Assembly (NCBI GenBank): GCA_015272325.1
Contig: JACYLU010000036.1
Location: forward strand, 62,001-126,000
Origin: Synechococcales cyanobacterium C42_A2020_086
GTDB taxonomy: Bacteria > Cyanobacteriota > Cyanobacteriia > Elainellales > Elainellaceae
Direction: 5' to 3'
DNA: 64,000 nt
Notes under the pieces: generated by a model
What the model was told of the DNA's origin: nothing
The model's database searches: none
What the model saw: the letters and a program-made list of their open reading frames with translations, nothing else
Position numbers and translations under genes: made by a program
In this document: positions 1 to 64,000 of the stretch, piece after piece
Layout of the letters: each line of letters begins with the position of its first letter
How positions within the stretch are numbered: the stretch's first letter is position 1

Positions 1-1735
1 CGCGGTTTTCAATCATGAGTGGAATCGCCACAGCCGCTTGCGTGCCGGAGGGAACATAGCGCTCTGCCAACGTAGGGTAGCGCTGGTAATATTCTTCGGG
101 AGAACTGATAATCACCATCTGCCCTGTGCGAATAGCATCCGTGACAGGCAACGAGGCGGACAGCGGTATCTGCCGATAGGGTTCGATTTCTTCCGGGGCA
201 TAGCCTATAACGCCCACAATCTCAGCAAAGTTGCGATCGGCTAAACGCTGAGTCACCCACCCTCGTCGCGCGCCTAGAGCCGCTAATCCTTGGTTTAACA
301 GCACCGCAGAAATTTCGGCCGTTGTCATGGCCCGGGCCAGCGATGCGGTTAGCTGCTGCAATTGGGCAATGCGCCACATGTTTAGCTCGGCCAACTGGCG
401 GGCGCTTTGCTCGCGCTGCAACAGGCTATCGCGCTCCTCTTCTTGCTGCTTTTGGGTGGTCACATCGACCGTGATGCCATCAAATCGCACCGGACGGCCC
501 TGCTCATCGTAGAAAGCAGAGCCAATGGCATGAATCCAGCGCAGCCGACCGCAGGGAGCAATGGTGCGATACGTGCTGTCATAAATGCTGTGGGTCTCAA
601 TAGCGCGAGCAATGGCCCGACGGGTGCCCAGCCGATCATCGGGATGCAGCCGTTCATAGAAGAGATCGATCGTGACTTCTGCTTCGGGGGGTAGCCCAAA
701 ATGCTCTTTGCATTTGTCGTTCCATTCGAGTTTGGAGAAGGGCAGGTCGCAGAACCAGACACCTAGCTCGGAAACGCGCAGCACCAAATCCAACCGTTCC
801 TGATAGATCTTGAGCGAATGCTCTAACTGCTTTTGGTTGGAAATGTCTTGGTAATAAATGCAAATGCCTCCATCTCTGAGCGGGTAGGCATGGCAAGCTA
901 GCCAGCGTTCGCGGGGCGGATAGTATTCCTCGAAGTGCACCACCAGCTGGCTCTGCATGGTGCGTTGCAGTTCGGTGCGAAATTTTAGATTGGGCGTATC
1001 TGGAAACAGCATCCACAGCGTCTGTCCGACAACCTGAGACTGCGTAACACCTAGGATGCGCTCGCCTTGCGGATTAAGATAGGTGAACCGCCACTGTGAA
1101 TCCAAGGAAGCGAACCCTTCGCTGATGGTTTCCAGAACACTAAAAGTTTTACGATGGGCTTCCTGAACGGCAATCTCAGCCTGCTGCCGACCAGTAACAT
1201 CGAGCACAAGGCATAGCACCGATTCCACGTTGGATTGAGCATCAAACAAAACCGAGCTGTACCACTCGCAGTCAATCACCGCTCCACTTTTTGTGACATT
1301 GCGATGGCGCGTTACCTGGCGCTGCACCCGCCCCTGCAGCAACTGTTCAACTGCCTGCTGCACCGTAAACTGATCATCAGGATGTACAAAATTTTGGGGA
1401 CAGGGCTGCTGCCCCAGCATCTCAGTTGCTGTCCAACCAAAGAGGTCCTCGGCTCGTCCTGCCCAGCGGCAGATGCGATAGTGCCGATCCCACTCAATGA
1501 CGGCCAGCGGGGAATTGTCTAGATGCAGGGCTAGTATTTCCTGGTGATCTGGTTCAGCGCAACCCCCTGCTACTGCCGAGGCACCCTCTAACTGAGACTG
1601 ATATCCCCCTGAATGGTCAGCCTGAGGGGGAGCCGACTGCAACCGAGATAGTTGTTCCCGTAATTGAGTCAATTCATGTAAGAGCTGCTCTCGGGTTTTT
1701 TCTTCATCGGGTCTTCCACACCCCTCTGACACCAT
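1..1735 (-). CDS. PAS/GAF multi-sensor protein, probable histidine kinase (C-terminus outside window)
   Basis: The frame stays open from an ATG at 1735 down to base 1, so about 578 N-terminal codons are present and no stop is reached. Three PAS/PAC-type units follow a short coiled N-terminus: roughly residues 70-190 (PLAVIEWD, then FVHPDD), 200-320 (ETISEGFASLD) and 330-445 (ERLHPDDR, ending FDGITVDVTTQKQ). A GAF-like domain begins near residue 475. This order is usual for cyanobacterial membrane-free sensor kinases, but the kinase domain is not visible, so a cyclase or phosphodiesterase output is possible. The start at 1735 is chosen because AGGAG sits 9 nt upstream; an in-frame ATG at 1744 overlaps that AGGAG. 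Confidence 0.85.
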   Translation of the reverse strand, partial: MVSEGCGRPDEEKTREQLLHELTQLREQLSRLQSAPPQADHSGGYQSQLEGASAVAGGCAEPDHQEILALHLDNSPLAVIEWDRHYRICRWAGRAEDLFGWTATEMLGQQPCPQNFVHPDDQFTVQQAVEQLLQGRVQRQVTRHRNVTKSGAVIDCEWYSSVLFDAQSNVESVLCLVLDVTGRQQAEIAVQEAHRKTFSVLETISEGFASLDSQWRFTYLNPQGERILGVTQSQVVGQTLWMLFPDTPNLKFRTELQRTMQSQLVVHFEEYYPPRERWLACHAYPLRDGGICIYYQDISNQKQLEHSLKIYQERLDLVLRVSELGVWFCDLPFSKLEWNDKCKEHFGLPPEAEVTIDLFYERLHPDDRLGTRRAIARAIETHSIYDSTYRTIAPCGRLRWIHAIGSAFYDEQGRPVRFDGITVDVTTQKQQEEERDSLLQREQSARQLAELNMWRIAQLQQLTASLARAMTTAEISAVLLNQGLAALGARRGWVTQRLADRNFAEIVGVIGYAPEEIEPYRQIPLSASLPVTDAIRTGQMVIISSPEEYYQRYPTLAERYVPSGTQAAVAIPLMIENR

Positions 1736-2149
1736 ATCAGGCATCTCCTATTGGTTATTTCATAACGCTTTTGAAACGGGCAAAACGGCACCTATCTGTA
1801 AATGAAGTCTCTGTAAAATAAAGCCAGGTTTTATGACGGCTCCCTAAAAGATGTCAGAGAGCGCTCTCATCTTAAAAAATGCAACTGCTTCTTTACCTTT
1901 ACCTTGAGAAAGATTTCGCCTCGGTGCTCCTATGCCTTGAGTGCCAAACGGTTAAGGGGACTCATCGCGAGCAGGGACGATCGGGTTGCACCACCTTGCG
2001 ACGTGAACAATACATGCAGTCGTTTGGGTCTGGGTGTAATGTGAGATAAGTGTTGAAATAGTTCTCACCCTCCTGTTCTCATTCTTTTTCCATGAGGACC
2101 GCAGTATCTGCTGCCCAATGATGTTCATCCAGACTCAGGAAGATCAGCT
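1736..2149. other. Divergent intergenic region, no gene seen
   Basis: This spacer separates the divergently transcribed sensor and transketolase-like genes and should hold both promoters. It contains one perfect 12-bp palindrome at 1857-1868. No convincing ORF or RNA gene was seen. AGGAAG lies 9 nt before the ATG at 2150. Confidence 0.6.
1857..1868. repeat. Perfect 12-bp palindrome
   Basis: GAGAGCGCTCTC is self-complementary and is flanked by AAGATG on the left and ATCTT on the right, which extends the dyad imperfectly. It lies between two divergent genes and could be an operator or a small hairpin. No binding protein can be named from sequence. Confidence 0.45.
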
Positions 2150-4069
2150 ATGACTGTTGCAACTAGCGTTACGAGTTTCCCTCTTGATCTCAGCGCCTAT
2201 CAGCGCATTAGCCTCGATCCAGCGAATCCCACCCTCAGCGATGAGCAGCGGAGTGCTCTGAAAGCCAATATTCAGCTCTGTCGCGATGCGATTGTATTCT
2301 TCACCGCTACCGGGGCAGCAAGAGGCGTAGGAGGACATACGGGTGGCCCCTATGACACCGTGCCAGAGGTCATGATTCTGGACGCCTTGTTTCGCGGACA
2401 GCCGGATCAGTTTGTGCCGATCTTCTTTGATGAAGCTGGGCATCGGGTGGCGACGCAGTACTTGATGGCAACTCTGTCGGGCGCTTTGCCTGCCGAGCAA
2501 CTCATGCATTACCGCATGGCCGGCTCAAAACTGCCCGGACACCCAGAACTCGGCCTAACGCCGGGCGTTCAGTTTAGCTCGGGGCGCTTGGGGCACATGT
2601 GGCCCTACGTCAACGGGGTTGCCATGGCCAATCCAGGCAAAGCTGTATTCTGCCTCGGGTCTGACGGATCGCAACAGGAAGGAAACGATGCCGAAGCCGC
2701 TCGTCTAGCGGTATCGCAGCATTTGAACGTGAAGCTGCTGATCGACGACAACGATGTCACGATTGCAGGTCATCCCTCGAAGTATCTGCCCGGGTTCAGC
2801 GTTGCTAAAACCCTGGAGGGTCATGGGTTAAAGGTGCTGCAGGGCGATGGGGAAGATCTAGACGGGTTGTATGCTCGAATTTGCGAAGCCATCACCACTC
2901 CTGGTCCGGTCGCAGTAATTAACAAGCGTCCGATGTGCCCCGGCATTGAAGGACTAGAAGGCTCAAATCACGGACATGATGTGATTCCATTGAAGCTAGC
3001 ACTGCAATATCTGGAACAACGCGGGCATCAGGCGGCGGTAGACTATCTGAACAGCATTGAGAAACCTAAGCAAACCTACCAGTTTATTGGCTCTGGCGAT
3101 ACCTGGGATTCCAACCGCAACGTGTTTGGCGATGCAGTGGTCGGCATGCTGGGACAGATGAGCGAAGCTGACCGGAAAGCTAAGGTAATGGTGATCGACA
3201 GCGATCTAGAAGGCTCTTGCGGGCTGAAGAAAATCCACGATGCCTATCCAGAGGTGTTTGTGGCAGCCGGCATTATGGAGCGGGGCAATCTCTCGGCAGC
3301 AGCCGGCTTTGGCATGGAAAAAGGCAAGCAGGGTATCTTCGCGACATTCGCCGCCTTCCTGGAGATGTGCATCTCGGAAATCACCATGGCGCGGCTCAAT
3401 TACTCCAACCTGCTTTGCCATTTCTCCCATTCCGGCATTGACGACATGGCAGACAATACCTGCCACTTTGGCTTGAATAACTTCTTTGCCGACAATGGAC
3501 TCGATGACGGCTACGAAACCCGCCTCTATTTCCCTGCTGACGCTGGGCAGATGAAGGCGTGTGTGCAGGCTGTCTTCAACGATCCCGGACTGCGGTTTAT
3601 CTTCTCGACTCGTTCTAAAACGCCGAATATCCTCGATGCCAACGGCAACAGCCTCTACGGCGATGGCTACCGCTTTACCCCTGGCATGGATGAGGTGGTG
3701 CGCGAAGGCAGTGCGGGCTATATCGTCTCCTTTGGCGATGCCCTCTATCGCGCCCTCGATGCGGTAGAGCGTCTGAAGCAAGAAGGGATGGATGTGGGTC
3801 TGATCAACAAGCCCACCCTCAACGTTGTGGATGAAGCCATGATGGCAAAAGTGGGGACCGCACCATTTGTTTTGGTGGTGGAAGCCTTTAACCGCAAAAC
3901 TGGATTGGGTAGCCGCTTTGGCACTTGGTTGTTAGAGCGGGGCTTTACCCCAAAATATGGCTACCTCGGCACCCATGAGGAAGGCTGCGGTGGACTGTGG
4001 GAGCAGTATCCGCACCAAGGGCTAGATCCGGCGGGCATCATCAGCAAGGTGAAAGCGCTAATGGGCTAG
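2150..4069 (+). CDS. Transketolase-family thiamine-diphosphate enzyme
   Basis: The 639-residue protein has the full transketolase layout: an N-terminal ThDP-binding domain with GGHTGG (61-66), LPGHPELG and GSDG...DDND (170-202, the ThDP/Mg motif), a central pyrimidine domain with FAAFLEM and a C-terminal transketolase domain. Canonical transketolases have SGHPG and GDG...N; here these read GGHTGG and GSDG...ND. It is therefore a divergent paralogue, and the sugar-phosphate substrate is not predictable. It is too short for the roughly 800-residue phosphoketolases. The ATG has a good AGGAAG site. The gene stands alone. The Calvin-cycle transketolase is probably encoded elsewhere. Confidence 0.75.
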   Translation: MTVATSVTSFPLDLSAYQRISLDPANPTLSDEQRSALKANIQLCRDAIVFFTATGAARGVGGHTGGPYDTVPEVMILDALFRGQPDQFVPIFFDEAGHRVATQYLMATLSGALPAEQLMHYRMAGSKLPGHPELGLTPGVQFSSGRLGHMWPYVNGVAMANPGKAVFCLGSDGSQQEGNDAEAARLAVSQHLNVKLLIDDNDVTIAGHPSKYLPGFSVAKTLEGHGLKVLQGDGEDLDGLYARICEAITTPGPVAVINKRPMCPGIEGLEGSNHGHDVIPLKLALQYLEQRGHQAAVDYLNSIEKPKQTYQFIGSGDTWDSNRNVFGDAVVGMLGQMSEADRKAKVMVIDSDLEGSCGLKKIHDAYPEVFVAAGIMERGNLSAAAGFGMEKGKQGIFATFAAFLEMCISEITMARLNYSNLLCHFSHSGIDDMADNTCHFGLNNFFADNGLDDGYETRLYFPADAGQMKACVQAVFNDPGLRFIFSTRSKTPNILDANGNSLYGDGYRFTPGMDEVVREGSAGYIVSFGDALYRALDAVERLKQEGMDVGLINKPTLNVVDEAMMAKVGTAPFVLVVEAFNRKTGLGSRFGTWLLERGFTPKYGYLGTHEEGCGGLWEQYPHQGLDPAGIISKVKALMG

Positions 4070-4096
4070 GGGCTGGTAGGGGCTGATTGGGGCTGA
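4067..4096. repeat. 10-bp tandem repeat, three copies, across a stop codon
   Basis: TAGGGGCTGG, TAGGGGCTGA and TTGGGGCTGA follow head to tail. The first three bases are the stop codon of the transketolase-like gene; the second copy repeats TAG ten bases on. Confidence 0.85.
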
Positions 4097-4220
4097 ACTG
4101 GCGATGGGTCGTCCTCGAACGAGGAGGCCCATTCTGGCCTATCGGCTTAAGAGCGACGCAATTCCTGCCTGCTTTGCAGCGAAAGAAACGCAGACTGAAC
4201 CGTTGAGGGAAATTGTCCTT

Positions 4221-4226
4221 TACAAT
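4221..4226 (+). promoter_or_regulatory. Possible -10 element upstream of DUF751-rbfA
   Basis: TACAAT lies 48 nt before the ATG of the DUF751 gene. No good -35 hexamer stands 17 bp upstream, so the call rests on the -10 match and position only. Confidence 0.35.
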
Positions 4227-4273
4227 AAAACGAGACAACAGGACCTGGGTAAAAGACCCTTCCCGCAACGCTT

Positions 4274-4477
4274 ATGCAGGAATTTTTTAACAACGTTTCC
4301 CGCTACCCGCGGTATCTGATTACCTTTACGTTAGGCGTGCTGTTGACGCTGATCAGCCCCCTGCTGCCGTTATTCAAGCGACCGTCTACGGCCATTGTTA
4401 CCGTGGCGCTCTTGATCGCTGCGTTTGCCTTCCTGACCTTTACCCTCCGCGCTATGCTGGGATTGAATCCAGTTTAG
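4274..4477 (+). CDS. DUF751 family small membrane protein
   Basis: The 67-residue protein has two hydrophobic helices (about 16-33 and 41-58), the N-terminal pattern FFNNVSRYPRY and the C-terminal LRAMLGLNPV, both hallmarks of the cyanobacterial/plastid DUF751 family as I know it. The family is usually found directly upstream of rbfA, as here (91 nt gap, same strand). No function is established. No strong ribosome binding site precedes the ATG. Confidence 0.85.
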   Translation: MQEFFNNVSRYPRYLITFTLGVLLTLISPLLPLFKRPSTAIVTVALLIAAFAFLTFTLRAMLGLNPV

Positions 4478-4567
4478 GTTGGCTATCTTGTGATCTGGAG
4501 GCTGCAATAATGCCCGAGCACAGCAACTCAAGACGGTCGGTCGTTAATTTATGAAGAGGAGCGCATT

Positions 4568-4960
4568 ATGGCTACCAGTCGGCGAGTGGCTCGCGTGGCA
4601 GAGCTGATCAAACGAGAAGTCAGTCAGCTGTTATTTTCTGGTATTAAAGATGACCGAGTCGGTACGGGCATGGTTAGCGTCACAGATGTGGATGTCTCGG
4701 GCGATCTGCAGCACGCTAAGATTTTCGTCAGCATATACGGCAGCGATGAAGCCCGTGCTGAAACCATGGCAGGGCTAAAATCTGCCACAGGTTATGTCCG
4801 CAGTGAGCTGGGGCAGCGGATCCGTCTGCGGCGCACCCCGGAAATTATTTTTCTCGAAGACCGCTCGATTGAACGGGGCACGAAGGTTCTGTCGCTGATT
4901 AACCAGCTCAGCCAAGAGCGCAAGCTGATGGATGATCTGGACGCCACTGAAGACACCTAA
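4568..4960 (+). CDS. rbfA: Ribosome-binding factor A
   Basis: RbfA is a KH-fold factor that helps mature the 16S rRNA 5' end and the 30S subunit, notably in the cold. The 130-residue protein has the family's N-terminal [18 protein letters not shown], the central [20 protein letters not shown] and the C-terminal [24 protein letters not shown] stands 6 nt before the ATG. The TAA lies in a 13-bp tandem duplication shared with the start of the next gene, from which it is separated by 12 nt. Confidence 0.95.
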
Positions 4961-4973
4961 TGAAGACACCTAA
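4948..4973. repeat. Exact 13-bp tandem duplication at the rbfA stop / glycosidase start
   Basis: TGAAGACACCTAA occurs twice without a gap. The first copy carries the rbfA stop. The second copy repeats the TAA, and its last base is the A of the downstream gene's ATG. Confidence 0.95.
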
Positions 4974-6652
4974 TGACAGCCAGTGAGTATCAGGCGATGG
5001 GAGGGCTGCCGCACTGGAGCACCCTGTCGTTACCTCACCAGGTTGCCCAGCTCATTGTGGTGCGGGCATCGGGCTACCTGTTCGATCATCAGATCCAGTA
5101 CCCCGAGTGGGAACCGCCAGCAGCGGTGTTGCAGCACTGGCTTTCGAATCTGGGGATGGGCGGCGTGATTTTGCTAGGCGGCAGTGCTGTCGAGGTGGCA
5201 TCGCGGACGCGGCAGTTGCAGGATTGGGCGACGGTGCCCTTGCTGATTGCGGCAGATATTGAAGAAGGCGTGGGACAGCGATTTAGTGGAGCGACCGGGT
5301 TTCCGCCGCCAATGGCCCTTGGGGCGATCGCTCAACGAGATCTCCATGCCGCCACAACCTACGCCGAAGCCATGGGGGCAATCACTGCTGAGGAGGCCAG
5401 GGCCATTGGCATTAACTGGCTGCTAGCTCCGGTGGTGGATGTTAACAATAATCCTGAAAACCCGGTAATCAATGTCCGCGCTTGGGGAGAAACCCCAGAG
5501 CAGGTCAGCCAGCTCACTACGGCATTTCTCCGGGGCACAAAGCAAGTGCTGACGACGGCTAAACATTTTCCTGGCCACGGCGACACAGCCACCGATTCTC
5601 ATCTTGACCTGCCCGTGATTCCCCACGATAAAGCGCGGCTAATGCAGATCGAGTTGCCGCCTTTTCAGCAGGCTATTGCGGCTGGAGTCGATGCGGTGAT
5701 GACAGCTCATCTGCATCTGCCGGCCCTCGATCCGGTCTATCCGGCTACTCTGTCGCCCGCTCTCCTCACTGGGGAACTGCGGCAGCGGTTAGGCTTCAAG
5801 GGTTTGATTGTCACCGATGCGCTGGTCATGGGAGCGATTGCCCACCGCTATGGAGCCAACGAAGCGCCAGTGTTGGCCCTGGAAGCCGGAGCCGATATTG
5901 TGCTGATGCCGGTCGATCCGGTGGGAGCGATTGAGGCAATCTGTGCAGCGGTAGAGAGCGGACGCATCCCGGTGGAGCGAATCCATGCTTCATTGGAGCG
6001 ACTCTGGCGAGCCAAACAGAGGGTTTGCTCTCCGTTCATCTTTGGCGACCCGCCCCACGCTAGGCAGCAGACTCCTCCGCCAATGGCAATCGAGGCTCTG
6101 GCGCGTCCCCAAGCCCTGACCACCGCTTCCGCGATGTTGCGCGACTCGATGCAGGTCTATCATCCTGAATCGTCGCGACTGCATTCCCGAGAGTCAACCG
6201 ACAAGCACAATCTAATTCTGGTGGATGATGCCTTGAGCTGTAACTTTCTGAGACGACAGGCTCCGGCAATCGCGCTGCCGCAGGAGTGGGGCTACTCGCT
6301 GCAGGTGATCGACAGCTACACGCCGATCAGGATTCAAGAGCAATCGACCCAGCCTCCGTCTGCAACTCTTTTGCAACTATTTATTCGCGGCAATCCCTTT
6401 CGCAGTAGTGCCAATCTCCTAGCATTGGCGCAGCAGTGGCTTATCTATCTGCAACAAACCAATCAACTTCAGGCAGTCGCGATCTACGGCAGCCCCTATG
6501 TGTTGGCGCAGCTTCGTCCGCAAATGCCGCCCGATGTTCCCTACGTCTTCACCTATGGGCAGATGCCGGCAGCGCAGGCAATTGCACTACAGGCGTTGTT
6601 TGCCACCGCTCCTGCGCAGCAGACCAGCCGGCCTCGCGAATTTACAGATTAA
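4973..6652 (+). CDS. Glycoside hydrolase family 3 protein, beta-N-acetylglucosaminidase type
   Basis: The 559-residue protein has a GH3 N-terminal TIM barrel with DIEEGVGQRF near residue 95 and KHFPGHGDTATDSHLDLP near 197, the signature holding the His/Asp pair used by NagZ-type enzymes. The second half (about 360-559) is a weaker GH3 C-terminal-like domain. NagZ enzymes remove GlcNAc from muropeptides in cell-wall recycling; no signal peptide is seen, consistent with a cytoplasmic place. NagZ itself is about 340 residues, so this longer form is not called nagZ. The ATG follows rbfA closely, with no good Shine-Dalgarno, suggesting cotranscription. Confidence 0.85.
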   Translation: MTASEYQAMGGLPHWSTLSLPHQVAQLIVVRASGYLFDHQIQYPEWEPPAAVLQHWLSNLGMGGVILLGGSAVEVASRTRQLQDWATVPLLIAADIEEGVGQRFSGATGFPPPMALGAIAQRDLHAATTYAEAMGAITAEEARAIGINWLLAPVVDVNNNPENPVINVRAWGETPEQVSQLTTAFLRGTKQVLTTAKHFPGHGDTATDSHLDLPVIPHDKARLMQIELPPFQQAIAAGVDAVMTAHLHLPALDPVYPATLSPALLTGELRQRLGFKGLIVTDALVMGAIAHRYGANEAPVLALEAGADIVLMPVDPVGAIEAICAAVESGRIPVERIHASLERLWRAKQRVCSPFIFGDPPHARQQTPPPMAIEALARPQALTTASAMLRDSMQVYHPESSRLHSRESTDKHNLILVDDALSCNFLRRQAPAIALPQEWGYSLQVIDSYTPIRIQEQSTQPPSATLLQLFIRGNPFRSSANLLALAQQWLIYLQQTNQLQAVAIYGSPYVLAQLRPQMPPDVPYVFTYGQMPAAQAIALQALFATAPAQQTSRPREFTD

Positions 6653-6665
6653 ATTTACAGATTAA
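6640..6665. repeat. Exact 13-bp tandem duplication across the glycosidase stop
   Basis: ATTTACAGATTAA is present twice without a gap. The first copy contains the gene's TAA (6650-6652) and the second repeats it out of frame. Confidence 0.95.
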
Positions 6666-6690
6666 CGGAGTTCAATTGTTCTGAAAACCA

Positions 6691-7290
6691 CTAGAAGCGA
6701 GAGCTATAGCGCTCTTCCGCCCAAGGCTCGCCCCGCTCATGGTAGCCATTGCGCTCCCAGAAGCCGAGTTCCATATGGTCGAGAAATTCCAGTCCGTTGA
6801 TCCACTTGGCACTTTTCCAGGCATAGAGATGAGGCACCACCAAGCGCATTGGACCGCCATGCTCTGCGGGCAGCGGTTCCCCAAACAGCGTATGGGCAAA
6901 GAAGTTTTCCTCGCGCCGGAAATCCTCCATGGCAATGTTGGTGGTGTAGCCGCCATAGCAGTGCTCCATGATGTGGGTGGCGCGGGGATCAATTTCCAGA
7001 TGCTCTAGGAAATCCGTCACCTTAATTCCGGTCCACTGCACATCTAGCTTCGACCAGGTTGTGACGCAGTGGAAGTCTGCCGTGAAGTTGCTCTGGGGCA
7101 TGGCCATAAAATCATCCCAGGTGAAGGTCTTGGGAGTAGCTAGGCCCCAGACTTTAAACTCCCAGGTTTCAGTGCTGACAATGGGGGTTTGCCCATAGGT
7201 GAGTACTGGAAACCCCTTGGTAAGATGTTGTCCCGGCGGAACCCGCTCTTGAAGTTCGGCACCGGGCTTTTGGAAGAATTTTCCTAACAT
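6691..7290 (-). CDS. Sulfite oxidase-like molybdopterin oxidoreductase
   Basis: The 199-residue protein is a compact sulfite-oxidase-fold domain. FHCVTTWS places the molybdenum-ligating cysteine at about residue 75; HCYGGYTTNIAMEDF and GGPMRLVVPHLYAWKSAKW are the other conserved cofactor segments. It lacks the heme and dimerisation domains of true sulfite oxidases, like the YedY-related small family. No Tat signal is seen. An in-frame ATG at 7380 would add 30 residues, but that leader holds a 13-bp tandem duplication and looks noncoding, so MLGKFFQKPG at 7290 is preferred. The substrate is unknown. Confidence 0.85.
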   Translation of the reverse strand: MLGKFFQKPGAELQERVPPGQHLTKGFPVLTYGQTPIVSTETWEFKVWGLATPKTFTWDDFMAMPQSNFTADFHCVTTWSKLDVQWTGIKVTDFLEHLEIDPRATHIMEHCYGGYTTNIAMEDFRREENFFAHTLFGEPLPAEHGGPMRLVVPHLYAWKSAKWINGLEFLDHMELGFWERNGYHERGEPWAEERYSSRF

Positions 7291-7329
7291 AGACGGCAGC
7301 AGAGGGTAGAGAGAGACTCGATTGACACA

Positions 7330-7355
7330 AGCGTCACTAGAGAGCGTCACTAGAG
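7330..7355. repeat. Exact 13-bp tandem duplication
   Basis: AGCGTCACTAGAG is repeated once directly, upstream of the preferred start of the Moco oxidoreductase. A 13-bp insertion would shift the frame of a longer ORF, which supports the shorter start. Confidence 0.9.
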
Positions 7356-7440
7356 AAGGTGACAGGTACCCATCATCCATACTGCTCGGACACCAGCACG
7401 TTCCAGTAACCCCCTAGCCATCACTGTAGCAAAGGCAGAG

Positions 7441-7614
7441 TTACTCTTCCTCGTCTTCCTCGGGCTGAGGATAAACAAAGCTGCTGGAGCGATCGGTCAA
7501 CACCGACTTGCCAAGGGAGAGCGCTTTCTGGGCGGCCAGGGCAGCCTTGCGTTTCCAGGTTGCTTTGCGCATATCGCGTTTGGATTTCGAGGTTTTCTTC
7601 TTAGGAACAGCCAT
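7441..7614 (-). CDS. rpmF: 50S ribosomal protein bL32
   Basis: The 57-residue basic protein starts [20 protein letters not shown], the cyanobacterial/plastid L32 N-terminus, and ends in an acidic tail (PEEDEEE) seen in cyanobacterial forms. The zinc-binding cysteines of some bL32 proteins are absent. The start is the ATG before AVPKKK; nine upstream in-frame codons are not part of the family. It lies 150 nt upstream of the Moco oxidoreductase on the same strand. Confidence 0.95.
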
Positions 7615-7711
7615 GACGGTGAATCGTTCAGAATTTGACAACCTTTCTATACTACGCTGTCCGTTCCAGAAATGGCATGCATTCCCCGACCAAGCTGCGC
7701 CTCAACCCTTC

Positions 7712-8290
7712 TCAAGGAGGCAGAATAGCCGGTACAGCCGATGGAGACTGAGGGGATGTTCCCGGCGTGAATTCTGGGCTAGGGTCAAAGCCTTCCAGTT
7801 CTAGAAGACGACGAGCACTGCTGTAGTAGGTCGCCCAGCGCTGCGGATCGGGACGACTGCGCCAATCTGCTCGGCTCACATCCAGAACCAGCAGGGGTGC
7901 CGTTTGGCCGCCATTTTGCCCAAGTACCGTGATAGCGACACGATTGACTAAAATATCGCGATCAAAGTTTTGCTGGGCTGCAGCTCTAGCAGCTAGCTCA
8001 GCGCGGCGCATCAAGGCATTGTAATCTTCGCCGGCAGCTCGCTGGACTGTTACAAGTTCCTCATGGGTATAGGCATAGACTGGCAGCGGTCGAATCGCAT
8101 CCGCAATGAGCACAGTGGATAGGCCAATTAGTCCCCCAGTCAATCCCCCAGTCAGCCCTGCGCTGCACAGCAACCCTGCCAAGCAGCGGCGAGTGTTGAA
8201 CCACTGGTTTCGGTGGGTGGGTGGCCAAGCTAGCGGTACAGCTAGGAATTGGGGGAGGCGATGCCACAGGCAAATGCCATTCTGCTTCAT
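7712..8290 (-). CDS. Cyanobacterial protein of unknown function with one membrane helix
   Basis: I do not recognise the family. The 192-residue product has a short N-terminal cytoplasmic part, one Gly/Leu-rich hydrophobic helix (about 41-65, ending at VYA), then a soluble helical/strand domain with VAITVLGQNGGQTAPLLVLD and a Pro/Ser-rich tail. This suggests an exported or membrane-anchored protein. GAGGAG stands 6 nt before the ATG at 8290, so the 25 upstream in-frame codons are excluded. A 12-bp in-frame repeat at 8132-8155 duplicates Gly-Gly-Leu-Thr-like residues within the helix. Confidence 0.7.
   Translation of the reverse strand: MKQNGICLWHRLPQFLAVPLAWPPTHRNQWFNTRRCLAGLLCSAGLTGGLTGGLIGLSTVLIADAIRPLPVYAYTHEELVTVQRAAGEDYNALMRRAELAARAAAQQNFDRDILVNRVAITVLGQNGGQTAPLLVLDVSRADWRSRPDPQRWATYYSSARRLLELEGFDPSPEFTPGTSPQSPSAVPAILPP
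8132..8155. repeat. 12-bp tandem repeat inside a coding helix
   Basis: TCCCCCAGTCAA is followed directly by TCCCCCAGTCAG. It encodes a repeated four-residue step in the membrane helix of the gene at 7712-8290. The unit is a multiple of three. Confidence 0.75.
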
Positions 8291-8572
8291 GCCTATCTCC
8301 TCAAGGTATGTGCTTTGTAGGCAGATAAAACCTGCTGATGAACACAACGGCTTACCGCAGTGCATCAGGAATTGGCTATTATTATAATCGGCTTGCTCCC
8401 ATGACGCGAAGTCGTTTCAGGTGAAGGCTTCTCGCTGCCAGATAGCCCTGCTTCAACGAAATTACTTTGAAAAAAGATTTTATTATCAACCTCTGGGTTT
8501 GTGTTATCGTTAGGGGCAACTTTGCAGGGCTGATTCTAAAGCGTTATCAGACGTTTATTAGGATGAATTGGA

Positions 8573-10750
8573 ATGGCAAACTATTGGGCAATCGCGATCG
8601 GTATTAATCAGTATCAGTCTCTTCAGCCGCTAAGCTATGCCCAGCGCGATGCGCAGGTGCTGCGAGATTTCTTGGTAAACACAGCCGACTTTCCCCCAGA
8701 TAACACTTGGCTGTTTACCGATGGAGTCGGGAGCCATTCAGCCGCCATCTACCCCAACGGCAACCCTATCCAAATGGTCATCACTCAGATTTGCCAGCGG
8801 CAGCTGCAACCCGATGACATGCTCTGGTGTTTCTTCAGCGGCTACGGGGCACGATTTCAGGGAAATGATTATCTGCTCCCGATCGATGTGGACCCCGAGC
8901 AGATTCCAGCCACGGCGATTTCGCTTGACTTTCTCTTTCGCACCTTACGCACTGCGCCAACCTCCAAAATCCTGCTGATCTTGGACATGAACCGCAGCCA
9001 AAACCCGCTGGCAGGGGAAGGAATCGGGCAGCAAACGGCACAGCTCGCTCAGGACTATGCCATCCCCACCCTGCTGTCCTGTTTGCCCAATCAACTGTCT
9101 CATGAAACCTTAACGCTGCGGCAAGGGTTATTTACCGCAACGCTGATCGAAGCATTGCAGCACGGTAGCGTCACGTTGGAGCAGCTAGTGCAGCGGGTGC
9201 AGGAGCAGTTGCCCCGTCAGAGTGAATTGCACTGGCGACCTCGGCAGGACCTGCTGGCGATCATTCCCCCAGAGAGGAAATACCAGTTGATCGTGCCCCC
9301 TCGCAGTGCCGCTCGTTTAGGGACAGTGGCCATGGCAGCACCTAGAGGATCGAGTTCGCATCTGGCTGCCCCATCCGATCCAGCCGCAGCACCAACTGAC
9401 AATCCAGCATCCAAAGCCGCTTCGGGTGCCTTGCCGGTCTCCTTACCTGCCGCACTCACCCGCTTGGAAGCCTGGTCAGGGATTGCCGCTTGGTTCAAAG
9501 CAGACCCATCCGACCGATCGTCGGAGCGGTCGCCGCTGCGCTCGCGTTTGAATTTGCTGCTGCCGGGCAGTGAGTGGCTCACCGCAGAGACGGACTCATC
9601 GCTAGCGCTATCTTCCCCGCCGTTGAACGTGTCTGCTGAAGGTTCGTCCCCATCCTTGGCTGAACCGAAACTGGCATTGGCAACCGACGATCGTCTCTGG
9701 AAGCGATGGCTGTGGCAAGGCGGGCTGATCGCCGGGATGTTGCTGCTGGGGGTGCTGCTGCGCAATAGCCAGTTGCTGGTTTCCTCGTCCCCTCAAGCGG
9801 AATCTGGCACGACGCCCACTTCACCTGAACCGGTGGCGACTCCTGCGGCGGCCAGCCCAGAACCGCTTGTCCCTATCGATCCAGAGCTGGGAATGCAATC
9901 GGCTCGGGCGGCTTTCCAGGCTCAGCAGTATGAGGAAGCGCAACGACTGCTGCTGCAAATCCCGCTCAGCTATCGCCATGAGGCCAATTACACGGCTCTC
10001 CTGGAACAGGTCAATCGGGAGCTGATTAATAAAGCCAAAACCGTGCTGATTCGTAGCCGCCAAGCTACTGCCGAAAATCAGGCGTCCGATTTTGTAGATG
10101 CCATTAAAATTGCTCGCTTGATCAAGCCCGATCAGCCGCTCTATCAGGAAGCTCAGCAAAATATTGACCGCTGGAGCCGGATCATCATGGATATGGCACA
10201 AGGTCGGGCAGAGCGAGCCAACGAGTCTTCCACTCCGGTTGCCGCCAACAACTACAGCGCTGCCATTGGCACGGCGCGACTGGTGCCTACCGATCGCCCC
10301 AAGGTGTACGAGCAGGCTCAGCAGGCCATTGCCCTCTGGAGCCAAATGATTTTAGACCTGGCAAACGCCCGTGCTGCTGCTGGCGATCTCGATCTGGCGA
10401 TTCAGGTCGCCGAGCTGGTGCCGCCTAATACGCCGTCTCACGCTGCTGCTCAAGAAGCCATTGCGGGCTGGCGCAATCAGCCTATTCCTGAGGCATCCTC
10501 TCAGTCGGCTATGCCGCTGTCGGCTCAGGCTGCGGCGGAATCAGTAGCAACCGACTCCACTGCTGCCTCAGCCGAATCTCTCCCCACAGCGTCGGCGGAA
10601 ACTGAAGTGGAAACTGAAATGGAAGCCTCTGGGGTCGATCTCGACGAACCCAACGACGCAACTTGGAGCGAAACGCTAGAGGGAAGTCCTGATGTGTTTA
10701 CCGATCAATCGGCCGAGGCGGTCGCCCCTGAAGAGTCGCTTGATGATTGA
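8573..10750 (+). CDS. Caspase-fold (orthocaspase-like) protein with both catalytic residues replaced
   Basis: Residues 1-235 form a peptidase C14 (p20-like) domain: WAIAIGINQYQ at 5, LSYAQRDAQVLRDFL at 20 and FFSGYG at 87-92. Active orthocaspases have SGHG and a Cys in an ILDAC-like motif; here the His is Tyr91 and the Cys position in ILDMNRSQ (137) is Asn140. The domain is thus probably non-proteolytic. A Ser/Ala/Pro-rich linker, one membrane helix near 380-400 and alpha-helical TPR-like repeats (about 435-630, with WSRII/WSQMI steps) follow, then an acidic tail. It may act as a scaffold. It lies 51 nt upstream of mnmE on the same strand. Confidence 0.85.
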   Translation: MANYWAIAIGINQYQSLQPLSYAQRDAQVLRDFLVNTADFPPDNTWLFTDGVGSHSAAIYPNGNPIQMVITQICQRQLQPDDMLWCFFSGYGARFQGNDYLLPIDVDPEQIPATAISLDFLFRTLRTAPTSKILLILDMNRSQNPLAGEGIGQQTAQLAQDYAIPTLLSCLPNQLSHETLTLRQGLFTATLIEALQHGSVTLEQLVQRVQEQLPRQSELHWRPRQDLLAIIPPERKYQLIVPPRSAARLGTVAMAAPRGSSSHLAAPSDPAAAPTDNPASKAASGALPVSLPAALTRLEAWSGIAAWFKADPSDRSSERSPLRSRLNLLLPGSEWLTAETDSSLALSSPPLNVSAEGSSPSLAEPKLALATDDRLWKRWLWQGGLIAGMLLLGVLLRNSQLLVSSSPQAESGTTPTSPEPVATPAAASPEPLVPIDPELGMQSARAAFQAQQYEEAQRLLLQIPLSYRHEANYTALLEQVNRELINKAKTVLIRSRQATAENQASDFVDAIKIARLIKPDQPLYQEAQQNIDRWSRIIMDMAQGRAERANESSTPVAANNYSAAIGTARLVPTDRPKVYEQAQQAIALWSQMILDLANARAAAGDLDLAIQVAELVPPNTPSHAAAQEAIAGWRNQPIPEASSQSAMPLSAQAAAESVATDSTAASAESLPTASAETEVETEMEASGVDLDEPNDATWSETLEGSPDVFTDQSAEAVAPEESLDD

Positions 10751-10780
10751 ACGTAATGATTGAGCGCGATGATGGCGTGA
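10742..10780. repeat. 13-bp imperfect tandem repeat, three copies, across a stop codon
   Basis: GATGATTGAACGT, AATGATTGAGCGC and GATGATGGCGTGA follow each other. The first copy contains the orthocaspase-like gene's TGA (10748-10750), repeated 13 bp later. Confidence 0.75.
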
Positions 10781-10801
10781 TGCGGCAGGGATAGGATAGG
10801 A

Positions 10802-12226
10802 GTGAGTAACCTTACCCTTTCTGAATCACCCCTTCCCGATTTCATGACAGACTCGGTGCTTCGACACGATACGATTGCAGCGATTGCCACGGCGATTGTG
10901 CCGCAGCAGGGCAGCGTTGGCATTGTGCGGCTTTCGGGTCCGGAGGCGGTCTCAATTGCGCGGGTATTGTTTCAGGCTCCTGGTCGCCAATTTTGGGAGA
11001 GCCACCGGATTCTGTACGGCTTTGTGCGGCATCCAGCAACGAGACAGATGATCGATGAAGCATTGCTGCTGCTAATGTTGGCTCCCCGCTCTTACACCCG
11101 CGAAGATGTGGTGGAGTTGCATTGTCATGGCGGCATTATGGCGGTGCAGCAGGTGTTGCAGCTTTGTCTAGAGCAAGGTGCCCGTCTAGCCCAACCCGGA
11201 GAATTTACGCTGCGGGCCTTCTTAAATGGGCGGCTGGATCTCACGCAAGCGGAGAGCATTGCTGATTTGGTGGGGTCGCAATCACCCCAGGCCGCCCAGG
11301 CTGCTCTAGCAGGGCTACAGGGCAAACTGGCCCATCCAATTCGGCAACTGCGAGCAACTTGTTTAGACGTGTTGTCCGAAGTAGAAGCCCGCATCGACTT
11401 TGAAGACGATTTGCCGCCATTAGATGAAGTCGCGATTCAGCAGCAAATCGCCCAAGTACGGGCGCAAGTCGAGCAGATTCTAGCCACGGCGGATCGGGGA
11501 GAGCTGCTCCGGACAGGGTTAAAGGTGGCGATTGTGGGTCGGCCGAATGTAGGCAAATCGAGTTTGCTCAATGCCTGGAGCCGCAGCGATCGCGCCATTG
11601 TGACCGACTTGCCCGGCACCACCCGTGACGTGGTGGAATCGCAACTGGTAGTGGGCGGCATTCCGGTGCAGGTGCTCGACACAGCAGGCATTCGGGATGC
11701 GGCTGATCAGGTAGAACGCATTGGCGTTGAGCGCTCGCGGCAGGCAGCCCAAACCGCTGATCTGGTGCTGCTGACAATCGATGCCCAAGCCGGATGGACT
11801 GCGGCCGATCAGGCCATTTATGAGCAGGTGCATCACCGTCCGCTGATTCTCGTGATCAACAAAATTGACCTCGTGGCAACCCCCCCCGAGATTCCTTTGG
11901 CGGCAACCCCACCCATCGTACAGACGGCAGCCGCTCAAGATCAGGGCATTGAGGCTCTGGAGCAAGCTATTCTGGATCATGCTCGGGCCGGCAAACTGCA
12001 CGCTGCCAATCTTGACTTAGCGATTAACCAACGACAGGCCGCTGCCCTTACTCGCGCCCAGATTGCCTTGCAGCAGGTGCAGGACACCATTGCCAACCAG
12101 CTCCCCCTCGACTTCTGGACGATTGATCTGCGCAGCGCCATTCAGGCGTTAGGCGAAATCACCGGCGAAGACATAACCGAATCGATGCTGGATCAGATCT
12201 TTAGTCGGTTTTGCATTGGCAAATAG
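10802..12226 (+). CDS. mnmE: tRNA uridine-5-carboxymethylaminomethyl modification GTPase MnmE
   Basis: MnmE with MnmG modifies wobble U34 of several tRNAs. The protein has the N-terminal tetrahydrofolate-binding domain ([20 protein letters not shown]), a helical domain interrupted near residue 245 by a G domain ([21 protein letters not shown]) and the C-terminal FCIGK holding the conserved Cys. The listed start is GTG at 10802, with AGGA about 5 nt upstream, giving 474 residues. ATG at 10844 would give 460, closer to the usual length, but has no Shine-Dalgarno. Confidence 0.93.
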
Positions 12227-12237
12227 CGGTTTGGCCT

Positions 12238-12257
12238 ATTGCCGCCCATTACCGCCC
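12238..12257. repeat. 10-bp tandem repeat at a stop codon
   Basis: ATTGCCGCCC is followed by ATTACCGCCC. The second copy contains the complement of the TPR gene's TAA stop (12249-12251, minus strand). Confidence 0.7.
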
Positions 12258-13529
12258 AGCCTCCAGACTCTGCCGTTGTCTGAGAGCATTGCGGTAGCCC
12301 TCAGCTTTTCCTTGTTGCAGGTAGAGCTGGGCAGCCCGCTCAAAATCTGCCATTGCGCCCTGCCAATCTCCGGTCTCTAAGCGCAGAGTCGCGCGACTGT
12401 AATGGGCCTCGGCATACTGGGGGTTTGCCTGAATCGCCTGACTGTAGTCTGTCATTGCCCCCTCTAGGTCTCCAACGCTGGCTCGCAGGTCGCCGCGATT
12501 GTTCAGAGCCTCTGCGTGAGTGGGGTAAGCTGCCAAAAATTCGCTGTAATCAGCATCAGCCGCCTCGATGTCACCCGCCGCTACACGAGCGACCGCTCGG
12601 CTCTTGTAGACTTCGCGATAGTCGGGGCGCAAAGCCAAGGCGCGGTCATAGTCGGCAATGGCTCCAGTGGCATCGCCCTGCTGCAAGCGCAGATCCCCCC
12701 GGACCTTGTAGGCGGTTGCCTGGGTGGGTGCTAAGGCAATGGCTTGCGTCAGGTCGGCAAAGCCGCCGCTAGGGTCACCTAGTACCGAGCGCATTAAACC
12801 CCGCCCTAGGTAAGCTGCCGCATAATTGGGCTGTAGAGCGATGGCTTGATCGAAGTCCATGAGGGCACTTGCCGGATCGCCGAGGGCAGCGTGAGCAAAA
12901 CCGCGGTTGTGATAGGCTATGGCAGACGCCGGATTTCGCTGAATCACCGCGTCGAAATCATCAGCGGCAGTAGCGGGCTGTCCCAGCGTGTAGAATACAC
13001 TGCCGCGATTTAAGTAAGCAGCTTCGTAGTTTGCATCTAGCGCGATTGCCTCGGTGAAATCTGCGATGGCGCTGCTGGAGTTGCCCATACGGTGATGAAT
13101 CATGCCGCGATAGAAATAGGCAACGGCATGCTGGTGGTTGAATTCGAGGGCGCGATTCAGGTCCGCCAAAGCTGCCGAATCATCATTGAGATGATAATAG
13201 GCAACACCGCGATGAAAGTAAGCCTCACCCAACTCGGGTTGTCGGTTGAGGGCTTGGGTGTAATCGGCAATGGCGGCGCTATAGTCTTGCTGGGCTGCAT
13301 GAGCTAACCCACGCTGGAAGTAGGCTGGAGCATAATCTGGATCGGCGGCTATCGCTTGATTAAGGTAGGTTATGGCCTCGCTGTAGCGCTGGCGATTGAG
13401 CTGTTCGACACCGGCGCGATGCAAGTGAGCGGCACTGCTTAATTGCGACTGAGCCAAGCCAGCCGCCGGCAGTCCAGTCAGCCCAATCGACAATCCCACG
13501 GTGGTGAGCACCCGATGCAGGGAATTCAT
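12249..13529 (-). CDS. Secreted or periplasmic TPR-repeat protein
   Basis: The 426-residue protein starts with a Sec-type signal peptide (about 1-26, ending GLAQS) and is then almost entirely tetratricopeptide repeats, about eleven 34-residue units with the pattern A-x-A-Y-x-x-R-G and P-x-Y-A-x-A-Y. TPR arrays bind protein partners; none is indicated here. GAGG lies about 10 nt before the ATG. The gene is convergent with mnmE, with 22 bp between stops. Confidence 0.85.
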   Translation of the reverse strand: MNSLHRVLTTVGLSIGLTGLPAAGLAQSQLSSAAHLHRAGVEQLNRQRYSEAITYLNQAIAADPDYAPAYFQRGLAHAAQQDYSAAIADYTQALNRQPELGEAYFHRGVAYYHLNDDSAALADLNRALEFNHQHAVAYFYRGMIHHRMGNSSSAIADFTEAIALDANYEAAYLNRGSVFYTLGQPATAADDFDAVIQRNPASAIAYHNRGFAHAALGDPASALMDFDQAIALQPNYAAAYLGRGLMRSVLGDPSGGFADLTQAIALAPTQATAYKVRGDLRLQQGDATGAIADYDRALALRPDYREVYKSRAVARVAAGDIEAADADYSEFLAAYPTHAEALNNRGDLRASVGDLEGAMTDYSQAIQANPQYAEAHYSRATLRLETGDWQGAMADFERAAQLYLQQGKAEGYRNALRQRQSLEAGR

Positions 13530-13680
13530 ATGGCATTATCCTCAGAAGCCCGTTTAATCGTCTTCATCGATTCCGCAGATCTGGGGAGATCTCGGTCATC
13601 GCTTTATGAAGCATTCCCTGACTGGGCTGGGATAGCAGCAGTCCTAACCGTTTTGGGGCAGCAATTCTTCTGGAAATGCT

Positions 13681-13709
13681 AAAAAAGGCAGGGCATACCC
13701 CTACCTTTC
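13681..13709 (-). terminator. Rho-independent terminator of ndhH
   Basis: On the minus strand AAGGTAGGG, a short GTATG loop and CCCTGCCTT form a stem with one G-U pair, followed by a run of Ts. It lies about 47 bases after the ndhH stop, in the direction of transcription. Confidence 0.8.
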
Positions 13710-13755
13710 GAGTCTCGCAAATTGGATGGCCCGTGAGATTGGCACCCAGGCACAA

Positions 13756-14943
13756 TTAGCGATCGACAGAACCCATGATGATGTCAATGCTGCCGAGAAT
13801 AGCCACAATATCAGCCACCTTGACGCCTTTCAACACATGGGGCAAGATTTGCAGATTGTTGAAATCGGCTGCCCGAATTTTGAACCGCCACGGGAAGACA
13901 TTATCATCACCGATGATGTAGATGCCTAGCTCCCCTTTACCGCTTTCAACCCGAACATAATGCTCGCCCGCAGGGATCTTGAAGGTCGGCGCAATCTTCT
14001 TGCTGATGAACTGGTAGTCTTGGCTCTTAACCCATTCTGACTTAGGACCTTCCGCCATGCGCTTGGCTTCCAAGTTTTCGTAGGAGCCGCCGGGTAGCCC
14101 TTGCAATGCTTGGCGAATGATCTTCACCGACTCGCGCATCTCCCGGATCCGCACGAGGTAGCGAGCAAAGCAATCACCAGCCGTTTCCCAGTGCACATCC
14201 CAATCAAAATCGTCGTAGCATTCATAGTGGTCTACCTTACGCAGATCCCACTTCACGCCAGATGCCCGCAGCATTGGACCCGACAGCCCCCAGTTGATCG
14301 CCTCATCGCGGGTAATGGTGCCCACGCCTTCCACGCGGCGGCGGAAGATCGGGTTGTTGGTGATCAGCTGCTCGTACTCGTCTACTTTGGGCATGAAGTA
14401 GTCACAGAAGTCGGCGCACTTGTCGGTCCAGCCGTAGGGCAGATCAACAGCAACGCCGCCAATGCGCCAATAGTTATTGTTGACCATGCGGTAGCCAGTA
14501 GCGGCTTCCCAGAGGTCGTAGATCATCTCGCGTTCGCGGAAGATGTAGAAGAAAGGAGTTTGAGCACCCACGTCTGCCAAGAAGGGTCCCAGCCACAGCA
14601 GGTGGTTGGCAATCCGGTTCAGCTCCAGCATGATGACACGGATGTAGCTCGCCCGCTTCGGCACCGGAATATCGGCTAGTTTCTCGACGGCATTGACTAC
14701 TACCGCTTCGTTGAACATGCCGGCTGCATAGTCCCAACGGCTGACGTAGGGCACATACATTACCGGCGTGCGGTTTTCAGCAATCTTTTCCATGCCGCGG
14801 TGCAGATAGCCAATTACCGGCTCGCAATCCACAACATCCTCCCCGTCCAAAGTGACAATGAGACGCAATACCCCGTGCATCGAGGGATGATGCGGTCCCA
14901 TGTTTAGCACCATCGGTTCGGTTTTCGTTTCGATCATGGACAT
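13756..14943 (-). CDS. ndhH: NAD(P)H-quinone oxidoreductase subunit H
   Basis: NdhH is the 49-kDa-like subunit in the membrane-peripheral arm of cyanobacterial NDH-1, which feeds electrons to plastoquinone and drives cyclic flow. The 395-residue protein starts [20 protein letters not shown] and has [15 protein letters not shown] and the C-terminal [12 protein letters not shown], all highly conserved. The ATG at 14943 is used, with GGAG 11 nt upstream; a TTG at 14970 is not family-like. It is a single gene, away from other ndh genes, as is common in cyanobacteria, with its own terminator. Confidence 0.97.
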
Positions 14944-15024
14944 AGGTCGTTTGTCTCCCCGTTGGCTCAAGTTCTCGGCAGGTGGACTGGAGGCTAAAGA
15001 GGCGATTTAGGAATTACTCCGTTA

Positions 15025-15050
15025 GCTCAAAACCCTGGCTCAAAACCCTG
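15025..15050. repeat. Exact 13-bp tandem duplication
   Basis: GCTCAAAACCCTG occurs twice without a gap in the ndhH upstream region. Confidence 0.95.
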
Positions 15051-15128
15051 TAGTTTTGTTACGTCTCTCCTGCTTAATTATACGAAGCAGAGACAGAGGA
15101 ATGAAGGTCTGGGCACTAGAGATTCCTA

Positions 15129-15152
15129 GGGATTTTTAAAGGGATTTTTAAT
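15129..15152. repeat. 12-bp tandem duplication
   Basis: GGGATTTTTAAA is followed directly by GGGATTTTTAAT, one mismatch, in the same spacer. Confidence 0.85.
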
Positions 15153-15372
15153 CGGAGGCTGAGCAGTCTGCTTATGGCTGCGGCTATTCAGTCGTTGAGA
15201 GGTCCCCAATCGCCATGAACACAGGCTAATGGGCTGACGAGTGCTCCTAAGCCAACGAGAGTCCTCCTCAACCCGCGTTCGCTGACCACGACTTGCGGGA
15301 AGAGCAATCGAACTTAAGGCATATCGTCAGGCGTGTGAAATTATGTTAAGAATAAGAGAACTGAAGCGGAAT

Positions 15373-15402
15373 TTGTGCTTTTCAGCTCGTTCCTGCTACT
15401 AT
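15373..15402 (+). promoter_or_regulatory. Sigma-70-type promoter of the bilin lyase gene
   Basis: TTGTGC (15373-15378) and TACTAT (15397-15402) are separated by 18 bp and stand 29 nt before the start codon. Confidence 0.55.
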
Positions 15403-15431
15403 GTCTCCCAACTCTGTGAGGAATCGACCCT

Positions 15432-15971
15432 GTGACTGGATCTTTATACATCACGAATGTTGCCCCTGAATCTCTGATTGCCGAATTCTTTCAGCGCTCA
15501 GCCGGGGAGTGGCGTTCCGAGCGGCGATATTATACTCTGCCCGACGGCGACACCAAGGAGATGGTTAGCCTGATTACCATCCGGTTCCTCACATCAGGAT
15601 GCGACGAGTTGCGTCAGCTAGCCCGACTCCACGAACTCACCAACGAAACGCTGATGACCTGCGGCGCTGAGGTCTCGTGGCACAGCACTGACTCTATATC
15701 CGGCAAAAAGCAATCTCAAGGTTTGACGCTGTTTGGCGCTGCCGGCTCCACGCTCTATCGCGACCGGGGCTTTGCAACAACCAAGCCGATCACGGCTAGC
15801 TATTACTTCACAAATTCCGATACGCTTTGCCTCCGCACCGAATACCAAGGCTCGGTGTTTGAGGAAGAGCTGAAGCTGATCGGCAAGCACTACCGCACCC
15901 GCCAAACCATCATCTCGCGAGCCGGCGAGCAGCAGATGATCGGGCAATATCTAGAAAAGCGGCTGAGCTAA
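15432..15971 (+). CDS. Phycobiliprotein chromophore lyase, CpcS/CpeS family
   Basis: CpcS/CpeS lipocalin-like lyases attach phycocyanobilin or a related bilin to a cysteine of phycobiliproteins for the phycobilisome. The 179-residue protein has the family opening FFQRSAGEWRSERRYYTL, ITIRFL, and the later RTEYQGSVFEEELKLIGKHYRTRQT. The N-terminal extension before FFQRSAG is slightly long. The subgroup (S, U or V) and target cannot be fixed. The start is GTG with GAGGA 9 nt upstream. Confidence 0.85.
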   Translation: MTGSLYITNVAPESLIAEFFQRSAGEWRSERRYYTLPDGDTKEMVSLITIRFLTSGCDELRQLARLHELTNETLMTCGAEVSWHSTDSISGKKQSQGLTLFGAAGSTLYRDRGFATTKPITASYYFTNSDTLCLRTEYQGSVFEEELKLIGKHYRTRQTIISRAGEQQMIGQYLEKRLS

Positions 15972-16009
15972 GTAGCTCATCTGCCATAGCCTGCTAAGAC
16001 ATGCCCATA

Positions 16010-16031
16010 AAGGCATCCGGGTAAGGCATCC
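16010..16031. repeat. 13-bp-period direct repeat
   Basis: AAGGCATCCGGGT is followed by AAGGCATCC, an incomplete second copy, in the spacer after the bilin lyase gene. Confidence 0.7.
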
Positions 16032-16051
16032 AAAAACTCCAACAATACTTC

Positions 16052-16075
16052 TAACAGTACAGATAACAGTACAGA
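16052..16075. repeat. Exact 12-bp tandem duplication
   Basis: TAACAGTACAGA occurs twice without a gap. Confidence 0.95.
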
Positions 16076-16170
16076 GCGGCCACGTTGGGCAAAGTCCTGA
16101 GCTGCAAGCAGGGTAACGCCAAATGGGGTCGCTTCGCCTTTGAATTTGGATTAGAGCTGGATTTTGATTC

Positions 16171-16218
16171 AATAGTGCTGATCCAATAGTGTTGATCCAT
16201 GTTGACCCATATTGACCC
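16171..16218. repeat. Two adjoining tandem duplications (14 bp and 10 bp)
   Basis: AATAGTGCTGATCC/AATAGTGTTGATCC are followed at once by ATGTTGACCC/ATATTGACCC. This is noncoding leader just before the SRPBCC gene and supports its downstream GTG start. Confidence 0.85.
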
Positions 16219-16249
16219 ATATAGTGTTGCAGATTGTTCGGAGGCAATT

Positions 16250-16684
16250 GTGGCGAAAGAGATCAACACTAGTATTGAGATTAATGCACCAGCAGAAGCC
16301 GTATGGCAGGTACTGATTAACTTTAGTTGCTACGCTCAATGGAATCCTTTCATCCGTTCTATTCAGGGTGAAGCAAGACAAGGTGCAACGTTGGAAGTGT
16401 TTATTCAACCGCCTGGTAGAAACGGAATGACTTTTCGCCCTATTATCCTAGCTCTAGAGCCAGGACGCGAACTGCGTTGGATTGGGCGACTGCTGCTACC
16501 TGGTATTTTTGACGGAGAGCATCAATTTCAGCTTGAGCCGATCGGCGGGAACCGAACTAAGTTTGTACACCGTGAAGTTTTCTCGGGTCTGCTTGTGCCG
16601 TTTCTGTGGAGCAGCTTCGCTCAGCCAACCAGACAAGGATTTGAGGAGATGAATGGTGCACTAAAAGCCCAAGTAGAACCTTAA
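16250..16684 (+). CDS. SRPBCC-domain (START-like) protein
   Basis: The 144-residue protein has the polyketide-cyclase/START-like fold signature: INTSIEINAPAEAVWQVL at the N-terminus, YAQWNPFI and a C-terminal helix. Such domains bind hydrophobic ligands; the ligand is unknown. The start is GTG at 16250 because GGAGG lies 5 nt upstream and MAKEI... is the usual family start. An ATG at 16199 is in frame but lies within tandem repeats. A neighbouring imperfect repeat of AAGTAGA (16671-16694) spans the stop. Confidence 0.8.
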   Translation: MAKEINTSIEINAPAEAVWQVLINFSCYAQWNPFIRSIQGEARQGATLEVFIQPPGRNGMTFRPIILALEPGRELRWIGRLLLPGIFDGEHQFQLEPIGGNRTKFVHREVFSGLLVPFLWSSFAQPTRQGFEEMNGALKAQVEP

Positions 16685-16775
16685 GTAGAGCAGCGATTGA
16701 GCTTAGCAAAGCTGCTTCTCTACTGCTAGCAGGCTCTCGAATCTTATCCATCTTGAAACCATCGCGATAACAAAA

Positions 16776-16800
16776 ATTAGGCGAGAAGATTAGGCGAACG
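16776..16800. repeat. 13-bp tandem duplication
   Basis: ATTAGGCGAGAAG is followed directly by ATTAGGCGAACG, nearly identical, in the spacer before the ABC ATPase gene. Confidence 0.8.
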
Positions 16801-16905
16801 GTCACGGCTTTGGCTCTGCCCCAAGACTGAGGCAGCGGCAGCTCTGCTGTTCATATTCTAGGACAGACGAAAATGTGACAAAATCTTTACATGTAGGGTT
16901 GGATA

Positions 16906-17739
16906 GTGAAGCTACATCTATCTGCCAAGTTGCCCGTTGCCCCGCACGAGATAACACCTATGGTAGAACAGTTCTCCAGTATGCCTGCGCCAGAGCTTGC
17001 CTCAACTGCGTCGCCTGTCTCTGCTCAGGGAGCGCTAGTCGAGATCGAAGCTCTCTCAAAGTTTTATCAGGAAGGCGATGTGCAGCGCACCGTGCTGAAT
17101 CATGCTGATCTAACCATCGCATCCGGTGAATTTGTGGTGCTGTTAGGGCACAGCGGCAGCGGCAAGAGTACTCTGCTAAACCTGATTAGCGGTATTGATC
17201 AGCCGTCGAGCGGCACTATTCGGATTAACGGCTACGCCATCACCGATCTAGATGAACGCTCGCGGACATTGCTGCGGCGAAACCAGATCGGCTTTGTGTT
17301 TCAGTTTTTCAACCTGATTCCGACGCTGACCGTGTTAGAAAATGTGACGTTGCCTCAAGAGTTGGCAGGAATCTCCTTTGCCCAAGCCCGAGTGGTCGCC
17401 CTCAGACTGCTAGAGCAAGTTGGGCTGAAAGAGCGGCAGCACACCTATCCTGATAAACTATCTGGAGGACAGCAGCAGCGAGTTGCCATTGCCCGAGCAC
17501 TGGCACACAACCCTTATTTAATTCTGGCGGATGAACCTACCGGCAACCTGGATGATGAAACCGGGCAGCGGGTGCTAGAGCTGCTGTTGCAACTGACCCG
17601 AGAGGCGGGTAGAACCCTGGTGATGGCAACTCACAACCCTGAAATTGCCGCCTATGCCGACCGCGTGCTGCGTGTACAGGATGGGCACCTGATCCCGGTT
17701 CAGTTGCATCCCGATACGTTGGAAGAAAGGGTTGCTTAG
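16906..17739 (+). CDS. ABC transporter ATP-binding protein, MacB/LolD/DevA type
   Basis: The 277-residue ATPase has Walker [10 protein letters not shown] (about 81), Q-loop [18 protein letters not shown], signature LSGGQQQR (about 186) and Walker [10 protein letters not shown]. The sequence around the Q-loop and GISFAQA fits the MacB/LolD/DevA branch, which powers lipoprotein, peptide or glycolipid export. Its usual permease and adaptor are not adjacent, so the partner is elsewhere. The start is uncertain: GTG at 16906 has AGGG 7 nt upstream; ATG at 16960 would remove 18 residues. The first 43 residues are outside the ABC domain. Confidence 0.88.
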
Positions 17740-17771
17740 TCCTTGGGTACAGCCCAGTGAAACAGCATAAT

Positions 17772-17805
17772 AAAGCACAGTGAACGGCAAAGCACAGTGA
17801 ACGGC
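17772..17805. repeat. Exact 17-bp tandem duplication
   Basis: AAAGCACAGTGAACGGC occurs twice without a gap, between the ABC ATPase and the membrane glycosyltransferase. It creates two possible GTG starts, neither likely to be used. Confidence 0.95.
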
Positions 17806-17856
17806 GCAAAAAAAGTGCCAGAAAACAGAACGGGAATGGCTCGCAGGATCATGCAA

Positions 17857-19524
17857 ATGGAGTGGCAGCAAGGCAAGACCCTGAGAGCAGTGGGGTTGCC
17901 CTTGGCAGTGGTGACAGTTCTACTCCTAGGACTCTGGTTTCGGTTCACCCACCTCGATACCAAAGTGCTGTGGGGCGATGAGGTGCTAACGGTTGTTCGA
18001 ACGTCGGGATATACAGCCTCAGAGGTGCTGCAAGACATTGCCGAAAGCCCGCTGACGACTGTGCAGTCCTTGCAACGCTACCATGTGATCGCGCCCAACA
18101 CCGGCCTCGACGACGTCACGGAAGATTTTCGCAGTCGCTCCCGCCCACCGCTGTATTACGTCCTGCTCTACTTCTGGCGGACGCAGTTTGGCGACTCAGT
18201 AGCCATCATCCGCAGCCTCTCGGCCCTGCTGAATCTGCTGGTTCTGCCATGCCTGTACTGGCTGTGTTGGGAGCTGTTTCAATCTCGGCCTGTGGGATTA
18301 GTGGCAATGGCTCTGTTCCTGGTTTCGCCGCTGCAGGTACTCTATGCTCAAGAAGCCCGAGAGTATAGCTTGCTAATGCTGGCGATTGTGCTATCGAGTG
18401 CTCTGCTGCTGCGGTCGCTCCGGCTCCACACTCCCCTGAACTGGGCTGGCTACGCACTAACGGTTGCAATGGGTATCTATACCCAGTGGTTATTTGGCAT
18501 GGTGGTGGTCTCCCATGCACTCTACGGAGGTATTACTCAATCTTGGTGTAACCTCAAGCAGGTTCACCGCTCTCGCCTAACCCGGACTCGCCTGATTGCC
18601 TATGGCGTATCTACCCTCTTGGGATTGAGTTTGCTGATTCCTTGGTTGCGCTACAGCCGCTTTCAGCTCCTAGAACCCCTGACTGACGGAGGCTGGCGAT
18701 ATCAGCACCCTGCCACACCCTGGACGCTGCTGCACACATGGGTCTTGAATCAGAGTCGCCTCTGCTTTGATGTCAATGACTCAGCAATCTTTAACGGACG
18801 GTTGCCTATCTATCTAGGGCTGCTGATCCTGATGGGCTATGCCTTTTACTGGCTCTGTCGCAAAGCTCCTTTTGCGGCGACCTGCTTTGTGTTTACCCTT
18901 GCCGGAGTGCCCACATTAGCGCTTGCTCTTCCCGATCTGCTCACCGGCAGTACAGGCTCCACCGCTCCTCGCTATCTGCTGCCAACCTATCTGGCTATGC
19001 AGCTTGCCCTGGCTTTTTTACTCGCTCCCTCGCTGAACCAAGCGGCTACACAAAAGCGCCGCCAGCGCCTCTGGCAAGGAATGACAGTCCTGCTGCTCAG
19101 TTTAGGCGTGATCTCGTGTTGGCGTAGCGCCCCGGTTGCCGTCTGGTGGAATAAGTATACCGGCGGAGCGGTTGTCGAGATGGCGGAGCAGATTAACCAG
19201 GCAGAACGCCCGCTACTGCTGACGAATGCTGCTGGGATTATGGCGCTCTCCTTTGTGCTGCATTCTCAGGTGCCGGTGTATTGGGTGACCGAGGAGCGGG
19301 CGCAGCTCAAGAATCTAGGATTGAGTGAGCCGCTGACGAATTTCACCGATCTCTTCTGGTATCCTGCTAGGCGAGGCAAGGCGGTCTCTGCGATGCTGCG
19401 GCGCACCTACCCGTTGCAGCGGACCCGCATTACCTATCGCGTTGATCCAGCGTACAATGTCAACGTTTCGCTATGGCACCTCAGCCAACCGGGACGCTCC
19501 ACTTCTCTGCCGGTCGAGCAGTAG
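17857..19524 (+). CDS. GT39-like (ArnT/PMT family) membrane glycosyltransferase
   Basis: The protein has about 10-12 hydrophobic helices, the acidic first-loop motif LWGDEV typical of GT-C enzymes, RPPLYYVLLYFW and YAQEAREYSL. Such enzymes transfer a sugar from a polyprenyl-phosphate donor on the outer face of the membrane; acceptor and sugar are unknown. ATG at 17857 is preferred (AGGA 8 nt upstream, 555 residues). A GTG at 17797, inside the 17-bp repeat, and ATGs at 17836 and 17851 are alternatives. It follows the ABC ATPase on the same strand. Confidence 0.8.
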   Translation: MEWQQGKTLRAVGLPLAVVTVLLLGLWFRFTHLDTKVLWGDEVLTVVRTSGYTASEVLQDIAESPLTTVQSLQRYHVIAPNTGLDDVTEDFRSRSRPPLYYVLLYFWRTQFGDSVAIIRSLSALLNLLVLPCLYWLCWELFQSRPVGLVAMALFLVSPLQVLYAQEAREYSLLMLAIVLSSALLLRSLRLHTPLNWAGYALTVAMGIYTQWLFGMVVVSHALYGGITQSWCNLKQVHRSRLTRTRLIAYGVSTLLGLSLLIPWLRYSRFQLLEPLTDGGWRYQHPATPWTLLHTWVLNQSRLCFDVNDSAIFNGRLPIYLGLLILMGYAFYWLCRKAPFAATCFVFTLAGVPTLALALPDLLTGSTGSTAPRYLLPTYLAMQLALAFLLAPSLNQAATQKRRQRLWQGMTVLLLSLGVISCWRSAPVAVWWNKYTGGAVVEMAEQINQAERPLLLTNAAGIMALSFVLHSQVPVYWVTEERAQLKNLGLSEPLTNFTDLFWYPARRGKAVSAMLRRTYPLQRTRITYRVDPAYNVNVSLWHLSQPGRSTSLPVEQ

Positions 19525-19583
19525 ATGCAGCACAGGCTGCAACCGGATGCGGTCTCCCTCCTTGCTACGCATGACCTCCCCCC

Positions 19584-19997
19584 ATGACGGACCCTACGCC
19601 ACCTCCAAAACCGCTGAATGTGCAGGCTGAACTCGCCCGAGAGCGCAACCGAGCCGCAGCAGAACGAACCCTCATGGCCTGGATTCGCACGAGCCTCTCG
19701 CTGATTAGCTTTGGCTTCGGCATTGATACCATTGTCAGCGCCATCCGTACCTTTCAGGCAACCGAAGCCATCGACTCGGTGAGGTTCAGCCGCATTTTCG
19801 GTCTGGCGTTCATTCTGCTAGGAATCTATGCCATTACGGTGGCGGTCATCGAGCATCAACAAGAACTGCGGCGCATCCAGCGCAATGCCGACTACTTTTA
19901 CACCCCTCGTCGTTCTTTAGGTCTCACCGTCGCTACTGCCCTAATCGGCATTGGCATCTTTGCCTTCGTGGGAATCCTGGTGAGGGCTTTCAGGTAG
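19584..19997 (+). CDS. DUF202 (YidH-like) inner-membrane protein
   Basis: The 137-residue protein has the DUF202 pattern: ERNRAAAERTLMAWIRTSLSL, then three membrane helices. The family has no firmly assigned function. It is on the same strand as the glycosyltransferase, 59 nt downstream. A 12-bp tandem pair begins two bases after the stop. Confidence 0.85.
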   Translation: MTDPTPPPKPLNVQAELARERNRAAAERTLMAWIRTSLSLISFGFGIDTIVSAIRTFQATEAIDSVRFSRIFGLAFILLGIYAITVAVIEHQQELRRIQRNADYFYTPRRSLGLTVATALIGIGIFAFVGILVRAFR

Positions 19998-19998
19998 C

Positions 19999-20022
19999 GG
20001 GCGACAGTACGGGCAACAGTAT
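19999..20022. repeat. 12-bp tandem duplication after a stop codon
   Basis: GGGCGACAGTAC is followed by GGGCAACAGTAT, two mismatches, directly after the DUF202 stop. Confidence 0.7.
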
Positions 20023-20078
20023 CGTTCTCAATGGGCAGCCCTGCAATTCTCAGTCTGTGTGTCCGTCCAGTGTAGGCT

Positions 20079-20119
20079 AAAGTTTCTAAGTCACTGAAAC
20101 TTTAATACCTGAAAGTTTC
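20079..20119. promoter_or_regulatory. Clustered AAAGTTTC dyads, possible operator
   Basis: AAAGTTTC (20079-20086) and its exact inverse GAAACTTT (20096-20103) are spaced by 9 bp. A third site, GAAAGTTTC (20111-20119), is itself a dyad. They lie 41-81 nt before the GNAT-like gene, where a repressor would bind. No regulator can be named. Confidence 0.4.
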
Positions 20120-20159
20120 TAAAAAGTGTCCAACAACATTGTTGTCAGTGAGTATCCTT

Positions 20160-21311
20160 ATGGTTAGTGCCCCCGATTTAGCCGCTGTTACTGTCCGCCC
20201 GGTAGCGACACCCCAGGAGATCGAGCTGTTTCTGGATGTTCCCAACCGGGTTTATGCTGGCGATCCTAACTGGGTACCGCCGCTGCGCAGCAGTGTAGCC
20301 AAGGACTTTGCGCCAGATAATCCGTTTTTTCAATACGGACGATTACAGCAATTTGTAGCCGTTGAGAGCAGCAGCAACCAGCCTGTGGGTCGCATCGTCG
20401 CTGCCGTCAACGATCGCCTGATCGAGCGTGAGGGAATGCCAGTCGGGCTATTTGGCTACTTCGAGTGCATTGAAGAGTACAGCATTGCCCAAGCGTTGTT
20501 TCAAACCGCTAGCGACTGGCTGCGGCAGCAGGGCATGATGCGGGTGCGCGGCCCAATCAACCTCTCGACCCACAACGGCTGTTTGTTTCTCGTTGATGGC
20601 TTCGACACGCCGCCGATGATCCTGATGCCCTATAATCCGCCCTACTACCCCCAATTTATTGAACAAGACGGTTGGCAAAAGGTCCAGGACGCTTACTCCT
20701 ACAACTTTCCCCTGACCACTACCCTGCCCGAAGAATTCGAGAAAGCTTATCGCATTGCCTGCCGTTCGGGGGTTCGCTTCCGCCCAATTCGAGTCAAAGG
20801 CGACGGCTTTGAAGAAGATGCCCGCAGTGTGTACCGGCTGACGACTCAAATGTTTGCCAACAACTACAGCGCCACCCCCCGCAGCGAAGAGGAATTTTTG
20901 GAGGAAGCTAAATCTCTGCAAAGCCTGATTGATCCGGACGTGTTTCCGGTGGCGGAGCACCAGGGCAAAATGGTGGGCTACTGGATGGGGCTACCCGACT
21001 ACAATATTCCCCTGAAGCATGTGGGCGGCAAGCTCGACCTCTGGGGCACCCTTAAGTTTCTCTGGTTTCGCCGGCAGATCGATCAGGGGCGGGTGGTGCT
21101 ATTCTGCTCGTTGCCAGAATACCGCCGCAAGATGGTGCCGCTGGCCCTAATCTATCTGGGCATGCAGGGCGGCATCCAGAAAGGAAAACCCTACAAACGC
21201 GCTGAGCTAGGGCATGTGTTTGAAAGCAATTTGGCTTCGCGCAAGCTAGTAGAAGCAGCGGGTGGCACTATCCACAAAACCTACCGCATCTACGAGAAAG
21301 CCCTAGTGTAG
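20160..21311 (+). CDS. GNAT-fold acyltransferase-like protein
   Basis: The 383-residue protein resembles the YghO-type GNAT-like family: LFLDVPNRVYAGDPNWVPPL near the N-terminus, PVGRIVAAVNDR, GLFGYFECI, RGPINLSTHNGCLFLVDGFD and the C-terminal RAELGHVFESN. The family is widespread but uncharacterised. ATG at 20160 is chosen over a TTG at 20139; no strong Shine-Dalgarno marks either. It lies 23 nt upstream of the epimerase gene, suggesting one transcript. Confidence 0.65.
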   Translation: MVSAPDLAAVTVRPVATPQEIELFLDVPNRVYAGDPNWVPPLRSSVAKDFAPDNPFFQYGRLQQFVAVESSSNQPVGRIVAAVNDRLIEREGMPVGLFGYFECIEEYSIAQALFQTASDWLRQQGMMRVRGPINLSTHNGCLFLVDGFDTPPMILMPYNPPYYPQFIEQDGWQKVQDAYSYNFPLTTTLPEEFEKAYRIACRSGVRFRPIRVKGDGFEEDARSVYRLTTQMFANNYSATPRSEEEFLEEAKSLQSLIDPDVFPVAEHQGKMVGYWMGLPDYNIPLKHVGGKLDLWGTLKFLWFRRQIDQGRVVLFCSLPEYRRKMVPLALIYLGMQGGIQKGKPYKRAELGHVFESNLASRKLVEAAGGTIHKTYRIYEKALV

Positions 21312-21334
21312 CTGTTCAGCAGGAGGAAACAAGC

Positions 21335-22285
21335 ATGAAGGCCATGGTCACTGGAGCCAACGGGTTTACCGGATCCCATCTAGTGAAAGCCCTGGAGCAA
21401 CGAGGGGATACTGTCGTGGGGTTGGTGCGGCGCTCCAGCGATCTCTCGCGGCTAGCAGGCTGCAATCTGCAGCTCGTTTATGGCGACATTGCCGACCGTG
21501 CTGCCCTACAAGCAGCGATGACTGGCGTCGATGTGGTGTTTCATACAGCGGCCTACGTGGAGCTAGGCTTAGTGAATGCAGCGCAAATGCAGCGGATTAA
21601 CGTGGAAGGCACCCGTGCTGTTTTAGAGACGGCCAAGGCGACGGGCGTCTCGAAACTGATCTATTGCAGCACAATTGGCATCTACGGCGATACCCAAGGG
21701 CGGGTGATTGACGAGACCTTTCAGCGGCAGCAGTCTAATTTTTCCTCGGCTTACGATTCCACGAAGTACGAAGCCCAACAACTCGTGGATCAGGCGGCCG
21801 CGGCCGGGCTGCCGGTGGTCAGCGTCATGCCGTCGGGTATTTTTGGGGCTGATGACCCCCACTTTGGTCCGGTCGTGAAAGCTTTTCTCCAGGGTAAGCT
21901 CAAGGTCTGGGCAGGAGGCGACCGCATCACCGGCATTGTGCATGTGGATGATTTGGTCGATGCGATGCTGCTGGCGGCAGCCAAAGCTCCACCCGGCTCC
22001 CACTATATTCTTTCGACCGGCGATCTGAGCACCCGCGAGATGTTTGCTTTCCTCAGCCGCGAAACGGGCATTCCTGAACCTTGGGAAGCCCCTGAACCGC
22101 TGGTCCGCTTAGTAGGGAATCTCCTCGATCCAATCGGTCGCTTGTTCTCTTGGCAACCGCCAATCAGCCGCGAGCGCGTTCACTACATTTACGACCGCTG
22201 TGTGCGCGTCGATGGCTCCAAAGCCCGGCGGGAGTTGGGCTGGCAACCGCGATCGGTTGAGCAAACCCTGCGCGATCTCCTATAG
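21335..22285 (+). CDS. NAD-dependent epimerase/dehydratase (extended SDR)
   Basis: The 316-residue protein has the nucleotide motif TGANGFTGSHL (7-17), HTAAYVELG, CSTIGIYG and the catalytic YDSTK (about 139-143). The overall pattern resembles HpnA-like or dihydroflavonol-reductase-like SDRs acting on a sugar nucleotide or lipid-linked sugar; the substrate is undetermined. AGGAGG lies 8 nt before the ATG. It is paired with the GNAT-like gene. Confidence 0.85.
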   Translation: MKAMVTGANGFTGSHLVKALEQRGDTVVGLVRRSSDLSRLAGCNLQLVYGDIADRAALQAAMTGVDVVFHTAAYVELGLVNAAQMQRINVEGTRAVLETAKATGVSKLIYCSTIGIYGDTQGRVIDETFQRQQSNFSSAYDSTKYEAQQLVDQAAAAGLPVVSVMPSGIFGADDPHFGPVVKAFLQGKLKVWAGGDRITGIVHVDDLVDAMLLAAAKAPPGSHYILSTGDLSTREMFAFLSRETGIPEPWEAPEPLVRLVGNLLDPIGRLFSWQPPISRERVHYIYDRCVRVDGSKARRELGWQPRSVEQTLRDLL

Positions 22286-22592
22286 CTGACTCTGTAACTG
22301 ACTCCATCAGGTTCCTAGCGTTGAGCCGTAGCGTGATGCCATGCTTATCCTCTGGATTCACGCTTAGTTCGCCAATATTCGTCGCTGATTTTCAGCATTG
22401 GCATCTTGAATCGGTCGCTATTGGTTTTGCAGGCATAGTTTTGTAGGCAACTGAGTCAAATTGTTCAAATTTTGCTGCAAAAGCTCCTTGCCTACTCTGG
22501 AGGCTGGGGGTTTAGCTTGGTGGGCGATTCGAGTGTTGTCGGTCCATTAGAAAACTCGTTGAGATGTCGAATCAGGGGATGGTCATCGCGCT

Positions 22593-22618
22593 CTTCAATC
22601 GACTGCTTCAATCGACTG
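22593..22618. repeat. Exact 13-bp tandem duplication
   Basis: CTTCAATCGACTG occurs twice without a gap. Confidence 0.95.
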
Positions 22619-22767
22619 TAGCTTCGGGCATCGTTGGACTTTGTGAAGCCTCCTGACCAGCGAACGAGTTGTACTGGTCTTCAGGTTTTGATAAATCATT
22701 GTGCGGTGTCGTGCATTGCCTCTTGCGGCAGCAATAGCACCCTAACTGATGGCAGAGAAAGTAATAG

Positions 22768-22791
22768 AAACTAAGCCGGAAACTAAGCTGG
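22768..22791. repeat. 12-bp tandem duplication
   Basis: AAACTAAGCCGG is followed directly by AAACTAAGCTGG, one mismatch. Confidence 0.85.
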
Positions 22792-22999
22792 AACCGTTGA
22801 TACAATCCTACGGTTGACCATGACTTCAATCCAGTAGAATTTAAAAATTCCTTTGATGCATCTGGAGAATGCAAAAATGCTCAGGTCAGGATAGGATAGT
22901 TGCACAAGCTGATAAGAACCCATCGGTTTCGACCGCCTTGGTGTGAGTCAGCTTAAACACCATCTGATTCATTTTTTGTAGGTCATTAAACGCAGGCGA

Positions 23000-23389
23000 A
23001 TGAATAGAAAGAAGAAAATCGAGCCTTTAACGGGAGAGGCTCTTTTGGCTAAGGTCAAGGAGCTAGAACACCTCAGCAAGGAAGAAAAAGCAAAGGAGTG
23101 TGGATACTACACCGTGACTAAAAATGGTGTGGAGCGCGTCAATATGATGAAGTTCTACAATGCGCTTCTGGAGGCGAAGGAAATTGAGTTAGATGGCAAG
23201 CAATCAAGCAACGGCAGGGGAGGGCGAAGTGCGAGCTATCGCATTACCGTGCAAGCGAACGGCAACCTGCTGATTGGTGCTGCCTATACAAAGCAAATGG
23301 ACTTAAAACCTGGAGATGAATTTGAAATTTCCCTGGGACGAAAGCACATCCGTTTGAAGCAAATTGACGCAGACTCGGTAGAACACTGA
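23000..23389 (+). CDS. cyAbrB-family transcriptional regulator
   Basis: Cyanobacterial AbrB-like proteins are abundant DNA-binding regulators of carbon/nitrogen, redox and hydrogenase genes. The 129-residue protein has the conserved N-terminal half (LTGEALLAKVKELEHLSKEE, ECGYYTVTKNG) and a C-terminal AbrB/SpoVT-type swapped hairpin (ITVQANGNLLIGAAYTKQM, LKPGDEFEISLGRKHIRL). The C-terminal placement of the AbrB fold is characteristic of cyanobacteria. It mixes features of cyAbrB1 and cyAbrB2, so no number is assigned. It is a single gene flanked by long spacers. Confidence 0.9.
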   Translation: MNRKKKIEPLTGEALLAKVKELEHLSKEEKAKECGYYTVTKNGVERVNMMKFYNALLEAKEIELDGKQSSNGRGGRSASYRITVQANGNLLIGAAYTKQMDLKPGDEFEISLGRKHIRLKQIDADSVEH

Positions 23390-23617
23390 ATTCCTAGCCT
23401 TCCGCAAAAGGTTGAGGTTGATCAAAAACAGCAATCTGGAACCATAATCCTGGCATCCTAATCGGATTTGGAACAGATCGGATTGAGCGCCGCTCCGCGA
23501 AAACTAATCCCAATTGCCCCAGACCCTTAGGATGGCAGGGGGTGCCCCTCTCGAACATCCCCCACCTATTCACCTAAACTCTGGCTGAGTAGGCAAAGAC
23601 TGATTGACCGCTCAGGA

Positions 23618-23767
23618 CTAGAAGAAGCCCAGGGGCTTAGGACTGTAGCTCACTAGCAGGTTTTTCGTCTGCTGGTGGTAGTTCAGCATCATCCGATGGG
23701 TTTCTCGCCCAATTCCCGACTGCTTGTGGCCGCCAGAGGCTGCATGGGCTGGATAAATGTGGTAGCG
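23618..23767 (-). pseudogene. Remnant of an aldehyde dehydrogenase C-terminus
   Basis: Read on the minus strand, about 49 codons ending in TAG at 23618-23620 encode a clear ALDH tail: [20 protein letters not shown], then [18 protein letters not shown]. The conserved family reading at the first part is [16 protein letters not shown]. Just upstream the frame is closed by a stop, and no nucleotide-binding or catalytic part is found in the following 180 bases before ispD. The bulk of the gene has been deleted. The identification rests on remembered family sequence. Confidence 0.8.
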
Positions 23768-23944
23768 TAGCGATTGTTAAGCGACTCACCAGGAATTCTG
23801 CTTATCATTTGCGATTTGGCGTCGTGGCTGCTACGACATATTCTGCAAAGAAACAGAACGGAATGTAATTCTTGAGTGAGCCGTCGTATTATTTTTGAGT
23901 GTTACTTCGGCTGCTCAAATCCTGTTGAGCTACCATATCTAGAA

Positions 23945-24640
23945 CTATTCCTGAGCTTGCCGCTGTCGCAGGATATATTCTGCGATGGCCAGATCAACGG
24001 GCGTCGTCACCTTAAGATTCGTTTCCTCCCCACAAATAATCTTCACGGACAAGTGACAGCGCTCAAATAAAGCTGCATCATCGGTAACTTCCCAGCCTTG
24101 CCGCATGCCCTCTTCGTGGCAGTGTCGGAGCTGAGCCACATCAAACCCTTGGGGCGTTTGTGCTGCCCAAAGATAGCGACGGTCGGGGGTGCTGGTGATG
24201 ATTTGCGTTTCGGACTCTACCACTTTGATCGTGTCTTTGACGGGAACAGCCGCAATCAGTCCCATACAGTCGTTGAGGGCAATGGCACAGCGATCAAACA
24301 GATCGGGCGTAGCTAAACAACGAGCGCCATCGTGGATCAGGACTTGCTTTGCCTCGGCGGGTAACCCCTGCAAGCCGCAATACACCGACTCCTGCCGCGT
24401 GCTGCCGCCCTGAATAAACTGCACAGGTTTACTCAGCTTCAGCGTCGCCACAATCTCCTTAAAGTCTGCCCAATCGTGCGGCTGCCCAATGATGCCAATC
24501 CACCGAATCTGCAACGACCGCTCAGCAGCTTGCAGCGTCCATGCCAAGAGGGGCTGTCCTAGTAGCGGCAGTAATAATTTATTGCGATTGCTGCCCATGC
24601 GCCGCCCCGACCCGGCAGCTGGAATCAAAAGATACACCAT
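23945..24640 (-). CDS. ispD: 2-C-methyl-D-erythritol 4-phosphate cytidylyltransferase
   Basis: IspD makes CDP-methylerythritol from MEP and CTP in the non-mevalonate isoprenoid pathway. The 231-residue protein has the CTP-binding loop [20 protein letters not shown] (7-26), [17 protein letters not shown] and TPQGF, all expected. Length is normal. ispE of the same pathway is 3.4 kb away, but they are not in one operon. Gene remnants lie on both sides. Confidence 0.95.
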
Positions 24641-24685
24641 TTTAGTTTTGTCCTACCTTATTCTTTGCTCTTTTGCTCGCGTAGT

Positions 24686-24970
24686 TCACTTTCCAATCAT
24701 ATGCAATGCCTCGATCCAGATTTTGAGTTCCTGCTCAGCTAAGTTTTTATCCGTCAACTTTTTCTGTAGGCAATGTAGGTGTTCCGAAAGTCGTTGATGC
24801 GGGTGACAGTTTCTAGAACTTTGCGTCCACCCTGAAACCGCAACTGAGTTTGCAACGCTTCAAATACGCCACCGATTTTTGTGGTGTTGTTGAGAGGATG
24901 TTTGGAGTTAAGCCCACTATGCTCTTGGTCAAACTGCTAGCAATACTTCTAAGAGCGTAAGTTGTTGGTC
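24686..24970 (-). pseudogene. Decayed gene remnant with two frameshifts
   Basis: Three minus-strand frames join into one coherent protein-like tail: QQLTLLEVLLAV (ends at TGA, 24929), then FDQEHSGLNSKHPLNNTT and GGVFEALQTQLRFQGGRK with VLETVTRINDFRNTYIAY, then after another shift QKKLTDKNLAEQELKIWIEA to a TGA at 24686. No one frame is open across it. The family is not firmly recognised; it recalls the C-terminus of a large cyanobacterial protein. The gene is broken unless the shifts are sequence errors. Confidence 0.6.
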
Positions 24971-25061
24971 GCATGCAGTTTGTTTGCGTGAATTAGCTGA
25001 TGTACGCGATCGCCGATGCCTTTGCATTAGCTTCCGAATCCTGAACTCAGGACCGCGAGGA

Positions 25062-25925
25062 CTACGGCTGCAACCACGCCGAGAGATCGCGTTCCAGCAA
25101 GTCCTGGAGTTGTAAAATGTCCGGTCGGTATAGCTCAATCAAGCGCCGCCGCACTTCGGGCGATAACTTCACCTTCTGCGTGGTTTGCTTGACCAGCTTG
25201 GAGCGTAGCTGCTGCCGTTGTTCAACGGGCAGAATCAGTTTGAGGAGGGTTGCTGCCGTCGCCCGTAGACCGTTAGGCTGAGTGAGCAGCTGATACAAGG
25301 CTTTGTTTTTAGGCAATCCTCCTTCGCGCTTGCGCTCGCCCATCTCGGGCACAAACGCCTCAACGCCAAGAAAGTGCCACAGCTCTTGCAGGAAACCCTG
25401 CGGATCGCGACAGAGGTCGTCGTAGAGCAGAATTTTAATGTGCTGCCGCGGAAACAGCTCAAAAAACGGCAACAGTTCGGCGTAGTAAAAGCCGGCTTTC
25501 ACATAGTGATTGTCTGGAGTAATCAGGGTCGCGAAATCGGCCGTTTCATGCCCATGCTGCACAAACATCTGGTAGCTAGAAAAAGCCCGCTCGGCCGGAT
25601 CGCGGAGAATGGCAATAATCTTGACCTCGGGTAAGAGCTGATGGATCCGGGCAGCAGACTCAGGGTAGCGGTAGTAGGTGGTCGAGATTTCGCCAATTAC
25701 CCGATCGTCGGGCGCATCCTGAAATAGGGCACTGTATTCTGCCAGGGTTTCTACCGCTCCCCAGCGACGATGCTGAGCGCGGCTTGTGTCATTGATAAAG
25801 AAATAGGTTTCCTTCTTGGGACACAGATAGAGCTGGGGATGCTGCGATAGATAGCTGTGCAGCGAGGTGGTGCCGCACTTGCCTGCACCAATAATGATAA
25901 ACTCTGGCAGCTTTTGGGTTTTCAT
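25062..25925 (-). CDS. Sulfotransferase domain protein
   Basis: The 287-residue protein has the PAPS-binding 5' loop IIGAGKCGTTSLHSYL (11-26) and the 3'-phosphate motif AILRDPAERAFSSYQM, and resembles heparan-type carbohydrate sulfotransferases found in cyanobacteria. It would transfer sulfate from PAPS to a surface glycan or lipid; the acceptor is unknown. No signal peptide or membrane anchor is present. Confidence 0.9.
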   Translation of the reverse strand: MKTQKLPEFIIIGAGKCGTTSLHSYLSQHPQLYLCPKKETYFFINDTSRAQHRRWGAVETLAEYSALFQDAPDDRVIGEISTTYYRYPESAARIHQLLPEVKIIAILRDPAERAFSSYQMFVQHGHETADFATLITPDNHYVKAGFYYAELLPFFELFPRQHIKILLYDDLCRDPQGFLQELWHFLGVEAFVPEMGERKREGGLPKNKALYQLLTQPNGLRATAATLLKLILPVEQRQQLRSKLVKQTTQKVKLSPEVRRRLIELYRPDILQLQDLLERDLSAWLQP

Positions 25926-26051
25926 AACGCTTGAGAGAACGAGGCGACAGCCCTAGCATTCCCTCAAGCCTGTACTGCGCTCAAGATCAGCGACTCGATG
26001 CCTCCATGGCAAAAAACCACTGGCGCACCTTACCCCTGATCTTGCGGCTAG

Positions 26052-26837
26052 CTAGTAGCTGATTTGCAGCGTGACCGATGCCTGCACCTCTTGCTCGCCG
26101 CCAATCACTGGGGTAGGAGCTGCTGCCATCTCTGCCATCGGTGCTGCCCGTAAAAGGGGCATAGGCGGCGGAACCGCGCCATTGATTTGGACATTGACCA
26201 CTTCTCGCCGGGTTAAGCCGAGGGCCGCTAGGGCCGCATCAGCCTGCAACTGGGCATCCTCTACCGCTTCGCGGATCGCCTGCTGCCGGGCCGTGGCAAG
26301 GGCGGCATCATCGGCTACAAAGCTGACGCCGTCGATCCGAGTGGCCCCTGCCGCAACCGCCTGATCGAGAGTCGCGCCGGCCTGCTCGGTGGCAATGCGG
26401 AAGCTGACGGTATTCGTGGCGGTGTAGCCAACTAGCCGCTGCCGCCCATCGGAATAGTCATACTGCGGGTTCAAGGAAATGCCGGTGGTCTGAAGCTGGC
26501 TGACGTTGCGCGAGCGCAGAAACTCCACCACGCTGGCCGAGCGTTCTGCCACAGCTCGCTGCACTTCTGCTGCCGTTTCGCCCTGGATCTCGACGCCGAG
26601 CTGCACCTGAGTCAGGGTGGTAGGTACCGATTCGGTTCCCCGTCCGGTAACGGTCAGCGTTCGTAGCATAGGCTCCTCCTGAGCAAGGCTGGGTTGGGCG
26701 GTCATTAAGCTTAATACTCCAAGAACGAAGGGTAGCATTGCCCGGTAGGTGCGTTTGCGGATTGCCGGATGGCTGAAACTGGGCAGCACAGGCATTGTTT
26801 TAGATGGGGTAATCGTCGGGGTAATTGTCGGGCGCAT
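26052..26837 (-). CDS. SIMPL (DUF541) domain protein, exported
   Basis: The 261-residue protein has an N-terminal region with one hydrophobic segment ending SLAQEE (signal peptide at about 30-55), followed by the SIMPL domain: LRTLTVTGRGTESVP, FLRSRNVSQLQTTGISLNPQ, and a C-terminal beta strand ASVTLQISY. The family is periplasmic or outer-membrane associated with oxidative-stress links in some bacteria. The ATG at 26837 is chosen; the ORF extends to a TTG at 26879 that is unlikely. Confidence 0.85.
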   Translation of the reverse strand: MRPTITPTITPSKTMPVLPSFSHPAIRKRTYRAMLPFVLGVLSLMTAQPSLAQEEPMLRTLTVTGRGTESVPTTLTQVQLGVEIQGETAAEVQRAVAERSASVVEFLRSRNVSQLQTTGISLNPQYDYSDGRQRLVGYTATNTVSFRIATEQAGATLDQAVAAGATRIDGVSFVADDAALATARQQAIREAVEDAQLQADAALAALGLTRREVVNVQINGAVPPPMPLLRAAPMAEMAAAPTPVIGGEQEVQASVTLQISY

Positions 26838-26994
26838 AATAGCAGCATTCCTCCTCACACAAACTGGGTGAATTTTCAATTTGAATAATCAATATCAAGC
26901 TGATTCCACTCTGCCACTGCCGCTAGCGCTTGTGCGATGAGTTACCGTTTTAGAAACCTGCTACGGTAGAAGACGCACGTTTCTTCTGGGCGTT

Positions 26995-27840
26995 ATGGCG
27001 CACCGACCCCGCAAGCAGTTTGGGCAGCATTGGCTGCGTAGCGAAACGGCACTCGCGCAAATTGTCGCTGCGGCGGCGCTGACCCCTACCGATCGGGTCT
27101 TGGAGATCGGTCCGGGGACGGGAATACTGACGAAACGGCTGCTACCTTTGGTGCAGGCATTGGTCGCCGTGGAGATTGACCGGGATCTCTGCGAGCTGCT
27201 GCGACGACAGTTTGGCCGGGTCGAGCATTTTCTGCTGCTGCAGGGTGATTTTTTATCCCTCGATCTGTCGACTCTTTTGGCAGATTTTCCAGCCTTTCAA
27301 TCGCCCCAAAAGGTCGTCGCCAATATTCCCTACAACATCACTGGACCGATTCTAGAAAAGCTGTTGGGTACAATCGCCCGACCCAATCCTCAGCCATACG
27401 AAAGGCTCGTGCTGTTAGTCCAAAAAGAAGTTGCCGAGCGGCTCTGTGCTCAGCCCGACTCTAAAGCCTTTGGGGCCCTCTCGGTGCGGGTGCAGTATCT
27501 CGCCCACTGCCAGTGGATCTGCGATGTGCCGGCCCATGCCTTTCAGCCACCGCCCAAGGTCGATTCTGCTGTGGTGCGCCTCCAGCCGCGGCTATTTGAT
27601 CCGCCTGCTGTGAACCCATCGCACCTGAATACGCTGGTGCAGCTCGGCTTTGCTACCCGCCGCAAAATGCTGCGCAATAACCTGAAAAGCCTGATTGATC
27701 GCGAGCTGCTCACGGCGATCTTACAGGATCTCAATCTCAATCCACAGGTGCGAGCCGAAGACCTCAGCGTTGCCCAGTGGGTAGCGCTGAGTAACCGCAT
27801 CAGCCCGCAGCTCAGCCTAACCGGGGAGCAGGAGCCATAG
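26995..27840 (+). CDS. rsmA: 16S rRNA (A1518/A1519-N6,N6) dimethyltransferase
   Basis: RsmA (KsgA) dimethylates two adenosines in helix 45 of 16S rRNA late in 30S assembly. The 281-residue protein has RKQFGQHWLRS at the N-terminus, SAM motif I VLEIGPGTGILTKRL (about 35-49), motif IV NIPYNITGPI and the C-terminal helical domain with FATRRKMLRNNLK. It is 194 nt upstream of ispE, a common bacterial neighbourhood. Confidence 0.95.
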   Translation: MAHRPRKQFGQHWLRSETALAQIVAAAALTPTDRVLEIGPGTGILTKRLLPLVQALVAVEIDRDLCELLRRQFGRVEHFLLLQGDFLSLDLSTLLADFPAFQSPQKVVANIPYNITGPILEKLLGTIARPNPQPYERLVLLVQKEVAERLCAQPDSKAFGALSVRVQYLAHCQWICDVPAHAFQPPPKVDSAVVRLQPRLFDPPAVNPSHLNTLVQLGFATRRKMLRNNLKSLIDRELLTAILQDLNLNPQVRAEDLSVAQWVALSNRISPQLSLTGEQEP

Positions 27841-27909
27841 CAGCCGCCATCACGGGCGCTGTTGGTTATATAGCAAGAGTCATGAAAACTCACTCACCGA
27901 TGTTAAACC

Positions 27910-27939
27910 CACGAATATTGAAATCACGAATGTTGAAAT
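27910..27939. repeat. 15-bp tandem duplication
   Basis: CACGAATATTGAAAT is followed directly by CACGAATGTTGAAAT, one mismatch, between rsmA and ispE. Confidence 0.85.
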
Positions 27940-28034
27940 ATTGACGATTTGCAGCAGGAGAGCCATTTTGTAGTAAATCTGGTGGGTGCCGCTTCTTTGC
28001 AGCATTCATCTGACCTGTTGTTTGCTCTTGCCCT

Positions 28035-28979
28035 ATGCAGTCTTACTCTCTGATCGCTCCTGCCAAAATCAATCTCTATCTGGAAATTATTGGCGACCGT
28101 CCAGATGGCTATCACGAGCTGGCGATGATTCTTCAAAGCATTGATTTGGCTGACCGCATCGATCTACGTGCCAACGGCACCGATCAGATTCGGGTGCATT
28201 GCGATAACCCACAAGTCCCGACCGATACCAGCAATTTGGCCCATCGGGCTGCCGCGCTGATGGCAGAGCAGTTTCCCCAGGTGTACCACAAGTATGGCGG
28301 GGTCGATATTGCCATCCACAAGCGGATTCCTATGGGAGCAGGGCTGGCGGGCGGCTCAACGAATGCGGCAGCGGTGCTCGTGGGGTTAGACCTGATGTGG
28401 AAGCTGGGCTTGACGCAGTCGGAAATTCAAGAGTTGGCAGCGAAGATCGGCTCGGATGTGCCTTTTTGTGTGACCGGCGGTACGGCCATTGCCACAGGAC
28501 GAGGAGAGCAGCTCGCACCCTTACCGAGTGTCGATTTTCTCTATGCGGTGTTGGGCAAGCATCGCAGCCTTGCGGTCTCCACGCCTTGGGCCTACAAAAC
28601 CTACCGGCAGCAGTTTCAAGCAACCTATGCGCCCGATCCAGATGCCTTGGCCGGACGGCGACAGCGGTTTCACTCAGGTCCACTGGTGGCGGCTATTAGC
28701 CAGCGCAATGGGGCGCAGATTGGCAGCCTGCTGCACAATGACCTAGAGCGCGTTGTCTTGCCGGCTTATCCACAAATCGCCGAACTGCGGCAGGCGATGG
28801 CAGCACTCGATACCCTGGGGGTGATGATGTCGGGGTCGGGGTCAACCGTGTTTGCGCTGGTCGAATCGCAGGTGCAGGCAGAACAGGTGCGGCAAAGGCT
28901 GCGGGCAGCTCTGCCCGATCCCGATCTGGAATTCTGGACGACTCGCCTGACGTCTAGCGGCATTCAGTTGGCACACTAG
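28035..28979 (+). CDS. ispE: 4-diphosphocytidyl-2-C-methyl-D-erythritol kinase
   Basis: IspE phosphorylates CDP-methylerythritol in the MEP pathway that supplies carotenoids, phytol and quinones. The 314-residue GHMP kinase has SLIAPAKINLYLEI, the ATP loop IPMGAGLAGGSTNAAAVL (about 98-115), IGSDVPFC and the C-terminal MMSGSGSTVFAL. Length and motifs are normal. Confidence 0.96.
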   Translation: MQSYSLIAPAKINLYLEIIGDRPDGYHELAMILQSIDLADRIDLRANGTDQIRVHCDNPQVPTDTSNLAHRAAALMAEQFPQVYHKYGGVDIAIHKRIPMGAGLAGGSTNAAAVLVGLDLMWKLGLTQSEIQELAAKIGSDVPFCVTGGTAIATGRGEQLAPLPSVDFLYAVLGKHRSLAVSTPWAYKTYRQQFQATYAPDPDALAGRRQRFHSGPLVAAISQRNGAQIGSLLHNDLERVVLPAYPQIAELRQAMAALDTLGVMMSGSGSTVFALVESQVQAEQVRQRLRAALPDPDLEFWTTRLTSSGIQLAH

Positions 28980-29157
28980 AACATTCAACCGGAGGACGCA
29001 TCCAACGTTTTGCTGCAGAAGCAGGAAGCCATCGCTGCAAACACGCTAGGATGCCCAATAGCAACTCGAGCGTTTAGCTCGCTGGGCTGGACTGATTAGC
29101 TAGTTTGCATTGATTCTGCCGCTTTCAATCGCTTTTCATGAAGTGCTACGGAGTGCT

Positions 29158-29484
29158 ATGACCGATCCTCAACCTGCCTCTTCCTCAACACCGATAGCGA
29201 ATACAGCCCCTACGCCCTGGCGCTGCTTTCGCGGTGCTTTCATCTCAGGCGGATTAGCCTTTGCCCTTTATTCCCTAACGCAGTCTATTGTTCAGGCGCT
29301 AGCAAAGGTGCCTCTGCCGACCAAGAGCACTCTGTCAGCCAATATTGCCGTGGCGGTACGCACCCTCGTAGTCGGTGTCAGCACAATGGCCACCGCAATT
29401 TTTGCCATTGCGACTCTGGGTTTACTGCTGTTGGGTATCCAGTTGCTGATCAAAAATGGGCGGCCCAAACCTGAAGAGGGCTAA
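29158..29484 (+). CDS. DUF3082 membrane protein
   Basis: The 108-residue protein has a short hydrophilic N-terminus, then TPWRCFRGAFISGGLAFALY and two or three hydrophobic helices ending LLLGIQLLIKNG. This matches the cyanobacterial DUF3082 family as I know it; no function is known. The ATG at 29158 (GGAG 4 nt upstream) is preferred over a further upstream codon at 29110. Confidence 0.75.
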   Translation: MTDPQPASSSTPIANTAPTPWRCFRGAFISGGLAFALYSLTQSIVQALAKVPLPTKSTLSANIAVAVRTLVVGVSTMATAIFAIATLGLLLLGIQLLIKNGRPKPEEG

Positions 29485-29500
29485 TTGCTGCCTGGAGGCT

Positions 29501-29959
29501 TTACTCAGCTCCTGCCAAGGTCAAAATCTTAGTTGCAACGTCCTCTGGCACCGGCATGACCGACAGCCGATTGCCTTGGCGCACCACCCAGAGTTCATCG
29601 GCACTAAAGGTTTGCCGCAAAGTGTCGAGCGAGACGAGCTGCGGAAACATTTGTACAAATTCCACGCACACGGTTTGCCAGCGCGGTGCCTCTTGCGACG
29701 ATTTCGGGTCGTAATAGCGACTGGTTGGGTCGAACTGACTCGGATCATCAATACCCGACTGCACAACCCGCACCAAGCCCACAATGCCCGGAGAGGTTGT
29801 GTTGGAATGATAGAAAAAACCCAGATCTCCAGGCTGCATCTCTCGCAGAAAATTGCGAGCTTGGTAGTTGCGGACGCCATCCCACAGGGTTCGCTGGTCG
29901 CGAGCCAGATCCGCAATGCTGTAGACGGTAGGCTCCGATTTCATTAGCCAGTAGTTCAT
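29501..29959 (-). CDS. EVE-domain protein (THYN1-like)
   Basis: The 152-residue protein is a single EVE domain: MNYWLMKSEPTVYSI at the N-terminus, LWDGVRNYQARNFLREM and GFFYHSNTTSPGIVGLV, the aromatic-cage elements of the family. EVE folds are related to PUA and YTH domains and bind modified nucleobases in DNA or RNA. The target is unknown. It is convergent with the DUF3082 gene, 16 bp apart. Confidence 0.93.
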   Translation of the reverse strand: MNYWLMKSEPTVYSIADLARDQRTLWDGVRNYQARNFLREMQPGDLGFFYHSNTTSPGIVGLVRVVQSGIDDPSQFDPTSRYYDPKSSQEAPRWQTVCVEFVQMFPQLVSLDTLRQTFSADELWVVRQGNRLSVMPVPEDVATKILTLAGAE

Positions 29960-29980
29960 GCTACCTCACGGCAAAGAAGT

Positions 29981-30007
29981 ATCATTCACGATCATTCCAC
30001 GATCGTT
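29981..30007. repeat. 10-11-bp imperfect tandem repeat
   Basis: ATCATTCACG, ATCATTCCACG and ATCGTTC lie head to tail just upstream of the EVE gene. Confidence 0.55.
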
Positions 30008-30056
30008 CATAGCTCCCTATCTTGAACCCGAATCTAGGACTCGGTTGAGAACTTGC

Positions 30057-31700
30057 CTAGGCACTAAATTGCCCCGGAGGCTTCGGCAGATTGGAAGATG
30101 GTGGCACTTCTTCAGCTTCGACTGACAGGGAAGTTGCCTCCTCCGGGGAATCTGACGCTGACCATGCCTCTGGACTCCCAAGATCGTCACTCCCAAGATC
30201 GTCCCAGGTTGAAGGCCACAGATTCTCGATGGTTGCTTCGTCAGCATTCTCGGCAGTCCGGCTTTGGAGCGGTAGCTCAGTCGCATCGGATGCGGGCGTC
30301 AGCAGGTCGGCAGGCGGCAGGCGTTTGATTTGAATGCGTTCGAGACGCGGTCCTTCCGCCGAGGCGATGGTCATTTCATAGTTTTCGTAGACCAACTGCT
30401 CTCCCACCGTAGGAATCTTCTGCAGCTGATAGATCACAAATCCACCAAGCGTCTGGTATTCGTCAGACAAGGGCAAATCGAGCTGCAGAGTTTCGTTGAC
30501 CTCTTCGAGATCGGTTTGAGCCTGCACCAGCGAGGTTTGCTCGTCCAAGATCTGGATACTGGGTTCTTCGACGCTTTCCGGCTCATGGGTTTCCCCAATG
30601 ATCTCTGCGACTACGTCTTCTAGCGTTACAAGTCCGGCAGTGCCACCAAACTCATCCACCACCATCATCAGGGTTTGCCCCGTGCGTTGCATCCGCTCTA
30701 ACAGCTCGTTCAGCGGCATCGGTTCTGGAACGGAATAGGCTTTACGAATCCATTGCTGGAGCGAACAGTCGAGGGAGAGATTGCCTTGAGCCAGCGGTTC
30801 TGCCAGATCTTTAAAATGAATGATGCCAATCACCTCGTCCAGCGATTCTCCGATCACCGGATAGCGAGAATGTCCTGAGCTAGAAACTTCTTGAAAGAGG
30901 TCCTGCACCGTGGCATCCTGCGATACTGCCACTACGCTGGTCCGCGGCACCATCACCTCTCCGGCGGTCACATCTCCAAAGGCAAACACGTTACTCAGCA
31001 GTTCCCGTTCCTCGGCTTCCAATCCTGAAGATTCCGTTGAGGTCGAGATAATCAGCTGTAGCTCTTCAGGGGTGACGCGGCTATACCACCCTTGCCCCGT
31101 GTAGGGGATACCCACAAGTCGCAGCAACCAGCGCGTTGATTGATTCAAAATCCAGATAAAAGGGTGGAAAAAGCGGGCAATGGCAGCACTGGGCGGACCT
31201 AGCAAGCGCGCGAGCTGCTCAGGATACATCAGCGCCACTGATTTGGGGCAGAGTTCTCCTAGCACAATTTGCAAGTAGGCGATCAGTACAAAAGCGGCCG
31301 GCACCGCCAGCGAGTGGGAAAACAGCAGGCGCCACCCCTCAGATAGCGGCAACCTCAAAAACAAAGCAGCCAACAACACAGCCATCGTGCTCTCCCCAAT
31401 CCAACCCAATGCCAGGCTAGACAGGGTAATTCCTAACTGAGTAGTTGATAGTAGTCGATCGATGCCGCGCTGCAGGTCCTGTACCGTTTTGGCTTGGACA
31501 TCACCTGCCGAGGCCAACTGGTTGATCCGAGAGCGGCGCACCGAAACAATTGAGAATTCAGCCGTTACGAAGAAGGCATTGATGGCAATCAGCAGCAGAA
31601 CAGCCAACACCCGCATAAAAACAGCTTCCCCACTCAGGAGGAGCGGGGTAGCAATCACTTCGCCTAATATCGCAGGAGTCATTCCTATAGCGTAGTTCAC
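30057..31700 (-). CDS. CNNM/CorC-type transmembrane protein with CBS pair (hemolysin family)
   Basis: The 547-residue protein has an N-terminal CNNM transmembrane domain (about 25-200, with NAFFVTAEFSIVSVRRSRI), two CBS domains (MVPRTSVVAVSQDATVQDLF and VVDEFGGTAGLVTLEDVVAE) and a CorC_HlyC domain, then an acidic disordered tail. Relatives take part in magnesium or cobalt export; the older name hemolysin is not informative. The GTG at 31700 overlaps the TGA of the upstream gene by GTGA, indicating coupled translation; ATG at 31682 is an alternative. The tail contains a DDLGS DDLGS duplication. Confidence 0.9.
   Translation of the reverse strand: MNYAIGMTPAILGEVIATPLLLSGEAVFMRVLAVLLLIAINAFFVTAEFSIVSVRRSRINQLASAGDVQAKTVQDLQRGIDRLLSTTQLGITLSSLALGWIGESTMAVLLAALFLRLPLSEGWRLLFSHSLAVPAAFVLIAYLQIVLGELCPKSVALMYPEQLARLLGPPSAAIARFFHPFIWILNQSTRWLLRLVGIPYTGQGWYSRVTPEELQLIISTSTESSGLEAEERELLSNVFAFGDVTAGEVMVPRTSVVAVSQDATVQDLFQEVSSSGHSRYPVIGESLDEVIGIIHFKDLAEPLAQGNLSLDCSLQQWIRKAYSVPEPMPLNELLERMQRTGQTLMMVVDEFGGTAGLVTLEDVVAEIIGETHEPESVEEPSIQILDEQTSLVQAQTDLEEVNETLQLDLPLSDEYQTLGGFVIYQLQKIPTVGEQLVYENYEMTIASAEGPRLERIQIKRLPPADLLTPASDATELPLQSRTAENADEATIENLWPSTWDDLGSDDLGSPEAWSASDSPEEATSLSVEAEEVPPSSNLPKPPGQFSA
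30174..30203. repeat. Exact 15-bp tandem duplication in a coding tail
   Basis: ACTCCCAAGATCGTC occurs twice without a gap and encodes the repeated pentapeptide DDLGS in the CNNM-type protein. The frame is kept. Confidence 0.95.
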
Positions 31701-31969
31701 TCAGGATTGCCAGGAGCGGCAGACCCCCCTTCAATGCGAGCCTTGACGCCGGCCAGGATGTCGTCTTCCTTCAAAAAGGTCAGGCCTTCCCGACGGATGG
31801 GCTTGCCCTGCTCATCGGCAAGATTGTTCACTGGGCGGGCATCGGGTTGGGTAATACCTTGCAGGGCACCCCTTCCCAGCCGGTAGCCCCAAACGGCGCT
31901 AGTAGCTCCAGCACCCACCATCAACGATAGCAAAATCAACGTTAAGAGTACGGTAGGATTCACGTTCAT
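31697..31969 (-). CDS. Small single-helix membrane protein, unknown function
   Basis: The 90-residue protein has one N-terminal hydrophobic helix (about 6-30), then a soluble tail with PVNNLADEQGKPIRREGLTF. I do not recognise a named family; it looks like a conserved cyanobacterial membrane-anchored protein. Its TGA overlaps the GTG start of the CNNM-type gene, so the two are likely one translational unit. Confidence 0.7.
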   Translation of the reverse strand: MNVNPTVLLTLILLSLMVGAGATSAVWGYRLGRGALQGITQPDARPVNNLADEQGKPIRREGLTFLKEDDILAGVKARIEGGSAAPGNPE

Positions 31970-31995
31970 AGCTGCATATCGGTACTGCCTCAGGA

Positions 31996-32001
31996 TACAA
32001 T
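31996..32001 (+). promoter_or_regulatory. -10-like element before the tRNA gene
   Basis: TACAAT stands 25 nt before the tRNA 5' end. The -35 region is poor. Confidence 0.35.
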
Positions 32002-32025
32002 AGGAGCCGAACTAACGACACTCCG

Positions 32026-32098
32026 CCAGGGTTGGCCGAGCGGTTTAGGCAGCGAACTCATAATTCGCCTCAGGCAGGTTCGACCCCTGCACCCTGGA
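32026..32098 (+). tRNA. tRNA with CAU anticodon, probably tRNA-Ile2 (lysidine type)
   Basis: The 73-nt gene folds fully: acceptor CCAGGGT/ACCCTGG with discriminator A, D stem GCC/GGC, anticodon stem GCGAA/TTCGC with loop CTCATAA (CAT at 32059-32061), 5-nt variable loop, T arm GCAGG-TTCGACC-CCTGC. CCA is not encoded. The anticodon stem lacks the three G-C pairs of initiator tRNA, and position 1-72 is paired, so it is not initiator Met. The AACTCATAATT context resembles plastid and cyanobacterial trnI-CAU, favouring Ile2 over elongator Met. Confidence 0.9.
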
Positions 32099-32481
32099 CT
32101 GAAACTTTGACTACAAATTTTGACTACCAGTGTACGCTACCCCTGGTGGAGTAAGACTATCCTAGGGGACAAACTGCAAATCTTAAAATCAAAGAAACTT
32201 ATTCATTCCGTTGTGAGACAAACCGTTTAGACTAGAGAAGCGGACATGACCTCCAACGTCGATTCATGGTGCTGAGATTCCTTAGGTCCTCCTGTAGGGA
32301 TGACCTGATCGGAAAAATTTGCTCCTCGCCGGAATCTGCTCAGTTTTATGGGAAATGGGAAAGATAAGACCAGGCACTGGGATGAGGTTGAGGCGTTTCG
32401 GCGTGCTCGCCCTACCGTGAACCCCGTGAAGCCCCTTGACTCACGCACCTAACCGTCTTAATCGCCAGATTACTTTGCCTG
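32099..32481. other. Spacer between the tRNA and the FHA gene
   Basis: No supported gene is seen in these 383 bases. A 73-codon minus-strand ORF (32227-32448) has no recognisable family or ribosome binding site. The FHA gene promoter should be here. Confidence 0.5.
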
Positions 32482-33036
32482 ATGACTTCTGCACCGCATC
32501 AAACCCACTTGTTGATTATCGAAGATGACAAGGGACGCCGGGAATACACCCTGGACAGCCCGGTCTATTCGATTGGCAGAGATCCCAAGTGTGACATTCG
32601 ATTGGTGTCTCAATTTGTCTCTCGTCGCCATGCTACGTTGGTCCAGCTTCCCAATGAAGATGGCAGCTATTACTACCGCATCGTAGATGGCAATCTGAAG
32701 GGCAAACCCAGCGCTAATGGGTTACTCATCAACGGTCGCAAGCTGCAGGCCCACGATTTACATGACCAAGACAAGATCATTTTCGGTCCGCAGGTGCAGG
32801 CCGTGTATTATTTGCTGAAGCGCGATGCCATTACCACTGTACCGCCGGACGAATATGATATTACCCTGATCAGCCCCAACATGACTGGCGACCCCGAGGA
32901 TGAAGATGAGGATGAAGATCCCGAGGATGAGGATCCAGTAGCGGTTACCGGTCCCGCCCCAGAGGGTCGAGAAGATCTACAAGAAGATCTAGAAGTAGAT
33001 TTTGGCGGCAACTCAGGATTCTATCGTCCGAATTGA
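32482..33036 (+). CDS. FHA-domain protein with acidic tail
   Basis: The 184-residue protein has an N-terminal forkhead-associated domain (about 8-115) with YSIGRDPKCDIRL, SRRHATL and ANGLLINGRKL, the phosphothreonine-binding signature. The tail is very acidic (DPEDEDEDEDPEDEDP) with a 12-bp tandem duplication at 32896-32919. It probably reads a Ser/Thr kinase signal; no kinase is nearby. Confidence 0.92.
   Translation: MTSAPHQTHLLIIEDDKGRREYTLDSPVYSIGRDPKCDIRLVSQFVSRRHATLVQLPNEDGSYYYRIVDGNLKGKPSANGLLINGRKLQAHDLHDQDKIIFGPQVQAVYYLLKRDAITTVPPDEYDITLISPNMTGDPEDEDEDEDPEDEDPVAVTGPAPEGREDLQEDLEVDFGGNSGFYRPN
32896..32919. repeat. Exact 12-bp tandem duplication in coding sequence
   Basis: GAGGATGAAGAT occurs twice without a gap and encodes part of the acidic tail of the FHA protein. 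The frame is kept. Confidence 0.9.
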
Positions 33037-33092
33037 GCGGCTGACAATTGACTGGCACAATTACTGACAGTTCACTGGCAATTCAGTTTACG

Positions 33093-33134
33093 CAACCCGA
33101 CACAACCCGACTCAAACTGCCGACTCAAATTTTG
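33093..33134. repeat. Overlapping 10-bp and 13-bp tandem duplications
   Basis: CAACCCGACA/CAACCCGACT is followed by GACTCAAACTGCC/GACTCAAATTTTG, sharing bases. It lies between the convergent FHA and cupin genes. Confidence 0.75.
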
Positions 33135-33135
33135 C

Positions 33136-33423
33136 CTACTCAAAGTGATAGTGCTTCGTCACATCTTGGCGAATCGTCCAGGTGCAGCTCATGCCGGCTG
33201 GGAAGGTAACGAGATCGCCTTTGCCCATGGACACCGGGGTGCCACCATCAGGGGTGACTATCACCTCACCCTCCAAGAAATAGCAGGTTTCCTGCTGGTC
33301 ATAGCTCCAGGGAAACTCGGAGGCTTCTTTGCGCCAGATCGGCCATTGCCAAACGCCAAGCTGCTGCAAGCGCTCGGGGCTAGGCTGGTGTTCAATTTGA
33401 ATCGGCTGGATTTGAGACGGCAT
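33136..33423 (-). CDS. Small cupin-domain protein
   Basis: The 95-residue protein is one cupin barrel: CYFLEGEVIVTPDGGTP (motif 1-like) and GDLVTFPAGMSCTW (motif 2-like), of the DUF861/EutQ-like type. The metal ligands are partly replaced, and the function is unknown. Its 5' part (32 codons) is duplicated upstream in the 253-bp tandem repeat. It likely followed the dehydrogenase gene in one operon before the duplication. Confidence 0.85.
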   Translation of the reverse strand: MPSQIQPIQIEHQPSPERLQQLGVWQWPIWRKEASEFPWSYDQQETCYFLEGEVIVTPDGGTPVSMGKGDLVTFPAGMSCTWTIRQDVTKHYHFE

Positions 33424-33464
33424 AGGGGATGCTAGAACTTTGACGAAGGGTGCACGGCGAGAAG

Positions 33465-33489
33465 CCTAGGACACTGAATCTGTCCTAGG
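33465..33489. repeat. Perfect 9-bp inverted repeat with 7-nt loop (first copy)
   Basis: CCTAGGACA and TGTCCTAGG flank CTGAATC. The same element at 33718-33742 overlaps the dehydrogenase stop codon. It could act as a weak hairpin between genes, but no T tract follows. Confidence 0.8.
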
Positions 33490-33676
33490 ACATTGATCTG
33501 GGCTGAACCGCTACTCGCAAAGCCGAGTAGTCAGCATCAGCCAGTCCAAGGGCACAGGCTCTCTCTAGAATCTGCCGTACTTTGCGCCAGATCGGCCATT
33601 GCCAAACGCCAAGCTGCTGCAAGCGCTCGGGGCTAGGCTGGTGTTCAATTTGAATCGGCTGGATTTGAGACGGCAT
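33485..33676 (-). pseudogene. Chimeric cupin-dehydrogenase ORF created by the duplication
   Basis: The 63-codon ORF joins the first 32 residues of the cupin (to PIWRK) in frame to the last 31 residues of the dehydrogenase (VRQILERACALGLADADYS and on). It is a by-product of the 253-bp duplication. It carries the cupin's own start region, so it could be translated, but lacks a complete domain and is unlikely to be functional. Confidence 0.85.
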
Positions 33677-33717
33677 AGGGGATGCTAGAACTTTGACGAA
33701 GGGTGCACGGCGAGAAG

Positions 33718-33742
33718 CCTAGGACACTGAATCTGTCCTAGG
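33718..33742. repeat. Perfect 9-bp inverted repeat with 7-nt loop (second copy)
   Basis: This is the same hairpin as at 33465-33489. Here its stem contains the TAG stop of the full-length dehydrogenase gene (33738-33740, minus strand). Confidence 0.8.
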
Positions 33743-34604
33743 ACATTGATCTGGGCTGAACCGCTACTCGCAAAGCCGAGTAGTCAGCATCAGCCAGTCC
33801 AAGGGCACAGGCTCTCTCTAGAATCTGCCGTACTCCCTCTAGGCTGTCAACCTGAAGCCCGGCAGTAACCGCTTCCTTCAAAAAGAGGTTGGTATCCTTC
33901 AGCAGGTGCTTGGTAGGGAAATTGGGATTGGCATAGTTTCCTTCCAGCATACGTTGCAGCTTCTTATCAAACGTTGGGGCATAGAGGGCGCTATGGCGCA
34001 GAATCTCCATGAAGCGGTCTACCGGAACCCCATATTGCTGCACAAAGCTGAGGCTGCTGGCAAAAGCGGTAGTCAGCGAGGCAATCAACTGATTTAGCGC
34101 TAGCTTCAGAGCGGCAGCCGTTCCTACAGGACCAATGAGCTGCGGTGTCCCCATCAACTGCAATACCGGCAGCCATTGCTGAAACTGCTCGGGGGTACTG
34201 CCCACCATGATTTGTAGTTGACCGGCTTGAGCTTCGGGAATGCTGCCCAGCACTGGAGCCTCGAAATAATCCGCTCCATCTGCGGTAAAGTCTTCCTGCA
34301 AACAGCAACTTTCGCTTGGCGCAATAGTGCCCATCTGGATCACTGTATGCTGAGGAAGTAGCGGCCGTACCGTGTCGTTTAACAACAGCTCGCGGATAGC
34401 AGCCGCATCCGTCAACATCAAGATCACGACCTGACATTGCGGCAGTAGCTCTGCGACCGATTCAGCCACGACAGCACCTGCCTGCCGCAGTGGTTCTAGT
34501 TTTGCGGGCGTGCGGTTGTAAGCGACCAGAGGGAAGTTGCCCTGCAGCAGTCGGTGTGCCATCGGTACACCCATTAGTCCAGTTCCGATCCAACCAATAT
34601 TCAC
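33738..34604 (-). CDS. NAD(P)-dependent beta-hydroxyacid dehydrogenase (3-hydroxyisobutyrate dehydrogenase family)
   Basis: The 288-residue protein has the Rossmann start IGWIGTGLMGVPMAHRLL, ADYFEAPVLGS (substrate loop), GTAAALKLALNQLI with the catalytic Lys, and the C-terminal LLKDTNLFLKEA. It belongs to the family of 3-hydroxyisobutyrate, tartronate semialdehyde and glyoxylate/succinic semialdehyde reductases; substrate specificity is undetermined. Its last 31 codons are present a second time in the 253-bp duplication, but the gene itself is intact. Confidence 0.9.
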   Translation of the reverse strand: MNIGWIGTGLMGVPMAHRLLQGNFPLVAYNRTPAKLEPLRQAGAVVAESVAELLPQCQVVILMLTDAAAIRELLLNDTVRPLLPQHTVIQMGTIAPSESCCLQEDFTADGADYFEAPVLGSIPEAQAGQLQIMVGSTPEQFQQWLPVLQLMGTPQLIGPVGTAAALKLALNQLIASLTTAFASSLSFVQQYGVPVDRFMEILRHSALYAPTFDKKLQRMLEGNYANPNFPTKHLLKDTNLFLKEAVTAGLQVDSLEGVRQILERACALGLADADYSALRVAVQPRSMS

Positions 34605-34630
34605 GTTGGCTCCTCATGACGTTTGACGCA

Positions 34631-34656
34631 GCAGATATCTAACAAAGCAGATATCC
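34631..34656. repeat. 16-bp-period direct repeat
   Basis: GCAGATATCTAACAAA is followed by GCAGATATCC, an incomplete second copy, just upstream of the dehydrogenase gene. Confidence 0.7.
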
Positions 34657-34803
34657 TGGATCCGTTTCTCAGCCTAGGTCAATCTAGGGGGCAGTGTCCC
34701 ATAGCAATGCTACAAGGCCATCATAAAGCACACTCCTGTCCCCTTAACAGTGAGCATGGGCTAGATTTTAGCCTCTCTACGCTGATTAATTGCAGCTAGA
34801 CAT

Positions 34804-34983
34804 TCAAGATCTTGATTTCTTGTCCTTCCAACGTCCGCTTCTTTGTGCTGCTTCCTTGAGCAAATATTCAACCTGAGCATTAACACTGCGTAACTCATCA
34901 GCCGCCCATTTTTCCAGAACTGCATACAGTTCGGGATCTAACCGCAGTAAAAACCGCTTTTTCTCATCTTTTTTCTCGATCAC
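34804..34983 (-). CDS. Small ribbon-helix-helix (Arc-like) DNA-binding protein
   Basis: The 59-residue ORF has the Arc/MetJ layout: a basic N-terminal strand [20 protein letters not shown], a turn, then the helix [14 protein letters not shown] and a basic tail. Its GTG start at 34983 overlaps the TGA of the SPFH gene as GTGA, so the two are probably translationally coupled. Such small Arc-like proteins next to SPFH genes may regulate the pair. It is short and has no ATG, and automated annotation could miss it. Confidence 0.75.
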
Positions 34984-35867
34984 GTATACAGTGTTCCTGT
35001 GTTGATAATTGGCTGAGTTGAGCTTTCAGAGACAAGGGCCACTAAAAGATTATTCACCATGGCTGCTTTCCGTTCTTCGTCTAGCTCTACAACTTGCTGT
35101 TCACTGAGCCGGTTTAACGCCATCTCTACCATGCCCATCGCCCCTTCCACAATACGTTCTTTAGCCGCAATAACGGCAACCGCCTGCTGACGCCGAAGCA
35201 TAGCCTGAGCAATTTCTGGAGCGTAGGCTAAATGCGTGATTCGAGCGTCTAAAACTTCAACGCCAGCTACTTCTAGACGAGTCTGCACTTCGTGTTTCAA
35301 CGCTTCTGCGACCTGATCGGGGTTGCCGCGCAGCGACTGAGTTTCGGTGTCGTAGATATCGTAGGAATAGCGACTAGCCAGCGAGCGGATCGCCGTTTCG
35401 CTTTGGATCGCTACGAAATCGCTGAAGCTTTCCACGTCAAAAATGGCTTTAGCGGAATCGACCACGCGCCACACAATCACAGCGGCGATTTCGATCGGAC
35501 TCCCTTGAGCGTCATTAACCTTGAGACGCTCGCTGTTGAAGTTGCGAACGCGCAGAGACACTGAGCGCTGCTGAATCAAGACAGGCAAAGTCCAGTAAAA
35601 TCCGGGTTTGCGAATGCTGCCCACATAGCGCCCGAGTAGCACCAGAACCTGAGCTTGATTGGGCTGCACCACAAAAAAGCCCAAGAGCAGCAGGCTAGTG
35701 AGTGCCAAAACGCCGATGCCTATCGTTAGCAAGACAGGATTAGTAATGCGATCGAGCTGAATCGCTCGAACTACTGCAACGCCGCCCACCATCAGCCCAA
35801 TCAGGGCAACGGGTATGACTACTAGCCCGCTCAAACTCCAGGCATTCTGTTCACGAATTGCATTCAT
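34980..35867 (-). CDS. SPFH/Band 7 (prohibitin-type) membrane protein
   Basis: The 295-residue protein has two hydrophobic helices (about 10-35 and 45-65), then a Band 7 domain: [49 protein letters not shown] and [24 protein letters not shown] proteins form membrane microdomain scaffolds and control proteases. ATG at 35867 has GGAG 9 nt upstream; 13 further in-frame upstream codons are excluded. It is coupled to the RHH gene by a 4-bp overlap. Confidence 0.9.
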
Positions 35868-36319
35868 CACTTCAAACTCCGCATCTAGACACCTTGACGC
35901 TAGCAAAACAATATTGAAGTGATATCAAAATTTTTACAACACTTAACAAGACCTGGTAAGGAGGAGCAGCCCATCGATCAGGGTGGGAGAAGGGGTAGAT
36001 AGGTAGTGCCTTGATCCGTGGTTTCCCGGACTCACCCTTCTCAGCTCCTGCCCGTTGTTGGAATGAGTACAATAGTGCTATGGGGCTGCTTGTATCCTTC
36101 AGCTCAAGTGAGTGTTGGGAAGGCTTTGAGACGCAACCGCAAGGACCTGCGTCATGGGTCAATGCAGCGCGCTTCAACGGTCGTTATCCGTGAAAATGCG
36201 CTAAAATTTTAGAGGTAATTTAAGCAATTTGGCAATAGTTAGGGAGTAATTAGGCCCTACTGATTTGATTATTTCCATCTGCTGCCAAAATTGCCCGAAT
36301 TTGGAGTTTTTTTCACGGT
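35868..36319. other. Divergent spacer between SPFH and gyrA
   Basis: No supported gene in 452 bases. Short plus-strand ORFs at 36011-36212 show no family. The spacer should hold promoters for both genes; none is clear enough to place. Confidence 0.5.
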
Positions 36320-38893
36320 ATGACCTTTTCCCAGGAGCCGACCCCGGAACGGATTATTCCCACGGATTTACGCAACGAAATGTCCCGGTCTTACCTGGAA
36401 TACGCTATGAGCGTAATTGTAGGCCGGGCGTTGCCGGATGCACGTGACGGTCTAAAACCAGTGCATCGCCGCATTCTATACGCCATGCACGAGTTAGGTC
36501 TGACCTACGATCGCCCGTTCCGTAAGTGTGCTCGTGTGGTTGGGGAAGTGCTTGGTAAGTATCATCCCCACGGCGATACTGCGGTGTACGATGCCCTCGT
36601 GCGGATGGCGCAAGATTTCTCCATGCGTCACCCGCTAATTGATGGTCACGGCAACTTTGGCTCAATCGATAACGATCCGCCGGCTGCCATGCGTTATACC
36701 GAGTGCCGGTTGCAATCTCTGACGACTAATGCCCTGCTGCAAGACATCGAATCTGACACCGTTGACTTCACAGATAACTTTGACGGATCGCAGCAAGAGC
36801 CGCTCGTACTGCCAGCACGGGTACCGCAACTCCTGCTCAACGGCTCCTCGGGCATTGCTGTGGGCATGGCGACCAATATCCCTCCTCACAACCTCGGTGA
36901 ACTGCTTGACGGTGTTGTAGCGTTGATCCGCAATCCCGAGATTACAAGTCAGGAGTTGATGCAGCATATCCCAGGTCCTGATTTTCCCACCGGCGGGCAA
37001 ATTCTAGGCACGACCGGCATTCGGGAAGCTTATACAACCGGGCGTGGCTCGATCACGATGCGGGGTGTAGCGACAATTGAAACAATCGAGCAGCGAGGAC
37101 GCCCAGATCGCGATGCCATTATCATCACTGAGCTGCCCTATCAAACCAACAAAGCCGCCCTGATCGAGAAGATCGCGGAGATGGTCAATGAACGTCGTTT
37201 GGAAGGAATTGCAGACATTCGCGATGAAAGCGACCGTGACGGAATGCGGATTGTGATCGAACTGCGGCGAGATGCCTATCCGCGAGTTGTGCTGAATAAT
37301 CTCTACAAGCAAACACCGCTGCAAGCTAACTTTGGCGTGAATATGCTGGCGCTGGTAGATGGAGAGCCGCAGACGATCGGTTTGAAGCAGGCGCTGCAGG
37401 TTTTTGTTGATTTTCGGATCGAAACGATCACACGCCGTACTCGGTATGAGCTACGCAAAGCAGAAGAACGAGATCATGTATTGCAGGGTTACCTGATCGC
37501 CCTGGAGAATTTAGATGCCATTATTGATTTGATTCGCCGTGCAGCCGATGCGCCGACAGCCCGCCAAGAGCTGATTGAGCGCTATGGTTTGTCGGATGTG
37601 CAGGCAGATGCGATACTGCAAATGCAGTTGCGCCGCCTCACTGCCCTGGAAGCCGAGAAAATTCAGCAGGAGCATGCCGATCTACAGCTCAAGATTGCCG
37701 ATCTGCGCGATATTTTGGCAAAACGCGAGCGGATTCTCAGTATCATCGAAGCCGAGGCGGCTGAGCTGAAGGCAACCTATGCCAACCCTCGCCGCACGCA
37801 GATCGAGCGGGCAGACGGTGAGCTAGTCGATACCGATCTCATTGCTAATGAGCAAGCAATCATTCTGCTGACCGAACAGGGTTATATTAAGCGGATGCCC
37901 GTCAGCACCTTTGAAGCCCAAAGCCGCGCCACACGGGGTAAAGCTGCTGCCCGCATGAAGGAGGACGATGGCGTTGAGCACTTCCTCACCTGCTGCGATC
38001 ACGATAATGTGCTTTTCTTTAGCGACCGAGGCATTGCCTACTGCCTCAAGGCATACCACATTCCCACCGGCTCACGCACCTCGCGCGGCACGCCCATTGT
38101 GCAGATGTTGCCCATCTCCCACGAGGAAAAGATTACCTCAATCGTCTCGGTCACTGACTTTAGCGACGATGAATACCTGGTGATGCTGACCCAAAAGGGC
38201 TACATCAAGAAAACCGAGCTGTCGGCTTTCAGCAACATCCGCGCCAATGGGTTGATCGCTATCTCGCTGGAAGAGGGCGATCAGCTGCGCTGGGTGCGTT
38301 TGGCTCGCGCTGAAGATAGCATCATTATCGGGTCGCGCCTAGGGATGGCCATTCACTTCCGCGCTACCCACGAGCAGTTGCGGCCGCTAGGACGACCAAC
38401 GCGGGGCGTCAAGGCGATGGCTTTGAAGAGTGGCGACGAGCTGATCAGCATGGATATTCTGCCTAGCCAGGTGGTGGAAAGCATTGCTGCCGAGGGAGAC
38501 GAAACCGAAACTGAGCTGGATGAAACCCTGGAACTGGATTGCCAGTCGCAAGGCCCATGGGCCCTGGTCATCACGACGAACGGCTTAGGCAAGCGGGTAC
38601 CGGTGGGGCAGTTCCGGCTGCAAAACCGGGCAGGTATGGGACTGCGGGCAGTGAAGTTCCGTAGGCCGGGCGATCGGTTGGCGGCGCTGCGCATTGTTAA
38701 CGACAATGATGAAATCATTTTGGTCACCAGTCGAGGCATCATTATCCGCCAGACTGTGAATGCGATTTCCTGCCAGTCGCGGGCGGCTACCGGGGTGCGC
38801 GTACAGCGGCTCGATGAAGAAGACGCCATTGTGGCTGTGGCTCTAGTGCCGCCGACCGATGCCGGAGAAGCAGGGGAGATCGGGGAAGAGTAA
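36320..38893 (+). CDS. gyrA: DNA gyrase subunit A
   Basis: GyrA carries the breakage-reunion site of gyrase, which puts negative supercoils into DNA. The 857-residue protein has the catalytic Tyr126 in [21 protein letters not shown] (quinolone-determining region, with Thr at the Ser83-equivalent), a coiled-coil gate, and a C-terminal six-blade pinwheel with GyrA motifs ([35 protein letters not shown]). The GyrA box reads QSRATRG where typical sequences have QRRGGRG. This could in principle be ParC, but the length and number of blades favour GyrA. Confidence 0.94.
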
Positions 38894-38938
38894 CACTCCG
38901 CGATGATTTGTTGTCCTGTGGTGTCAGGCTGAACCGGT

Positions 38939-38965
38939 TCAGTCTAGTCAGTCTAGCCAGTCTAA
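38939..38965. repeat. 9-bp tandem repeat, three copies
   Basis: TCAGTCTAG, TCAGTCTAG and CCAGTCTAA are contiguous, between the convergent gyrA and acidic protein genes. Confidence 0.8.
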
Positions 38966-38996
38966 GTGGAACAGAATCGGTCCAGTCTGGGCGGGT

Positions 38997-41900
38997 TCAG
39001 GGCTGCGGTGCATAGCCTGATTGGATGGGGGTGTAGGTGCCTAGCTTGGTGCCATTCGAGTTGTACAGTTCAACAGGCATCTGCGTGGCGCTACCAATAT
39101 CGCCCAACGTCCGCAACAGGCCATTGACCTGAGCAACCACTTCGGCACGAGCTGTAGCAGCACTGCCCGTTTGCGAGCTGAAAATGATGCGCTCCACAAC
39201 CTGATCATACGCGGGAGTAAACTGCACGCGAATGGCTTCCGGCGACAGCGTATAGGTGCAAATTCTAGGATTGCCAGCACAGGTGCGATCTAGATCAGGT
39301 TTAGCGGACTGAGCCGCTGTAGCCCGTTGCAGATTGTCCTGAGCTTGCTTTAGCGCACTCGTGTAGTTAGTGATGAGCGGCTGGACCTGCGTATGATACG
39401 CGGTTCCGCTCGGCACCCGTCGGGCTTGGTTTAAAGCATCTTGCCAATAGCTGACTGCCCGAGACCACTGGTTTTCCTGCTCCATGACGCGGGCTTGCTT
39501 GCCCAAACGAACGGCTTCATCGTAGGCACTGGCTGCGACCTCTTCTTGCCCTCGTCGTGTGTTGGCCTCTGTTAGCTTGGGCTGGTAGAGGGCCAAAAGC
39601 TGCTCTGCTTCAGCATAAGCCATAGTCCCCTGGGGAACTTGGCGCAGTTGATGGATGGCAGCCTCCCAGGTCGCGTAAATTTGCTGCCAGCTGGCTATGG
39701 AATTGGCTTCTTCGGCCCGCGCTTCAGCCAACTGACCAGCTTTACGGGCTTCATCGATCCGCTGTTGCGCCTGCTGCTCAGTCAGTAATCGCTGATTAAT
39801 GTTGGCTAGATTAGCTTCGTACTCTTGTAATTTGCGCTGGGCAAGGGGATAGAGAGCATTGCTCGCGGGAATTTGCTGAAGCTGGGCAATAGTTTCCCGC
39901 CACAGGCGTTGGATTTCTCGCCACTCCTGCAGCGGATGCGGTGGATTCTGGCTGCGCTGCGCGGCGGTGTTGGCCTGCTTGAGGGCAGTGACAATCTGCT
40001 CCAGTACGACTGCTTCGGTCTCATAGCTCGCCAGCAAGCTCTGGGCTGCATCGTAATGCTTGGACCAGGAAGGAATTGTGCCCAGCAAATAGCTAGCCTC
40101 ATTGAGTTTTCTATAAGCCTCGACAATCTCCAGGGCAGAATCGGTCGTCTGAGCCGTTTGGATTGCTTCTTGACTGAGGCGTTCTGCCTTTTCGTAAGGT
40201 TCGCAACTGCCAATCACGCAGGGGCGTGTCAGCAGATACACTGCACCTAAGAGCGTAAACAGCCCGACGGCACTGCCAGTCACCCACACCGATGGGGCCA
40301 AACGAAAGCGACTGGCGGGGGCAGGTGGCTCCGCAACGGGTGGAACTAGCGGCAGACCAACTGTTGAAGCGGGAGCCGAAGCAGACGTAGAGACGGGCAG
40401 GGGTGCAACAGTCTGGGTGTGTTCGCCCTCTAGCACGCGATTTTGAACCGGTTGATCCATCGCTGCTGCGACCGGCGGCTCGGGTTCTAACTGAGGGTGT
40501 TCAGGCGGTTCTGCAACCGGCAATTCTACAGCTGCATTTACAGCCACATTTGCAGTGTCTAGCGCCTCTGCTACAGAGGGTTCGCTCGAGGATGGCACGG
40601 TGGCCACTGCTTCAGTCTGCGATTCGGTCGGTGATTCAGTCTCAGAGAGGACTTCAGCCGCCGCTTCAATTTCTAGCGCCTCAATTTCTAGACGAGCAAC
40701 GGGGGGCACGGCTTCTCGATCGGCAGGTTCAATACTCGCGATCAGCTCTGCTGATGGCTCAACCGACAGGGAATCAAAGGAGTTATGAGTTAGCGGCGAT
40801 TCAATGGTCGCAGATTCCCCCTCTGGATCAGCTCGGTCAGGCGCTCTGGCTGCCACCTCCCGGCCGAATTCCTCTAGGGCAGCCGCTTCGAATGCTGCGT
40901 TGGTTGCTAACGGATCTGATCTGTCGAACGCTTCCGGTGTGTCTGGTGCTGTTTCCTCGGGAGTTCGCTCTGGCTCAATGTCATCAATGTCAAAGGACTC
41001 GGGCGCTACCCATTCTAGAATCGGCTCAACCTGTTCAGTCTCATCTAGGTCGAGCGGCTGTGCTGCCTCTACATCCTGTTCCGAGCCAGGGGCTATTGGA
41101 GGATCGGCTAAATTGCTTGGCGGCTCCCAATCCAGCACCTGCTCAACGCTTGACTCAGATTCAGCCCTCTCTGTTTCAGCCTGTGCTGTCTCAGGGGGAG
41201 GAACCTCTATCCATTCCAAGTTTGGTTCCTCTGGGCATGAACGTTCGGCGAATTCCGCTGAGTTGTCTGGCGCTTGATCTTCTAGTTCCTCTGGTAACTC
41301 CTCTAGTGACTCCTCTAAGGCAGGCTCTAACGGCGACTCTGTGGTCTCTTCTACGGCCGCTGCAAAAGTGCCGACCTCCGGTATACCGGGCTGTTCGAGC
41401 AGCTCAACCTCTGGCTCGGCGAGTGCAATTTCCAGGAGATCCAGCTCCGCTGTAGGAGCAGAGGACCCATCGGTTGCTAGTCCTTCGCTAGCGGTTGTCA
41501 GGGCAGTGATGTCTGTATCGCTGTCTGCATCGCTGTCGGTATCGCCATCAGTATCGCTGTCAACCTCAGTGAGGGTAAAGGACGATTCAGGCAGCTCGCT
41601 GGTAGTTTCGGCATCTTGCTCGGCGAGCAATACCTCAGTCGTAGGCGGATCTAGCGACTCCTCGAAAGACGGCATCACCTGCAATGGCGGTGGGGGCATC
41701 ACGGCTGCGGTGAATGCTGCGGTGAAGTCTCCGGCGGCTTCATCTCGCTCTTCGGACAGCTCTCTCTCCAGTGCAATCGGGTGCGGCTCCTCAAGCGCCT
41801 CAGCAACGGCCGTATTCTCAGCCTCAGCTCTTGCCTCCGTCTCGGCTGAATCATCTGAATTCTCGGCTGCAGACTGCGAATCTTCAAATAGCGAATCCTC

Positions 41901-43400
41901 GTATGGTAGATCCTCTGTGGCGATTGCTTCGAGCGGGGTAGGCTCCGAAATCAACGAAATCGGCAGAGCAGCAGCCAGATCCGGTAGGGGATCAACCGGT
42001 AGATTCAGCATCGAGATTGTTTCCTCGGGTGGGGGAGCAACGGCATCAGCTTCTAGGGCAGCCAGCTCTACCTCGTCTGCTTCCGGAAGAGTCGTTGGGG
42101 CAGTTGGGTCTGGTTCAACATCTGTTGGGGTTGCGATCAAATCTGTTGCCGGGATATGCAGCATCTCGGAGACGAGCCAAACCAACTCCAGGGCAGCTGT
42201 CTCTAGTGCCTCGCGATCAGCAGGTTCAGTGTCCGCAGTTGCCGTTTCGCTGACTGGCTCTACCGACGCTAAGGTTAAAGGGATTGAAGGTGCGGCGGCT
42301 TCGCGGGCGTATGCCTCCTCCAGAAGATCGGCTTCAACCACGACAGCACTCGGTTCCAGGGAAGGGGGGACTAAAAGCGGTGGCAGATCTCCAGCAATAC
42401 TGATGCTTATGGCATCCAGTGTCTTCAGCTGTTTCGCCTCTGCTGTCTCGCTAGGCAGGGCAACCACTGTTGGTTCCTGTTCTTCCGTTTGAACTGACTC
42501 GTCTATTCTGGCTTCTGCACTGGCTTCTACAGGCTCTACAGATGGGAGAGGCTCGGTCAACATAGCAGATGCTATCCAGCCCAATGCCGGTTCTGCGTCT
42601 AGAAGGGCATTGAATTCACTGGCTGCATCCGGTTCACTCGGTTCAACCGGTTCAGTTAGCGCCACACGCTCTATCGTCTGCTCCTCAGTTTCCCCAAGGT
42701 TCAGGTTGGAATCGCCAGCAGGGGAAGGTTCTCCTGGCTCCCACGCAACGCCCTCAGCTGAATCGGAGGAAACCTCAATACTGGGTTCGGATACCGGTTC
42801 TAGTTCGGCTGGTGCGGCTAGCTCAAGGGCCGCTATTTCGCTGGCTGCGGGTTCGGTTGCGATTTGTGGTGGCCGGGGCGGCTCGCTGAGCAGTTCTACC
42901 GGAGAGTCGGTTCTGGCTTTCGGGTCTACCTCAATCGGCCGTTCCTCCTGAACTCGCACAGCTTCGGGGTCGGCTAGGATATCTACCGGCCCCATAGGAA
43001 TAGAGGGAACTGGCGGCGGCACAAGCTCTAACTGGAATGAGCGGGCAGCATAGGGCTGATGATGTCCAGCGATGCGCAGATAAAGCTGCACTGGAATTCG
43101 CCGCATTGAGGTTGCAATAGCTGCATTGCTTTCAGCCTCCAACAGCTCAGGGGCAAAGGTTTTGATCGCCGCCTCTAGCGTGGCAAAGGTGCGGTTAGGC
43201 TCGGGTTCGATGTGGAGCAAATGTTCAGCAAGAACGAGTAACGTCTGGTCTCGTAAGGCACAGCGAATTTGTAGGGATTCAGCATAGCCAAGCTGCCGCA
43301 GTCGATCCTGGAGCTCCAGTCTGAACTCATCCAACTCGGGCGAGTGAGGCAGGCTAGATTCAGTCTGTTGACTTTGACTCAAGAAGCGCTTCTTCAGCAT
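38997..43400 (-). CDS. Giant acidic low-complexity membrane protein, unknown function
   Basis: The 1,467-residue protein has an N-terminal folded part (about 1-130, with LELQDRLRQLGYAESLQIRC), then some 900 residues that are almost only Glu, Ala, Pro, Ser, Thr, Val and Asp, one membrane helix near 1040-1060 (TGSAVGLFTLLGAVYLL), and a helical periplasmic-type region with repeated Y-x-A-x-x-L-L and W-x-x-A-x-x steps (about 1070-1380), ending in a small beta domain. This resembles TPR-like stress or envelope proteins tethered through a long disordered linker. The 120-380 codon opposite-strand ORFs here are composition artefacts. No family is named. Confidence 0.8.
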   Translation of the reverse strand: MLKKRFLSQSQQTESSLPHSPELDEFRLELQDRLRQLGYAESLQIRCALRDQTLLVLAEHLLHIEPEPNRTFATLEAAIKTFAPELLEAESNAAIATSMRRIPVQLYLRIAGHHQPYAARSFQLELVPPPVPSIPMGPVDILADPEAVRVQEERPIEVDPKARTDSPVELLSEPPRPPQIATEPAASEIAALELAAPAELEPVSEPSIEVSSDSAEGVAWEPGEPSPAGDSNLNLGETEEQTIERVALTEPVEPSEPDAASEFNALLDAEPALGWIASAMLTEPLPSVEPVEASAEARIDESVQTEEQEPTVVALPSETAEAKQLKTLDAISISIAGDLPPLLVPPSLEPSAVVVEADLLEEAYAREAAAPSIPLTLASVEPVSETATADTEPADREALETAALELVWLVSEMLHIPATDLIATPTDVEPDPTAPTTLPEADEVELAALEADAVAPPPEETISMLNLPVDPLPDLAAALPISLISEPTPLEAIATEDLPYEDSLFEDSQSAAENSDDSAETEARAEAENTAVAEALEEPHPIALERELSEERDEAAGDFTAAFTAAVMPPPPLQVMPSFEESLDPPTTEVLLAEQDAETTSELPESSFTLTEVDSDTDGDTDSDADSDTDITALTTASEGLATDGSSAPTAELDLLEIALAEPEVELLEQPGIPEVGTFAAAVEETTESPLEPALEESLEELPEELEDQAPDNSAEFAERSCPEEPNLEWIEVPPPETAQAETERAESESSVEQVLDWEPPSNLADPPIAPGSEQDVEAAQPLDLDETEQVEPILEWVAPESFDIDDIEPERTPEETAPDTPEAFDRSDPLATNAAFEAAALEEFGREVAARAPDRADPEGESATIESPLTHNSFDSLSVEPSAELIASIEPADREAVPPVARLEIEALEIEAAAEVLSETESPTESQTEAVATVPSSSEPSVAEALDTANVAVNAAVELPVAEPPEHPQLEPEPPVAAAMDQPVQNRVLEGEHTQTVAPLPVSTSASAPASTVGLPLVPPVAEPPAPASRFRLAPSVWVTGSAVGLFTLLGAVYLLTRPCVIGSCEPYEKAERLSQEAIQTAQTTDSALEIVEAYRKLNEASYLLGTIPSWSKHYDAAQSLLASYETEAVVLEQIVTALKQANTAAQRSQNPPHPLQEWREIQRLWRETIAQLQQIPASNALYPLAQRKLQEYEANLANINQRLLTEQQAQQRIDEARKAGQLAEARAEEANSIASWQQIYATWEAAIHQLRQVPQGTMAYAEAEQLLALYQPKLTEANTRRGQEEVAASAYDEAVRLGKQARVMEQENQWSRAVSYWQDALNQARRVPSGTAYHTQVQPLITNYTSALKQAQDNLQRATAAQSAKPDLDRTCAGNPRICTYTLSPEAIRVQFTPAYDQVVERIIFSSQTGSAATARAEVVAQVNGLLRTLGDIGSATQMPVELYNSNGTKLGTYTPIQSGYAPQP

Positions 43401-43583
43401 AGAACAGCAATTGCGGGAGTAGCCCGTTTAGAGAACAAAAGCGGCACATGTGCGAGTTCCATACCAGTATGGCTTGCGTGGGTTCCCTTGGGGAGACTGG
43501 CGCTCAATCCAACCCCAATTGCTCGGATCCCTTGCCCTAAACAGCGGACTGAGAGGTTCATCAGAAATTTTGGATATTTCCTC

Positions 43584-43614
43584 TTGCGGTTATCCTAGCG
43601 GCACTCGCTACAAT
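43584..43614 (+). promoter_or_regulatory. Promoter of the 6S RNA candidate
   Basis: TTGCGG (43584-43589) and TACAAT (43609-43614) are 19 bp apart. Transcription should start at about 43621, where the RNA's closing stem begins. Confidence 0.5.
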
Positions 43615-43620
43615 GGGGAG

Positions 43621-43805
43621 GGTTCTACTGCGGCGTTGGTGACTGCCAATATGTTTTGTGATCTATGCTGTTTGAATGAGGGAATCTCAACTGTCGGTGG
43701 CAGTAGACCGGGCTTGTACCCGGAAACTTTAAACCAGACGTTAAGGTACCCACCTGGATTTTTCCAGGTCAAAAACTGAGGTAAGACGGCGTCGCGGGGA
43801 ACTTT
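43621..43805 (+). ncRNA. 6S RNA candidate (RNA polymerase-binding regulatory RNA)
   Basis: The 185-nt region has the size and shape of cyanobacterial 6S RNA. The ends pair: GGTTC with GAACT and CTGCGGCG with CGTCGCGG (G-U pairs allowed). Inside are TGAG/CTCA, CCGGG-CTTGTA-CCCGG, ACTTTAA-ACCAGACG-TTAAGGT and ACCTGGA-TTTT-TCCAGGT. A -10 element precedes it and a strong terminator follows. 6S RNA mimics an open promoter and sequesters housekeeping RNA polymerase. Identification rests on structure and length, not on a covariance-model hit. A 109-codon ORF over it is not credible. Confidence 0.7.
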
Positions 43806-43828
43806 CATTATGTCATTGCGAGTGTTCT

Positions 43829-43866
43829 AATCCCTTGTCTGGTTTGGACGAGGGAATTTTTGTTTT
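43829..43866 (+). terminator. Rho-independent terminator after the 6S RNA candidate
   Basis: AATCCCTTGTC and GACGAGGGAATT form an 11-bp stem (one G-U pair) around TGGTTTG, followed by TTTTTGTTTT. Confidence 0.88.
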
Positions 43867-44041
43867 GAACCAATGGGTTTAAACACCGATGAGTTGCCGG
43901 CCGAGATGGATGATAGGCAGGGTGGTTCAGTGCCGATTAACTTAGATAAGCTCGAAGAATAAGCTCGGAGCCACTCAGCACGACAGTTCAGCGGTTGGCA
44001 TGATTCAACTCAATTGGGGTATTAGGGAACGGTCGATCGCG

Positions 44042-44071
44042 GTTTCATCAATAAAAGTTTCATCAATAAAA
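44042..44071. repeat. Exact 15-bp tandem duplication
   Basis: GTTTCATCAATAAAA occurs twice without a gap, between the 6S RNA candidate and the NTRC gene. Confidence 0.95.
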
Positions 44072-44171
44072 TAATAGGCCTCTGCCATTTCTTCACTCCT
44101 TATCATTCATTAACTCGATAACGGATCGTTTATCCGGATCTGAGAGCTACCGGAAGCCCAGAAAAATAGGG

Positions 44172-44177
44172 TATACT
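44172..44177 (+). promoter_or_regulatory. -10 element of the NTRC gene
   Basis: TATACT stands 33 nt before the ATG at 44210. The -35 region is weak. Confidence 0.4.
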
Positions 44178-44209
44178 ATCCGTAGTCGTTATGAGTTCAC
44201 CTAAGAGCT

Positions 44210-45592
44210 ATGACCAATCCAGCCGTAGAGAATCTAGTGATTATTGGTTCAGGTCCAGCGGGCTACACTGCTGCAATTTATGCCGCGAGAGCCAATCTAA
44301 AGCCCTTCATGTTTGAAGGGTTTCAGGCAGGAGGGCTACCCGGCGGCCAACTCATGACCACCACCGAAGTCGAAAACTTCCCTGGTTTTCCGGAGGGCAT
44401 TACTGGACCGGAATTAATGGATCGGATGAAAGCCCAAGCCCTACGATGGGGGGCAGAACTCGTAACTGAAGATGTGATCTCGGTCGATTTCAGCCAGCGC
44501 CCCTTTTTGATCCGCTCGGAAGAACGAGAAGTCTATGCCCATAGCGTGATTATTGCCACTGGGGCTACTGCCAAGCGACTGGGTCTGCCTTCCGAGCAAG
44601 AATTCTGGAGCCGTGGCATCTCTGCCTGCGCCATTTGTGATGGTGCGACGCCGATTTTCCGCAATGCTGAACTGGCAGTGATTGGTGGCGGCGACTCGGC
44701 GGCTGAAGAAGCTGTGTATCTCACTAAATATGGCTCTCATGTTCACTTGCTCGTACGCAGTGACAAAATGCGAGCTAGCAAAGCGATGCAAGATCGGGTG
44801 TTGAACAATCCCAAAATTACCGTGCATTGGAACACCGAAGCTGTTGATGTCTTTGGTTCTGCTCAGCACATGGAAGGCATCCGGATTCGAAATACCCAGA
44901 CCCAGACGGAAAGCGATCTCCACGTTCGCGGTTTGTTCTATGCCATTGGTCACACGCCCAACACTAGCCTGTTTCGGGGGCAGCTCCGTCTCGATGAAGC
45001 CGGCTATATCGTAACGCACGAGGGAGTTGCCACAAGCGTTGAAGGCGTTTATGCCGCAGGTGACGTGCAGGATCGTGAATACCGGCAGGCCATTACCGCA
45101 GCCGGTACAGGCTGTATGGCGGCACTGCTGGCCGAGCGCTGGCTGTCTGCCAAAGGACTAATTCAGGAATTCCACCAACCTGCCTCCGAGAAGCCGGAAG
45201 CCGCACCAACCTCTCACAAAACCGAAGCCGAAGAAGCCGCAGAGTTCAACATCACCCATACTCGGCATACAGGCGGCTACGCGCTGCGCAAGCTCTACCA
45301 CGAAAGCGATCGCCTGCTAGTGGTGATCTACACCGCACCTACCTGTGGTCCTTGTCATACTCTGAAGCCAATTCTGAGCAAGGTGATCGACGAATTTGAT
45401 GGGCTGGTGCACTACATTCAAATCGACATTACGCAGGATCCGGAAATCGCCGAATCTGCCGGTGTCACCGGCACGCCGACCGTGCAGCTATTTAGAAACA
45501 AGGCGCTGGTAGGCGAGCTGAAAGGTGTGAAACCTAAGAGCCAATACCGCGAGGCCATTCAAGCTCAAATTGCTCCGGTGACGGTGGTGTAA
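44210..45592 (+). CDS. trxB: NADPH-thioredoxin reductase fused to thioredoxin (NTRC type)
   Basis: NTRC uses NADPH to reduce 2-Cys peroxiredoxin and other targets in oxygenic phototrophs. The 460-residue protein has FAD motif [15 protein letters not shown] (13-27), a reductase redox pair in CAICDG (Cys140/Cys143; CATCDG is commoner), NADPH motif [12 protein letters not shown] and the FAD-closing YAAGDVQD. After a charged linker (about 325-350) the thioredoxin domain has TCGPC (Cys379/Cys382). Domain order and length match NTRC. The stop lies in a 16-bp tandem duplication. Confidence 0.95.
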
Positions 45593-45610
45593 ACTGACGG
45601 TGGTCTAAAC
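45579..45610. repeat. 16-bp tandem duplication across the NTRC stop
   Basis: TGACGGTGGTGTAAAC is followed directly by TGACGGTGGTCTAAAC, one mismatch. The first copy holds the TAA (45590-45592); the second repeats a TAA out of frame. Confidence 0.92.
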
Positions 45611-45732
45611 GGTGGCGCTGAGCACTTAAGGGTTGATCCGAGACAAATCTCGCGACGCACCTAGAGTAGGGGCGGGACCACCTCGCCCTTCATTCTTCAT
45701 CTGGAATGCATCTATGATGGGGAGCAAGCGCA

Positions 45733-46095
45733 TTGGTTAAGCTGTCTATGGTTTCTGAACTGGGATCCTGGTCTTATTGGGGGTTGCGTTGGATGGTGAG
45801 GGTTAGCGCAACTGTGAGCACCTTCATTGGCTTTGTGCTGCTTCCCGCTGAGAGGGTGACTGCCTTACCGCCCCCCGAGGATCTGCCCGAGGAAGTATTG
45901 CGCACCGAAATTATTCTGGACGCTCGCTCTCCGATTACCGGTGAACCGCTGACGCCCCAAGAGTATGCAGAGCTACAGGCTCAGTTTGAAGCAGCCCCGA
46001 ATACCCTGGGTCGGGTGTCGCCCGAGGTACGGCGGATTGTTGGGTTGCTGCGGCTGCGTAGAGCATTACGAACGATTTTTCCGTTTATTCCCTAA
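45733..46095 (+). CDS. Small exported protein, unknown function
   Basis: The 120-residue product has a hydrophobic N-terminal segment (about 17-42, signal-like), then LPPPEDLPEEVLRTEIILDA, RSPITGEPLTPQEYAELQAQ and a basic C-terminus. It looks like a conserved cyanobacterial secreted protein but I cannot name it. TTG at 45733 has GGGAG 8 nt upstream; ATG at 45748 is the alternative. It is convergent with the ClC gene, only 2 bp between stops. Confidence 0.65.
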   Translation: MVKLSMVSELGSWSYWGLRWMVRVSATVSTFIGFVLLPAERVTALPPPEDLPEEVLRTEIILDARSPITGEPLTPQEYAELQAQFEAAPNTLGRVSPEVRRIVGLLRLRRALRTIFPFIP

Positions 46096-46097
46096 CG

Positions 46098-48032
46098 CTA
46101 AGAATTGCTGGCTTCTAGTAGCTCTAGGGGTTCTTTGGAGTTTTCGGGTGAATGCTGATGCAGCAAATCGCGGGTACGAGCGATGGTTTGGGCCAAGGTG
46201 ATGTCTTCCTGGGTCAACAATCCCACTACCTGCTGCGGTCGTTCGCGTTTCACCACAGGCAATTGCTGCAAACCGCGAGCCGTCATCCGGTTCATTGCCT
46301 CAGCTAGGGGTTCATCTTCAAATGCATAGATGAGCTGAGTGGTGCAAACCTGCTGGGTCGGCTGTTGCAGGATAGTTTCTGCTTCTGTTTCCGGTTTTGC
46401 CCGATGTAATGCCCGACTGACATCCTGCAGCGTCAGAATGCCGATGAGCGGCTGACCTTCTTGGGTCATGTCCACAACCAGGGCCCCATGACAGCGCTGA
46501 TCAATCAGAGCTTGGGCGGCATCGCGCAGCGTCAGCGTGCCGGGCAGCTTCAAGGAGGCAGGATGCATAGCCGTCTCTACCGTTAGCACGGGCGCTTCTA
46601 CGGGGGCTACCGGCTCCTGCTGTGCTTCGGGCTTGGGCGAATTGTCGATCACAATTTGAGGATGTAAATACTCCACTAGCCAACTGCTCAGCCCCACAGC
46701 GGCCATCAGGGGTAACACAATCCGATAGTCGTGAGTTAGCTCAAACAGCAGCAAAATTGCCGTCAACGGAGCTCGCACGCTACCCGCCAAGACCGCCGCC
46801 ATGCCAACCATAGCGTAGGCAGGCGATGAGGCCATCGAGTCGCGCAACATCGGCAGTGCGAGGGCCAGCACCTTGGCGTAGGCTGATCCCAAGGATGCGC
46901 CTAGAAACAGCGCCGGCGCAAACACCCCACCCACGAAGCCACTGCCAAAACTCACGGCGGTCATCATCAGCTTCACGCCCAGCAGCGCCAAGACCAGGGC
47001 TAACGGCATCTGCACATCTTGCAGCATCGACTCGACGGTTTCGTAGCCCACACCGAGGATCTGCGGCAGCTTCAATGCCACTAGCCCCAAGCAGGCTCCG
47101 CCCATCACCGGATGCAGTGGAGCTGGAATCCGCCCTAGCCACTCACAGCCCGGTACTTTGCCCTGAAAACAGCGCTGCGCTAGCCGTAACGCCCGCACAT
47201 AGAGGAGCGACACTAAGCTTGCTACGAATCCCAGACCCACATATAGCGGTAACTCCAAAACGCTGCGAACTTCGTAGGCCGGCAGGGCAAAGGCTGGTTG
47301 GGAGCCAATACCAATCTGGGCTATCCAAGCTGCTACCACTGCTGCTAGCAGCACCACGCTAGCCGCTGAAGCCGCTGAGGTAGTTCCCAACACCACTTCC
47401 AGGGCAAAAAATACTCCGGCAATCGGGGCGTTGAATCCAGCTGCTAGTCCGGCCGCTGCGCCTGCACTCAGCAACAGCCGTTGCCGTTCCTGTGACACTC
47501 GTAGCACTTGCCCCAGCAGCAAACTAAAGTAGGCACCAATTTCGACGCTTGGACCTTCGGGACCCAAAGAAGCACCGCTGCCCAAAGAAATAGATGCTGT
47601 CACCATCTTGGTCACCGGATTCAGCAGCAGCACCTCGCGGCTGCCCTGCACGACTTCAATGAGCGTTGTCAAGCCGGGACCAAAATCACGAATTCGCCAG
47701 CGCAATAGCCCAATCACCACACCACCCAGTAAGGGAATCAGGGCCAACGTCCAATAGCCCCATACCGAGAGCGCACTGGACAGTTCACCAAACATAAAGC
47801 CCTGGATCAGGTGAATCAGAGCGCGAAACAGCACCACCCCAACTCCGGCTCCGGTACCTACGAGCACTGCCAATAGCAACACCACCGTTTCCGGGGCAGG
47901 CTGTAATCGGTAGAGCAACTGAGTTAGGCGAGGGGACGGACTGGCTAGCTGCGATTCGGAAGTCACCCGCTGAGTGGCGCTGGGAGAAGATGGCATTGAG
48001 GCAACGGATCGGTTGAGAAAACCTGCTCTCAT
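46098..48032 (-). CDS. ClC-type chloride channel/antiporter with CBS pair
   Basis: The 644-residue protein has the ClC helices with GSGASLGPEGPSVEIG; Glu159 in GPEGP corresponds to the gating glutamate. The segments NAPIAGVFFALE and GSGFVGGVFAPALFLG are the other anion-pathway signatures. Two CBS domains fill about 500-625. Whether it is a Cl-/H+ exchanger or a channel cannot be decided. The ATG at 48032 is used; ATG at 47996 is possible. Confidence 0.92.
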   Translation of the reverse strand: MRAGFLNRSVASMPSSPSATQRVTSESQLASPSPRLTQLLYRLQPAPETVVLLLAVLVGTGAGVGVVLFRALIHLIQGFMFGELSSALSVWGYWTLALIPLLGGVVIGLLRWRIRDFGPGLTTLIEVVQGSREVLLLNPVTKMVTASISLGSGASLGPEGPSVEIGAYFSLLLGQVLRVSQERQRLLLSAGAAAGLAAGFNAPIAGVFFALEVVLGTTSAASAASVVLLAAVVAAWIAQIGIGSQPAFALPAYEVRSVLELPLYVGLGFVASLVSLLYVRALRLAQRCFQGKVPGCEWLGRIPAPLHPVMGGACLGLVALKLPQILGVGYETVESMLQDVQMPLALVLALLGVKLMMTAVSFGSGFVGGVFAPALFLGASLGSAYAKVLALALPMLRDSMASSPAYAMVGMAAVLAGSVRAPLTAILLLFELTHDYRIVLPLMAAVGLSSWLVEYLHPQIVIDNSPKPEAQQEPVAPVEAPVLTVETAMHPASLKLPGTLTLRDAAQALIDQRCHGALVVDMTQEGQPLIGILTLQDVSRALHRAKPETEAETILQQPTQQVCTTQLIYAFEDEPLAEAMNRMTARGLQQLPVVKRERPQQVVGLLTQEDITLAQTIARTRDLLHQHSPENSKEPLELLEASNS

Positions 48033-48156
48033 TCCATTCTGCGGGATAGGGCGACGAATTGGCGGAAATGACCAATGTCTGGAGTTGGGGATACCTTTAC
48101 CTTCTACTGTCCTGCCTCCATTGTCGGATAACCCTACCGTAGTGACGGGGTAGCCA

Positions 48157-48165
48157 TGCTATCCT
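48157..48165 (+). promoter_or_regulatory. Extended -10 promoter of rpsB-tsf
   Basis: TGCTATCCT is an extended -10 (TGn plus TATCCT). The predicted start near 48172 gives a leader of about 145 nt, long enough for the S2 autoregulation seen in other bacteria; no structure was confirmed. Confidence 0.5.
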
Positions 48166-48316
48166 AGTAAAGTTGTTTAAATCTCACACATCTGGGATTT
48201 CGGGTGTTTCTAGCGACGGATAACTGAAGTAGGTGCGCGACATCTGCTTTGCATATCTCGTTCGCCCACAGGAATGCTCCCAGATGGAGGATTAACCCGA
48301 AGGAGTTCAAAACCAT

Positions 48317-49105
48317 ATGCCAGTTGTTACGTTGGCTCAATTGCTGGAGTCGGGGGTTCACTTTGGGCATCAGACCCGTCGTTGGAACCCAAAGATGGCT
48401 CCCTATATCTACACAGCCCGGAATGGGGTTCATATTATCGATTTGGTGCAGACCGCCCAATTAATGGAGTCTGCCTACAACTACCTGCGCACCGCATCCG
48501 AGCAGGGCAAGCGTGTCCTGTTTGTCGGTACGAAGCGCCAAGCCGCTGGAATTATTGCTCAAGAAGCTCAACGCTGCGGTTCCTACTACGTCAACCAGCG
48601 CTGGCTGGGCGGCATGCTGACGAACTGGGCCACAATCAAGACTCGGGTCGATCGCCTAAAAGAACTGGAGCGGCGTCAGGAAACCGGGGCACTCGATCTG
48701 TTACCCAAGAAGGAAGCAGCCGTGCTGCGGCGCGAGCTAGAGAAGCTGCAAAAGTACTTGGGCGGCATTCGCGGTATGCGCAAGGTACCCGATATCGTCG
48801 TGATTGTTGATCAGCGCCGGGAATATAACGCCGTTCAGGAGTGCGAGAAGCTGGGGATTCCTATTGTCTCGCTGCTGGATACCAACTGCGACCCCGATAC
48901 TGTGGATATTCCAATTCCGGCGAATGATGATGCAATCCGGTCGATTAAGCTAATAATAGGTCGTCTGGCTGATGCGATCTACGAAGGTCGCCATGGTCAG
49001 CTAGATGGAGATGAGGATTACGAAGATTACGAAGAAGCCGCTGAGGAAGAGTTCGACTACGAAGAGAGTGACTTTTCCGAAGACGAAGAAGAAACCGAGG
49101 AGTAA
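48317..49105 (+). CDS. rpsB: 30S ribosomal protein uS2
   Basis: The 262-residue protein begins [20 protein letters not shown] and has [33 protein letters not shown] and [13 protein letters not shown], all S2 signatures. The C-terminus has an acidic extension of about 30 residues ([14 protein letters not shown] onward). AAGGAG stands 9 nt before the ATG. It precedes tsf as in most bacteria. Confidence 0.98.
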
Positions 49106-49261
49106 TTCCATGACGGCAGGTGGAGCCAAGGAAAACAGAAATGAGTCTGCGTCTCTCTCGGTTGTCCGAGACCTAGCTTGCCGTCTTCTCCTAACGGCTG
49201 ACTCGGCGTTCCGCTGAACCCGTGCAAACCAAACCTCACAATTACAGGAATTAAAGCAACA

Positions 49262-50089
49262 ATGGCGGATATACCAGCGAAACTCGTCAAAGAACTGCGG
49301 GATAAAACCAACGCAGGATTCGGAGATTGCAAGAAAGCCCTCGAAGCCACCGATGGCGATATGGAGAAGGCAATGGAGTGGCTCCGTCAGAAGGGCATTA
49401 CCTCTGCAGAAAAGAAAGCCGGCAAAATTACAGCCGAGGGGCTAGTGGGCAGCTACATCCACACTGGCGGCCGGGTCGGTGTTCTAGTAGAAGTCAACTG
49501 CCAGACTGACTTTGTGGCACGCAACGAGGCGTTCCAAGCCTTGGTAAAAGATATTGCTATGCAAATCGCTGCCTGCCCAAATGTGGAATATGTCCGCGTA
49601 GAAGACATTCCGCCCGACGTGGTTGCCAAGGAAAAAGAAATTGAGATGGGTCGAGATGACCTCTCCAATAAGCCCGACAACGTGCGCGAGAAGATCGTGA
49701 TGGGGCGGATTGAGAAACGCTTGAAAGAGCTGTCGCTGCTCGAGCAGCCCTACATTAAGGATCAAAGCATCACGGTGGCCGAGCTGATTAAGCAGCGCAT
49801 TGCCAGCTTGGGAGAAAACATTCAGGTGCGCCGCTTTGTGCGCTTTGTTATGGGCGAAGGCATCGACAAGCAAGAGACTGACTTTGCCGCAGAAGTCGCT
49901 GCTCAGACGGGCGTCCAGGAAGCTCCGACCCAGGAAGCTCCAGCCGCTGCTCCAGAGGCTCCGCCGGTAGCAGAACCGGAGGTAACGTCAGAGACTCAGC
50001 CTGAGCCTAAGACTGAGATCAAGTCCGAGACCAAATCAGAAACTAAGCCTGACAGCAAAGAAAAGGACAAGAAGAAGAAAAAGAAATAG
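49262..50089 (+). CDS. tsf: Translation elongation factor Ts
   Basis: EF-Ts recycles EF-Tu by exchanging GDP for GTP. The 275-residue protein has [20 protein letters not shown] (UBA-like), the TDFVARNE loop of the core and a single dimerisation subdomain. After about residue 218 comes a Pro/Glu/Lys-rich tail with duplicated [10 protein letters not shown] and KSET units, ending in a run of lysines. Such tails vary between cyanobacteria. It follows rpsB by 156 nt. Confidence 0.97.
49916..49945. repeat. 15-bp tandem repeat in the tsf tail
   Basis: CAGGAAGCTCCGACC is followed by CAGGAAGCTCCAGCC, encoding QEAPT and QEAPA. The frame is kept. Confidence 0.8.
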
Positions 50090-50145
50090 CCTAAACAACC
50101 ACAGGAGATGCCTGCGTTGCGTCTCTGTTGATGGGTAGTCAGTTT

Positions 50146-50194
50146 ATGGGTAATAAGTGATTGAAGGAAGAGCTTTCGATCGCTTGTTACCCAT
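50146..50194. repeat. 16-bp inverted repeat downstream of tsf
   Basis: ATGGGTAATAAGTGAT (50146-50161) pairs with ATCGCTTGTTACCCAT (50179-50194) with two G-U pairs around a 17-nt loop. There is no T tract, so it is not a standard terminator; it may stabilise the mRNA end or be a processing site. Confidence 0.75.
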
Positions 50195-50268
50195 TGCTAT
50201 AGGTTGGTTATAAGTTGCTGGCACCAGAAGTCGGCAGGTGGTATCAAGCGGTTCATTAGCAGAACAGT

Positions 50269-51171
50269 ATGGTTAGAGCACTGGAGCGCATTGAGCAGGA
50301 AATTGCTACTCTCAATCAGGCGGTAGCGGCAACTGCTCAAGAATTAGAGGACACCGATCGCCAGTATCTGCATGCCCTAGGGCAGGCCACTCGGCAGCAG
50401 CTGATTTTGGCTAGCTATCACATCTGTACTCACGGCTACCCTGAGCAGTTTCTGTCGCTGCCTGTGACTCAGCGGCAACACTTGCAGCAGGCATTGCAGC
50501 AACTCAGTAAGCAGGCGCAGTCACAAATTCTAGCGGCTCTGGTACCTCTTTCCACCCCTGCTGCTCCCGATGCGACACCATCCTCAGAGGCCGCGGAGGT
50601 TGCCATCGATCCGGGACCGTCCGACTCTGCGTTCTGGACAGCGGCAGAGCCTCCAGGTAACGACTCTCCAGACAACGACACTGCCACGAGGGACACGGAA
50701 CCTGCTATCTTGGCTTCTCCAACGTTGACTCCCAAAGCTGTGATGGAGTGGCAAGAGGAGCTTGAAGCAAAAATTGTCGAGATCTTGCAGACCTTATCCC
50801 ATCGAGCCAACCGCCTGCTGCAAGACGCAGAATTGCTGCCACCGCAGCTACCAGAGCCGGTGCTAGAGGTGGCTGCTAAAGCCGACCTCGCTTCGGAAAC
50901 CGCTGCTAGCCCCCCTAACCTGTTGAATCTGCTGATCGAAACCGAATCAGAAGCCGAAAAGGAACCCTTGATGACACAGATCATTGCTGTGCGGCTGCGG
51001 CTTTCGGAAATCGAATTTAGCGATGCCGCAACAACGGCTTGGCGCTCGAAACTGCGCAACTTGCTGGCCCAACTCACGAAACTGGGACGCGATTACCAGC
51101 GGAAGCAGAAAGAGCACTCAATTGCCCAAGCAGAAGCAGCTTGGCGAGCTACTTGGTATGAAGAGGAATAG
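50269..51171 (+). CDS. Coiled-coil protein of unknown function
   Basis: The 300-residue protein has an N-terminal helical part (ALERIEQEIATLNQAVAATA, then YHICTHGYPEQFLSLPVTQR), an acidic disordered middle (about 100-160) and a second helical part (160-300) ending AWRATWYEEE. I recognise no named family; the pattern is that of a conserved cyanobacterial cytoplasmic protein. It is on the rpsB-tsf strand, 179 nt after tsf, with the large hairpin between. Confidence 0.7.
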   Translation: MVRALERIEQEIATLNQAVAATAQELEDTDRQYLHALGQATRQQLILASYHICTHGYPEQFLSLPVTQRQHLQQALQQLSKQAQSQILAALVPLSTPAAPDATPSSEAAEVAIDPGPSDSAFWTAAEPPGNDSPDNDTATRDTEPAILASPTLTPKAVMEWQEELEAKIVEILQTLSHRANRLLQDAELLPPQLPEPVLEVAAKADLASETAASPPNLLNLLIETESEAEKEPLMTQIIAVRLRLSEIEFSDAATTAWRSKLRNLLAQLTKLGRDYQRKQKEHSIAQAEAAWRATWYEEE

Positions 51172-51230
51172 GCGCTTTTTGCAGTTCTTCGTTACCCTGA
51201 AGAAGAAGCGTTAACTTATGTAAAGCGAAC

Positions 51231-52178
51231 ATGACCACCGTTACCCTAGGGCCGAATGGCCCTGCTGTCTCTGCCTTGGGAATTGGCACCTGGGCATGGG
51301 GAGACAAGCTGTTCTGGAGTTACGGCAAAGAATACGACTCAACCGCATTACAGGAAGCCTTTAAAGCAGCCCTGGCAGCCGGTATCACCTTGTTTGATAC
51401 AGCAGAAATCTATGGCTTCGGCGAATCGGAGCGGTTGCTCGGGCAATTTATGCAGCAAATGCCGCAGCAGCCGGTTCAGATTGCCACCAAATACTTTCCT
51501 CTGCCTTGGCGGTTTACGGGCGATGCCGTTGCCGACGCGCTCACGGCTAGCTTAAAGCGGCTCCAGTTGCCCTCGATTACCTTGTACCAAGTCCACTGGC
51601 CCTTTGATTTTTTCATGGGGCAAACGACTCTCATGAATGCCTTGGCCGATGAAGTGCAGCAGGGCAGAATCCAGTCAGTGGGCGTGAGTAATTATTCAGC
51701 TGAGCAGATGCAGCGGGCGCACGAACAATTGGCAGCGCGAGGGGTACCGTTGGCAGTCAACCAAGTGCAATATTCCCTTCTCGCCCGACAAATCGAGAGC
51801 AATGGCGTTTTGAAAACCGCTCAAGATTTGGGCATTACCATTCTGGCCTACAGTCCGCTTGCCCAGGGCTTGCTCAGCGGCAAATACACTGCCGAAACAG
51901 CAGCTCCCTCGGGTGCTCGTCGGCTGGATCCGCGCTTTAGTCGCAGCGGTTTGGAAAAGCTGGCTCCGGTCATTCAGGTGTTGTGGTCGCTTGCCGAGCA
52001 ATACGAGCGTACCCCGGCTCAAGTTGCCCTCAACTGGTTGATCGCTCAAGGCAATGTGATTCCAATTCCGGGGGCTAAAAATGCGGATCAGGCGAGGCAA
52101 AATGCAGGAGCCTTGGGCTGGACCTTGGCACCAGAAGATGTAGAGCGGCTGGCGCAGGTTACTCAGGCATGGCAGTAG
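51231..52178 (+). CDS. Aldo/keto reductase
   Basis: The 315-residue protein is a TIM-barrel NADPH-dependent reductase. The catalytic tetrad is visible: Asp and Tyr in LFDTAEIYGFGESE, Lys in IATKYF, His in LYQVHWPF. The C-terminal VIPIPGAKNADQARQN binds the NADP phosphate. It resembles the AKR subgroup related to pyridoxal or sugar aldehyde reductases; the substrate is unknown. A sequence dyad (CTCCTGAA/TTCAGGAG) follows the stop. Confidence 0.92.
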   Translation: MTTVTLGPNGPAVSALGIGTWAWGDKLFWSYGKEYDSTALQEAFKAALAAGITLFDTAEIYGFGESERLLGQFMQQMPQQPVQIATKYFPLPWRFTGDAVADALTASLKRLQLPSITLYQVHWPFDFFMGQTTLMNALADEVQQGRIQSVGVSNYSAEQMQRAHEQLAARGVPLAVNQVQYSLLARQIESNGVLKTAQDLGITILAYSPLAQGLLSGKYTAETAAPSGARRLDPRFSRSGLEKLAPVIQVLWSLAEQYERTPAQVALNWLIAQGNVIPIPGAKNADQARQNAGALGWTLAPEDVERLAQVTQAWQ

Positions 52179-52248
52179 CTCCGCTGCGGCTCTTCGCTGC
52201 AACTCCTGAATGCGCTGCATAAATCTGCATCAACCGGTTCAGGAGCGG

Positions 52249-52270
52249 CTAATCCTGAACTAATCCTGAA
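52249..52270. repeat. Exact 11-bp tandem duplication across a stop codon
   Basis: CTAATCCTGAA occurs twice without a gap. On the minus strand the copies read TTCAGGATTAG, and the first gives the TAG stop of the lipoprotein gene (52260-52262). Confidence 0.93.
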
Positions 52271-52919
52271 ACTGCAAATTTTCCAGCAGCACGGTTGATC
52301 GTGGCTCAAATCCATCGACATACTCGGCGGGGTAGTAGGTCAAGGTGTAGAAGGCACCCCCCTCATACTCGCCGATATAAATGGAGCCAACAAAGAGCTG
52401 ATCAGTCGTGCGCTGCTGATAGATCAGTTTCTCTTTGGCCCAAGGGTAGCTCACAATTTCGGTGCGATCCACGAGCTCCCAACCATTCTTGGCTAATAAG
52501 CCCTGGTTGCTTAGCAGAGCATCCTGCATTTGCGCCACGCTCATCCGGTTCTGGGGCAAGACAATCTGCAGATAGGCTTTTGAGTCCTTCTTGCCGCTAG
52601 GGCTGAAGTAAAAGTAAGCGCTCATTGCCTTAGCACCGGCAGTTACTTCGCTTTGAAAATCAGCGCTGGGCACATAGGTGGTGAAGGGCAGGGATGGTTG
52701 TCCAAACAGTGTCAGCTCCATCTCTAGCACTTCTCCCTCCACTGCCATGGGAATAATCCGGGTATTGGGGCGCTCAGAGTCCGCAAGGGGACTAGTAATC
52801 GATTCCCTGGGAGCAGAAGGCGCTACGATGGAACGATCTGACGGAGCAGCTTGAAAGACCGAGCAACTGGTCAGTCCACTCAGTCCTGCAATCACCAGCA
52901 AGACCACTGCCGGCTTCAT
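52260..52919 (-). CDS. Probable lipoprotein, unknown function
   Basis: The 219-residue protein has a lipoprotein signal: a hydrophobic stretch followed by LTSC, so Cys19 is the likely lipidated residue. A disordered Ser/Pro segment follows, then a beta-rich domain with FTTYVPSADFQSEV, AKAYLQIVLP-like strands and the C-terminal VLLENLQFQD. AAGGAG stands 6 nt before the ATG at 52919, so 20 upstream in-frame codons are excluded. No named family is recognised. Confidence 0.78.
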   Translation of the reverse strand: MKPAVVLLVIAGLSGLTSCSVFQAAPSDRSIVAPSAPRESITSPLADSERPNTRIIPMAVEGEVLEMELTLFGQPSLPFTTYVPSADFQSEVTAGAKAMSAYFYFSPSGKKDSKAYLQIVLPQNRMSVAQMQDALLSNQGLLAKNGWELVDRTEIVSYPWAKEKLIYQQRTTDQLFVGSIYIGEYEGGAFYTLTYYPAEYVDGFEPRSTVLLENLQFQD

Positions 52920-53000
52920 ACTTGTCTCCTTGGTCTCACGCCACCACTGTATATCAATATCACTGCTGCTGCCGCACACTACTGCTTTATACCACCCCGG

Positions 53001-55571
53001 TTATGCCACCACAAAATTGACTAGCTTGCCCGGCACCACAATCACTTTCTTGATTTCTTTACCGGCAATATAGCGCTGAGCAAGCTCCGACTCGCGAGCA
53101 TACTGCTCCAAAGTTGCCTGATCTGCATCAGCAGGCACCTGGATTGTGCCGCGCGTTTTCCCCATGACTTGAATTACTAAGGGAATTTCGTCTACAACCA
53201 GGGCTGTCGGGTCTGCCTTCATCCAGGACTGCTGATGCACTGAGGTCGTGTTGCCCAGCTTATGCCAGAGTTCTTCCGCTAGATGCGGGGCGAAGGGTGC
53301 GAGCAGCTTGATCAGGGTCGTTATGCCTTCAGCATACACAGGAGACTCCTTACAGGGAGCATCGGTGAGGGCGTTGCTGAGTTTCATCAGCTCCGATACC
53401 GCTGTGTTGAACTGGTAGTCGCCCTCTAGATCTTCGGTAATCTGCTGAATTGCGTAGTGAATGGCGTAGCGCAGCTCTTTCTCAGCTCTCGTCAATGAAG
53501 CATCGGCTGAGGGCGTGGCAGGTGGTTGCGCCACAAACTCCGTCACCAGCCGCCAAACGCGATTTAAAAAGCGGAATTGCCCTTCGACGTCGGCATCGTC
53601 CCATTCCAAATCCTTCTCCGGCGGTGCTTTAAACAGAATGAACATGCGAGCTGTATCAGCTCCATACTTGGCCAGCACCTGCTCAGGGTCAATGCCGTTG
53701 TATTTCGACTTCGACATCTTCTCGAACACGACCTCTAGCGGCTCGCCGGTTTGCGGATCCCGAGGATCGGCGAGATCAAGCTGACTCGGCGGGTAGTATT
53801 TGCCGGTTTTGGGGTTTTTGTAGGCGGCCGCTTGCACCATACCTTGAGTGAGTAGCCGTTGGAACGGTTCATCGAAGTTAAGCCAGCCGCGATCCCGCAG
53901 CACCTTAGTGAAGAAGCGGGAGTAAAGCAGATGCAGAATCGCATGTTCGATGCCGCCGACATATTGATCCACCGGCATCCAGTCGTTCGTTTTAGCCGGA
54001 TCAAACGCTTGCTGCTCGTTGCGGGCATCCGGGTAGCGCAGGAAGTACCAGGAGGAGCAGATGAACGTGTCCATCGTATCGGTTTCTCGCCGGGCGGGCG
54101 TGCCGCAGCTCGGGCAGGGCACATTAATCCAAGATTCCAGCTTGGCTAAAGGCGAGGGGCCACGGCCGCTGAACTCGACATCTTCGGGAAGCCGCACGGG
54201 CAACTCTGTCTCGGGTACAGGCACAATGCCGCAGCTCGGGCAATGAACGACCGGAATCGGACAGCCCCAGTAGCGCTGCCGCGAAATCAACCAGTCCCGC
54301 AATCGGTAGTTGACCGTACCCTTGCCTTTGCCGTGTTGCTCTAGCCACTGCACAGCCGCCTCAACGCTCTGCCCAGGCCCCTTGCCCGCCGGGATACCGT
54401 TCAGTGGTCCCGAGTTGACCATGACGCCCGTATGGAGATAGGCTGCGGTCATCTGGCTGACCTCCAGCGGCTGATCCGGCGGCTGCACCACGAGTTTGAT
54501 CGGCAAATCGAAGGTTTTGGCAAACTCAAAGTCGCGCTGATCATGGGCAGGAACCGCCATAATTGCCCCTGTTCCATAGCCCATCAGCACATAGTCGGCA
54601 ATCCAGACGGGAATCTTTTCCTGATTGACCGGATTCACCGCGTAGCCTCCCGTCCAGACGCCGGTTTTTTCCCGATCCTCTGCCGTTCGGTCAATCTCGC
54701 TCTTGTTGGCAGCTTCGCTCTGGTAGGCTTGCACTGCGGCAGCTTGCTCGGGCGTCGTCAGTTTTGCCACCAGTGGATGTTCAGGCGACAACACCATAAA
54801 GGTGGCCCCCCAGAGGGTATCTGGCCGCGTAGTGAACACCGGCAGCTCATCGCCGTCCTCGGTGGTGAACACGACCTCTGCCCCCGTCGATTTGCCGATC
54901 CAGTTTTCCTGCATCAGCTTGACTCGCTCGGGCCAACCCTCGAGCTGATTCAGGTCCTGCAACAACTGCTCAGCGTAATCAGTAATTTTGAAGAACCACT
55001 GCCGCAACAAGCGCCGTTCCACTTTCGCGCCGGATCGCCAGGACCGCCCTTCGCTGTCTACTTGCTCGTTTGCTAGCACGGTTTGGTCGATTGGGTCCCA
55101 ATTCACCGCCGATTCTTTCTGGTAAGCTAGACCGGCCTTGAAAAATTCCAGGAAAATCCACTGCGTCCAGCGGTAATAGTCGGGCGAGCAGGTGGTGACT
55201 TCCCGAGTCCAGTCGTAGGACAAGCCCAGTCGCTGGAGTTGCGCCCGCATCTGTGCAATGTTCTGATAGGTCCACTGAGCGGGATGAATGCCGCGATCGA
55301 TGGCGGCGTTTTCAGCCGGTAAGCCAAACGCATCCCACCCCATTGGATGCAACACTCGATACCCTTGCATTCGCCGCACCCGAGCAATCACATCCGTGAT
55401 GGTGTAGTTGCGGACATGCCCCATATGCAGGTTTCCGGACGGATAGGGAAACATCGACAGCGCGTAAAATTTGGGCCGGTCCCTCGTCTCAGAAGTCTGA
55501 TCGATTCCCTCTTCTGCCCAATGCTGCTGCCACTTTTCCTCGATTTCTGCCGGATGATAACGGGACTCCAC
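53001..55571 (-). CDS. leuS: Leucyl-tRNA synthetase
   Basis: LeuS charges tRNA-Leu. The 856-residue class Ia enzyme has HMGH (49-52) in [16 protein letters not shown], the CP1 editing domain with [11 protein letters not shown] and [29 protein letters not shown] with zinc-type cysteines, KMSKS in [15 protein letters not shown] and the C-terminal domain ending [14 protein letters not shown]. Length is normal for the bacterial type. Confidence 0.98.
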
Positions 55572-55977
55572 GAACCGAACTCCTCTGGATTAGCGGGTTG
55601 TTTCTACACCATTCTATAGGGAAGCAGGAAAGCATGGTTTTTTAGCCGACTAGATTCAGGATATTGGCTTCCCGATTAGTCACTGAATCGAGTGGCAGAT
55701 TGAGTCACTGATTGAGTCACTGTTTAAGTGATTGATTGGGTCACTTGATCAGGTCGCTGAATACTGAAATAGGGAATCAGCGTTGCTGCCAGATAGAGCC
55801 ATTGCTCAGTTGTAACTCGGTCTCAACGCCTTTGACCTCGTCGCAGATGTTGACCCCTAAGAACTTGAAAACGGCTCAATGGTTTTCTGCCCTACTAGTT
55901 GAGCGCAGGTAAGCGGTTCATCTAAGCTGTCATTTAAGTCAACTCAGTCAACTTATTACTAGAGCAGTCTAATCTCT
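55572..55977. other. Divergent spacer between leuS and the GGCT-like gene
   Basis: No gene is seen in 406 bases. It contains the 12-bp tandem duplication at 55698-55721 and further degenerate GATTG...TCACT copies to about 55745. Confidence 0.55.
55698..55721. repeat. Exact 12-bp tandem duplication
   Basis: GATTGAGTCACT occurs twice without a gap. A third, degenerate copy (GATTGGGTCACT) lies at 55734-55745. Confidence 0.93.
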
Positions 55978-56388
55978 GTGAGTGCTTCCATCCGCTTGTT
56001 TGTATACGGAACCCTGAAACCTGGAGAGTGTAACTATGGGTACTGTCAACAGCAAGTGATAGCGGCTGAAGCTGCCATTGCCTTTGGTGCCCTGTATGCT
56101 CTGCCTCTGGGCTACCCTGCTATGACCCTTGGCTCCTCCCCGGTCCAAGGAGTGCTGCTCTCGTTTGCTGATGCGGCCGTGCTAGAGCAGCTCGATCAGC
56201 TGGAGGATTACTGCCCGAGCCGCCCTCCTGAGGAAAACGAATACAATCGCGCAATGATCGAAACCTTTAGCCCGGTCTTGCACCCCTTAGGCCGGGCCTG
56301 GGTTTACCTCATGCAGCCCGATCTAGTCAAACGCCTGGGCGGAGTACTTCTCACCAGCGGCGTCTGGACAGGTCACACCGTTCAGTAA
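55978..56388 (+). CDS. Gamma-glutamylcyclotransferase-like (AIG2 family) protein
   Basis: The 136-residue protein has the AIG2/GGCT fold signature FVYGTLKPGECNY (8-20), the strand GALYALPLGYPAM and LEQLDQLEDY, where the conserved acidic catalytic position lies. Relatives release 5-oxoproline from gamma-glutamyl peptides or amines; the substrate is not predictable. The start is GTG at 55978 without a strong Shine-Dalgarno. Confidence 0.88.
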   Translation: MSASIRLFVYGTLKPGECNYGYCQQQVIAAEAAIAFGALYALPLGYPAMTLGSSPVQGVLLSFADAAVLEQLDQLEDYCPSRPPEENEYNRAMIETFSPVLHPLGRAWVYLMQPDLVKRLGGVLLTSGVWTGHTVQ

Positions 56389-56411
56389 GCTTATAGTTCA
56401 GTCAGCTCATT

Positions 56412-56437
56412 TAAGCTTATCGGGTAAGCTTATCGGG
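56412..56437. repeat. Exact 13-bp tandem duplication
   Basis: TAAGCTTATCGGG occurs twice without a gap. Just before it the stop region of the GGCT-like gene shows a looser 16-bp repeat (GTTCAGTAAGC/GTTCAGTCAGC). Confidence 0.95.
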
Positions 56438-56550
56438 CAGCGGACCCACGTCAAGTAGCGTGTAGCAGATGCCATGAAGCCCTAAGCAGGTGACAGAAGC
56501 ACTGCCGGGGTGCAGTGGTCCTCGAGCGAGTGCTGGTGTTGCTTCATCGC

Positions 56551-57117
56551 CTACTGAACATCGGACTCAGGATTGTACGGTCCAACATCTGTTGTGGTAG
56601 TTGCTGCCTTAGGAATCTCGATGGGGGGATGATTGAGCGCAATCATCAGACCAGCGCTTGGAACCACGTCGTCCCCTTGGGATGAACGCGCTAGGGAAGG
56701 GACATATTCTCCTCGAGGCAGTGTTCCGGCCACAGCGCCTAGAAACAAAGCAGCCAAGGCCAACCCTCCCCAGAGCAAGCGCTTGGGACGACGATCGATA
56801 CGCGCAGAGATTTCTTGAACCACTTGCTCGACCGGTTGAGGAGAACTTGGTACGGGCAAGTTGCGAAGGCCTTGCCGCAGCAGCAAGAGCCGGGTGTAAA
56901 GCCGCTGGGTGGTAGGGTCACTAGCCAACCAGGACTCAACCTGCTTGCGCTCGGCTGCGGTGACTTCGCCATCCAAATAAGCGCTCAGTAGCTCAAACCG
57001 ATCGCGTTTGAGTAGCGCCGACAGCTCAGAGGTAGCCTCATCAGGGTAACAACGGGTTTCCTGCCCTGCTGACGCGGGAATCTCGGGATGGTTGCACTCG
57101 TCAAAATTTCTAGTCAT
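56551..57117 (-). CDS. Membrane anti-sigma factor
   Basis: The 188-residue protein has an N-terminal zinc-less anti-sigma-like segment (FELLSAYLDGEVTAAERKQV, about 41-60), one membrane helix (about 115-135, LLWGGLALAALFLGAVAGTL) and a periplasmic tail. It lies 242 nt downstream of the sigma factor gene on the same strand, the usual arrangement for an ECF sigma and the anti-sigma that holds it at the membrane. Confidence 0.85.
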   Translation of the reverse strand: MTRNFDECNHPEIPASAGQETRCYPDEATSELSALLKRDRFELLSAYLDGEVTAAERKQVESWLASDPTTQRLYTRLLLLRQGLRNLPVPSSPQPVEQVVQEISARIDRRPKRLLWGGLALAALFLGAVAGTLPRGEYVPSLARSSQGDDVVPSAGLMIALNHPPIEIPKAATTTTDVGPYNPESDVQ

Positions 57118-57359
57118 CTTAAGCGACTCTATACCAAATGAGAAATTGAGCGACTCAATAGGTTTAGCGGTGGTTTGACTGCCACAGTCTACTGTTCAAA
57201 ACTGTCCAATCGTTTAGTCAATCTGCATCCCACCGAAGGGGTTGCTTCCTCCATCCTAGGAAACTGTATCGAACTCCTGCACCCATGAACCGTTGCAACT
57301 ATAACACTTCGGTTTTTGCCTGGGTATGTCAGTTGACACCCCCTTTTTTGCTGCTGTTG

Positions 57360-58070
57360 CTACTCTTCTAAGTAGCCCTGCAACTGGAATTGCAGCCGCT
57401 GGCGGGCGCGGGCAATTCTAGATTTTACAGTTCCCAGGGAAACTCCGGTAATCTCAGCGATTTCCTCGTAGGCCATGCCTTCAATCTCGCGCAGCACAAT
57501 CGTGATCCGAAAGACTTCTGGCAGGTCTGAAATGGCGTTCCGCAACTGGTCGTAGAATTCCTGGGTGGCAAGCTGTTCGGCAGGGCCGGGATCATCTGAG
57601 GCGATTTCCCAGTCCATTTCACCATCCTCGACATTCAGGGGTGCGTCTAGTGACAGAGGGGCACTGGTGCGTTTCCGCTTCCGCAGCTCATCGTAAAACA
57701 GGTTGGTGGCAATTCGGCTGAGCCAGCCCCGAAACTTGGCCGGTTCTTGAAGACGCTTGATGTTGCGATACACTCGAATCCACACCTCTTGTGAGAGGTC
57801 AGCTCGGTCTGTCCAGTCAGGAGCCAAGTGATAGAGCACCTTTTCGACGTGAGGATGGTAGCGACGAATCAGCTCAGCAAAGAGGGTTTTCCCTGGACGC
57901 AACCCCACTTGACACTGCAAAATCAAGTCGTAGTTTGAGAGTTTGTCAACGGTCACGGCGGTTTGAGGAGAAGCAATTGCCTCCACTGCTGACCAAGAAA
58001 CGGGCAGAGATTCACTACTCATGGACAGATCTTGACTGTGAGGAATTCTGTTTCTGGATGACGCTGACAT
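57360..58070 (-). CDS. ECF-type RNA polymerase sigma factor (SigG-like)
   Basis: The 236-residue protein has region 2 (about 60-135, with FAELIRRYHPHVEKVLYHLA and DLSQEVWIRVYRNIKRLQEP) and region 4 (about 175-230, YEEIAEITGVSLGTVKSRIA), with no regions 1.2 or 3, as in extracytoplasmic-function sigma factors. Paired with an anti-sigma gene, it resembles the cyanobacterial SigG envelope-stress regulator. ATG at 58070 is used; an in-frame ATG at 58022 is possible. Confidence 0.9.
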   Translation of the reverse strand: MSASSRNRIPHSQDLSMSSESLPVSWSAVEAIASPQTAVTVDKLSNYDLILQCQVGLRPGKTLFAELIRRYHPHVEKVLYHLAPDWTDRADLSQEVWIRVYRNIKRLQEPAKFRGWLSRIATNLFYDELRKRKRTSAPLSLDAPLNVEDGEMDWEIASDDPGPAEQLATQEFYDQLRNAISDLPEVFRITIVLREIEGMAYEEIAEITGVSLGTVKSRIARARQRLQFQLQGYLEE

Positions 58071-58836
58071 GGGTAAGAAGTTCCCTCAGTGATTTGCAAC
58101 GTTTTGGAGAGCAACGTGTCTAGACTGTCAACTCTAGCGGAGTCATCGGGGCAGGACTATCTACGAAGACGCTGGTTTTGGGAATTGACTCTGTGGGTTC
58201 TCTAGTCTGCTGTACGGCACCCGGAGAATAGACAAACTTCGAGGACAGCAGCATGGCAGCTAAGCGTGCAGATACAGGTATCCAAGGGCATATAACAAGG
58301 TCAGAACAGGGATTTGGTCAATCAGTGAGGTCGTTATATCTTCAGCAACTACACTGCTTCGATCCCTAATTCCGGGTGCGCTGCTCATTTCACTTGAAAA
58401 CTCGTGAGAACTTGAAAAATGGATGAAGCCAGTTCCCCATAGTCGAAATTCCAGCAAACCACTACTCAGTTAATCATGCCTGCGACCGCAAAACTTCTAT
58501 CCTCTAGACGATGCGCCCTGCCAAAAGCCTCTAGCGCTCATCGCTATTGTGCGTTAGGACCTACTGAATGAGGCAGCTTTGAGGACGCTTTTTGCACTGC
58601 CCACAGGAGCACTAGGCAAAGGTCGAATCAAGTCCTGATAATTTGAGATTGAGCCGACAGAGCTGATCAGCAAAATCTTGAGCTTTTCCTACAATTCAAC
58701 TGACTTGCACCCAGTCTGAGCTACTAATCAGATACTGTTCAGGTCTGTCTGTGCAGACTTCCTGTGCACGCTTCTGTCAACTCTTTCACGTACTCTATTG
58801 CACTCTAATTGAACTCCATTGGAGGGAGACACCCCT
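58071..58836. other. 766-bp spacer without a supported gene
   Basis: I see no recognisable coding or RNA gene here. A 65-codon minus-strand ORF (58260-58457) lacks a ribosome site and any family pattern. ECF sigma genes often regulate themselves, so the sigma promoter should lie near 58.1 kb. Confidence 0.5.
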
Positions 58837-59133
58837 ATGCACACCCAAGACGGCGTCAATGCCCAGCTCACCTTTCATTACCTCAACGGTCATAGTGAAT
58901 CCTTTAATATCATCTCGGAGCCGCAAACCGAAGACACACAGCAGGATTTCCGCCTAGAAATGCGCCATCTGCTACAAAAAGACTGGTGGATCCTGAATCT
59001 GCCGGAGCAAACGGTGATGATCAATGTCGCTAACGTGGTGAAAGTAGAAGTGAAACCACCGATGACGCAGCTACAAGGGGAAGGCGTCTTCTCGAATGCC
59101 GAGCGAGTCACAGCGCTGAACCGAGGACGCTAG
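58837..59133 (+). CDS. Small conserved cyanobacterial protein
   Basis: The 98-residue protein has a single small domain: VNAQLTFHYLNGHSESFNII, then LEMRHLLQKDWWILNLPEQT and VMINVANVVKVEVKPP. It resembles a cyanobacterial protein family of unknown function. The ATG at 58837 has GGAGGGAG 8 nt upstream. It is 65 nt upstream of the DUF362 gene on the same strand. Confidence 0.75.
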   Translation: MHTQDGVNAQLTFHYLNGHSESFNIISEPQTEDTQQDFRLEMRHLLQKDWWILNLPEQTVMINVANVVKVEVKPPMTQLQGEGVFSNAERVTALNRGR

Positions 59134-59198
59134 ACGGCTAGCAAGCCTTCTGGAAGTCCGGTAGGCTAGGTGTAGGCAATTCAACCCGAGGATAAGGT

Positions 59199-60161
59199 AT
59201 GGTCGCGACGGTGAGTTTAATGCGGGTCCAGTCCTATGAGCAGCCTGCTCTGAGTGCGGCGTTGCTCCAGGTCTTGGAGCCGTTGGGCGGGATGCAGGCG
59301 TTTGTCAAACCGGGCGATCGCGTGTTGCTGAAACCCAATCTGCTAACTGGAGCGCGGCCCGGCAAAGAGTGCACCACTCGTCCTGAACTCGTCTACGCGG
59401 TAGCCCAACTAGTCCTTGCAGCGGGCGGCAAACCGTTTTTGGGCGATAGTCCGGCTTTTGGCAGTGCTCGCGGAGTGGCCCTCGCTAATGGCTATGAACC
59501 GATTGTGAATGAGCTGCAATTGCCCATTATTGACTTTCAGGGCAGACGCTACCAGACGGTAAATCAGGAGTTGAATCATCTGCTGCTCTCGAAGGAAGCC
59601 ATGGATGCCGATGTGGTGATTAATCTGCCGAAAGTCAAATCGCACGTGCAGCTAACGCTGACGTTAGGTGTCAAGAATCTGTTTGGCTGCGTGCCCGGCA
59701 AAATGAAGGCGTGGTGGCACATGGAAGCCGGGAAAGACCCGGTGCGATTTGGCACTATGCTTGTAGAGACGGCTCGAACGATTGCCCCAAACCTGACGAT
59801 CCTGGACGGTATCATTGGGCATGAAGGCAACGGTCCCAGCGGCGGTGAACCTCGTCCTTTGGGGGTGCTGGGCGCCTCTGCAAATGTGTTTGCGCTAGAT
59901 CGAGCCATGGTGGAGATCCTCAACGTGGATCCAGCCAAGGTGCCGACGGTTGCAGCTTCTCAGCGATTGGGCATCTGTCCTGATCTTACTACGATCCAGT
60001 TTCCGCTGCTGTCCCCTGCGGATCTACAAATCGATGACTGGGGGCTGCCGGAGCGGTTGGTCCCTATCGATTTTGGGCTGCCGCGAGTGTTGAAGTCTAC
60101 CTTCCGGCATCTCTATATTCGATTTATCCAGGAACCAATGAGTGCCTACAGTGGTCGCTAG
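59199..60161 (+). CDS. DUF362 domain protein
   Basis: The 320-residue protein has the DUF362 pattern: VLLKPNLLTGARPGKECTTR, NLPKVKSHVQLTLTLGVKNL and ILDGIIGHEGNGPSGGEPRP. The 4Fe-4S cysteine clusters that some relatives carry at the C-terminus are absent. No reaction is assigned to this form. The stop lies at the joint of a 10-bp tandem pair. Confidence 0.85.
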   Translation: MVATVSLMRVQSYEQPALSAALLQVLEPLGGMQAFVKPGDRVLLKPNLLTGARPGKECTTRPELVYAVAQLVLAAGGKPFLGDSPAFGSARGVALANGYEPIVNELQLPIIDFQGRRYQTVNQELNHLLLSKEAMDADVVINLPKVKSHVQLTLTLGVKNLFGCVPGKMKAWWHMEAGKDPVRFGTMLVETARTIAPNLTILDGIIGHEGNGPSGGEPRPLGVLGASANVFALDRAMVEILNVDPAKVPTVAASQRLGICPDLTTIQFPLLSPADLQIDDWGLPERLVPIDFGLPRVLKSTFRHLYIRFIQEPMSAYSGR

Positions 60162-60187
60162 TGGTCAATTAAAGGCGATTAAAGGGT
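60150..60187. repeat. Two successive 10-bp tandem pairs at a stop codon
   Basis: AGTGGTCGCT/AGTGGTCAAT joins at the TAG (60159-60161) of the DUF362 gene. ATTAAAGGCG/ATTAAAGGGT follows at 60168-60187. Confidence 0.75.
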
Positions 60188-60260
60188 TGTTCCTGGACAT
60201 TCATACTCCAAGACCGCCCAACCCTTTGTCCATCTTTGTCTAGATGAACTCAAGCCAAGT

Positions 60261-61013
60261 CTACAGTTCGCTCTCCGTCGGCAGAGGAGCTAGGGAGCGG
60301 CTGATACGCTCGGATAAGGCTGCTTCTGGCAATGGTTCTAGAGAGCGTGGCTCGTAGCTGTTAGCTGAAGCAATCGTCATACTGCTAGGGCTAACAATGC
60401 CACCCGACACAACGATCTTGAAGGCGTCTTCAATCGATAGGGACAAGTTGATCACCTCTCGCTCGGGAACAATTGCGTACCAGCCAGTTGTGGGATTAGG
60501 AGTGGTGGGAATAAACAGACTCAACATGGACTCAGGCAGCTGGGCTTGCAGTTGGGGGTTGAGAACACTGGTAACAAAGGCAATAGCCCACACACCTCGA
60601 CGGGGGTACTCCACCAAAACCACGCGGCGGAACTTGCCGTTTGTATCTCGCAGTAGGGTTTCTAGAAGCTGCTTCAGCGTTTTGTAGACAGACCCCGCTA
60701 GCGGAATCGCCTGCAACAGCTGCTCACCGACATCGAGGAGCCATCGTCCGGCAATATTGCGCGCCATCAAGCCGATCAACAAAATGCTCAGCAGGGGCAC
60801 TGCCAGGCCCACCGTCAAATTGAGCAAATTGAGCAGAAGCGGATGCAGGTTATCGAAAGGATTCAGCTGCTTGGGAACTCGGGTCAAGACATTGATCACC
60901 CAGGACGCCACAGTGATAGACAGCCAGATGGTAGTCGCCAGGGGAATCACAACCAGCAATCCGGCAATTAGATCGTTCTTCAGATCTTGCTTTAAGCGCT
61001 GTAGTACAGACAA
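60261..61013 (-). CDS. DUF502 membrane protein
   Basis: The 250-residue protein has LKNDLIAGLLVVIPLATTIW (11-30), a second hydrophobic region (about 55-85) and a soluble domain with VVLVEYPRRGVWAIAFVT and LFIPTTPNPTTGW, all DUF502 hallmarks. The function is unknown; plant relatives are membrane or vesicle proteins. The start is TTG at 61013, supported by AGGAG 6 nt upstream. Confidence 0.88.
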   Translation of the reverse strand: MSVLQRLKQDLKNDLIAGLLVVIPLATTIWLSITVASWVINVLTRVPKQLNPFDNLHPLLLNLLNLTVGLAVPLLSILLIGLMARNIAGRWLLDVGEQLLQAIPLAGSVYKTLKQLLETLLRDTNGKFRRVVLVEYPRRGVWAIAFVTSVLNPQLQAQLPESMLSLFIPTTPNPTTGWYAIVPEREVINLSLSIEDAFKIVVSGGIVSPSSMTIASANSYEPRSLEPLPEAALSERISRSLAPLPTESEL

Positions 61014-61476
61014 AATTCTCTCCTTATCCCTGTCCGAGGAGCGACATCTATGGTTGAAGCTTTCTATCCCCTATTTAGCTACCTGTTGGGTTGCCCTCGC
61101 GCCTTACCGCCAGTCAGCAGAGACAGAAATCAGAGGTGACCCAGCTGGGGGATGATCGACAAGGCGATGATTTCAATTGAAACCAACGCAAACAACGCTA
61201 TAAGACGGTTATTAATACTTGTAAAACTTATGAAGAATTGTTTCAAGTGTAGGCGATACCGTTTCTAGATGAACTGGCGTTAGCCCTCCCGACTCGAAGG
61301 CTGACACCTAGTGAAGCAGCCTAGATAGACCAAATCTGCTGCTAATCGCGGTTCTAACCCTTGGTTTTTAAGAAGGTTAAACCTTAGTATCCTACGTTAC
61401 GCTTTTTTTTGAAGATAACGAATTGTTAAGAAACTGCTTCGATCGGCTCTTGCGTCCCCTAATCCTCCGCTGCACC
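61014..61476. other. 463-bp spacer without a supported gene
   Basis: No gene is seen. A weak dyad (TAACCCTT/AAGGTTA, about 61353-61378) may form a hairpin. This spacer lies between two minus-strand genes. Confidence 0.45.
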
Positions 61477-62331
61477 TTATTCCACTAGCGCTGAGGGTTG
61501 CGCATCTACCGTTGCTATGGGCATGTGCTTCTGTTCCCACACCTTGAGCAAAATCAAATACTCGTAAAATGCCTGCAGCGTACACCAGGCCAAGCCTGCC
61601 TGCCCATCCCAGCAGCCTCCTAGCAAGAGATACATGTAGAGAAAGCGGATCAACGGTCGTAACGGCAGACGCAATGACAGGTCCTTCAATGCTCGTCGCC
61701 GCTGCACTTCAGTGCTGCCAAAGAACAAATCGCGCCAATTGATCGTGCCGGTTTCTAACTGGCGAATCGTCTCAATGGCTTCGTCCGTTGAGTAGCGATT
61801 GTGTTTCTCGATCCAGCGGCTCAACCCCTTGCTGCAGGTGAAGTGAGGATAGGTTTCTCGCAAAAAGCCGGCTTCTCCCTGGCACACTTCCCGCTCGGTG
61901 TGACCATAGTCAGTAAACCAAACCTTACCGTGGCGCAATAGGCGCAACTGATAGCGAGGATATTGGGTGCAATGGCGAATCCAGCGCCCCATGAATATTA
62001 CCTGCTCCGCCACGTAATATCCCGCGTACTGGTCTGACTGAATTGCATCCAGGCATTCTTGAAACAAAGCCGCTGTCATGCGCTCGTCGGCTTCTAGAAT
62101 GTAGACCCAGTCGTATTTAGGGGGCACTGATTCTAGCATCCAGGTGCGCTGCTGTCCGTGGCTGACAAACGGATGCTGTACAACTCGCACCGGATAACGG
62201 CGGGCAATCTCCACTGTCCGATCACGGCTGCAAGAATCAACCACAATAATGTCGTCCGAGAGCATGGCTGATTCAATGCATGCTGCAATGTCCAGTTCTT
62301 CGTTGTAGGTGAGGATATAAATCGAAATCAT
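61477..62331 (-). CDS. Family 2 glycosyltransferase (WaaE/KdtX-like)
   Basis: The 284-residue protein has a GT-A fold: SIYILTYNEELDIAACIES at the N-terminus, DDIIVVDSCSRDRTVEIA, and WVYILEADERMT, where the DxD-like acidic motif binds the nucleotide sugar. C-terminal hydrophobic stretches suggest membrane association. It resembles enzymes that add sugars to lipopolysaccharide or polysaccharide cores. ATG at 62331 is used, not the ORF start at 62394, as family members begin at ISIYILTYNEE. It follows the HpsJ-like gene by 144 nt. Confidence 0.88.
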   Translation of the reverse strand: MISIYILTYNEELDIAACIESAMLSDDIIVVDSCSRDRTVEIARRYPVRVVQHPFVSHGQQRTWMLESVPPKYDWVYILEADERMTAALFQECLDAIQSDQYAGYYVAEQVIFMGRWIRHCTQYPRYQLRLLRHGKVWFTDYGHTEREVCQGEAGFLRETYPHFTCSKGLSRWIEKHNRYSTDEAIETIRQLETGTINWRDLFFGSTEVQRRRALKDLSLRLPLRPLIRFLYMYLLLGGCWDGQAGLAWCTLQAFYEYLILLKVWEQKHMPIATVDAQPSALVE

Positions 62332-62475
62332 GGCGGGCGCAATCAACAAAATCACAAAAGCAAGCAGTTGAGCTACTGCGTATTGGCACCCCAACCCAAA
62401 CCGGATCGTCGCAGGAATTAGCTAGGACGAAGCGGCTCTAACTGGAAGGCGGGAAGCAAGCGGGCGGGGTCCAGT

Positions 62476-63261
62476 CTACGCCTGACGCAGGTTGCGTAGC
62501 CCTAGCCAGCCCATGGTGATAAACCCGATTGCCAGCAGCAAGCTGCCAATGCCAACCCGCAGCCCCGATTTCAAAGCTTCTGCTTTGGTCGAGTTTTCAA
62601 TCTCCTGCTTACGGACTGCAATTTCGGTCTGAGCCTGGGTTTGCAGCTCTTGTTCCCGTTGCTGCAGGAACGGCTCGATTGTGTTGGGATCGGATTTGAA
62701 GCGCCGCACCAAGGCTGCTTGCTCTGCCGTGAGTTGCCCGCTGTCCTGCAATTGACTGATCTGCTCGTCGCTGGCGCTAACGAGCTGATTGATCTGCTGC
62801 CGCTGGGAAGCAATTTCGCCCTGCAGGCGAGTGCTGAGTTCGGTTTCGGCATTGGCGACCTGTTGGCTGACCTGCTCCATCGCATTCTGATGCTCTAGCC
62901 GCACATTGTTCAGATGCAGCGGAAAGACCAGAACATAGGCTAATCCCAGCAGGCTGGCTAACAAACACGCCCAAAAGCGAGGGTCTTGCACCATCTGTTT
63001 GCGCTCAATGGCTATTCCGGCATTGCTATCTACCCAAAAGCCAGTTAGGAAGAGCGCTAGCCCCACTAAAGGCACGACTCCCCGATCCACCAAGGCGGTC
63101 ACTGCATCGATCTGCCACTGCCGTTCTAGCGGCTGATAGGGAAACGATAGAATCACGATATCGAGCAGTGCTGCCAGCGTAATCACAACACCCGCCGTCT
63201 TCAGAATGCGGGAGACCAGAGGAGAGAGCGGGCGGCTACCGGGTGATTTTTTGGGGTTCAT
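62476..63261 (-). CDS. hpsJ: HpsJ-like membrane protein (hormogonium polysaccharide family)
   Basis: The 261-residue protein has four membrane helices in two pairs (about 20-38 and 60-78, then 95-113 and 235-255) and a long periplasmic coiled coil between the last two, rich in Gln and Glu. SRILKTAGVVITLAALLDIV and QWQIDAVTALVDRGVVPLVG are hallmarks of HpsJ as I know it, a protein of polysaccharide secretion in Nostoc hormogonia. The match is by pattern, not by a search. ATG at 63261 is used. Confidence 0.72.
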   Translation of the reverse strand: MNPKKSPGSRPLSPLVSRILKTAGVVITLAALLDIVILSFPYQPLERQWQIDAVTALVDRGVVPLVGLALFLTGFWVDSNAGIAIERKQMVQDPRFWACLLASLLGLAYVLVFPLHLNNVRLEHQNAMEQVSQQVANAETELSTRLQGEIASQRQQINQLVSASDEQISQLQDSGQLTAEQAALVRRFKSDPNTIEPFLQQREQELQTQAQTEIAVRKQEIENSTKAEALKSGLRVGIGSLLLAIGFITMGWLGLRNLRQA

Positions 63262-63647
63262 GGTCAAGCTTGGTTGAGGTCAACAGAATTGGGGAGAAAA
63301 ACAGGGACGAGTACAGAGGTCTGTCGCAGCAGGAACGCTGTAGAAGTAAGGAAATGGTTGAATTACATCTGCCGCATTAAATTTTTTGTTGGATCTTTTT
63401 GGATCTTTAATGGTTGATCGAGCAGTCAGAATCTCTGACTAGGATAATCACAATTGGCTCCATGGTCTCAATTCTGAATGGTCGAGAAAAGAGCTAAGCC
63501 GGTTAGCGTTCGAGCCGCTTCAAAGTATAGAATTCCCCAGGATAGGTAATTATGCAACAGGGCTTCCTCTGCTGTGGCGGGGTCACTGGCAGCAAGTCCG
63601 AGGGAAGGGGTTTAGAGTAGGCTTGGGCAGATCCAATCCAATGCCGT

Positions 63648-63675
63648 TCACTTTACAGGTGTCACTTTACAGGAG
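63648..63675. repeat. 14-bp tandem duplication
   Basis: TCACTTTACAGGTG is followed directly by TCACTTTACAGGAG, one mismatch. Confidence 0.9.
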
Positions 63676-63705
63676 AACGGTACAGTCTTGCTTGCTGGCT
63701 AAAAT

Positions 63706-63736
63706 CTGATGGCAGCTGATGGCAACTTGATGGCAA
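63706..63736. repeat. 10-11-bp tandem repeat, three copies
   Basis: CTGATGGCAG, CTGATGGCAA and CTTGATGGCAA are contiguous, in the leader of pgl. Confidence 0.8.
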
Positions 63737-63753
63737 CAATTCGGTGGCAAATT

Positions 63754-64000
63754 ATGAAACAGGTCGAAATTCTGGCAGATAAGACCGCTCTGATCCAGCA
63801 AGCCTTGGAGCTGGTTCTGGAAAAACTGCATGCTGCCATTACAGCACGAGGAATAGCAACTCTCGCTCTCTCGGGTGGCAGCACGCCTAAGCCCCTCTAT
63901 GAAGCACTAGCGCAACAGGATTTACCCTGGGACAAACTCCATATTTTTTGGGGCGATGAGCGGTATGTGCCTCCTACCCACCCCGACAGCAATGAAGGAA
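63754..64000 (+). CDS. pgl: 6-phosphogluconolactonase (C-terminus outside window)
   Basis: Pgl hydrolyses 6-phosphogluconolactone in the oxidative pentose phosphate pathway. The 82 visible residues include TLALSGGSTPKPLYEAL (about 40-56) and HIFWGDERYVPPTHPDSN, both family signatures. The ATG at 63754 has no good Shine-Dalgarno. The gene runs off the right edge. Confidence 0.93.
   Translation, partial: MKQVEILADKTALIQQALELVLEKLHAAITARGIATLALSGGSTPKPLYEALAQQDLPWDKLHIFWGDERYVPPTHPDSNEG

What the first reader, a model, noticed from the sequence alone, without database searches (positions are those of the whole stretch)
33327..33832. Perfect 253-bp tandem duplication fusing a cupin 5' end to a dehydrogenase 3' end
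Two identical 253-bp copies with only 2-3 bp of junction homology lie between an intact dehydrogenase and an intact cupin. The duplication leaves both parent genes whole and makes a 63-codon in-frame chimera between them. It captures a gene fusion event at birth and may be the same process as the short duplications on a larger scale.
Basis: seen in the sequence. Interest (0 to 1): 0.65.

Follow-up and report, generated by a model that had tools for sequence, protein, structure and literature searches.

The report
Fresh 253-bp duplication between two genes
A 253-base stretch spanning the gap between two neighbouring cyanobacterial genes has been copied once, head to tail, leaving both genes whole and a short hybrid reading frame between them; it looks like an ordinary recent copying accident, but checking it showed that this genome also carries a separate, much commoner class of 9-16-base duplications whose ends match the cutting preference of topoisomerase I.

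Summary
In detail: two identical 253-bp copies abut at 33327-33579 and 33580-33832, with 2 bp (CT) of junction homology, and occur nowhere else in the genome. The cyanobacterium carries a gene pair, dehydrogenase then cupin, conserved in relatives with a single junction. Deleting one copy restores it exactly (61-bp spacer), so the window shows a derived, very young, homology-poor tandem duplication. Because the unit runs from inside one gene across the spacer into the next, both genes stay whole and a 63-codon chimera (32 cupin + 31 dehydrogenase residues) is a by-product, in frame one time in three. It contains neither domain; no function is indicated. 'Gene fusion at birth' is overstated; a real full-length fusion of this pair exists in Oculatella. 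Misassembly cannot be excluded without reads.

The suggested link to short duplications was tested. Those are abundant (457 perfect pairs of 9-40 bp in 2.02 Mb), old and new, mostly without microhomology. Their edges carry C at -4 (42% vs 23%, p=1e-19), paired on the same strand at both edges (37% vs 5-12%): the cleavage preference of type IA topoisomerase, echoing the E. coli topA R168C mutator. The 253-bp copy lacks this mark. The finding is ordinary; the by-product is interesting.

The parts
33327..33579 (.). copy 1 of the 253-bp tandem duplication
33580..33832 (.). copy 2 of the 253-bp tandem duplication, identical to copy 1; CT at 33833-33834 extends the match by 2 bp
33738..34604 (-). 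intact dehydrogenase of the 3-hydroxyisobutyrate / 2-hydroxy-3-oxopropionate reductase superfamily (288 aa, GTG start); its last 31 codons lie in copy 2
   Evidence: no NCBIfam equivalog cut-off reached, so substrate unknown
33485..33676 (-). 63-codon chimeric ORF: cupin residues 1-32 joined to dehydrogenase residues 258-288
   Evidence: no Pfam or NCBIfam match
33136..33423 (-). intact EutQ-like cupin (Cupin_3, 95 aa)
33677..33737 (-). 61-bp spacer, dehydrogenase to chimera (copy 2)
33424..33484 (-). 61-bp spacer, chimera to cupin (copy 1), identical to the other
33465..33489 (.). CCTAGGACA-N7-TGTCCTAGG inverted repeat at the stop codon (copy 1), inside an older imperfect 18/19-bp tandem repeat (33465-33500)
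   Evidence: TRF; hairpin, z -1.2, not unusual
33718..33742 (.). the same inverted repeat in copy 2 (imperfect repeat 33718-33753)

Best explanation
A single, recent, homology-poor (2-bp) tandem duplication of 253 bp across the junction of a conserved dehydrogenase-cupin gene pair. Shown: identity of the copies, single-copy ancestral arrangement in relatives, exact restoration of that arrangement when one copy is removed, both parent ORFs whole. Inferred: it arose by illegitimate joining between sister strands or by template switching at replication. It survives because any tandem duplication that starts in one gene and ends in the next leaves both genes intact, and it will probably be lost again by recombination between its 253-bp copies. 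The chimeric ORF is a passive by-product, with the cupin's own upstream 61 bp in front of it; at most it yields a short unstable peptide. It is probably not the same event class as the abundant 9-16-bp duplications of this genome, which carry a topoisomerase IA-like edge signature.
For: Copies identical, 2-bp homology only. Only two copies in a 5.93-Mb, 38-contig assembly, well inside a 410-kb contig. In many relatives the dehydrogenase is followed by a single cupin, with variable spacers of -10 to +105 bp. Removing one copy gives dehydrogenase, 61 bp, cupin, both ORFs intact. The only other perfect tandem duplications over 40 bp found in 2.02 Mb (66 and 89 bp) also span 5' gene ends or intergenic DNA and have no microhomology. 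A finished single-contig relative, G002, holds a comparable 64-bp perfect one, so such events are not confined to draft assemblies. Few diverged long tandem pairs turned up, mostly in repeat-protein-like arrays, as expected if long ones are short-lived.
Against: No reads and no sister strain of the same genus, so neither the junction nor its copy number can be verified. Absence of aged long tandem duplications would also fit assembly artefacts.
Confidence: 0.74

Rival explanations
1. Assembly artefact: two overlapping contig ends were joined without merging, or a low-frequency junction was written into the consensus.
For: Perfect identity, no reads available, draft genome of 38 contigs, hardly any aged counterparts of this size.
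Against: No N, far from contig ends, length 253 matches no usual k-mer; a de Bruijn assembler would need real junction k-mers (general knowledge). A similar perfect 64-bp event is in a finished genome.
Confidence: 0.17
2. Same process as the abundant 9-16-bp duplications (type IA topoisomerase double cleavage of one strand), far tail of its size range.
For: Also homology-poor; same genome with a very high rate of such events.
Against: No placement of the 253-bp edges has C at -4 on the same strand at both ends, nor do the 66- and 89-bp ones; perfect ones of 30-65 bp are missing. Three cases only: 63% of short ones also lack the full paired mark, so this is weak.
Confidence: 0.08
3. The chimera or the duplicated spacer is selected: a new peptide, or altered translation of the cupin.
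For: In-frame ORF with the same 5' context as the cupin.
Against: No domain, low-confidence model, in-frame by 1/3 chance, single genome, no promoter-like site in the region.
Confidence: 0.03

Closest known systems
Spontaneous small tandem duplications in bacteria by illegitimate (short-homology or no-homology) joining
   Same: Head-to-tail copy, 2-bp junction homology, parents intact, novel junction ORF.
   Different: Caught by sequence only; rate and reversal not measured.
De novo tandem duplications of the E. coli topA R168C mutator (Bachar et al. 2019, PMC6954433)
   Same: For the 9-16-bp duplications of this genome: same size range (2-19 bp there), head-to-tail, independent of existing repeats.
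   Different: Here in a natural genome whose main TopA keeps the residues equivalent to R168, R169, R173 and Y177, and with a C(-4) edge signature that the E. coli study did not report. The 253-bp copy does not show the signature.
Natural dehydrogenase-cupin fusion in Oculatella sp. LEGE 06141 (L038 / L017)
   Same: Same two genes in one reading frame.
   Different: Full-length in-frame fusion of about 383 residues in gene order, no duplication, no truncated chimera.

Membership tests
Recent tandem duplication (illegitimate) | Abutting, identical copies of a stretch present once in relatives | tested here: met
Recent tandem duplication (illegitimate) | Little or no junction homology | tested here: met
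   2 bp
Recent tandem duplication (illegitimate) | Junction present in the DNA of the strain | not testable with these tools
   needs reads or PCR
Topoisomerase IA-type short tandem duplication | Length within about 2-20 bp | tested here: not met
   253 bp; range 2-19 bp in PMC6954433
Topoisomerase IA-type short tandem duplication | C at -4 on the same strand at both edges | tested here: not met
   all three placements; feature seen in 37% of short ones against 5-12% in shifted controls
Functional gene fusion | Domains of both parents retained | tested here: not met
Functional gene fusion | Expressed product | not testable with these tools
   no RNA or protein data

The most novel reading that the evidence does not exclude
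Around this finding, not at it: this cyanobacterial lineage accumulates thousands of homology-free 9-16-bp tandem duplications made by type IA topoisomerase cutting one strand twice about a helical turn apart (C at -4 at both cuts) and joining the wrong ends. It would be a natural, long-running topoisomerase mutational signature, of which the 253-bp copy might be a far tail.
Probability: 0.55. Interest if true: 0.68.

Novelty: new member of a known kind. Interest (0 to 1): 0.38.

Why it matters
Taken alone, the 253-bp copy is a clean example of how a duplication across a gene boundary makes a chimeric ORF without damaging either gene. The control work matters more: Bachar et al. (PMC6954433) write that the mechanism of de novo tandem repeat formation remains unknown, and found no common sequence motif in the E. 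coli hotspots. A paired, same-strand C(-4) signature in a wild genome would tie it to topoisomerase I cleavage and can be tested directly.

Tried and rejected
Replication slippage between existing repeats for the short duplications: rejected for most, since match extension beyond two copies is near chance, with a minority tail of longer arrays. Transposon target-site footprints: lengths vary 9-17 bp, so no fixed target duplication. Ku-dependent end joining: no Ku hit in the genome, though the control search rang in only one genome. Loss of Pol I 5' nuclease (flap ligation): domain present in all 30 genomes. Staggered cuts on opposite strands: opposite-strand C(-4) pairs are depleted, same-strand ones enriched. 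Flank similarity to the unit as cause of the pairing: excess identity is found mainly at -4; in the subset without flank similarity the trend stays but is weaker (p=0.005 for one strand, p=0.15 for the other). The spacer hairpin is not unusually stable. Changed TopA pocket as cause of the high rate: main TopA keeps R-R-x-x-D-R-x-x-G-Y in G000 and G008. Several literature searches on bacterial short tandem duplications gave nothing usable.

Full report
Observation. The repeat is real and perfect in the sequence: 33327-33579 and 33580-33832 are identical, with the match running 2 bp further. It occurs nowhere else in the 5.93-Mb, 38-contig genome. In ten simulated windows with the same short-range composition no exact tandem pair longer than 9 bp occurred.

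Anatomy. All genes involved read on the minus strand: dehydrogenase (33738-34604; NAD_binding_2 and NAD_binding_11), a 63-codon chimera (33485-33676), and a Cupin_3 protein (33136-33423). NCBIfam places the dehydrogenase near 2-hydroxy-3-oxopropionate reductase and 3-hydroxyisobutyrate dehydrogenase, but below every equivalog cut-off, so its substrate is unknown. The spacers on both sides of the chimera are the same 61 bp. Deleting one copy leaves dehydrogenase, 61 bp, cupin, both intact.

Relatives. No genome of the same genus was found among those searched. In the family and class, the dehydrogenase is often followed at once by one cupin of 60-76% identity, with spacers from -10 to +105 bp. 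The duplicated state is therefore derived. In Oculatella sp. LEGE 06141 (L038, also G001/L017) dehydrogenase and cupin form one open frame in gene order, a full-length fusion as far as the sequence shows, reached without any such duplication.

Chimera. It carries cupin residues 1-32 and dehydrogenase residues 258-288. Cupin_3 covers residues 20-92 of the cupin, so only about the first 13 residues of that domain are kept. The chimera matches no family, and AlphaFold from a single sequence gives mean pLDDT 63 and pTM 0.31. The frame is open to the dehydrogenase stop in one of three phases, so openness is no evidence of selection.

Age and reality. Zero differences over 253 bp means very young, still exchanging, or artificial. 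In 2.02 Mb of the same genome there are only three perfect tandem duplications above 40 bp: 66, 89 and 253 bp, with extensions of 0, 0 and 2 bp. The 66- and 89-bp ones also cover 5' gene ends or intergenic DNA. Diverged long ones are few and mostly look like repeat-protein arrays (not each inspected). Rapid loss by recombination explains that, but so would artefact. Against artefact: a comparable 64-bp case in the single-contig genome G002, position well inside a contig, and a length unlike common k-mers.

Is it the short-duplication process? The window has many exact 9-17-bp tandem pairs. In the sampled 2.02 Mb, 457 perfect pairs of 9-40 bp were counted, most frequent at 10-11 bp outside ORFs, mostly multiples of three inside ORFs, with match extension near chance for most, that is, no microhomology. 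Pairs with 1-3 mismatches are about as numerous and far above Markov expectation, so the process is old and continuing, not an assembly effect. Density outside ORFs (perfect at 10-11 bp, up to one mismatch from 12 bp): 122 per 100 kb here, 150 in the finished genome G008, 37 in G002, 23 across 80 other loci (nearly all cyanobacterial), 0 in 20 kb of E. coli non-ORF DNA, a small control.

Edge signature. Among 242 clean pairs, the base four positions outside the duplicated unit is C in 41.7% against 23.1% background (p = 1.3e-19). Position -5 is C-poor (p = 1.6e-4); no other flanking position is enriched for C. The same preference is seen in ORF and non-ORF subsets, and at smaller n (p = 0.016 and 0.0096) in other cyanobacteria, though not at the outer -4 position in the 16 pairs of G008 or the 6 of G002. 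C(-4) marks at both edges on the same strand occur in 36.8% of pairs; frames shifted by 2-12 bp give 4.5-12.4%. Part of that excess is the raised C frequency itself; the co-occurrence beyond it is 50 versus 36.4 expected (p = 2.6e-4) and 41 versus 30.2 (p = 0.003), while opposite-strand pairs are depleted. In the subset with no flank similarity the pairing weakens (p = 0.005 and 0.15). A preference for C four nucleotides upstream of the cut is a known property of type IA topoisomerase I (review PMC7587558). E. coli topA R168C makes de novo tandem duplications of 2-19 bp independent of repeats, and its authors found no motif (PMC6954433). The main TopA of this genome and of G008 keeps the RRxxDRxxGY residues of the C pocket. 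A second TopA-like protein here (L257:5405-7618) has T and K in place of R169 and R173 (read by eye against the motif). Inference: two same-strand cuts about one helical turn apart, with the 3' end from the downstream cut joined to the 5' end of the upstream cut on a sister strand, would give such duplications. That step is not shown.

The 253-bp edges do not show this signature in any of their three placements, nor do the 66- and 89-bp ones. With three cases and 37% penetrance this is weak evidence, but together with the gap in sizes it favours a separate origin.

Verdict. Observation confirmed; interpretation partly supported. An ordinary young tandem duplication (misassembly about 17%), with a passive chimeric ORF. 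The short-duplication signature deserves its own follow-up.

Noticed in passing
genome-wide; in the window e.g. 4948-4976, 6639-6665, 7330-7356, 15025-15050, 22593-22618, 56412-56437, 17772-17805: Very many perfect, homology-free tandem duplications of 9-17 bp, with C at -4 on the same strand at both edges, as for topoisomerase IA cleavage; aged copies also abundant.
   Followed up: partly
L038:5001-6150 (also L017): Natural full-length in-frame fusion of the same dehydrogenase and cupin in Oculatella sp. LEGE 06141.
   Followed up: partly
L257:5405-7618: Second TopA-like protein in this genome with T and K at the positions of E. coli R169 and R173, the pocket that reads the -4 cytosine; a second match to the family also occurs in many relatives.
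   Followed up: no
L161:10037-10214 and L245:18061-18192: Perfect 89-bp and 66-bp tandem duplications spanning 5' gene ends or intergenic DNA, no microhomology.
   Followed up: partly
33465-33500 and 33718-33753: Older imperfect 18/19-bp tandem repeat at the dehydrogenase stop codon, nested in the 253-bp unit and forming an inverted repeat CCTAGGACA-N7-TGTCCTAGG.
   Followed up: partly
32890-32934: FHA-domain protein (32482-33036) with an acidic tail coded by short imperfect GAGGATGAAGAT repeats.
   Followed up: no
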